Shown here: piece after piece, positions 1 through 43,375 of the stretch
Layout of the letters: each line of letters opens with the position of its first letter
How positions within the stretch are numbered: the stretch's first letter is position 1
Source: Plicaturopsis crispa FD-325 SS-3
Taxonomy: Eukaryota > Basidiomycota > Agaricomycetes > Amylocorticiales > Amylocorticiaceae
Direction: 5' to 3'
Length of the DNA: 43,375 bases
Assembly: GCA_000827205.1 (NCBI GenBank)
Contig: KN832575.1
Location: 237,776 to 281,150, forward strand
The notes under the pieces: generated by a model
What the model was told of the DNA's origin: nothing
The model's database searches: none
The model's input: the letters and a program-made list of their open reading frames with translations, nothing else
Translations under genes and position numbers: made by a program

Positions 1-438
1 CGTCATTTCTGCTTTCATATCGCGTTTACTTGCTTGCAATCACAAGCAGCGACAGCACTGACTGCATTCCTGTTGAGCTTCGTGCTTAGCTTTCGGGACA
101 AGATGCTAACATCGACGGTGCTTGCCATCGCAGATTCCTTCGACGGGGGCGGAGCTCCTCACGATATTCACTGCAACTCGAAACAAGCAAAGACGAGACA
201 AAATATTTATATTCACTTTGGGGTACGGTACATGTACATTGTGCGGGCATTACGACGGTATATACGAGAGGGGCCCACGCGGGTGCGTAGTATCGGTACA
301 TGGGCATACCGAGTGCAGTGTGAGTGCGGAGACGTCGCCGTGCATGCCACATGCCGCCATACATCCAGCCCTCCGTCACGATCCACGCGCAGCTCGATCT
401 CAACACCGTGCCACGACGTGCATTCAAGGGGACGGCCT

Positions 439-490
439 GTGCGTACACAGCAAGGACGGCCGGGGGCGTACACAGCAAGGCCGGACGGCG
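439..490 (+). repeat. tandem duplication of a ~26-bp GC-rich unit
   Basis: Two adjacent units both contain GCGTACACAGCAAGG followed by a GGCCGG-type tail. They are a small imperfect minisatellite inside the low-complexity region. Confidence 0.7.
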
Positions 491-732
491 GGCGTGCGGC
501 ACCGGTGGCCAACGGCGTCGAGAGGGCCGGCGTCGCGTGCGCCTGGCGGAGAGGAGCGAGAGAACGGCGACGGCGCACAGCAACCTGTGAACTAAGAACG
601 GTGAGTGAGCTGCGTACACACGAGACCAACACCAGCTTACTCGCTGGTGTTTGCGCGCGCAGACATCGAGCACTGGGGAGGGCAAAAAGAACGATGACGG
701 CGAGAGGAGTGCGAGGCTTACTCGTCACTGTG

Positions 733-865
733 CATCGACGCCGCCCACCGGAAATGGACTCGGACAACGCCCGCCACTAAACGACGCCCCCCACCGCGCA
801 TCGACGACGCCCACCGCTCAACACAAATCGACGACGCCCACTCTCGCCCACTGCAAATCGACCAC
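733..865 (+). repeat. imperfect minisatellite, ATCGACGACGCCCAC core
   Basis: The core word ATCGACGACGCCCAC and close variants recur about four times in 130 bp, with irregular spacers (ACCGC, TCTCGCC). This explains the Thr/Pro/Ala-rich open frames seen here. Confidence 0.7.
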
Positions 866-1094
866 GGCAGGAGGGAAACGGAAAGGCAATGGGAACGGGA
901 AAACGGAATGGGGGATACGAAGACAGAATACAAAAAACAACGCCCACCGCGCCCCCCTTTTATACGATTCAGCTAAGGGATGACGCACGCGCTATGTGTG
1001 GAATATGCGGAATATGCGGACGTGCGGATGAGGGGGGTTACGTGCCGCGGTTGGTAAGTGGCAACGGGGGCCCGGGGGTCTGTTCGCGGCGCTA

Positions 1095-1265
1095 CTGGCA
1101 GCGAAATTGCGAAGCGCGGTAATTGCGGCGAGGTGGTATTTGCGACGAGATGGTATTTGCGTGGAGCGCGGTAATTGCACCACGGTACTTGCAGCGAAGT
1201 GTGCGAGCAGAGGGGTGCGAGCAGAGGCGAAAGGTGCGAAGTCAGGCGAGGCGGGATATGCGAGG
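1095..1265 (+). repeat. cluster of short direct repeats
   Basis: GCGCGGTAATTGC occurs twice, GATGGTATTTGCG-like words twice and GTGCGAGCAGAGG twice within 170 bp. The pattern is nested short duplication typical of replication slippage, with no coding signal. Confidence 0.6.
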
Positions 1266-3260
1266 GGAGACGAAATGATGTCTGCGCGGTCTGCCCCAGA
1301 TGCACTCTAACTGGGTGGGACGAGGGGTGCGCACGAGCGGGGTGTGCGATCTGCACCGGAGGGTGCAATCGCTAACGGGGCCCCGGCGCGAAATGTCGGC
1401 CTTAGTGCTAGCGAAATGTGGGAACCTGACACAGACATGCCACGGACGTGCCATTGTCCGCGTCAGCGCCGCTATGTCGTTGCGCTCGAAAGCGGACGGC
1501 GCTAGAGAATCCTTTTTCCGAGTCTGTCGCTAGCAACCGCGTCACGGCACCGCCGCGTTCTGCGGGATTCTATTCGCGGGGTCCTGGTTCCAGCGAGACG
1601 CCCGTCGCCGTAGTCCTTGCGAGGCGTCCGTCGTTGTAGTTCCAGCGAGATGGAGACGGGTGCGGCGAACTAGGACGTCGGCGCCGCTATCTCGATGCGC
1701 GCGTCGTTCCAAAGGGCACAGTCGGCCCTGCTGTACGCGACAGTCCCCTGCTGTACACGACGGTCTGTCCTGCTACACACGCCCGCGCAGTCAAAATCGA
1801 GAAAGTACAGCACTCCAGAAAAGGGCAGACGTACCGAGACGCGGACGCGCGGATACGTCTCGAAACGCGGTTGAGACTCAAAACGTGCACGGCGAGGGCG
1901 AAGATGCCCGTGCTTCTTGGTTACCGGACGCGGGTAGTAAGTATTTCGCGGACTGGAAGGCTCAGCGAAATGAGGGAAAAGATGGTGGCGTCGACGCGAC
2001 GCGACGCTACGCTAGTGCGGCATAATCCTTCGCCATCGCGTAGGCACTCCGAGTCGGGGCGCGGTGAAAGAAGGCGAGATGCACGGATGGCGGACAGCAG
2101 ATCTCGGCCTGAATCTGCACAGTTCAGCTCTGCCGGCGCGTTTGGATGAATCGTGCAGGGACTGACCTGTGGTTCGTGCCAGCTGTATGCGTTGACGTCG
2201 CAGGCTGGCACGGCATTCGCTGGCCTCTGTTCTCGTCGGTTCAAGCGTGTGAGTGCCGCGTCTCGATAGATGTGAGCCGGGCGCGTCGAGCGGGAATGGA
2301 CAAGTCAAGTCCGGGTCGTTTTGATTCGGATATCGTAGGGCGGCGTCGTGAATGTTTCCAACGACGAAAAAGCGAACTGCTTTTCATTGAGATATGATCG
2401 CTTAGATGAGAAAGATCTCGCGAAACTTACCGTATGCGAAACGTCGAATGCCCGAGCACAGACGCACATTCAAGCCACGGCTGACAGCTGCAAGGGATAA
2501 GAAAGGTTACATTTAGGGTATGTAGTATGTAGCGGACGACGGGGAGGTCAAGGAGATTTCGAGCGATGGCACAGGGAACGATGAACGTACAAGACAGAAA
2601 GTCGAAACGCGTCGATTTCGAAATTTCGTGTTTCCAAAGTTCAGCCACTTTCCTCGAGCTGCGCGCTTTCTCCTGCATCTCTCACTCTTCAATTCCTCCG
2701 TCTGTCCGACTAGCCCTGACTAGCCTGACTATTGTGAGATAAATTTTCTGTCCCGCAGAAACGGTTATTATTTCAACGGAATGGTAAGTACAAAATCCAA
2801 ATTGACCGCATTCTGGGATACATTTCGACCAGTGCTAATTGATCGTTATGCAAGATAATGAGATCGGACTGCCAGGCTATCTGGATGGCAGATTTCTGTG
2901 CTACAGCTGTGCTGACACTCAGTGCTCAGACCTTGTTTTTCACAAGAAATCCTGAGGTTTACACAGGTGGCTACAGTCGAAGTTACTACTGAAATCCAGC
3001 ATTATACAGGTTTGTTCAAGCCTCAAAGGACAGCCTGCATGAGACTGTAGTTACAGTAGTGGCATCACAACTTTCAGGAGTTCTTTGCAGCTCAATTGGC
3101 ACTTACTTCAATCTTACAGCTCAGGATGCACTCAGGACATGATCTGATAACGCTGGCTGAGTCTTGAACTGAGTCGGTTGAGGATACCAGTCAGACTGAT
3201 CTGTAGATTACGGACTGTCATCGCTGCGCGCGTCGCAGCCAGGAACTAATCAAAAGAATT

Positions 3261-3333
3261 CCAGAAGTGTTTCCGGGGACGCCGGAGGTTGCACGACCAA
3301 TGCAAACTCCGTCGTCCCCAGGAACACCTCTGG
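3261..3333 (+). other. 73-nt near-perfect hairpin
   Basis: Two 33-nt arms start CCAGAAGTGTTTCC and end GGAACACCTCTGG. They pair at 28 of 33 positions by Watson-Crick rules plus one G-U, with a 7-nt loop (CGACCAA). No T-tract follows, so a simple terminator is unlikely. Size and shape fit a small-RNA precursor or a tiny fold-back element; the sequence cannot decide between them. Confidence 0.75.
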
Positions 3334-3689
3334 TTTCCTGTACTTACATGTAAAAATAATACACCCCCACAATGGATATGCAGGGCATGCACAGGACATG
3401 CACATGCAGAGTGCACTGCACCATTGTAAGCAAAATGTGCTCAGTGCCTTGGAAACTGCAGGAAATGATCAGTACGACTGCAGGGGAGAGAAGTGAGAAT
3501 ACCTTGGCATGCAGGAACACGGGCAACGGTTGGCAGCGTCCGGAAATAAGTGCATCACTGAAATTTAGGGAGAAGACGCACCTTTTCGAAGTGGCAACCA
3601 ATAATGACTAAAGTTCTGCGGAGGGACTAGTAGGCGCCGCGCGCGGGGCCTGTCAAGTTGAAACGGCACCCGCGTAATATTCCCTGGGG

Positions 3690-3697
3690 TATATAAA
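3690..3697 (+). promoter_or_regulatory. TATA box (TATATAAA) before the exon array
   Basis: A consensus TATATAAA followed by a pyrimidine-rich stretch (3717-3740, TTTTTTCGACCACCTACC) is a typical fungal core promoter. Transcription would start near 3720-3730 and run into the repeated exon array. Confidence 0.55.
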
Positions 3698-5044
3698 GGT
3701 CAGGATGTGTCTGCAATTTTTTCGACCACCTACCTTTCCCCTAGCCCTCGTAATGCCCCTCCGTCTCCCCATCCACTTATCTGTCTGGTTTCGCCCACTT
3801 CAGTTCGTCGCATGCGAGATCCAGGAGCGCAGACACCGTGTGCTCACTGAATGTTTAGGTCCGTAAATTTGTGTCTCATTCTTTTGTTGAATTATCTAGC
3901 TGATTGTCGTCGATGCTTGTAGGTTGAGGGCAAGCACGGCGCGTCTGACTGTGAGCGCGTCGGCGCGGACTCGGAAGTTCGCACTCCGCGACGCCGCCGA
4001 CATTTTGGCTCTGCACTTGGTCTGCAACTTCAAGCAGTCGCTCAACGGTTTCGAGCCGGGCCCCACTGGTAGCGTCCACTTCAAGCGAATGCTTGGGTGG
4101 AATAGAGGAGGTGTTTGGTATAATACGGGGCTGTTGGGACTCGGAGGTACGCCTTTTCGGCTTTTTTAAAATCGATCGAAATCATTCATGGTCTCGCATT
4201 CCAGCCGGTGGACGTGGATGCCATCCTAATCGTCGCACGACGTGAGGCTCCATGGGAGCCTCGGGGCAGATGAAACGTGTAGTATTGACTGCATGCACCG
4301 AAGCGCCTCTCCGTGGCGCGAGACGTCGTGCGTCGACGTGACCGGGGCACGAAGGGCGTCAAACGCTCGTATCCTAAGCAGCTTGCACGCAGCGTGCACG
4401 AAAGGTAGGCGTGCGCATTGTCTCCAGTATGGTCTCGTTCACTGACATATCGCATCTCGCAGGGTGTGCTTGGGTGCATCACCACTCATTGGGGACGCAG
4501 CACGCATGTCAAGGCTCGACATGGCGGCGCCACGGCATGAAATAAGAGGCCGCGCGCCCCTTCCTGGACGCTGCACGTAAACGTAGCGCTGCATGCATAT
4601 CCCTCCGTCTCCCGAACCACCGTATCTATGTCGGTCGAGCCACGGAGCCATATGTTACTGGTCTATCATGGCCAAAGCCGTGAAGACGGCCCTTGCTCTC
4701 TATTTTAGATATCCCTCCATGGATTCGTTGTAGCAAGTGCTAGAGGTAAGGTCTCTCATTCTTCCTTGTGTGTCAATCTCGGCTAATCTGTGTTATCTAC
4801 GACCATAGATATTTTGGTACGGAACGTTCGCTGGATGAGCGTCGGGAAGGTCATAGGCCTTCTCGATGTTTCCTTTATATCGTACCAATAAGAGGCTTCA
4901 ACGACACGATGAATACACGCCGCCCACCCCGCGTACTCGTCGCCGCATATAGCTATGGGATCGGGCGCCTTCGTTGTGAATACTGTCTCGCACAACTCAG
5001 ACAGTGTCGACACTGACCACGTTGTTGTAATAAGCTGTTTTGCA

Positions 5045-6629
5045 GCAGCGCGAAGCGCTGCCCGTGTCACCTTCACGGCAAGGGCCTCCTCGTGCCGGTG
5101 ACATGGCGAAGTATGATATATGCATCGAAGTCCGGTGGACTACCGTTATAATATGCGCGGGGTTCCATGCGGTTGGTCGTATTTTTCTGTCTTCTGCTGC
5201 CTTGGGACTGACAAGTAGCACTCCCGTAGTCCCGCCGTCCCACTGTTTTGCGTGTCAGGCCGCGCGAAGCGCTGCCGTAGATGTCGGTGCCTGGCCGTGA
5301 AGTCGCGAAGCTCCCCGTTTTCGGAGACATGACAATATATATGGATCGTCGTCCCGCGAGCGCCCCTCTACTCTACAATGTGTGGCCCGCCCTGCCGTGA
5401 TGTTGGTGCTATGCGGGGGACTTTTTATGTCGTACTAGTAGTCTGTCTTCCCGACATTCTCGCTAGCGGTCGTCGCGAGGGCCGCTTCCAGCACGCAGCA
5501 TGATGATTCGCAGTAGCAGCGCGCAGCGCTGCTGCCAATTGGTCCCCGACATGATAAAGTATATATGAATCGAAATCCGGCAAGCAGCATGTACGTATCG
5601 TACATAACGTTCGGCTATGCTCAGTATACTAACTGGCTCTTTCAGATCTGCGCGAACACCAACGCGCCAGGCGCCTCTGTGCCCGCCGCCTTTAGAGCTT
5701 GGGTCTTGCAGCCCAGGCTACGTTGCCATGGCACCGTCATGGCAATGTATGTATGGATCGAAATCCCGCGGACCGATGACTGGCGTTGCTTTGGGCGTCG
5801 GCCGCATGGAGAGTCAGTGCCGCCCTTTTCGCTGGTATTGTCGGTGTCCTGACTTATCTTCTACATCAGTTTCATCGTATGGTGCTGTCACACAGGCAGC
5901 GCGAAGCGCTGCCCATTGTTTTTTTGGATTGAACATAGCAGTGTCTATATGTATGTATTGGCGCCTCGTGAACCGCCTGCCTTGCATCCAACTTGCATCG
6001 CGTAGGCTTCCAGGTTAGTTTTTAATTCTCCTCTTCATCGTGGTGCTTTAAGTAATTGGTTGCTCTCCTAGTTGTGTCGTATCTCCGGCAGCGCGAAGCG
6101 CTGCTCCGTCTCGCCTTGCCACGCATCGTCGGAAACTCGACGTGGCAATGTATATATGGATCGACGCCCCGCGAACCGCCGCGTTGCACCGCCAGGCCTC
6201 CAGAGTCGTCTTGCATCCCCGGCAGCGCGCAGCGCTGCTACCTCCCGCCCCGCTGCTCATCCTCGAAGCCTCGACATGACAAGGTATATATGGATCGACG
6301 TCCCGCGAACCGCTCGCCTTGCCCCTCGCGGGCTTCTAGGTTAGTTTTCTATTCTTCTTTCCTCCGCTACGCATCCATTAATCATAGGAACATTCAGTTG
6401 TCTTGCGTACGCGGCAGCGCGAAGCGCTGCTACCTCTCGCCTCGCCGCCCAGCCTCGAAGCCTCGACATAACAATGTATGTATGGATCGAAGTCCCGTGA
6501 ACCGCCTGCTGTGCACTGTGCGCTGCGCAGGGCCTCTAGGTTAGTCGCATATCATTCCCTCCGTCCTCGTGCCTCAATAAATTGGTTCCTTACCAGGTAG
6601 TTTGTGTTCCCGCTAGCGCGCAGCGCTGC
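5045..6629 (+). repeat. array of ~195-bp units, each with a 17-nt stem-loop
   Basis: The stem-loop GCAGCGC-GAA/GCA-GCGCTGC lies at 5045-5061, 5259-5275 (one arm change), 5516-5532, 5896-5912, 6088-6104, 6222-6238, 6414-6430 and 6613-6629 (one or two changes). Six copies have perfect 7-bp arms. About 40-75 nt after each comes a second block, consensus ACATGACAATGTATATATGG then ATCGACGTCCCGCGAACCGC. It is seen near 5101, 5330, 5547, 5737, 5932, 6140, 6274, 6465 and 6664. Unit spacing is mostly 190-220 bp. The copy at 6222 follows the previous one after only about 134 bp and lacks the intron between them. More worn copies continue to about 7.3 kb. Confidence 0.85.
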
Positions 6630-7394
6630 TCCCGTCCGCTCCCCGCCCGTTCTTGAAGATTGGACGTGGCAGTGCACATATGGATCGTTCCCCCCGCGAA
6701 CCGCCAGTGTCGTGACGCGCAGGGGTTACAGGTAAGTTCTATGTAGCTCTCCTCGTCGTTGCGCACCCATTAATTGTTTGCTCGTTTAGTTGTCCTCCGT
6801 TTTCCGCCTAGCGAGGTTCTGCTAGTGCTACCGCGCGCACCACCGCCCATCTTCGAAGGCGCGGCGCGGCGAAGTGTGTTGAGATTCACGCCGCCGAGTC
6901 GCTTGACGCGTTTCGTCTTGGGTCTTTGCGGTGAATAAATTCTGGTTCCTTCTACACTGTCTCTCAATCTCACGGGTTCCTGATCTGCCAGCACGGCATT
7001 CGCATGCCGCGATGCTCTCCGCGTGAGTTCCCTTATGTTTTTCTCCTTTTCGGAGGTTGATGGAAAGACGCAGGGCTGTAACGGGCGCACACTCGATGCG
7101 CCGACGCGCAGCAGTGAGTTTTCAACCGTCCCTCCGGGTGGCTGAACCTAACATTGCTGCGGATAGGAATCTTCATCGCCCGGGGCTCGTTCTCTCGAAA
7201 CCTGGTTAGTGCAGTGTGTTTCGTCGTCCCCGATCCACGCTGACTTGCATCTCGCACAGCGTCCGGGATCCTCTATCCCTAAGCTCGAACCTGTGGCCCC
7301 CGGACTCGTTTCCTCGAAACATGACATAGAATACCGTTGTAGACTACCTGCATGTACGAACATGAACGCGCACCCAGGCCTGTCGTTTGCACAA

Positions 7395-7419
7395 ACCTGC
7401 AAACGGCAGGTCTTTTTTT
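7395..7419 (+). terminator. short stem-loop followed by T tract
   Basis: ACCTGC and GCAGGT form a 6-bp stem around a 5-nt loop and are followed at once by CTTTTTTT. It lies at the end of the exon array, where its transcript could stop. In a fungal Pol II gene this layout is not a proven signal, so the call is tentative. Confidence 0.3.
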
Positions 7420-7542
7420 ACCCATGCGAGCTTCCCCGCGGGGAGGGGAACCTATGATCGTGCCAAAGTGAAAAAGAGGGCAAAACGAACTTGTGTTGCT
7501 TTTGTGTTTTCATTTTTCGTCAACTTATTGCCTCTTAAGAAA

Positions 7543-8883
7543 TCACTGGGGGTCAAACGACGAAGGGGAAATGATCCCCCCACTTCTTGCCTCCTCCCAC
7601 CACAAGCTGCCGCGCAAGAAAATTTTCATTCGACGACTATGTACACGAATTTCTACCCTACCCATGTCCTCCTCCTTCGACGCCGTGCGCTGGTGCTGCC
7701 GCGCGTCCTGCGGGGGCGTCGGCGGGATGAGCGTCTGCGGCGTGTAGTACGTGGTCGCGTTCGCGCTGAACGGGTCCGGCTCCGGCCTCGCGTACACCAC
7801 GAGGTCGTGCGAGGAGTCGTCGTTGACCTCGTTCGACCCGCCGGAGGACGACGACGCGCGGATCATGTTCTGGAACATCGTGTCGCTCAGCGCGCGCCCG
7901 CGGCTCTTCACCGAGACCGACCCGGACGAGCCCGACGACGCGGACGAACGGTTGGCGAGCGAGTGGAACACCGTCTGCCCGAAGCTGAACGACTGGCTGC
8001 GGTCGTGCTGCGACTGCGACTTGTCCGCGGAGTGGAACACCGTCTCGTCCGCGGCGGCGGGCTTCAAGGGCGTCGACGTGAACGCGTGCGGCTCGACGAC
8101 CTCCGCCGCGCTCTCGAGGCGCGGGATCGGCGGCAGCGCGTGCTCCTGCGACATGTCGAACGGGTTCGTCAGCTCCGGCGGGCCGACGGGCAGCAGCATC
8201 GACGCAGGCGCGACGTGGCTCTCCCCCTCCGCCGCGAAGATCCCCGCGACGCTCGGGCGCGGGCGCGGCACCGGCGACTGCTGCAGCTTCTCGAGGAAGC
8301 TCGGCGCGTGCTCGGCGTCGCTGGCGACGGAGACGTCCGGGCTGATCACCTTGTACGCGTCGCGCGAGAAGAAGCGCACGTTCTGGCCCGTGCCCGGCGT
8401 GTTGGGGTCGCGCAGGATCGAGCGCACCGACCCGTACTTGTCGTTGCCGTACAGGCTCGCGTCGTCCGTCGGTGGCCGCGCGGTGTCCGAAGACGGGCGT
8501 AGCGATGTTTGCGAGACTGCGCAAAGACAACGGTAAGCATTTGACGTGGGGTAGGCACACCGAAACGCACCGTTTGTATTTATGTTCAGGGAGGACTTGA
8601 CGCGCTTGGGGAGCGTCATGGGCAGCCGGAGCGACGAGTCGCCGTCGTCGGCCTTGATGGCCACCTTGGACATGCGCTTGAACACGCTGCGCCGACCGTG
8701 TTTCGACGGCGACGCGGGTGGGCTGGGGGTGGGGAAAGGCACTTCTGGCGCGTCGTTCGTATCGTGAAACACTGACAAGTTCGGATGTTGCTCGTACACC
8801 CGGGTTAAAACTTCGGATTGGGCTGACGACGTCGCGTCCGAGTCTGAGCGCGGCTTGAGCGCATGGCTAAGTTTCGACCACAT
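7543..8883 (-). CDS. serine-rich disordered protein, probably 3'-truncated
   Basis: The frame begins MWSKLSHALK (an in-frame ATG seven codons upstream at 8904 is possible) and encodes a Ser/Pro-rich, largely disordered protein. It has phosphosite-like words such as SVFKRMSK, a SVRSILRDPN segment and FFSRDAYKVISPD. A 54-nt in-frame interval (8517-8570) with GT...CAG ends is probably an intron: it splits otherwise continuous Ser-rich sequence and removes a Cys/Tyr-rich insert. The convincing coding ends at HQRTASKEEDM (about 7660). Beyond that the frame runs 35-40 residues of unlike composition to a stop at 7543. The KEEDM end resembles the approach to a coiled coil, but none follows in any frame. 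I do not recognise the family. A large plus-strand frame over the same DNA is a GC shadow. Confidence 0.6.
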   Translation of the reverse strand: MWSKLSHALKPRSDSDATSSAQSEVLTRVYEQHPNLSVFHDTNDAPEVPFPTPSPPASPSKHGRRSVFKRMSKVAIKADDGDSSLRLPMTLPKRVKSSLNINTNGAFRCAYPTSNAYRCLCAVSQTSLRPSSDTARPPTDDASLYGNDKYGSVRSILRDPNTPGTGQNVRFFSRDAYKVISPDVSVASDAEHAPSFLEKLQQSPVPRPRPSVAGIFAAEGESHVAPASMLLPVGPPELTNPFDMSQEHALPPIPRLESAAEVVEPHAFTSTPLKPAAADETVFHSADKSQSQHDRSQSFSFGQTVFHSLANRSSASSGSSGSVSVKSRGRALSDTMFQNMIRASSSSGGSNEVNDDSSHDLVVYARPEPDPFSANATTYYTPQTLIPPTPPQDARQHQRTASKEEDMGRVEIRVHSRRMKIFLRGSLWWEEARSGGIISPSSFDPQ

Positions 8884-10255
8884 ATCTTTCGTTCGTAAGT
8901 GCAATGTTCGTACTGCAATCGAGGGTCAGCGTCTTGTCACCACTCCGTGCACCACCCTACTCCGTGCACTCCCCCCTCCGTAGACTCGAATAGAACACTC
9001 ACAGTAGAAAAGGTATCTTTCACCTGCACGAGATACGACAACGACCAACCGTTGCCTGATTGAAATTGAAACTCGCGACGCTTGAGCTCGTTCGACCGCT
9101 GCAATGCGAGCCCTTCGTCAGTCTCAAAAGAGCATCAAGATATATCCGCATCCTCTTACATTAGTGACGAGTAAGTTATTGGACTCTACGTCGAGTTCTG
9201 AGGAAACGCAGGCGAGTCCGTCGTGGTCGAAGGCAAGAAACTGAAATCGCGGAAAACGCTCAACTTGAACCATCACATGATCGTTTTCTTTTCAATTTGC
9301 CTTGCAACTTGAAAAAAATAATCTACACGCCTTGTCCTTATACTTGTTTGTCCCTTTCGTACAATTTGTAAAGAGGTGTAGACGAACAAAAAGGTGAGAA
9401 GGTACTGCTGTGTTGAGAGCGATTGTCTAAACATCTGCGTTTCAGGTCATTTCGAGACGCGTTTTGTGCAAATCCGACGACAGCGACTCGAAGGTGTAGC
9501 AGCCAAATATCGTGTCAGTGGAAAGTACTACTCTCCATGCGCAAGGCGAAAGCTGGAAGTCATCCGGGCCTTAGGGCACACGAGGAAAGCGTAGCAATAT
9601 TGTGAGTGACCAGTCCATTTGTACGTGCACGGCGAGTCTACTGTTCTTCTACAGACTACAGCCATCCAAGTGCCCGCAATTGTCATTCAACAGGTTCTCT
9701 ATCCACCAGCCCGATATGACCGACCGCGATGGATCCGTACACGGCGTGTACTATACACCCAACGGCCTACGCCACCGCCTGCAGATGCGACAGCCCAATC
9801 GAAACCCGGGGCATGCGGGGCTGCGTCAACCCAGCATTGCATCGCAGGACTTATCTCAGGTGCGCCGGTTGTTTACGATTGCGTCGCATAGACTTGCTGA
9901 TCTGGTCAGGACCGTTGGTTCGCAGCGTGTATTCGTGATGAGTCCCCGTGGGTGCGACTCCGGCCATCCCCGCCCGTGGGCCCCGTGCCATACGAGTCGC
10001 GGGCTGACTATCCGCTGCCGCCACAAACACGCGGACCGGTGTAGTAGTCGCTCTTGCGAACAACGCAACTCCCATCTTGTACATTTCCCGGCTCGAGTGT
10101 TGCGTTTCCGCCGGCTCTGGATACAGATCGGGCGCACCACATCAAGGCAACGCGGCTGGGCCACCATCTTGTCCTGCCTTTCTGTGTGTATTGTTGTAGT
10201 AATGGATTGTAATGCACGAAACACGATGAACATGAATAAGTTTGGAAGTATATAA
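8884..10255. other. intergenic region and possible 5' exons of the nucleotidyltransferase gene
   Basis: 8.90-9.60 kb holds nothing recognisable. From about 9660 to 10060 the plus strand has Pro/Gln/Arg-rich open stretches in several frames (for example PTPPPADAT near 9765 and PPVGPVPYES near 9975). They have the character of the disordered N-terminal region of fungal Cid1-type proteins. I could not join them into one frame, so these may be 5' coding exons, 5' UTR or decayed sequence. Confidence 0.35.
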
Positions 10256-10399
10256 GTTATCTAAAGAAGTGGTAACCCCGGACCCCGTAATTGGATCCGA
10301 AAGCGTTGTCCAAAAGGATACCAGCGGTTTGTTTCCAGCTTCCACAGTCCACCATCCGTCCTGGCGTCGACCTCATTTCACGGCTTACCGACGACGACG

Positions 10400-13300
10400 A
10401 TGTACCCCTCAGTACCCGGTCCAGAGAGGAAAAACTCGAGGCAGCGATTCGTCGTATCGCTGTCGGCATGCCTGTTCGATTTCGTGATCCAGCTACTCCC
10501 GACGGCGGATGAAATGGCTGTCAAGGAGGACGTGCGCAAACTCCTCGAGCGGCTCATTCGCACCATAGAACCTGACAGTCGGCTGCTCTCGTTTGGGAGC
10601 ACCGCGAATGGGTTCAGTCTGCGCAATTCTGGTGAGCGATATCCGCGCGTGTACGAACGCGCTGCTATGACCCTAGCTAACGAGACGACGCCGCCAGACA
10701 TGGACCTGTGCTGCCTGATAGACTCGGATGAGCGCCTCTCTGCTGCTGACCTCGTCACTATGCTTGGAGATCTGCTCGAACGCGGTATGCGTCCAAGTGC
10801 CCAAATGTCAGGCGTTCGCTGATCCCGCCGGCCCCATAGAAACGAAATTTCACGTCAAACCATTGCCGCACGCGCGGATACCCATCGTCAAATTGTCGCT
10901 GGATCCGTCTCCGGGCCTTCCTCTAGGTATAGCATGCGACATCGGTTTCGAGAACAGGCTAGCCCTAGAAAATACCCGCCTGCTTATGTGTTACGCGATG
11001 ATCGATCCGACCAGGGTGCGGACGATGGTGCTATTTCGTGAGTCCGCAATCTGTATCGTCGTGTCGTGACTCTCGCTCACTCGGACTATGGAATATCAGT
11101 CAAGGTCTGGAGTAAACGCAGGTCAGAGACACTCGATTAGCCGGTTTGGCGCGTGCACTCATACCTGAACATGCAGAAAAATCAACTCGCCTTACCAGGG
11201 CACACTGTCATCATACGGTTATGTACTCCTTGTTATATATTTTCTGGTGCATGTCAAAAATCCGCCCGTACTTCCCAATCTGCAACAAATGCCACCGCTT
11301 CGCCCGATATCGAAGGCGAGTTTACCTTTGCGTTACCGTACTACTTCTGTCCACTAATAGTCATTTTAGGAGGACACGCATGTGGGCGGTCACAATACGT
11401 GGTAGGACAGCTCCTGAACTCTGGTTAGCTCGTGTTATTTACCGTCAAACTTGCAGGTTTTTTGACGACATAGAGCTTCTTCGACAACGATGGGGGTCCT
11501 CTAACATGGAGACTGTTGCGGAACTGTAGGTTCCCCCTGCCACTGAACGAACTCACTGAACCCACATTCGCACCGCAGACTGATCGACTTTTTCCGATAC
11601 TATGCTCGGGACTTCTCGTACAACACTGGTGTTGCTTCAATACGAGCGGGACTACTCAAGAAGGAGAGCAAGGGCTGGCAAAATGACGTAGGTCCCTTTC
11701 CTTCGTGTAGACCGCTTCTTGTCGGATTCTTGACAAATCGCGTCTAGCTCACTGGCGGACGGTATCATGACGCGCGTGAGCGCAACCGGTTGTGCATAGA
11801 GGTATATTCAACTATGCTCCCACCATAGAATAACGGCTCACCCGGCTTCCCATAGGATCCCTTTGAGACGGACTTTAATGTCGCACGCTGCGTTACTAAA
11901 GACGGCCTTTACACGGTCAGTTCTAAGCACATCTATGTATGTTCTCTGTCTCTGGACGACTGATTTTTTTACGTAGATCCGTGGAGAATTCATGCGCGCG
12001 TCAAGGATTCTTGCCACTCGCCCCGAGCGTGCCATTGTTGCTCTTGCCCAATTGTGTGAAGAGCGTAAAGACGAGGCCCTGGTCAAAGCAGTGCCGGCTC
12101 CCTCCGTCTTCGTGCCCCCAAGATTATCACCTCTACCCCCGCAGACGCCGTACTCCGTGGGTAGTAATTCCATGAGGCCCAAGGGTGCCCCAGCTCCGGA
12201 GCGGCTGTCGCCACAGCCACAATTCTTCGAGCCGAGCTCTCGTGTGATCGTGCAGGAGGTGCCCACTCGTTCTCCGCCTAGTCATATGGCTCCTAAGAGG
12301 TCTGCCTGGACAAGTCCACCACCCCCGGAAGCTCCCCTGGAGGACCTCACATCGTTCGAAGACCAACTCGATCACGGACTCGAACTAGCGACTTCTTCGA
12401 CGGATGCTCGTGAAAGGGAGAGAGCTGAACAGTCCTCATCGAGCAACAGCGAGATCTTTACCGATGATGACCACCGCTCGGACGCTGCGGAGTCCGATGA
12501 TGCTCGTTCGGTTCAGTCATTTACAGAAGGTGCTCGCCTGGTCCCCGCTCTCGCTATTCGGAGACCGTCTCTAGCGCAGGAGTCGTCGCAGCGTACTTTG
12601 CACGCTTCAAGCGCATTGCATCCCGATGGCCATCTCAAGCCTATCGTCGGTGCGCGAGGGCGTCTGTCCTCTCGACCTTTAGAGAAAGTGATCGACATCA
12701 CACCCTGTCCATCCCCTAGGCATGTTCTCGACGGCCGGGGCTCTTCCCCTGGTGCGGAATATGCCCGACGGTCACTCTCAGGACCTCCTCGTACGTTGAA
12801 TAGATTTTCTTGGACCTCTGCAACCCCCATTGCCCTCGTCACTCCTTTACCGCCCTCGCCACAAGATCCCCCAACGGATTCATACGGCCTCCAATCAACT
12901 ACTGTATTCTATGAGACGGGGACGAAACACCCGCATTCTCCTGTTTTATATTCACCTGGATCGCATCCCATCTCACCGATGAAATACCCGGAACTGCATC
13001 AGAGTCCAGGCGTGCTTGGGGCTCCTATAGGTCAAGCAAGTACTCCCCGCGGTTCAATGCGGGGAGACACACCGGCTGGCCGGATATCTGGTCCCAATAC
13101 TCCAACACCCACTGCCGGGTTCTCATACTCATCATCCTCGTCGCAACATTCGCATTCTCATTCAACTGCTACTATTACTGCATCAACCCCGCCTGCACAT
13201 ATATCCCCATCCCCGCCATCTGTAATCCATAGTTTGCCGTCTCGCTCCCAGTCGCGATCTCAGTCACCGCGGAGTATACCCGGACATGCCCACATTTCGA

Positions 13301-13614
13301 ACTCTAGACACATTACGGGCTCTCCACCTGCTTCCACCACAAATGGGAGTAATTCGCCGACGCCGTCGTCTGCTGGCTATAGTACTTCTGTGTCACGATC
13401 GCCGTCATCGTCGCCGACATCGACCTCTCCGCCTTCACCTCGGCATCATGACCGCCCACATGGGCCGCCTATAGCGATGTCACCTTTGGCTTCAAGCTAC
13501 CATACAGTGCCCAAAGTACCATTACCGCCACTGGCCAACGGCCATCCAGACGACTTGGGAGTCGAAAAAATATCGTCTGCTCTCAGTCGCAATTTATCCA
13601 TCGTCGAGCCATAG
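10400..13614 (+). CDS. Cid1/TRF-type non-canonical poly(A)/poly(U) polymerase
   Basis: The protein adds nucleotides to RNA 3' ends (terminal uridylyl- or adenylyltransferase family). Exons end or begin at 10631; 10698-10784; 10840-11037; 11100-11121; 11177-11315; 11370-11401; 11457-11525; 11579-11687; 11748-11801; 11856-11915; 11977-13614, and all junction phases agree. The catalytic core shows [13 protein letters not shown] then DMDLCCLID (the GS...DxD metal-binding motif) and a third aspartate in IACDIGFEN. The central domain follows ([25 protein letters not shown]), then the PAP-associated segment ([27 protein letters not shown]). A ~490-residue Ser/Pro-rich disordered tail ends the protein. 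One intron (11316-11369) uses a GC donor. The 5' end is unresolved: the frame giving [14 protein letters not shown] is open from about 10265, while a second frame upstream reads [17 protein letters not shown]. An atypical intron or an indel near 10440-10492 is needed to join them. The start given is therefore nominal. Confidence 0.88.
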
Positions 13615-14115
13615 CATCCTGCTACCGACGATATTTCATCCTCCAGTACGCGTATTCCCACTCATAATTCACTAACCACGGCATATTTCTGGCATCATAC
13701 CAACGAACCCTCACGTTCACGTCAATCGACCGCACCGTCGTTCCCCCGACACTGCCACGTATTCTATACATCTCGCCGACATATTTCGCATCGATCTCTG
13801 CTTTGCTACTTCGGATCCCATGTACCCATAACTGCTGTGTGTGTCGGTCAAGGTACTTGGCATACAATACTTCAATATAAAGCACAAGTGTGCGCCGCAT
13901 CCTATGTGTGAGGAAAGCAGAACGTGCAGAACGTGAGGAGCATGTTTTCGTGTTGCAAAGAACGCCTGCGGTGTCAACGCGGCGTCAAACACAATTAAGT
14001 ACAGTACTTTGACTGAGGCCTGGGCGATCACTCGGCGCAGAAGAATAGACGTACACACCCATGAATACATGACAAGCCCTCTCATATGGGGGGTCATCCG
14101 CGCTGTAATGCAATA
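13615..14115. other. convergent 3' region between nucleotidyltransferase and LSm7 genes
   Basis: This 501-bp stretch separates two convergent genes and should hold both 3' UTRs. A 92-codon minus-strand frame at 13622-13900 (ending NYEWEYAYWRMKYRR) is open but belongs to no family I recognise. Confidence 0.5.
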
Positions 14116-14650
14116 TTATCCCTCTTGCGCCATGAAAGGGTTCGCGATTTCTTCTGATCCATCCACTGGACTTAATATCGTGACCGTGGGTCCACGAAGC
14201 ACGGTAAGTCCTAGAGACCGGACATGCACTTCGGGCTCTGCAAGGGCATTTTCAGGACAACATGGCGAACGGCTGGCATTTGTGGCGCACCTTGTACTTC
14301 CTCTTGGACTTCATCCAGCACAAGGTTGAGAAGTTGATCGTATCCTTTCAAAATGCCAGTAACTAAGGTATGCGGCGTCAACAACAACACCATATCATTT
14401 TCATGAGGACATACCTTCCCGTCCGCCAGTGAATTTTACCCTGATTCGTTCGTTGACATATTTCGAGAGATCAAGGATGACCTCTCGTTTTGGCCGATCC
14501 ATAGCAGGCTGGGGTCCTTGGGGCCCGCCATGGCGGCCTCTGAATGCTGCTCCTCGACCGCCTCTAGGTGCACCACGGCCCTACAACGTGAATTTAAAGT
14601 CTGCGTACACGCGCGGTCTGATAGACTATACGCACTCCTCGATCAGCCAT
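14116..14650 (-). CDS. LSM7: U6 snRNA-associated Sm-like protein LSm7
   Basis: LSm7 is a subunit of the LSm2-8 ring on U6 snRNA and the LSm1-7 ring in cytoplasmic mRNA decay. Four exons (14650-14636, 14580-14415, 14362-14291, 14237-14116) give 124 residues. The Sm1 motif is seen in VILDLSKYVNERIRVKF and VTGILKGYDQLLNLVLDE; Sm2 is in LGLTVLRGPTVTIL, followed by the family-typical EEIANPF end. The N-terminus has a 30-residue RGG-type extension (RGGRGAPRGGRGAAFRG) before the conserved MDRPKRE. The first exon codes for only five residues (MADRG); this start was chosen because splicing to it keeps the RGG frame, whereas an internal ATG gives the wrong frame. The gene is divergent from the importin beta gene. 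Confidence 0.93.
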
Positions 14651-15004
14651 CAGTAGAATTCAAAGGATGCGCTTTACAACCGCTCTGCAATCCGATAGTG
14701 CGGACAAGGATTCAGGCAGCTACGCGTGGCAATGAAAGGGAAGTGACTGTAAGATGTAAAAGACAAGTAAAAGACGGTGCCGTCGTTGTCGAGCGCAGCC
14801 GAGTCGCGGTGAGATTCAAACACCGCCCTGCAGCCACACTTTCCATTTCCCTCACCACCGTCGCCCGCTCTTTTTTCTTTCTTGTCTGTCTCCTCTACAT
14901 ATTCTGTGCGTGCAAATCAAATCCTGTGCCGACGACCGTCTGATTCACATATACCTGTCGAATACCCTCAACATCAAACTACAGACGCCTTATCACGAGC
15001 AACA
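14651..15004. promoter_or_regulatory. shared divergent promoter region, LSM7/KAP95
   Basis: Only 354 bp separate the two start codons, so this interval must hold both promoters and both 5' UTRs. It has CT-rich runs near 14840-14890 on the plus strand, common before fungal start sites, but no clear TATA box. Confidence 0.55.
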
Positions 15005-18000
15005 ATGAGCGCCAGTGAACTCCTCGCAAACACCCTGTCTCCTGGTACGCCACTGGTTTTCATCGCGTCGTTGAAGCCCTGGGACGTTTCTGAAGAGCAT
15101 CGCGTCCATCTGCAGACACGAATACGCGTCAGGATGCCACTCACAAACTCGAAAATGCCTCCCGAGAGAACTATGTGAGCAACCATCGTCCGCTCAAAAC
15201 ACATGGATTGATGGAGAGCTCGTCGTTATTCTAGCCGGCATACATGCTGATGCTCTCATCGGAGCTTGTGAACGAGAGCTCCCAGCTACATATACGGAAC
15301 GCTGCTGGTCTTGCATTGAAGAACGCCTTGTCTGCTCGCGTACGTAACTTGTCTGTAGCACCTCAGTTTCCCCGCGTTTCGCTCATTTTCCGGGGATCTG
15401 CAGGAAACCGCGCGTCAGACAGAATATTCGAACAGATGGCTCGCACTGGATCCTGAAAGCAGGGGAAAAGTCAAACAAGATGCGCTTATGACATTAGGCT
15501 CCACTTCTCAAAAGGCCGGCGCCGTTGGTGCTCAAGTCGTCGCTGCAATCGCTGCCGTAGAGCTCCCGAGTGATCAATGGCCCGAGTTGATTGGCCTTTT
15601 GTTAGAATTCGTCAACAATCAAAACAATACGAACATGAAGATGGCGGCTCTGCAGGCGATTGGATTCATCTGCGAAACGATCGTGCGTCCCATTTCCCAT
15701 GAACAGCGTCAACTCGTCTTGATCATGTTTTTCATATACAGAAACCTGAGATCTTGAGTCTGCGTTCGAACGAGATTTTGACCGCAGTTATTCATGGTGC
15801 GCGCAAAGAAGAGCCTTCTTCTGACGTACAACTTGCCGCTATCCATGCCCTGTACAACTCACTGGAATTTGTTCGCTCTAACTTTGAGCGCGAGGTTAGT
15901 GATTTTTCTTGCAATCACTCACGGCCATACTCAGATCTCACTTTTAAAAGGGCGAGCGAAACTACATCATGCAAGTCGTGTGTGAGGCCACTCAGAACCC
16001 GAATGTTGCAGTTCAGATCGGTGCATTCGAGTGTTTAGTCCGCATCATGGGTTTGTACTATGACAATATGGCATTCTACATGGAACAAGCATTGTTTGGT
16101 GTACGTCGTGACTTATCATTCCCTTCTCGCGTCCCTCTTACATGATCCCCTTCAGTTAACGGTCATGGGCATGAAAAACCCGGACGAGCGGGTGGCGTTG
16201 CAGGCCGTCGAATTCTGGTCAACGGTGTGCGAAGAAGAGATTGAACTCGCGATCGAAGCTCAAGAGGTACGCGTACCGTGAAGTCTTTGTAATCTCGCGC
16301 TGATTTCGTTGTAGGCTGCTGAATATGGCGAAATTCCCGAACACGAGTGCAAGTACTTCTCAAAGATTGCCCTTCCTGAGATCATCCCAGTACTCTTGCT
16401 TCTCCTCACCCGACAAGAGGAAGACGCAGACGACGACGAGTGGAACGTCTCCATGGCTGCAGGAATATGCCTATCGTTCCTTGCCCAGGCTGTTCAAGAT
16501 CATATCGTGCCGGCTGTTATTCCCTTCATCGAGGCTCATATCAAGTCTCAAGACTGGCATCAACGGGAGGCCGCAGTCATGACTTTCGGCTCCATCCTCG
16601 ATGGACCTGACCCCGCTCAGCTTACACAGCTGGTCAACCAAGCGTTGCCACTCCTCATCGACATGATGAGCGACTCAAACGTCCACGTGAAGGACACAAC
16701 CGCCTGGACTCTCGGGCGCATCTGTGACTTGCTGATCCAAACAATAAAACCGGACGTTCACCTGCATCCCCTCATCTCGGCTCTCGTCAACGGACTCCAG
16801 GATAGCCCTCGGATCGTCGCTAACTGTTGCTGGGCACTCATGAACCTCTCGGACCAGCTAGGTGTCTATTACGAGGATGAAACAGCAGAGACCGCGCAGA
16901 CCGGACCGTTATCGCCTTATTACGAGGGTGTAGTCCAAGCTCTTCTCCGCGTCTCCGAAACGTGAGCTTTCTTCAATCCTGCCAATCCTCGTTTCTAACT
17001 AGGCGAAACCACAAACTAGCACTGGAAACGAGTCCAACTTCCGGACATCTGCATATGAAGCTATAACTTCATATGTCACTCACGCCACACCCGATGTAAT
17101 TCCTGTCGTCCAAAACACGGTTGTCACCATTTTACAAAGAATGGAACAGCTACTTGGCATGACGGTATAGTGGTATCTTGATGTCTCTTAGAGTTTTACT
17201 CATTTTTGTGTTACAGAACCAAATACTGGGCGTTGATGACCGGAACAACTGGAACGAACTGCAGAGCAACTTCTGCAGCGTTGTCATCGTAAGGATCTAT
17301 CCTCACAATGCATGGTTCCATAAGACTGACCATTATTTCCGCGCAGAGCGTAATCAGGAAACTTGGCGATGGCATACAACCGATGGCGGATCGCATTATG
17401 ACCCTTGTCCTTCAGCTTATCCAAGCTGCAGGAAAGACCTCGACTGTCTTGGAGGATGCGTTCCTTGTCGTTGGCTCGCTCGCATCTGCCCTCGAGCACA
17501 ATTTCGCGCCTTATATCCAAGCGTTCCTACCATACCTTTACCCTGCTCTACAAGCGCACGAAGACACCCAACTGTGTACCGTCGCTGTCGGCATCATCGG
17601 CGATATCTCGCGTGCGCTCGGCGAGCAGAGTGCTCAATACTCGAACGCATTCATGAGCGTCTTGCTCGAGAATCTCCAGAGCGAAGTACTCAACCGCAAC
17701 GTGAAGATCTCTATCCTCTCCTGTTTTGGCGACATTGCCCTTGCGATCGGTCCTGCCTTTGAGCCGTATCTCGACACGACTATGGGCGTTCTCAGGCAGG
17801 CTGGTGCTGTCCAACCCAATCCCGTACGCCCGTATCTTGTTTACCCTGAGCGATTCTGACCTCATCATCATCTTCGATACATAGCTCGACTTTGATCTCG
17901 TCGACTACGTAAGCTCACTCCGTGAAGGTATCCTCGAAGCCTATACAGGCATCGTGACGGGCCTGAAAAACACCGACAAAGGTAGGTTGTTGCCGTTGAA

Positions 18001-18361
18001 CATCATGTAGAAGCTGGACTCAATCTCTCTTTGAATATAGTCGGCTTGTTGCTACCACATGTACAATCCATTCTGGAGCTCATTCAACGGTGCCTCGCCG
18101 ACGATGAAAGGACTGACTCGATAGTGAAGCTGTCGTTCGGTCTGCTCGGCGACCTCGCAGATTGCTTCCCCAATGGGGAGATAAAGCAGTTCCTGCTCTC
18201 GGAGTGGGTCGTCACAGAATTACGAAGCAAAACCCGGATGCCCGTCGAAAACAAGAAGACCCTGCGGTGGGCTCGAGAGGTACGACTGATGGTCTCTGCG
18301 GGGCGGCAGTTTGCTGACGGCTTGCTCTTTTCTGTAGATGGTTAAGCGTGCTACCGCATAG
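15005..18361 (+). CDS. KAP95: importin subunit beta-1 (karyopherin Kap95)
   Basis: This nuclear import receptor binds importin alpha, RanGTP and nucleoporins. Fourteen exons (15005-15044, 15116-15174, 15235-15339, 15404-15682, 15742-15894, 15951-16100, 16156-16266, 16315-16961, 17020-17164, 17217-17288, 17347-17823, 17885-17981, 18041-18279, 18338-18361) give 865 residues, the usual family length, with every phase consistent. HEAT repeats run throughout: the N-terminal Ran-binding part ([30 protein letters not shown]), the acidic loop EEDADDDEW near residues 331-339 that contacts cargo/Ran, and the conserved [20 protein letters not shown] and [14 protein letters not shown] helices. The last exon codes only for MVKRATA. 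All introns are 48-71 nt. I see no defects. Confidence 0.97.
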
Positions 18362-18883
18362 ACATTATTCCTGCCCTGATTTCACTCCTCTCTATCCACT
18401 TCATCTCTTTTCGACTCTTACTTTTCATATCTCTCATTACTTGCATGCAATCTATATTTTCCTTTTCCATCGTCGATCATCGCCATCTCAAGGAGGCATT
18501 TACATTCGTCACGACTTGCATGTATTAGAAAGTGGTCAAGCCACATCACGCTCAAGGTTCTCCAGCGCCCACATCGGTTTTCTGTATCCCTTACTCCATT
18601 TCCCTTCCTCACCTCGCTCCACACCGCTTCATCCCTCTCCTCTCGTAGTGCATCTTAATGTCCTTTTCCGAGTAATCAGACGGGGTTTTCTACGGTCGCT
18701 TGCTTGGCACGCAAAGTGCATATAATAAAACACGTACTCGCCCAAAAAATTCGAAACACAGATGTACAGCATGTATGTATGCCCTTGAGAATTTCCGTCC
18801 ACGCAAGGTTGGTCCTGCACAAGTCCCGCATGCATGTAAACTCGAACTTCAAGTCCCTCCTACCCTCTGCCCGAGAAGCATCG
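18362..18883. other. convergent 3' region between KAP95 and the amine oxidase
   Basis: This 522-bp stretch is pyrimidine-rich after the KAP95 stop (18365-18480). Both flanking genes end here. No RNA gene or further coding frame is supported. Confidence 0.6.
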
Positions 18884-21590
18884 CTACTGCGCACTACCAT
18901 GCCAATAGCGCAGCTGAGTGCGAAGGCGCTTCAACTGAGACTTCACGCGTATCTTCGCAGACTCCGTGCGTGACGGGGTCTGAGATATGATGGAGGGCGC
19001 GAATGAGACATAAGATGTATCGAATGAACGCTTCTTCGGCGACGGCGCGATAGACACGCTCGATGCAACTATGTGAGAATGAGCGCTGAGGCCTTGAAGA
19101 TCAAATCACGATTGGTGCACTCACCATTGTAATCGTCATTGACACCCCACTTGCGCAGAAATTCGGGCAGCTTGTCTGGATGAGACACGGTGAGGTACTC
19201 GTGTATTGCCCTCCATGTGCTGTCCAACGCGCCGACAATCCATCTATATAGAAGGAACCAGTCGGTGAGAGTGGGTCAGAACAAGTAAGGAGTCTATGGA
19301 GCGCACCCGTGTCGGAAACTCACAGGCGTAGAACGTTAGATGCTGGAAGGATCAAGATATATTCACAACGCACCTGATGGCCTCGCCCGCGAAATGAAGC
19401 CTACCCCGCGCAGCTGGGAGTGTAAGGCTAGAGTATACTGACCCTGCAAATGCATATACTCTTTAGTAAAAAGGACATGGCTAGAGAGAGCGGCCCATAA
19501 TAATCACCGAATTTTCCAGGTCCAAATAGCGCAAAAGCACCTAAATAATGGGATGTCAGAGACAGGATGAGTGCTAAAACATGAATGTTCGCACCCATCG
19601 TGGATGGATTTCCACCCCAGTCTATGCCGTGCATAGCGATGTACTGGTCTTGCAAGACTTCTAGTTCGATATTGTGTAGGTCGGAGAGGTCGCGTAGAAC
19701 CAATTCCTTGAGCTGCTCGTCGACGACGGGGTCTCCGGAACCGATCATGGCACCGATGCGCGCTGCGTCCTCCGTCCACACAAAGCTGCAGATGAGTACA
19801 GCGGGTCCTGCATTATCAAGGCCGTACGAGGGGTAGACCACGACACGGATGGGACGGTCCGTGAAGGATCTCCCACCAATTATGTTGATCGTGTTTCCTT
19901 CACGATCGACAACAGGTTTTCCGCTCGCGTCCCTTCCCGCAGTCCACCAGGGGGATTTGAATTTCATGGCAATCTTGGTTGCTGGCGTAAAAGTGCACGC
20001 TCTACTCATAAATGAGGATCGTGAGGATTCGTTGATATATAGACCGCTGATTATGGTGGCACTTACCGCAGGGCGTCAGACTGCGTCGGTGTAAGCTCTG
20101 CGCCAGACAAGTCAATGGCGTGCCGGAGAACAGTGGTGGGTGGGGTCGCAATCACATGCGAGTATGTTCTCGTAGTCTTATTTCCGTTGGCAAAATACGT
20201 GACGTCCAGTGGCGAGAAGCTCCCCGAATGAGGCGACTTGATCGTTATCGCAGCGACGCGGTGACTTCTGAGAATGCTCCCTGGATGGGTTTTCTCGAGG
20301 TAGTCGCTCATCGCGTTGGTGAGCACCTCTGATCCACCGCTGGAAAAAAACTGCATCAGGGGCGCACAACGCCTGGAGCAGATATCACTTACTCGAAACA
20401 CCAAAACTTGGGTTTCGGCTTTGACCGGTCAGTTGAATACCCAAAGCTGAGCTCTCCGAGAACAGTATCGGTGAACGCGCGGTCGTACCTGTGAGATGGG
20501 ATAAGGTAAGCCTCCTCAGTTGCGAGTGTACGACGTACCATCCAGTGGTCATCGACTGTGTTTCAAGCCAGCTGACAACATGTGTCGGAAGAGGCTTTCC
20601 CGGCGGAAGCCCTATATCTACAAGCTCGGAACTAGGCCTGTATACGTGAGACATGTAGGACCGTGTCGAGTATGAGTCGAACTCGAGCATCCGATCCCAG
20701 CCTGCATGACCTCCGTTGTACAAATCATCCTCAAGGCCTCTCGCGAACGGATCGATAACATCGCGATAGATTTTCTCATACCCGGCCTTGATGTAAACGT
20801 CGGCTACTCCCAGAGACCTGGCATTGAATGGGTCGTGTGAGGAAGGGGGGACGTTCATTCGCTTGCGATTACCGTTGAAGTATTGTATACCGTTACCGTC
20901 CTTGGTGTCGAAATGGTACGGGATGCGCTTCGCTTCAACAGAGATCCCGTTGGAGTTGAGTTTATCGTATTTGAAGAGCTTGAAGAGCCTGTCCATCTGC
21001 TTCGTCTCAGGGAATCTGCAGCGACACGTCGTTAATGATCGATACCACTGCACGCCGGAGAGGGGACCAACCTCATAGGGCCAAGGTCCTGTTCAAATGA
21101 GTTATTGTTCGGTGTCGCACGATCGTCGGCGGAAGACACTGCTTACATAGTAGTCGTGGGTTCCATTTGGTTCATCTGCCTTCTGCGAAAAACGGTACGT
21201 CTTGACGCGTCCTCCGACGCGGCTATCCGCCTCGAGGATCTCGTACTTGATATCGAGAGAGTCAAGAATGAGTCCGGCGTATAAGCCAGCACACCCTGTC
21301 CATGACATTCAGTTGGTAAACAAGCCACGGCAGTGCGACATATGGGATACACAACACAGTTACAGACCTGCACCAACGATCCCAACAGGTGGGCCTGACA
21401 CCTCAGCAGGTGGGTCGGACACTGGCGAATCCTCTACCTCTCCACACGCCTCGTTGTACCACGCCTCAACGGTGGAATAGTTTGTCGCTGAAGCTGGTGG
21501 GTCGTCGCTGGTCTTTTCGTTAGGAATGTCGATAATGTGGAGATTATCATGAGAGAGGACATTTTCGCGAGACAGTTCGATGTCGACCAT
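18884..21590 (-). CDS. flavin amine oxidase, L-amino-acid oxidase type
   Basis: This FAD enzyme would oxidatively deaminate amines or L-amino acids, giving the oxo-acid, ammonia and H2O2. Eleven exons (21590-21368, 21295-21147, 21088-21072, 21015-20539, 20488-20393, 20339-20067, 20001-19595, 19540-19508, 19443-19374, 19243-19125, 19068-18884) give 682 residues. Visible motifs are the Rossmann dinucleotide fold VGIVGAGCAGLYAG near residues 68-82, the ILEADSRVGGRV FAD-binding motif, DLGPMRFPET, a CTFTPATKIAMKF strand and the C-terminal FAD contact RGRLHFAGEAI followed by WIVGALDSTW. No signal peptide is apparent. Exon 3 is only 17 nt. The last-but-one intron (19373-19244, 129 nt) replaces the few residues that relatives have between GEA(I/V) and W, so a micro-exon may be missed there. 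A Ser/Lys-rich tail of about 60 residues ends the protein. Substrate is not predictable. Confidence 0.88.
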
Positions 21591-23657
21591 TTTGGCGAGA
21601 GGCGGTAGAGATGGGGATGGTGTAAAGACAAGTTTAGGCTCGTGAAAGCTGCATCCTTAAATATTGTGCAGCGGGCGCTGACCGATCCTCCGTCAGCAAA
21701 GGCGGGCTTTTGAGGCGCTAGCAAGGAGGTCAGCACTTAGCAAACCCTGCAAGGAAGCAGCAATGCCATTTTCGGGTGATCCACTGAGGCAACAATGAGA
21801 GGGAGGGTGAAGCGGATGTCGGCCGAGAAGACGCTTGGTATTGCTATCGTGGAGGTTAAAGCAATTCACGCAGGATCATCGCTTGTCTAGTACTGACTTG
21901 GCGCAGCAGGAATGCATGCGGTATCAGGATGAGAGGGCCGCTGCCTTCCTAGCGGGTCATATATTACCTACTGTGAAGCAAAGTATGTCAGGTACGTTCA
22001 CGAGATGGAAGCCAGTGAATACGAATACCTCATCGTTACTGACCGAGCGAAATTCTATATATCTTGACTCTCCATTGATATCGGGACGTACATAGCTCAG
22101 GCCCAGGGATAGGAACAGGACATCATCGTGTGTTGGGACGGACGGCGACCTGGATTGAAGCAGGTCTATTCAAGAATCAGGCAACAAAGTAATATAATGC
22201 GCACCACGACTTGTACATGTGGTGATCCCAGTGACAGGTGTACCTAATCCTAAGGGCAGGGCATCTTTAGGGTTGGTGATTAACTTTGCGCTGGCGGTGA
22301 GGTCTGTGCTTCGTCAGGCTACGACGACACCGGTCAAATAGCCACTAAAGGTAGCCAATGGTGGGTGCAGAGCAACCCTTTGTCATGCTCTCCCGTGCAG
22401 ACGCTATAGACGACCATGCAAGTGAGTACAATAGAAAGACTGCACACATACTAGATATGACGTCTAGATAGCAGCAACTACAATATACGCATGGTTTGAC
22501 TTTCCGCGGTTAACCTTCAGCGGTTTCCGGCCAGCGGCCAAGAAAATGGCCGCCATTTGTGCCAGAATTCGCTCTTGGCCTCTCACCAGAATCGTTATCT
22601 GTTGAGATTCGACGTAAGAGGCTCGGAAGGAAGCATACTACGAGGGGGCCGCACCTGCATGTCGGTCGCATAGTCCAATGCGCCGGGAGGTCCCCCACTG
22701 GGATGTGGTGGGCTCTGGCCGCGAGGCGTGGGCCCGGGATGTCTCGTGCTGCTGAAGTTGTATCGAGGCACGCGTAGGCAGCGAGTATGCCGATGTCAAT
22801 GAGGAGCCACAGATAGTGTGACGCAGCAGTGGATCGGCGCTTCGCCAAGATCTAGACAAAGTATGGCTCTACGAGTCACTAATCTGTCAGCCATGGAGAA
22901 TCATGCGTAAGTAGCAAAGCAGGGCTCGCGTCTAGCCGTCTTCTGTCGAAAGAGTAATGCATTTTGAGGCAGTACGATTATCGTAGAGAGACATCTACCA
23001 ACCACTGGAGTCGACGGTATATACCCTGTTTTTTTCGTTGGTTATGGCTTTGTATTTCTGGCGCGCCTCCGATCGTCGCTTTGGAGAAGTGTACTATACC
23101 GCCTCGCTACCGATTATGACGCCCGTAGACGCGAGAATAAGCGTTTAGAGCTGACGCCGCCTTGTCTGAACGTCTGCCATTGTTTTCTGAGCATCGGTGA
23201 GTATTTGCGAGAGCCTTGTATCGTCTCCGGAAGTCGCGATGCCGAAAATGTGAAATGCGATTCTGGCTAGCGATGACGGCGCGAGTCTTGACAGACACAC
23301 TCGCATCTGTGCAGTGCGGGACGCAACCTTGATTTGTAGACTGTGGTACATAAAAGATTGAGAACATGGAAGTTGAGAACGAGACGTGAAACCGAGCAAA
23401 CAGACAAAGTATGATCCCTGAAAACAAACAACCATCAACAACCAATCGCAAGTGTCTCTTTTCGGCCAAATTCCAGATTCAGGAATCAGAGGAAAGAACT
23501 TGATAAACAAGTCCTTCGCAGCGCGAGGGCACGACACAGCACTGATGGAAATACGGGCACTTCCTCGAGAGGCTCAATATGTTATATAGCATGGCAAAAA
23601 TGAGAACACGAGACATGATCGAGGATATAATCCGAATGACGACAGCTATGCCAGGCC
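21591..23657. other. gene-free interval upstream of the amine oxidase
   Basis: About 2 kb lies between two minus-strand genes. Short frames on both strands overlap and have no recognisable domain or consistent splicing. The stretch next to 21590 should contain the amine oxidase promoter (AT-rich AAATATTG near 21657). I see no tRNA, no transposon ends and no strong repeats. Confidence 0.5.
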
Positions 23658-25541
23658 TCAGGGCTTTCGCTTCACGAATGCGTGTACCGGTTTGCCCACG
23701 TACGCCGGAGTGAAATAGTCTCGGAACTTGATATCGTCGACACTAGTACATATATGAATCAGATTGGTTCGGACTCAAACAAGCAGATGCATCACGTACG
23801 TTGCACCGTCGAGCGTCAGCTCCAGCTTCCGGAAGACATTCGCGAGCAGTATATACAGCTCGCACCAGGCCAAACTAGCGAGAGATGAGCACGCTGGGCA
23901 GCGGTGTTAGAGCTACGCGAAACATACTTGATGCCTATGCAGCTCCTCGGGCCTTTCGAGAACGCAACGAGGTGTGGCTCTAATTCCTTCGCATTGGGGC
24001 CAAGCCATCGTTCCGGGTCGAAGGAGAACGGGTCCGAAAAGATATCCGAGTTGTTGTGTATGAATGTCACTCCCATAGATACAACGGTCTGTGGAAGCAT
24101 CCGAGTCGTCAATATCACGCATACACGATTGTAATCCTTTGAAGAACATACACCAGAGGGAATGTGACATCCGAGTATTTCGAGGGCGGAGGGTCCTACT
24201 ATGCGTGGGAGCGGTGTCGCCACGCCATGCGACATCCTGAGGGCCTCTTTTATCACAGCCGTCTATGTACCATATATCAACAGAGCGTGGAACGTGATGT
24301 GGTGCCATGACTCACGAGATAAGGCAGCTTTTCTAGTGCTTCAAATTCTACCGGGACGTCCTGGTCCGGCCAAACTTCGACCAGCTCTCGAGCTAGCTTG
24401 ATCCATATGGAAGTGTTTGTGAGAATGTGCAGAGACGCGACGATGCAGGCGTTTCCGACGGTGAGGCTGCCCGCAAAGGCGAGAGACTGTGCCTCGTCGA
24501 GGAGCGCAAGATGCGACGGAGCTTCCTGGAGTCCTTTAGTAGGTCGGGCCAGAAGGTGGTGATATATAGACTCGTGCTCCAAGTCCTGCAGCGAGTCTGG
24601 ATCGGCTGTCACAATCGCCACCTGCGTAGAAAGCGCCTGGCGGAGGTCGGACAGCCCTTTCTGCGATTCGGGGAGCATCCAAGAAGGCAAAGATGCGAGC
24701 AATCGCAGGAAAGGAAAGTGTTTATATATCCATATCATCACCGACGTTGTAGACTCCATGCTGACGAGCACGCGGTGGCTAAAATTAGGGTGTTCAAGAG
24801 CGTCGAATGATTGGGAAAAGCAGTAAGACATGATGACATCCAGAGAGGTGGAGCGGAAGGCCATGTAGAGGTTGGCGGGTACGTTCGAGGTCTCAAAAGA
24901 CGTGAGGCGTGAGATGAGCTTATCCGCCTGCATAACGACGATGAGCCTACGGGCAGAGAAACAAGAGCAGGAATGCAGACCTTGTCTTGAATAACAGTTT
25001 CAAGTTTGAGAATCGCACGGCGCGAAAACAAGGGACTCAAGGTATCCTTTAAAGCTTTCGCAGTCGGCCAGTCTGGTGTACCAAATAAAGAGCTATTGGC
25101 CTGGAAAGCATCGTACAACCTTCGATCTTTTTCCAGCCTAGAGCTCCGAGAGTATATTGCATAGTATGCACGAGGATCGCTGAAGTGAACCTATGTTGAC
25201 ACCCTTAGCAGACGAGATTAGAAAGTTGTCAAAAAGGCTCAGCATACCTCATTGGGTCCTATTCGTACGATAGGGCCTATTGCGACATTGTTATGTTAGC
25301 ATGGGGAGAATGGAATGTGATTGACACAGGGATGTGTACCATAGACCGCATGTAGCGCTTCGAGATGCTCGACAAGTTTACCCCCCTGACATATATTATA
25401 GTATGCAGTATACCAGCCGCTGGCTGCAGCAAGCAACGGTCCTGGGAGTTTACGCAGGGGATGAAAGACCAAGCGTTGAGCTGCGATAACGGCCAAGAAG
25501 ACAAAAAATACGCAAAGTGCAGGCTGGATGAACATTTCCAA
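23658..25541 (-). CDS. cytochrome P450 monooxygenase
   Basis: This membrane-anchored haem-thiolate oxygenase needs a P450 reductase partner. Eight exons (25541-25340, 25276-25248, 25190-24981, 24927-24316, 24262-24152, 24088-23928, 23874-23800, 23742-23658) give 494 residues, a normal fungal length. An N-terminal hydrophobic anchor (about residues 5-22) precedes the Pro-rich hinge HPLRKLPGP. Further motifs are PIVRIGPNEVHF, the I-helix AGSLT near residue 299, the K-helix ExxR (EALR, 357-360), FDPERW and the haem loop FSKGPRSCIG with Cys438 as ligand. All diagnostic residues are present, so the enzyme should be active. The sequence resembles the large fungal group that includes trichodiene-oxygenase-like enzymes, but the substrate cannot be inferred. 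It lies 2 kb from the amine oxidase on the same strand. Confidence 0.95.
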
Positions 25542-26464
25542 GGAACGACTTGGGCCGCACCGATCTTGCGCAATTTCTGGGGCGTCTCATATAAGTGGTG
25601 TCACCGCGTCGTTCAGCGCCTTTGGGTCACGTCCGCCAAGGGACGATCTTGCGTCTGTGTAAGTAGACTGTGTAAGTCCATTGGTAGGCAGAAGCGTAAA
25701 AGCAGACCCACCTTTCTAACTCACATTCAAGTCAAGCCCAGTCACTGATTGGGGTATCTATATCCTGAATTCAAGAGCCCAGGTCACAGGGCTGAGTGTA
25801 CCATTACGTGCGCGTGCTTCAAGCTTCAAGTTTGTACCGTTTTGAGACCATAGTTGTGGTGCTCTGCGGCACATTTACATTGGCTTGGTATCATGGCAAT
25901 GCCGATATCGCGAGCATAGCAAGATGCAAGAAAATCAGAAGGATGAATTTGTGACTGGCAGGCCCACAGCAGTCGTTCAAGTTGACGGACAAAGTACAGA
26001 AATTGGCGGCCGACGCCACGTGCGTTCGGCGACGCGTTGCAACTTCAACTTCAACTTGGAGCTCGGTCTTCGGAGTACTTCAGCTTCAAGAGCCTTTCTT
26101 CCTCGTAGCGACTCTCAGCAGTGCCGTCCTGTCCTCCTCGTTGTCACAGACTGCAAGATGTCTGGGAAGACGCTCAGCAATGGAACTCTCGGTCTGCGAT
26201 TTATGCAGAATGCGCGTTCGAAGCAGACGACCCAGGTAGAGGCCGACAGGGCCAAAGTCAAGGATGACGGAGAGTGGGGAGTCACCGAAGAAATCCGGGA
26301 GGCGTGGGGCATAGGCTCCAGCTCGAAACCACCATCGTGCGTACAGATCCATGATATCGCCATTATAACGAATTTCAATCGGAATCATTTTTAGGCAAAC
26401 CGTCTCTTACGAAACTTCGTACTTGCCGTTCTTATTTCCCTCTCTCCCTGGGTCCTCTTCGGAT
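25542..26464. other. intergenic region between divergent genes
   Basis: This interval of about 920 bp separates the P450 (minus) from the small Lys-rich gene (plus) and should contain both promoters. Open frames present on both strands overlap each other and show no domain. Nothing else is supported. Confidence 0.55.
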
Positions 26465-27052
26465 ATGCCCCCTGAATCGAGCAAGCCGAAAGGCCGCAGA
26501 AATTTCAATAAGAAAGGTCAAGAAGTTGAGCCGAAGGTAAGTAAAGCTCGTTCAGCGCAGAAAAGATACACATTCCTGACAGTCGGGGCGTTCAATCCAT
26601 AGGTCGCAGAAACTGAGGCGCCCGCACCACCTGGTAAGCCGCCGCAGGATGGTTTATCGAACGCTTCTAGCGCGTCGCGCCGTCCTACATCAATATCAGG
26701 GTCATCGCTGAACGCGATACCAACCGCACGGATGTCGAAACCTACGAAGGACCCATCGAAAACCGCGAAAAGTATCATCCACGATATTAGTGGCGTCGGG
26801 ACCGATTTGCGGCGTCCGACTCCGAAATCCAACACCTTCATGAAACCTTCTGGGGTTGATGAACCAGCCGCTGCCCGACAATTGGCAGGCAACACCATCC
26901 CGACAGACGACGAGATCAAGTTGTCTGCGGATGGCAATGCTCCTTCTCTCGGTGCCGCCAGCCGTGGTAACCGTAAACGCGACAGGGACAGTGCAGCAGG
27001 ACGATCTGACGTGGACGGGAAGCGTAAAAAGAAAAAGAAAGGCGCGGAATGA
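26465..27052 (+). CDS. small lysine-rich protein, family unknown
   Basis: Two exons (26465-26536 and 26603-27052) joined in phase 0 by a 66-nt intron give about 173 residues. The protein starts MPPESSKPKGRRNFNKKGQE and ends with a basic tail GKRKKKKKGAE, probably a nuclear localisation signal. The middle is Pro/Ser-rich and disordered, with IIHDISGVGTDLRRP and a TIPTDDEIKLS segment. Composition suggests a nuclear or nucleolar protein. No domain was recognised, so the function is unknown. Confidence 0.65.
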
Positions 27053-27595
27053 TCAGGCCTCGACCCTCTACTTCTAGTGTTCACTAATTTATCTTTGCAT
27101 GTGGCGTGTACCTTCAGAGCTGATCGTTAGCAATATTAGGATCTCTTCAGTCGGATCGTCGTGCATCTTGATTGCCAGGCTTGCGATGGAACGTTAATGT
27201 TGAACGATGAAGATTAAACACCTCGCGCATCCGAGCCTGCGCCGCTTGACTTGCGGATCTCATCCTCGTGGTACAGATAACACTTCGTTCAGGAATCACC
27301 GTATCTTTGCATTGTGCATAGGTGGTACACATGTATCCATAAATCAACCCCGAATCATTGTGAGTAAAAGATCCCCCCTTCCATGGTACGAGCTGTAATG
27401 AAATAACGCCGCCACTAAAGGAACCGCTGAACTCCGCCCTGCACCACCTAGACCATCACCGACGCACGGTCGACGGGCGAAACAGAGCGTCGATTGCCTA
27501 TTCCGTTGAGCATGTTGTAGCCATCATGGAAATCGAGGGCAGCTTAATACAAAGCAGCTACACGTGTCGTTCGCGGTTCTCCCGAAAGCCCGCCA
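27053..27595. other. convergent 3' region
   Basis: This 543-bp stretch separates the 3' ends of two convergent genes of unknown function. No coding frame, RNA gene or repeat is supported. Confidence 0.55.
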
Positions 27596-29000
27596 TTATT
27601 TAATTTCCATGGACTCCGACTGGGCGCTCGAGATCATATCGTTGGAATGAGCTGATGACAGGAGGTCGGAGGTAGGGGCCGCTTCCGCGACAGACTGAAA
27701 CAAAGGAGAGGTGACTTGGTTGGCGACCACGAGTCCATGGCCCGGCGTGATATCCGTGTTGGGCAGTGTGTTTTGTACTGCAGGGAGTTCCACAGAAGAC
27801 GCGTCGGCCTCGCAGTTTGTGGGGCCATCGTCCAAGGAGGTCATGGGGTTGAGGAGGTTTTCCAAGTCGGGCCTGATTATCATGGGCCGCAATGGCGGAG
27901 TGGCCTTGTACAGGTCCCTTCGAGCGTGACGTCGGCAGATTTTTGAAATAGAATCACGGGCCTCCAGCTGGATGTCGGGTTTCGAAATGGAGTTGCGTCT
28001 TGACACGCCTTCGGCAGGCAGAGCCTGAGCAGGAACGTTCTTCGGTACGTCTCTCCTTGCAATAGTGGCACCGCCCAAAATAGCTTTGGGTCCCAGGGAG
28101 ATGGCGTCGACGCAGTGGATCAAGTTGGCAACATCGGGTCGAACTCGAGGTAGTGGTCGAGAAGTAACGCAGTGTGTGTTGTGGGTAGGTTTGAAAAAGA
28201 CTGGACCTCGGCGTTCCGCAGGTGTCATATCTGTCAAGTCACCGAACCAATCCAAGGGTCCGAAATCAGCAGCATTTCCAGAGCGAGCTGCAACGTGGAT
28301 AGACATAGGCACCAGCGCGTAGGTTTTGGTACTGATCCCGCCACGGCCACGAGTAAAACGAGCACGGGACGCTATATTGCGAACTTGGTTGTCCGCTAAG
28401 TCTATGAATGAGAACCATTAGATACGAGGACCGCAATGAAAAGCGAGTTGGCTAACCTTTCTCATCGGGATCCATCTGACGCCACCGAGGACGACCAACG
28501 AGGTTTTCATCGACGGTCTGCGTAGAGTGGCCGGATCGATTCGCCTTGTTATTCTTGATCGACGTCAACTTCCTCGCAGTTTCTTCGTGCCCGACCGAGA
28601 CCTGGTACCCGATAGACCCATCTGAGTCTTCATCCCCATCATAGTCAGAGGAATGGAAGCCGCTGTCAGCACTGGGAAGGGAACGGAAAGTGACCCTCTG
28701 ATCGCCTGAAGCAGCTCGACGAGCATCGCCCTGGTCTTCCGGGACGCTGGCATCCGTATGCCATTGGTTGAGAGTGGGTTGAGCGAGAGGACGCAGCACC
28801 ATCGCAGTTATCCCCTCCGAGACCACTTTGGCGACACCCGGAGAGGGCGGATCCTGACGGACAGTGTCAGTCAAAAGCACCAGATGAATTAGACAATCTT
28901 GATAACCGACCTGTGAGGAGAAACGTACTTCTGAGACAGTTGGTGGCGTACGGGGCTGGGTGGGCGTTGGGTTCGTACTCATAGAAAGGAGCATGGTCAA
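27596..29000 (-). CDS. hypothetical protein, disordered, family unknown
   Basis: Exons 29000-28929, 28853-28457 and 28401-27596 join in frame and give roughly 424 residues. The first intron (75 nt, GTACGT...CAG) is also open in frame, so it might be retained. A second ATG at 28982 (MSTNPTPTQP) is an alternative start. The protein is Ser/Asp-rich with SADSGFHSSDYDGDEDSDGS, an ARFTRGRGG patch and MTPAERRGPVFFKPTHNTH. It ends SSAQSESMEIK. No catalytic domain or membrane segment is seen. Codon use and clean splicing support a real gene. A TATA box stands 43 bp upstream of the first ATG. Confidence 0.65.
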
Positions 29001-31262
29001 GAGCAGGCGCTCGAACGGGAGGATATAAGGAGTCGGAGAGCGTTTATATAGCTTTGGGCGGCCTAGTAGTAACCCATAATGGTATACTGGAAGAGATCAT
29101 TGTCCACATCGAAGCGCGTTTCAGAGGTCACTCACTGCGTCATTGTTGCTGGATGGTCCATGCATCAACCGGAGATATCCACGTGCATCGTTGAAAAAGC
29201 CTCGTCGCCTGTTGTTTTGACCGTCAACGCAAAACGTTTGCAAAGTATGCCATGAATTTGATGGCCACGGTCCCAGCAAAACGGAATCGGGGCGCAGGCG
29301 CCACTCCAGTGGGTATCGTACGCAAGTTTTATCTTGGAAGGCAAAGCATTGGATAAGTGGGCATTTTGTGCTGAATTGAAAGAAGAAAAAACACGACATA
29401 CAGGTGTACCAAACTGCAATTACAACGCGATTTTGCCGTGTGATCGGTACAGACTCTTGCTTGTCTCATATTTAGCAGTCGGTAATTCTGAAGCCACCGG
29501 TCCCTTTGCGATTGGAACCAAGTCCCGGAGACAAGCGAAACACAGGGAATAGGGAGAAGAGAATAAGGCATATGACCGAAGACACCAAGGTGAGAACATC
29601 GAAGAGAAGCACCAATGCAGGAACCTCGCCCCTCCTGCATACTGCCTCCATATCCGATGTCTGATGGTCGATTGGATTAACGACTGCGATACACGTTGGG
29701 CACGCACGACGTCCATCAAATGAATGGCCACAAACATCTATCTCATTGAATGAAACACCATGACAAACATGGTGGCAATTAACGGAGGTCCAAGACGAAA
29801 GGGCGAAACATACAGGAAACGGAGAAAACATACCGAGGAGTCGTCAATCCCAGTGGGGTTGACAGCACTGACAGTGACAGCACAGCGAACGTCGCGGGCT
29901 TTCTACGCGAATACCCGTTGCAGGTTCCAACAGAAGAGGGACGGCCGAAGATGGACCAGAAGTTGCGACGTGCGTGGACTCAGAGCGTCGCCCGGCGTTT
30001 AAACAAAGCGCTGATTCATGTGGCGGAATCCTTCCGCACTCCGCAGGCACGGGAAGGAAGGGGGCAATGAAGACGTCGGATCGAATGCGCGACACGTCGA
30101 CCTAGGTATACATAAGTGTGCGTGTGTGAGCATTGCGCAAACGGGGCGAGAAGAGCTGTAGAGACTATGACGTGGGCTTGGCGAACCACGGAGGACATGG
30201 GACGAGTGTGCTGCTACCGCTTACCGCGTCCGAGGGGAAGGATTCAAGGAAACATGAAATCCACGCGCGATTGGCGATGTCCATGTCCGATGTTAGCCGG
30301 GATGATAATCTCATGGCGAGACCAGCTCTGATTGGGGGTCGCAGTGAATGGCAGTGAGAGATCTAGTGCAGTCGATGTGTATCGTTAAACTCTACACAGG
30401 GACAAGGAACAGAACTCGTGCGCTAACCTTTCTGTGCACGCACTTGCTCAGTCCGGAAGCATGAGCGGGGGAACCGTACTCGAGTTTGATATCCCAAGTC
30501 GCCGAGACATCCTGAGTATGTAAGTCTATTAGTATACACCCAGAACGAGAAAGAAGATTGCGTACCGAGAATCTTCGTGTTACGCACTGGGGCAAGAAGA
30601 CGATCATGACAAGAATCAGAGCCAATACAGTACGTAGTGCGCATGTGGACCGATGCAGATTAAATATCCAGACCTGCAGACCATGCCGGATCGGAGCTTA
30701 TGCCAAATCCTGATCACCGCAGGGTAAGATTTCTTGACACCGCGTTGAAGCCGAAAGTAATGAAAGCGCGAGGCAGACATGGGCACCAGTGCTGGAACGT
30801 GTGGATCTGGCTACTAGGGTGAGTAGAATGTAGATGGTTTTTCATGCGCGAGCTCTATGTTTGTGTGCCGAATCGTCCTGTTTTGAAGGGGAAACATTGA
30901 AGCTAAACTGTCAGGAGCTGCACCGAGGTAAAGAGACGCACCTATACATACGACACGGAGGTACATACTGTAATTTGACGATCGTCCCAATATGACAAAC
31001 GCTAGGACGAAAGGCGGCCAGGAAGTTGAATAAGGACAACCCTATGCTCCTCGTCCAGAGTCACAAGACCGTAAATGAGGAGGTACTTCCTTGTTTTCCG
31101 CTGCTAAGCACGGCCCGGTCAACTCGTTCTTCTGCTGTGGGTCCAAGGGGGTGCGCTAGACGGTGATAGTTGATAATCGTGCGCGGTTAATTACATCTAC
31201 ATATATACAGAGTCAGAGTGAGCTAGTGCAGGACCCCCGACAACCACCCAGAATGTGTGTTT
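29001..31262. other. gene-poor interval
   Basis: Only short frames on both strands are present. The most protein-like is a minus-strand stretch at about 29472-29831 with a hydrophobic segment (VPALVLLFDVLTLVSSVI) after a Cys/His-rich part. Neighbouring exons cannot be fixed, so I do not call it. No RNA gene or repeat was recognised. Confidence 0.45.
29043..29050 (-). promoter_or_regulatory. TATA box (TATATAAA) of the 27.6-29.0 kb gene
   Basis: TATATAAA lies on the minus strand 43-50 bp before the ATG at 29000 (61-68 bp before the ATG at 28982). That spacing implies a very short 5' UTR and favours the second ATG as start. Confidence 0.5.
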
Positions 31263-31266
31263 TCAG

Positions 31267-31570
31267 TTCGGATGCGAAACGGCGCGTAGCGCCGGAGGTC
31301 TCTTCAAATTCGGATGCCAAATGGCCAAATTTTGGTCCAAGGTTTGTGCAAATTTTCGGATGCAAGACGCGACGAGGTGAAGGTCTGTGCAAGTTCGGAT
31401 GTTAGATTTTGGTCGAGATCAGGCTGTGCCGCTGTGGCGGGGGATTTTTTGTATTAAATACCCCTGATATAGACAAATTTACACCATATCAAGCACTATG
31501 TATGTGTCATTTTTCGGATGCGAACTTGGCTTTGGCAGGGGTATAACCGATTTTCGGATGCGAACGGCGT
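31267..31570 (+). repeat. dispersed TTCGGATG words, six copies in 300 bp
   Basis: TTCGGATG occurs at about 31267, 31309, 31355, 31394, 31513 and 31553. Four of these extend to TTCGGATGC(G/C/A)AA. The 5'-most is followed by the inverted repeat GGCGC-GTA-GCGCC. Spacing is irregular (39-119 bp), so this is not a simple tandem repeat. It looks like binding-site clustering or the end of a mobile element. Confidence 0.75.
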
Positions 31571-31762
31571 CTGGGAGGGCAGGTCCCATTCGGGTGTTGA
31601 CCCCCTCAGAAAAAACATACATTCTGGGTGGTTGTCGGGGGTCCTGCTAGTGCGAGAGCCTCTGGAAGCATGAAATGATGTAGAACTGCCCCGTTTGCTG
31701 GCCCGCAAGGTACTCGAATCAGGAAAGTACAGTGTGGTGGCCGGGCGCGCGATCTCAAACGA
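31331..31762 (+). repeat. 432-bp direct repeat, left copy (abuts gap)
   Basis: Identical line by line to 31931-32362. It ends exactly at the first N. See the gap entry for interpretation. Confidence 0.95.
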
Positions 31763-31930
31763 NNNNNNNNNNNNNNNNNNNNNNNNNNNNNNNNNNNNNN
31801 NNNNNNNNNNNNNNNNNNNNNNNNNNNNNNNNNNNNNNNNNNNNNNNNNNNNNNNNNNNNNNNNNNNNNNNNNNNNNNNNNNNNNNNNNNNNNNNNNNNN
31901 NNNNNNNNNNNNNNNNNNNNNNNNNNNNNN
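31763..31930. other. assembly gap, 168 N
   Basis: A run of N is bordered on both sides by the two copies of the 432-bp sequence. The left contig ends with the same bases with which the right contig begins. Confidence 0.99.
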
Positions 31931-32362
31931 TTTGGTCCAAGGTTTGTGCAAATTTTCGGATGCAAGACGCGACGAGGTGAAGGTCTGTGCAAGTTCGGAT
32001 GTTAGATTTTGGTCGAGATCAGGCTGTGCCGCTGTGGCGGGGGATTTTTTGTATTAAATACCCCTGATATAGACAAATTTACACCATATCAAGCACTATG
32101 TATGTGTCATTTTTCGGATGCGAACTTGGCTTTGGCAGGGGTATAACCGATTTTCGGATGCGAACGGCGTCTGGGAGGGCAGGTCCCATTCGGGTGTTGA
32201 CCCCCTCAGAAAAAACATACATTCTGGGTGGTTGTCGGGGGTCCTGCTAGTGCGAGAGCCTCTGGAAGCATGAAATGATGTAGAACTGCCCCGTTTGCTG
32301 GCCCGCAAGGTACTCGAATCAGGAAAGTACAGTGTGGTGGCCGGGCGCGCGATCTCAAACGA
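31931..32362 (+). repeat. 432-bp direct repeat, right copy (starts at gap)
   Basis: Identical to 31331-31762 at an offset of exactly 600. The copy begins at the first base after the gap, and unique sequence follows from 32363. Confidence 0.95.
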
Positions 32363-32968
32363 TGACAATAACTCTGACGACGCTCGGAGCAGGGCTGGTC
32401 CTGGTTTCCTCCGCGAACGAAGCGGTAGGCACGGAAAGCTGATACAGGGAGATCCAAGCCAGATCATCTGCAAGGACGCGATCTGTCGCTTCCATTTTGA
32501 GCATTTCGGACGGCTTTTGAACAGGCGTTTGCCATATCAAAGGAAGAGCAAACGACGGGGACTCGGCTCGAGCAAGCCTCGAGGCCCTGCGTATATACGC
32601 CAGAAGCAGGAGAGGAGACGGACTTGCAGCTACTTGCAGGCGTTGCCATCTCATTTTTGCCACGTAAGTGCAATCCTGACAGTTGAAGCGAAGGGACGGC
32701 GGACGGTCGGAACAGAAATTATGGCAAGGCGCTTTGTTATTTGATGTGCTCCTGAACCGCGCGGGGACGCAACGAATTCGCGGTAAACTTATATAAGTGG
32801 CTTTCTTCCTTTCCCCAACTTCTTCGCTGTTTTTTTCCGTGTCCCCTGGCCGATCCTGTCCTTTTCAAGTCGCTCGTCCGGACTTCGATTTTCGCAGCGT
32901 ATATAAGTACCCACGAAGTCCATAGAAACAACACACACACAGCACGATATACGCCCAATTTTACACCC
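32363..32968. other. intergenic region with promoter of the Pro-rich gene
   Basis: A plus-strand frame continues from the duplicated block to 32744 (Arg-rich, no domain) and is not convincing. The last 180 bp contain two TATATAAG words (near 32789 and at 32900) on the plus strand and a pyrimidine-rich stretch, fitting the promoter of the next gene. Confidence 0.5.
32900..32907 (+). promoter_or_regulatory. TATA box (TATATAAG) of the Pro-rich gene
   Basis: TATATAAG lies 62-69 bp before the ATG at 32969, followed by an ACACACACAGC stretch near the expected start site. Confidence 0.55.
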
Positions 32969-33900
32969 ATGACCAGCTATCCTCTCCGACCCGTTCAGCT
33001 TCAGGATCCATCGCCGTCGCCGTCGCCCAGTGCCACGCCGCCCGGTGATCGTCCTACTCCGCCGTACGATCAGAGGGGACACCCGCGCAACCAGGCGCCC
33101 CACCCTATGCCCAGCATGTCGCGTACGAGACGCCCGTTGTCTCCTAGCTCTCTACGCGGTACGTCACTTTACACCCTCACAGCTCACGCCACTCAATCTA
33201 CGCAGACGTCAATCTGACCCGGGATAACGAAATCCAACCCGGACGATATCCGCCGCCGCCGACAGGGCATGAGCTCATGGCCATGTTCCCTCCCAAGGCT
33301 CCTGCGACGTTCCCGGAGACGGGGCCGACGAGTGCTTATTTTGCACGGCAGGAGCGCGCCTTCTTCGCTCATGGTGGCAAGGAGATCATCCGCGTCCGTG
33401 TCGATATTGACATGGACCCGCGCGCGGACGGGATCATCCATAACGGCAAGGGAAAGGGTCGTGACACTGGGGATGGCGTTCCCAACCCGTCATGGCCAGC
33501 CCAGCAGCAGCAACATGGCCCCATGCCCCCACAGACACGTCCCCCTCCCGGCGCGCCACTACCCTACCCTTCTCTAAACTCCCGCCAGCCTCGCGGCCAT
33601 TCTGGCGCGCCAAACTCGCTCGTCCCCATGAACGTCTACCCCCAGCAGCAACCCCACCATCCTCCGCAAAGTCTCCCACCGCCTCCACAACCCCATCCAA
33701 CGCCGGCGCATCCTGCCCACGACATGCGCTCGCCACCGCATGACGCACGTATGGCGCCGCCGCCCGATGCGCGCATGGCTCCACCCGCCGACTATTCACC
33801 TGAGGAATTCCGCGATGATGAAGCGTGGCGTCGTCCGATGCCTTATGCCGAGCGCAGGAGAGCGGGGAAGCACACTCGGCGTGTTGTCGTGCGGAATTAG
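32969..33900 (+). CDS. proline/glutamine-rich protein, family unknown
   Basis: Exons 32969-33158 and 33206-33900 are joined by a 47-nt intron (GTACGT...CGCAG) in phase 1 and give about 294 residues. The N-terminal part is Pro/Ser-rich. After the junction comes the most ordered-looking segment: NEIQPGRYPPPPTGHELMAM, FPETGPTSAYFARQERAFF and KEIIRVRVDIDMD, which is likely the conserved core. The rest is Pro/Gln/His-rich with a short repeat (DARMAPPPDARMAPPAD) and a basic end GKHTRRVVVRN. No enzymatic domain, signal peptide or membrane helix is visible. The TATA box, clean splicing and one long frame support a real gene. Confidence 0.75.
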
Positions 33901-36181
33901 GAACCCACGTACGATCTCTTGTTGTCTTGGCACCAGCTGTTTCGTTGACCTCCATTTCCTTAGGCCTCAGTCAGCTCTTGTTTGTCGTAGCACTTGTATC
34001 TATTCTTGCCACTGTCTCGCAGTATTATAACCCTATATCGCCACGTATACAACGATACCTTTCGCATCCAGTTTTCTTTTTTTCGCAACCCATGTACGGC
34101 CGCCCCTCTATTGTCGCCTCGACTCCTGTGAAATTGGACTGTCCATGCGAGTGCAAGAGTAACCAGGAGAAAGGAAGGTGTTCTACGATATCAAAAGTTA
34201 TCTGTGATCATGATCGAGCGTTTTCGGCAAACTCCACGCGCCATTCGAAGATCTTCCAAATTGAGCGAGATGGATGCATCACCAGATCTGCAAGCACAGA
34301 TCTGTCCAGATATACTTCCGTAAGTAAGTTCGGAACCTCTTCCGTGTCCGTGCCTTGGTCCTGGCCTTCGCCGGCAACTAGTCATCGCGACCCACGCTTT
34401 CGGCATACCACGAAGGCACACCGTGCATAGCAGCTGCGTGGTACCACGAGCAGACGGGGCCCACACGGTGCACTCTCCTTTCCGTGTCAATTCCTTGCGC
34501 TTCCCTGTCCATTTTTTCCGGGACTTTGTGTGCGAGCGGTTGCTAGCATTAATCCCGCAGAATGCGGATAATTTTTGGGCACGGCCCGGGTGTAAGCACC
34601 GCAATTGCTATTAAAGAGCAGCGTGTGCATACTGCTAAGAGCCTGAGACATCAAGTTGTAATGTCAGAAGTTGACCGAGTCGTACTAGACACTTTTTGGC
34701 ACACGCGAGGCGGTTTTGACGTCTCGACGATCAACACGGTCTGCAACTGTGATAAACACGGCGTATTCAGGCTAAGGCAGAGGGGCAAAGGAGACTCCAA
34801 GATGGGCGCTCACCTCACCCTGACACGCCCTCTACGCGAAGACCAACTGCACAATTACGACCGTTGCGCCGCGACGCTACCGGTTTTTATAGGCGGTCCT
34901 TCGTGGGATGATGATGATGCTCCTTGGCCCGTGTCTGCAAAACGCACCGCCTTCATGGGGAAACCTGAGCTCGGTGTCGGATGGCAGGAGTTTCATCGGA
35001 GCATCACCCAGTACACTTTCCCTTCTCCATTGTGCATGGCATCAATATTCGCACACGCCTTGCCTGCTGCAGACGCTAATCAGGCGTACTAGCAGCTAAC
35101 TGACTAACCGGTGAGCAGTTTGGACTGATTCAATGGGGACGTGGATGCGCGCACTGCTCACCGTGATGAACACTGAACTATCTCGGCGCTTTGTTAGGCG
35201 ACGGCTACTCATGCGTGGATAGCACTGCGGGGGCTCCAGCGGTAATTTCCGCTCCTCCAGTAACGGATCGCACGCCCCCTAACGCTGATCTGGCACCGTG
35301 ATTAGATCCGCGAGCTTCTGCGCCTCAGTCACCGGTGGCGTCTTAGGGGAGCATGCAACGTCCAAGCCAATCACACGTACCGAGAAAACAGCCGTCGTAG
35401 ATGGGTGCGATGCGGAGCGCCGCGAGCCTTGTGCAGCAGGACCGCTGTGCACCTGCGGTTACGTGTAAGGACATACGAGACATGCGATAAACGATCACTC
35501 ACTGATCCTCAAGGTGCTACGGCGTTTTTGGGCAGGATAAAATGAGGTTAGACGGACCGTGGGTGGCCGATCTTCCCTGGAGCCTGCTACAAAAAACACG
35601 GGCCCAAAGCGCGACAGGTGTTAGTTGCGGATGCAGCAGCATCTCCGGTTCCAACTTCTTCCGCCAATCGTGATGCCAGCGTTGATGCTGTGGGGTAAGT
35701 GTTGAACTGGAAGTAATACTTAAACACCGACGTCGACGTGTTAAGGGGAGCTCCAGAATAGGGAAGCACTAACGAAGACGAAAAAACAGGTGCATGCGGA
35801 CCCACCTGTCACCGCCGAATTTGAAATGACTACTGCAGGGACGCACGGTAGGCGAGCTCTGAGGCCACTCGTACTAGTAAACGATAGGAAACTGCGGCAT
35901 GCTAGCAGTGAGTCATCAAGACCTGGCTGTGAAATTTGTTCATTCTACACATGACTTTTACACTCAGCGGCACCTGTGGCAACGCTGCAATAGTAATAAC
36001 CGGGATAAGCAACTGGACTTGATTTGAGGGAGTGTACATACAACAGCAGGACGATCGACAGCGAATAATTGAAACATGTATATATGGAGCGGGGTCGCGA
36101 CGGAGCAGCAGAGGGTACCAAGAAAAGACGACGGAAACAAAGTCAGCGATCCATGACCATACCATGTTTCTGGGCCGCACG
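33901..36181. other. gene-poor interval
   Basis: This holds the 3' UTR of the Pro-rich gene, then about 2 kb without a recognisable gene. A 176-codon plus frame at 34562-35092 contains PVFIGGPSWDDDDAPWPVS but no domain known to me and no promoter or partner exons. It may be the remnant of an insertion. A short inverted repeat lies at 35109-35163. Confidence 0.45.
35109..35163. repeat. 11-bp inverted repeat, 33-bp spacer
   Basis: CGGTGAGCAGT at 35109-35119 is repeated in inverted orientation at 35153-35163. It could be a hairpin or the ends of a very small element; no target duplication is evident. Confidence 0.6.
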
Positions 36182-37532
36182 CTAGGCCTCCTTGGCCAGC
36201 CGCTCCTTCGCGTATTCGACAAAGTCGTCTATTGATGATGGCCACGATCCTGGCGGGACAGGCACATCAGAACCCGCGACCGCGAGATGAATGGAAGACG
36301 CTAGAACCCACCTTCAGCATCGTAGTTTTCGAACCTCGCGTCGATGGTGCGCACGAACTCCAGGAACTGAGAATGCAGGCGGGGACAAGAATGGTACGAT
36401 GTTTGGGAAAAAAATCCTGGCGGTCAGACATAACGAGGGGGAAGGGGGATGAAGCTGCGCACCATCATCCAGGTGTCTTTGCTGACGCCCTTTCCGCCCC
36501 TCTCAGTCAGGTAGTCGAACCACCACTGCATGTATTCCTCCTTCCATCCTTCTTCCGCGCCCATGTCGTCGTCCTCATCGTCATCTGTGGAGTGGATATG
36601 TGATAGCGCACCGCCACTTAGCCCGTGTGGTAACAGCAGGCCCCAGAACGCCTGCGCGACATCGATCGCTGCGCGCACGGGTTAGTACTGATATCGGCTT
36701 GTGTAGAGAGTGCACATACCGATGGACCGCTGCCCTTCCGATCGCGCAAAATCGAAGGTATAGTTGTACACCTGCTGGAAATACGTCGCATCTGCCCCGA
36801 GTTTGTCTCGCAGTCGTGATATGACGGGCTTCATGGTGGTTATGGAGTCGCATCTAGCGCGATCTATCCGTCAGCGCGATCGCGTGGCGAGGAGAAACGC
36901 GCCGACGCACCCTAAGCCTTTCCAGCCGTCCGTCCATCCCGCCTTATTCCACTGCCCTACCCCAGGAGATTTGAGCTCATATGCGATCGCGAGCAGCACG
37001 ACGTCTTCGAGCTCTACGCCGAGGTCCTCACATAGCTTCATCGTCCCGTCAACTGTTATCTGATCGCCATCCGGGTCTGAGGGGGCTGTCAGATCGTGCC
37101 CGTGCGCGTGCAGAGGGCGTACATACCCTTGTATGTCTCGAAAAGCGCATTTAGCTTGCTGGTCGACGGGGCGTTGGAAGACTGATGTCCTCCCCGCGGC
37201 GGGGTCGGGTCGTTGAAGAACGCATCGACTGCGATGTCGACACGCTTGTATTTCTCCAGGAACTTTTTCGCATCCTTCACGCTGATAATACGGACCGATG
37301 CTGATCAGTCATCGTCGCTAGCCATCGCGCCAATGTGAGTGCACGCACGAAGCACCTGTGACGCCACAAAACTGCGCGAGCTGGGCCTCCATCTGTTTGT
37401 CGGCCTTGGACTTGCTGGATTTCGACTGCAGAGCGAGCCCCGGGCACGATTGGAAGATACGCCAATGACAGAATTGAGAATGAGCGCGAACCTCGCTAGG
37501 ACTATCATGTGATCGGAAAGCGAACTGACCAT
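36182..37532 (-). CDS. DCN1: DCN1-like protein, cullin NEDD8 E3 co-ligase
   Basis: It promotes Nedd8 transfer from Ubc12 to cullins by scaffolding the cullin-Rbx1 complex. Eight exons (37532-37530, 37425-37349, 37281-37127, 37085-36911, 36853-36720, 36668-36463, 36366-36312, 36249-36182) give 290 residues with consistent phases. An N-terminal UBA-like segment (QLAQFCGVTGASVKDAKKFL, residues ~17-36) is followed by the DCUN1 (PONY) domain: TMKLCEDLGVELEDVVLLAI, WNKAGWTDGW, YFQQVYNYTFDFAR, AIDVAQAFWGLLL and the C-terminal WPSSIDDFVEYAKE helix. An acidic insert (DDDEDDDMGAEEGW) sits inside the domain before the WWFDYL helix. Exon 1 contains only the ATG, chosen because the exon 2 frame (SKSSKSKADKQ) has no closer start. 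Confidence 0.94.
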
Positions 37533-38433
37533 GACACGGTTGACGACTTTGGAGAATATAGACACGGCGATACTGACTACAACGCTAAGTAGCGCAGTCT
37601 CGATACTGACAGAAAGGCGGAACAGGTTTGCGGCGTTAATGAGGGCAACGGAATGTAGAGTCGTTGGCTTCGAGTTCAAGGACAAGAGGCAAGCTGAGCG
37701 ATCCAGTCAAGCACGCACGATCCGATCCGGCGGGAGATGCCGCTGACTACAAAATATCTACGTCCTCTGCAAAGTGTCTCTGCACAGTGGTGAGCGACAA
37801 GACTCAAGGAGTGTATAAGCAGCTTAGTAGTAGACTGCGTGTCTGATCGTAATTGTTTTATGTACACACGCAAGTTAACGTTGACGAGCATCATGCATTG
37901 AGATATTCCAGGGAAACCGTTAACGTTCACATGCTAGACGGAAGCGGCAAGGTCACCCCTTGTCAATTAATTCCAAGGAACAGGGCTGATAGACAGTGCC
38001 ATTCCATTATGTGTGATTCACGATCATCATCCGTCCACCGAGGTACCGAGGATTATGGAACGAAACGTGCGAAGAGCGATTACCGAGGAGGTGATCCGCC
38101 CTGTTCACCAGTTGAATGCCGCGGAGGTAAACAACCCTTGGATCGGCGGAGAGCAATGACCATAAATGAGGGGACTTGTGTCGCAACTGCCCTCGGAGAG
38201 AGATATATTCTGGCCACACACGAGGGGGGCGGTGAACCCTGCACGCCATGCGTGGATTATCCAAATGCATATGATATCAAGCAAGTGCACAATTAACCAT
38301 GAGAAAGCGTCCGTAGGAAACCACAAAAGGCGTGGCAGGTCACATAGAGCATGCTTCCATCCCAAGCCACCATCAGTACGGAATGCTGCTTGAGGACAGA
38401 TGGGCACTCACAAAAAGAGGGGGCAATCACGAT
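37533..38433. other. intergenic region between two minus-strand genes
   Basis: About 900 bp holding the DCN1 promoter on the left and the palmitoyltransferase 3' UTR on the right. No coding frame is supported. Confidence 0.55.
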
Positions 38434-40384
38434 TCACCGCAGCTCCTCTGGCCACTCGCTTCGCCGCAGCCAACGCCCCTCCGCGTCAAACCGCGGGTTG
38501 GGGTCGTAATGCAGCCCGGCATTCGGGTCACGCCCAATCGGCACTGGACCACGAAACAATTGAGTCCTCGACGTGTGGAGATGGAAGGAGAAAGAAAAGC
38601 AACGCACAGAACCACCCCCATCGACGCGTCCCCATGACGCTCTCCCAGTTGGCGCGCTTGCTGCCCAGCCACCAGAGGTGACCCTCCTTACCTATCCGAC
38701 CCCACTCCTCATCCCACGCCTTCACCGTTTTCGCTTTTGCACTGCATATGTGACGCTTGCGTTTAGTCCAATGAGCGATTGCAATTCGACAGTTTGACTG
38801 ACCGGACGCTATACATGGGATACATGTGCGCCAGTGTCGCGCGTTCACGCTCCTTCATATCCCGAACGCCCAGGGATTCGACCGTGGTCGTATTCCGGAA
38901 GATTAGGATAACATGTGATGCATAGAGCAATCCGGTGAACAAGGCAAATACCCCAGAGCTGTTGCCACGTGCAAACATTAGTTCGTTCGGGGGCAAGTGC
39001 GGACGAAGCATCGCTTACATTGCGATGATAGCTATTTGCTGTGGGTCAATGTCGAATGCAGGCGACGACGACGGCGATACATTCAGACCGATGAGGGTAG
39101 TAAATATCCAGAGGCAATATAAGAGGCACCACTGGCAGAAGATCAAGAAAAACTTGTGCCGCGACCATTAGCAAAATAACACGCGAATCCACCGCGAGAA
39201 TCTTCCTCACCTTGTGGTTGCGGGCGCCGACACACTGTCCGATCCCTTGGTGCAACCATCGCGTGAGCATACCGTCATAGACCATGACAGGGACTACTGA
39301 CATGGGCAGTGGTGGTCATATTTGAGAACGCACTGTAGAATCAAGTAGTAACTGGTAAGCAGGTGCGAGGGATACGGAACGGTAAATAAACGACGCACGG
39401 TCCCACAGGCTCGACAATGGTGCGTGCGATATGGTTTCACGATTTCGCAGTGGGGACAGTACCGATACTCAGGCAGAAGCACTGGTGTCGTTGGCGGGCG
39501 CCGCGACATGAGAGGGGGCGGCAGTCCGGTTGCATTAGGCACAGGTAAGGGTGGGATTGTCGTGGGCCCAGGAGCTGGTGCAGGTAGAGTGTCTAGAACG
39601 CCTGCATGGACGTCGTTTCCGGTGTATAGTGAATATCGTTCGTCTGGTCGATGAGGCCGCGGATCCTTTTCACTCAGTGGCATTTCGAAGTGTGGGGCGC
39701 TTTCCACGGTGGGTGTATTTTCGTGGGTACCGTAAACGGAGAGGTCAAACCTAGGGGTCGGCAGCGAGGCCTCGTAGGACCCGCCACCGATATGTGTAGA
39801 GTCAGTGTCATTAGATCTTCGAGGGGGTGGCGGAGGGGCGTTTCGAGGAATGGGTCTTGCACACTTGGGTACGTGCTATGATGATGCATGTTAAATTAGG
39901 GGTAAAGCATCCTGGATTCTGTGGCACCGACCTGAGCTGCATATCCTGGACTTGTGAACAGCACCTAGTGATTCTGAATCAAACATCAGCATTTACAGCA
40001 ACAACTACGTGACGCACCACGATGTATGACCAAACAGCCATGAGTAGAAAGATACAGAATACAATCAAGAACGCGACTTGACGTGCATACCTGGTCAGTC
40101 TCATGCACTGCTGGAAACCAACGATTCCTGCACTCACTACCCATCGCGCGACTACCCTGTGCGTCAGGGCGCCGTAGTATCATTGGTACACATAACCGTC
40201 CGATGTAGACGTAGGCGGCGTATGCAATGATGGCGGATGCGATGCCGACCGTGAATTTGAGGACTAGCCATGGCTGTTTCTTTCGGCGGGCCTTCTTCTC
40301 GCGAGCAGCGTATCGTGCCTCATTGATTACACCGCAGCATGTGCGATTTGTGTTTTCCCTGTGTCCTGGGTCGCCAGCCGCCAT
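38434..40384 (-). CDS. DHHC-type palmitoyltransferase (PFA family)
   Basis: This integral membrane enzyme S-acylates cysteines of target proteins. Ten exons (40384-40197, 40156-40018, 39964-39932, 39875-39399, 39332-39302, 39245-39211, 39152-39019, 38958-38803, 38741-38608, 38543-38434) give 478 residues. An in-frame ATG at 40432 would add 16. Two membrane helices (about residues 37-60 and 85-108) precede a Pro/Ser-rich cytosolic linker. The Cys-rich domain YCPHCEIVKPYRTHHCRAC continues into CVLKYDHHCPWIGQCVG, with the catalytic DHHC at about 285-288. Two more helices follow, with the post-TM4 TTxE motif (NTTTVE). The tail contains KEGHLWWLGSKRANW and ends WPEELR. The first intron is only 40 nt; its borders are the least certain of the model. 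All catalytic residues are intact. Confidence 0.93.
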
Positions 40385-40432
40385 GGGAGAAGAAAAGAAA
40401 CGAGTGCCGCCACTCGAGTTGTCGCGCGGCAC

Positions 40433-41148
40433 GAACGAAAGTTCAATGACCTCACAGCGGCAAAGTATTTATTATTTAATTTTCAGAATTATTTATTTAT
40501 TTGCACGTGGCAAAATGGCAACTCTGCTGTCGTCGTTCACGCCCAGTGGAAAGTCCGGTGAGGCGAATCGAGGCAATATCTATCGCATTGCCCAGCCTAG
40601 ATCGTCCTCTAGATTTGATACGAATCATAGAATTAATTTCGAGGCCGAACTACCTCTGCCAACTCAAATTGATTCCATATTTTTGAGCTCGATCTCCCTA
40701 GATTTTGCACGCTTATGAAGATTCATCAGCAAAACAGCCATTTTTCCCTAGCGAGCTATAGTGCCACAGTTGAATTATAGTGAACGACTAAAATTTATAG
40801 TTTGTCATAGCTTTATAGTAGGTCCAAGCTCTTGACAAGCGCACGTCTTTCCTACACAGCGCGCCATAGCAGCACATACTAATCTATACAGGCCTATATA
40901 GTAATCACTTGTCTGGGTACTTAGACTTAGGTTCGGAACAAGCCCTCTTGCTCCGCGCCGGCAAGCCGGCGAACCTTCGCAGAAGGGGCTTGCTCCAAAA
41001 ACCTCGCTCGAGCGAGGTTTTTCGTCGGCCCTTGCTCGCACAAAAAATGGTCCAATCACCTACCTCTGAGGGGCAATGTTGCTGCTTATATGTATAGCTA
41101 AGATACCTGGTACTTATTTTGCTGTAATATGTTCTGTAGAATACACCA
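40433..41148. other. AT-rich, palindrome-bearing, gene-free stretch
   Basis: AT-rich sequence (40465-40500, repeated TATTTAT) is followed by a patch in which TATAG/ATAGTG words recur (40760-40830), then a compact set of inverted repeats at 40935-41022. No gene is supported. The composition differs clearly from the genes on the left and suggests mobile-element DNA. Confidence 0.5.
40935..41022. repeat. nested inverted repeats and a perfect 26-bp palindrome
   Basis: An outer pair (GGAACAAGCCC at 40935-40945 and GGGGCTTGCTCC at 40985-40996, one mismatch) encloses CGCCGGC-AA-GCCGGCG (40956-40971). Immediately after it, 40997-41022 is a perfect palindrome centred on CTCGAG with A5 and T5 ends. 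The density of dyads in 88 bp is exceptional for this window. Confidence 0.85.
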
Positions 41149-43024
41149 CATCAGGAAAACTCATATTTTCTTAAACGTCTTACACGCTCTTAGACTTGTC
41201 TTAGCCTCGAATTGTCTTAGAAATGGTCTGATTGTCTGAGTGGTGTCTGAGTACGTCTGCTGAAAGACACGCCAGACCTCGCCAGACGGTTCCTGTCCGA
41301 GCATGTCTTACAAGTTCTGGCAAACAAGTAGACGAGAATGGAGCTATTGGCATTAAAGAGACTACACTCCATGCACAGCCCAACGGCGTAATCTATCCGC
41401 AAGTTTCACGGACACTGCGAAACGCAACGAGCTGCGAATGTTTACCGGCCAAAAAAAACCAGCGCAAGTCAGCACTAACATGCGACCAGCGCTGCTTGCG
41501 GTAAGGCAGGAATCCTATCGGCGCCAGCTGGACGGCATGCATACCGTAAATGGTGCGCCGCAATCACTACACCTGCTCGACAAGAATTAGCACAAATCCG
41601 CTTTTCGGCCACAGAAACACGCACCTTCAGCATCAGAGTGTTGTCGCAAGCACCTTGCCGGTGTCAGTCGACGGAAAGCCAAGTCTGCGATGGACCCGCG
41701 AGTTCGACGGCTTCACGACGCAAGAAGACTCGTAATATGCGCAGGTATGCGCTCGGGAATAGCGGGCTGTTAGAGCAAGTGTATGCCAGGGAAAAGTTGA
41801 CTCAAAGCGGTCGTTCGGCGTGTCAAGCAAGTGTGCCGTGGATGAGAGGCATATCTGAGGGTAAGCAGAGAGTCCGTATCGGCTAACAACTATGAAAGGA
41901 CAATAAGCGTGAGTCAACTTGAAGCGCCGTCGAGCGACGTTGCACTTGAAAGGTTCGTGAGTTTGGTGCTATACAGTACCAAATTCAACTCCGCGAAGTG
42001 TATCGGATCGCATACGCGCGTCGTTTTCCCGTCGATTTTTTTTGCTAAGTCTTGCATACATGGGCTCCTGGTCTTCTTCACACTTATGTCCCAGCCTCTG
42101 GATCTGCTTCACGAACTTACGATGTCTCTGCATCTTAGGCGACCTCTCAGTGCTGTTGGTTCATTGTTTCGAGATGAAGCGGAAACGCGGCGGCCAAGTT
42201 GGAGACGACGACTCGCCATGTCGCTAGCGGACCCAAGTAAGTCTTCATGTCCATCCAGCGTCTGCTCGTCCCCGTCGTCGCTTTAACTATGTGGAAACCC
42301 AGGCCTCTCTGGAGCTTGGGTGCATCACTCCCACTTCTGCATCAACCAGCGCCGAACGTCAGCCAGGTAGGACTGCGTTTCACGATTGTCGCATGCTGTC
42401 TCCCGTGAATCTGGCTAACTGCTTGTATTCGTATAGGACGGCGCTGTCAGGGTGCATTTGCATCCGTTCAAAATTCGCTTTCGCGCGCGCTCGGAATCTT
42501 GGCAGTGTGCCACCATCTCGGGCCACGTTACACTCCCCAACCATCACAGCGGCGTGGTTCAACCGTCGACATGCACATTGGCGCATGAAGTCCAGGTATG
42601 TGCTCCATCATTGCTTCTCTAAGTTTTTTTGGGTGGCGCATGGCCCGGGCATGCGTCGTGTTGCGGGAGAACTGGTCGGGTGGTTTCTGAGTGGTTCCAA
42701 TATAGCATACGGTCTTATACGTAGATAATGTTGTGCGCTACGCTCTGCAATATATGTTTCTTTGTTTGTCCTGCAATTGCTACCCTCGAAAGTGGCTATT
42801 ATTATTTATCTGGACAATAACCCCGTATCTTTCATGTCTGAGTTGCCTCTGGTACTCGTCTTACACCGTCTCGTTAAGACAGAAAGGATCTTGTTAACGT
42901 CTGAAGCCAAAAGTGGATCTGCAGGCTAAGACGAGAATATCTTAGCGTCTGGTAGGTCTTACACGTCTTATTCATCTTATAAGACGCTATAAGACAGGCT
43001 CAGACAAATCGAGTTTTCCTGATG
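41149..43024. mobile_element. putative non-autonomous DNA transposon with inverted ends
   Basis: CATCAGGAAAACTC at 41149-41162 recurs inverted at 43011-43024. Inside both ends lie clusters of GTCTTA and GTCTGA words pointing inward (41177-41290; on the other strand about 42855-43005), including a shared GTCTTAGCCT. Such subterminal arrays are typical transposase-binding regions of eukaryotic cut-and-paste elements. The 1.85-kb interior has only short frames (for example 42291-42728) and no transposase motif, so the element would depend on a relative elsewhere. I found no clear target-site duplication next to the 14-mers, so the exact borders and superfamily are open. Confidence 0.55.
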
Positions 43025-43375
43025 CATTTGGCCATCTTCACAAATGTGGCACCAGGCCTGAAATACCGTATTTGAGCTAACGTTCCTGAAATTGCTCCAT
43101 TTTCCTCAAAGTTTCGAGCTGTCCGGCGTTCTATGCCTATTCGATGGGCTTCCCAATTTTTTTGGGGGACTTTCCGATATGTTGTCGCCAGTGAGCGACG
43201 AAAGTAGGGTAAAACGGAGTAAGTCACGTGCCCTTATTTGCACGATTTGAAGTCGTCGCGTCGATTTCGACGTTTAGGACGCCTTGCGGCGGAGCATCTC
43301 CTGCGCTCAATTCATGCCCAAATAACACTATGATAGTGACAGACTTACTGTATCTATATGATAGAACAACCTTGT
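43025..43375. other. right edge of window, no gene
   Basis: No credible coding frame. CACTAT-GATAGTG near 43327 is a small dyad. The stretch may belong to a larger repeat that is cut by the window edge. Confidence 0.4.

Follow-up and report, generated by a model that had tools for sequence, protein, structure and literature searches.

Does a run of short, repeated exon-like blocks in the genome of the basidiomycete Plicaturopsis crispa specify a protein, or an RNA that is not translated? The blocks lie at approximately 3720–7425 of a 43,375-nt window (the whole stretch of DNA that was analysed). A sequence-only reading had proposed that exon duplication produced a non-coding RNA here, one whose structured modules are conserved, and most sequence-level tests (introns, conservation, pairing, lack of phase, and lack of Rfam or Pfam matches) agree with that proposal. 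We favour, with somewhat better than even confidence, the reading that the region is a long spliced non-coding RNA gene, one of a family, whose units would together offer proteins a multivalent platform or act as a decoy for them. The region looks like a member of a dispersed family of at least 11 loci in this one genome that seem to specify long spliced RNAs, not proteins, and RNA polymerase II is probably the maker of the putative transcript.

Ten homologous units, all on the + strand, were recognised in 5035–6929 by nhmmer and by a covariance model, both built from the units themselves (covariance-model E-values from 3.6e-19 to 4.4e-39), which bears out the earlier description of homologous blocks at 5.0–6.9 kb. 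Direct-repeat families were detected in the same part, and neither search marked any other significant copy across the 43 kb of the window. The unit combines a GC hairpin, closed by a C-GNA-G triloop, with a linker rich in pyrimidines and a core of ~45 nt that is conserved; introns of 55–61 nt separate most units. Tandem duplication of one such hairpin-linker-core unit probably gave rise to the middle exons. Unit 1 (5035–5169, E = 9.6e-25) has its hairpin at 5045–5061 with a GAA loop, followed by the linker and a core at 5100–5145. The stem of unit 2 (5243–5394, E = 1.6e-23; core 5326–5366) is centred on 5267 and interrupted after four pairs. Unit 3 (5499–5590) carries a 10-bp hairpin with a GCA loop at 5513–5535 and a core at 5545–5588 (nhmmer E = 4.1e-17 for 5499–5592), and unit 4 (5669–5802, E = 1.7e-24) has a core at 5734–5775 and has lost the canonical hairpin. 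In unit 5 (5880–6013, E = 2e-22), a GAA hairpin at 5895–5913 precedes a degenerate core at 5933–5977 (core E = 0.17). Units 6 (6072–6205, E = 5.8e-36; GAA hairpin 6087–6105, core 6138–6184) and 7 (6206–6339, E = 4.4e-39; GCA hairpin 6221–6239, core 6272–6314) are joined with no intron between them. Next come unit 8 (6398–6532, E = 7.8e-38; GAA hairpin 6413–6431, core 6464–6507), unit 9 (6597–6731, E = 1.3e-28; GCA hairpin 6614–6628, core 6663–6705) and the degenerate unit 10 (6790–6929, E = 1e-21), the last copy recognised on the 3' side, which gave no separate core or hairpin match.

Conservation among the window units is concentrated on the hairpin (75% identity) and core (70%), not on the linker (43%) or tail (42%). 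Whole exons do not stand out in folding energy (z between −2.2 and +1.7), the last exon excepted (z = −4.45). A short GGAU/RUCC pairing within the core might have been a second stem in the manner of NORAD, but inspection of the alignment by eye gave it no support.

An ad hoc donor/branch/acceptor rule, chosen like the array and region limits after inspecting the data, returned 12 non-overlapping intron candidates on the + strand of 3720–7425 and 2 on the reverse strand, compared with 2.44 ± 1.42 (maximum 7) in 200 dinucleotide shuffles. Four more were picked by eye, for a total of 16 predicted introns; the ORF and motif counts given below hold with a set of 15, all on the + strand and every one on GT..AG. 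Those at 3863–3922 and 4147–4204 lie within a 124-aa ORF, and those at 4405–4462 and 4746–4808 in the upstream non-repeated part. They are followed by 5172–5229 (branch site CTGAC), 5406–5466 (weak donor GTGCTA), 5591–5645 (GTACGT..CTAAC..CAG), 5813–5869 (GTCAGT..CTGAC..CAG), 6014–6071 (GTTAGT..TAG, absent from the automatic list), 6340–6397, 6540–6596 and 6732–6789, of which the second, fifth and seventh were picked by eye and confirmed as GT..AG; three more (7023–7073, 7114–7166 and 7205–7259) lie in the 3' part. In the resulting model the GC content is 0.59 for exons and 0.46 for introns. The junctions named beforehand (6013/6072, 6339/6398, 6539/6597 and 6731/6790) each fall exactly on a predicted GT..AG intron, and the exon lengths of 142, 135 and 268 nt were recovered. 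Good splice sites had also been claimed around every block; this was true for most units, but units 6 and 7 are fused, and units 2 and 3 are separated by an intron with the weak donor GTGCTA.

In the 33-Mb genome, a whole-array DNA search and a 31-base core pattern found the window locus only, but shorter core patterns uncovered a family where these had not. Eleven loci including the window, the others found by short core patterns and DNA searches, carry arrays of the hairpin-core module, of a second hairpin exon or of both; at a twelfth, the shared 3' end was seen. The covariance search that the sequence-only reading had called for, run with the unit model, returned the ten window units together with matches in L006–L009 (E down to 6.6e-11). 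C-GNA-G triloop hairpins of at least 6 bp number 41 in 11,959 nt (nine of the eleven arrays), where shuffles predict about 0.5; 31,375 nt of control window sequence contain 1. No exact C-GNA-G hairpin occurs in L016 or L017, L014 has only exons of the second hairpin type (B exons), and the core matches of L012 and L013 are weak taken singly (E = 0.014–0.83). By eye, linkers in the window are rich in pyrimidines, and those of L012 and L013 are T-rich. The window-type hairpin pattern has one other match, at position 3560516 of C1, with one mismatch. Two further pattern matches, L010 on C17 and L011 on C4, gave no match to the R1 model and were treated as chance (L011 had a single weak nhmmer match, E = 0.16), and L018 (C7, 1.085 Mb), which is similar to sequence downstream of L007, showed no array. 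Rfam gave no match at the gathering score for the window and ten loci, and none up to E = 5 in 3400–7600. Pattern scans of viral contigs and prokaryote genome contigs returned nothing, as expected for a fungal sequence.

The stems differ between subfamilies, with pairing kept. The 50 hairpins include 31 distinct ones, in which 232 of 248 cells are paired, whereas 500 partner shuffles gave a mean of 176 and a maximum of 192 and slid partners pair in just 25–33%; the seeds of the hairpin models were themselves paired examples, and the partner shuffles ignore relatedness. Counted from the listed sequences, 48 of the 50 hairpins have a GNA loop. The 50 comprise 49 model matches with E < 1 that lie within the array limits (the centre of one was moved by a base) and the L015 hairpin (E = 1.1), which was added by hand. 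A hairpin at 3952 of L007 (E = 1.4, an intact 8-bp stem with a UGC loop) was kept outside the pairing and overlap tests and inside the spacing test, and two stemless array matches were excluded (L008 4116, E = 2.2; window 6528, E = 4.6).

How do these hairpins lie relative to the introns? Over ten of the eleven loci there are 68 intron candidates in the sense direction and 9 on the other strand, with about 15 expected from shuffles; the excess is unclear alone in L008 (3 candidates, shuffles ≤3) and L017 (2 candidates, shuffles ≤3). None of the 50 hairpins overlaps a counted intron (11.7 expected), with a weak window candidate at 4976–5045 omitted; had it been kept, it would overlap the hairpin of unit 1 by a single base. 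Where an intron separates neighbouring hairpins, their median spacing falls from 184.5 nt in the genome to 122.5 nt in the spliced model (22 pairs), and it is 120 nt for the 22 pairs with no intron; most neighbours are about 110–150 nt apart after splicing. Regular repeat spacing where introns are absent would also suit a module that acts as DNA (a binding site, an origin, or a cruciform of GNA mini-hairpins) with the introns incidental, and GNA loops are known to give very stable DNA mini-hairpins. We nevertheless consider this improbable: spacing across introns agrees with the rest only once the predicted introns are removed, no hairpin falls within a counted intron, and it is the strand of the modules that shows the intron excess.

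The dispersal of the copies raises the further question of whether the arrays belong to a non-autonomous mobile or repetitive element, spread by transposition or segmental duplication, whose RNA features are functionless remnants. L008 and L009 lie on one contig and have 1307 bp in common at 99%, the related loci L012 and L013 are 12 kb apart, and a Kelch ORF enters the first B exon of L015, all of which could be explained in this way. Most loci, however, are far diverged and still have a recognisable hairpin and core, with stems that vary while pairing; the hairpins avoid counted introns; and pairwise comparison of the window and L006–L011 found no long ends common to all. Spread as a functionless element is unlikely in our view.

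The earlier claim that the exons share no phase, and that a protein is unlikely, was upheld in most respects. Spliced hairpin spacing modulo 3 is distributed 13/18/12 (n = 43), giving no codon phase, and for neighbouring pairs without an intron the frames are 10/7/5 (n = 22), so that homologous units stand in different frames and no one conserved frame runs through them. Among the gap-free units 6–8, differences are spread over the three codon positions (9/8/13, 10/8/13 and 6/4/9). A decayed or fast-evolving protein-coding family with repeated exons could draw on the longest stop-to-stop ORF of the spliced model (251 aa; 3.5% of 400 shuffles are as long) and on the doubtful 124-aa ORF from the first ATG (3753–4245, +; matched in length by 3% of shuffles), each near the 97th percentile, as well as on unspliced frames of 425 aa in L013 and 342 aa in L012. 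Against it stand the mixed frames, the spread of differences and the lack of Pfam matches (none at E ≤ 0.1 for the 251-aa and 124-aa ORFs, and none in five array ORFs), and we give a coding origin very little credence. What the sequence itself shows is the units, stems that differ yet stay paired, hairpins lying clear of the introns counted, a family of loci, a common 3' end and no codon phase.

If the locus is a non-coding RNA gene, the likeliest mechanism is that each unit is bound by a single molecule of an RNA-binding protein recognising the GNA hairpin, the core or both, which would make a single transcript a multivalent scaffold or decoy. To our knowledge, lncRNAs with tandem modules that work by multivalent protein binding are known mainly from animals. 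We think the logic of the array is best likened to that of NORAD, the Xist A-repeats and meiRNA. Mammalian NORAD has repeated units within one lncRNA that carry a sequence element and short stem-loops in varying combination (PMC4947167), a layout resembling the one predicted here from sequence. In that source the NORAD units join Pumilio elements to stem-loops, and UGUANNUA occurs four times in the modules (0.15 expected), so a NORAD-like Pumilio/PUF sponge with the core UGUAUAUAUGG as binding site has some appeal. It is nonetheless quite improbable: a complete UGUA is present in just 4 of 10 units, several units elsewhere have UGUC or AGUA, and the search for consensus Pumilio elements (UGURUAUA/UGUANAUA) found a single canonical UGUANAUA in the spliced model, where a NORAD-type RNA would have several. 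The window core is not a conserved Pumilio element, and the array is distributed, unlike NORAD, over many short exons and eleven related loci in another kingdom.

The Xist A-repeat has 7.5–8.5 copies of a 26-mer that form stable hairpins joined by U-rich linkers, a proposed protein-binding platform (PMC5742192). Tandem hairpins with linkers that look pyrimidine-rich or T-rich by eye may recall this arrangement, but the loop is an AUCG tetraloop there and a GNA triloop here, and the present units have an extra conserved core, separate exons and several loci. In fungi, S. pombe meiRNA (sme2) is described as an lncRNA and proposed decoy in which a motif bound by protein occurs many times (PMC4077057). 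It resembles the predicted RNA of the window locus in being repetitive, but relies on a linear hexamer, UNAAAC, rather than a structured module; UNAAAC is not enriched in the window locus, with 2 occurrences in 2846 nt of exon against a shuffle mean of 1.26 (maximum 5). The S. pombe loci sme2, omt3 and lncRNA584 gather RNA-protein bodies, and their RNAs have no obvious mutual similarity (PMC6898681), whereas the present loci are related. No comparable family was found in the literature searched, the coverage of which was partial.

More tentatively, and with less than even expectation, the roughly one dozen loci may constitute a new fungal superfamily of spliced GNA-hairpin arrays with covarying stems, which would together assemble an RNA-protein body of their own, either in trans or at the loci themselves. 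Several loci carry the second hairpin exon, and silencing or chromosome pairing are possible roles. Such a family of array RNAs with structurally covarying modules in one compact genome would offer many natural variants of a single module, so that sequence comparison can tell which of its parts matter and deletions can test them. The building of non-coding RNA through exon duplication becomes directly testable, as does the idea of introns whose removal evens out module spacing.

One transcript with many predicted hairpins could also be a small-RNA precursor (a milRNA or siRNA cluster), and by eye a long hairpin stands at the 3' end of L006, L007, L012 and L013. The intact array stems are only 6–10 bp, however, short relative to known Dicer precursors, and such a precursor is highly improbable. 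A snoRNA host, telomerase RNA and tRNA-derived repeats were weighed and dropped.

Likely boundaries of the non-coding RNA gene that we favour can be proposed at both ends. A TATA box had been reported upstream of the exon blocks, and direct reading of the sequence finds the TATA-like TATATAAAGG, a putative promoter, at 3690–3699 (+). At 7376–7419 (+), folding and alignment with L008 and C10 show a 16-bp terminal hairpin followed by T7, which is common to the three and likely marks the 3' end of the window locus; hairpin and U-run may serve 3'-end formation or protection. Beyond the T-run, a conserved block beginning TCCCCGCGGGGAGG (7433–7459, +) has a second copy at C10:242986, these being the only two places with ≤3 mismatches, and a diverged version is present in L008.

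Ten homologous units were recovered at 5035-6929, every one on the + strand, by direct repeats, nhmmer and a covariance model derived from those same units, and the homologous copies that the sequence-only reading placed at 5.0-6.9 kb are thereby borne out (source assembly, 33.2 Mb in 49 contigs; window, C22:237776-281150). Intron style and neighbouring genes suggest a fungal source, probably among the mushroom-type basidiomycetes. Column information in the unit alignment marked two conserved islands per unit: a GC hairpin, typically GGCAGCGC-GAA-GCGCUGCC with a GAA or GCA loop, and a core of ~45 nt, roughly GACAUGRCAAUGUAUAUAUGGAUCGAAGUCCCGCGAACCGC. Pairwise identity averaged 0.75 for the hairpin and 0.70 for the core, but 0.43 for the linker and 0.42 for the tail. 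Intron interiors averaged 0.58 in a gapped alignment (shuffled sequence, 0.56-0.62 in the pairs printed), and some interior pairs clearly exceeded shuffled identity. Over the whole unit, the GC hairpin was the sole structure predicted by RNAalifold (7 pairs, 2 with two-sided change), and whole-exon folding energies were ordinary (z = −2.2 to +1.7) except in the last exon (z = −4.45). Thus, the structural signal is local.

Core patterns, allowing up to 3 mismatches, also matched elsewhere in the same genome, as did the hairpin pattern of the L006/L007 type, with 0 or 1 match in each reversed control; the pattern of the B exon, a second hairpin exon type, was less clean (11 matches vs. 4 in controls). 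DNA searches with pieces of L007, L014 and L008 brought further loci. The fetched loci lie on contig C1 at 3.13 Mb (L006), 1.25 Mb (L012), 1.26 Mb (L013) and 2.12 Mb (L014, with B exons only, five of them), on C7 at 1.09 Mb (L007), on C8 at 0.42 Mb (L016), on C9 at 1.21 Mb (L008, C9:1208000-1217500), 1.25 Mb (L017) and 1.30 Mb (L009, C9:1298500-1308000), and on C28 at 0.10 Mb (L015). At a C10 locus (0.243 Mb) just the 3' end is readable, since the preceding sequence reads N. The covariance model detected units in L006-L009 (E down to 6.6e-11) and had no match in L010 and L011. L012 and L013, whose core matches are weak alone (E = 0.014-0.83), are linked to L006 and L007 by a common 3' region (84-87% over ~140 nt) and by array architecture. 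L014-L017 join the family through the B exon, a hairpin followed by AUUUUGGCCAGCGAGCGCG, which is present in L006, L007, L008 and L014-L017 and was not found in the window's first 12 kb; core matches were also seen in L015 (E = 2.5e-4), L016 (E = 1.3e-4) and L017 (E = 2.2e-10). Judged by these unit, 3'-region, B-exon and core links, array loci carrying the module and/or the B exon number 11 including the window, plus C10 through its 3' end. Because the searches score best candidates only, further family loci may exist.

The window, L008 and C10 have in common a 3' end in which a hairpin with differing stem sequence precedes a U6-7 run, together with another GC-rich block whose end reads AGGKGRACYUAUGAWC; the GC-rich 3' block recurs within 3 mismatches in the window and C10 only. 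L006, L007, L012 and L013 have a different 3' end, mutually similar, with a long hairpin.

Between subfamilies the whole stem changes: it reads GGCAGCGC/GCGCUGCC in the window, GCGAGCGC/GCGCUCGC in L006/L007, GCGAGGCCC/GGGCCUCGC in L012/L013 and GCGGCGC/GCGCCGC in L015. In nine arrays (all but L009 and L014; 11,959 nt), a scan for C-GNA-G triloop hairpins with stems of 6 bp or more found 41; shuffles predict ~0.5, and the remaining 31,375 nt of the window contained 1. Neither L016 nor L017 held any of this exact type. One of the 41 (L013 1405-1419) falls inside a predicted intron and is probably a chance occurrence. Sequence models yielded 50 hairpins, 31 of them distinct, with a GNA loop in 48 (counted by hand from the list). 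Their stem cells were paired in 232 of 248 cases, vs. a mean of 176 and a maximum of 192 in 500 partner shuffles, and pairing dropped to 25-33% when partners were slid by one. Since paired examples served as seeds for the models, and kinship alone can beat partner shuffles without structure, the whole-stem change outweighs this count. One L006 copy carries two compensated changes (GCGGACGC-GUA-GCGUCCGC). The B exon resembles the module in stem behaviour in part: seven of ten typed examples take the expected hairpin fold, whereas the other three and the L008 copy fail to.

An ad hoc intron rule, which combines a donor score, a CTRAY-like branch site, YAG and a length of 48-65 nt, picked 12 non-overlapping candidates on the + strand of 3720-7425; the opposite strand had 2, and shuffles averaged 2.44 ± 1.42. 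All four example junctions proposed earlier for a spliced non-coding RNA of duplicated exons fell exactly on predicted GT..AG introns, and GC content was 0.59 in predicted exons vs. 0.46 in predicted introns of the window. No predicted intron separates units 6 and 7, whose hairpins are 134 nt apart, a distance that pairs 5-6 and 7-8 match only once predicted introns are removed; the remaining spliced spacings are 156, 196, 268 and 142 nt, the 268 spanning hairpin-less unit 4. With the rule widened to 48-75 nt, ten regions of our choosing (all array loci but L009) gave 68 candidates on the sense strand and 9 on the other, with ~15 expected; L008 and L017 individually lacked a clear excess. None of the 50 hairpins, with margin, overlapped the predicted introns that were counted (11.7 expected), a weak candidate at 4976-5045 that would touch the unit-1 hairpin by one base having been left out. 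Hairpin neighbours separated by a predicted intron (22 pairs) had a median spacing of 184.5 nt genomic and 122.5 nt spliced, vs. 120 nt for 22 pairs without one (Mann-Whitney p = 4e-8 genomic, 0.50 spliced). The spliced spacings scatter more (SD 41 vs. 11), and L007 departs from the common spacing, its 5' half having intervals of 70-85 nt. By eye, several predicted introns of the L012/L013 arrays have the yeast-like branch site TATACTAAC and return at intervals of one or two modules.

The longest stop-to-stop ORF of the spliced model was 251 aa (equalled in 3.5% of 400 shuffles), and that from the first ATG 124 aa (3% of 400). Pfam had no match at E ≤ 0.1 to either ORF or to the longest frames within the L006, L012 and L013 arrays. 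Differences among gap-free units 6-8 were distributed across all three codon positions, and hairpin spacing had no codon phase (10/7/5 of 22 and 13/18/12 of 43, mod 3). The earlier view that a protein is unlikely agrees with the missing phase and Pfam matches, but the window ORFs, chiefly the 5' one, still count as some, if mild, evidence for coding.

The likeliest role suggested by this anatomy is that of a multivalent RNA, in which each transcript would offer many equal putative binding sites and a putative protein would read the hairpin and/or core of each unit. Such logic is described for NORAD (PMC4947167), Xist A-repeats (PMC5742192) and S. pombe meiRNA (PMC4077057, PMC6898681). By the features tested, the family belongs to none of these types: Pumilio elements of the units are not conserved, the loops are not AUCG, and UNAAAC is not enriched in the predicted exons of the window (2 vs. 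1.26 expected). Rfam had no match in the window or ten fetched loci, and no such fungal family was found in the published literature covered, with subscription papers and preprints largely outside it.

Several minor features were also seen. L008 and L009, ~90 kb apart, have 1307 bp in common at 99% identity and an extra 87-bp stretch at 100%, displaced 3.6 kb in one locus; this sequence was duplicated recently and has since undergone an insertion or deletion. In L015, a Kelch-domain ORF (3900-4427; Pfam E = 2.9e-24) continues directly into the first B exon, which looks as though the array had inserted into, or next to, a truncated gene. In L014, ORFs at 3-2188 of the reverse complement resemble a Gypsy-type retrotransposon polyprotein and precede the five B exons on their upstream side. 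A window-type hairpin copy with one mismatch lies outside the fetched loci at C1:3560516-3560533 (minus strand). Within the window, a long imperfect inverted repeat (CCAGAAGTGTTTCCGGGGACG ... CGTCCCCAGGAACACCTCTGG, 3263-3345) was noted by eye upstream of a TATA-like box, and an Importin-beta-like HEAT/TPR protein is encoded at 16315-16965, an ordinary neighbourhood gene.
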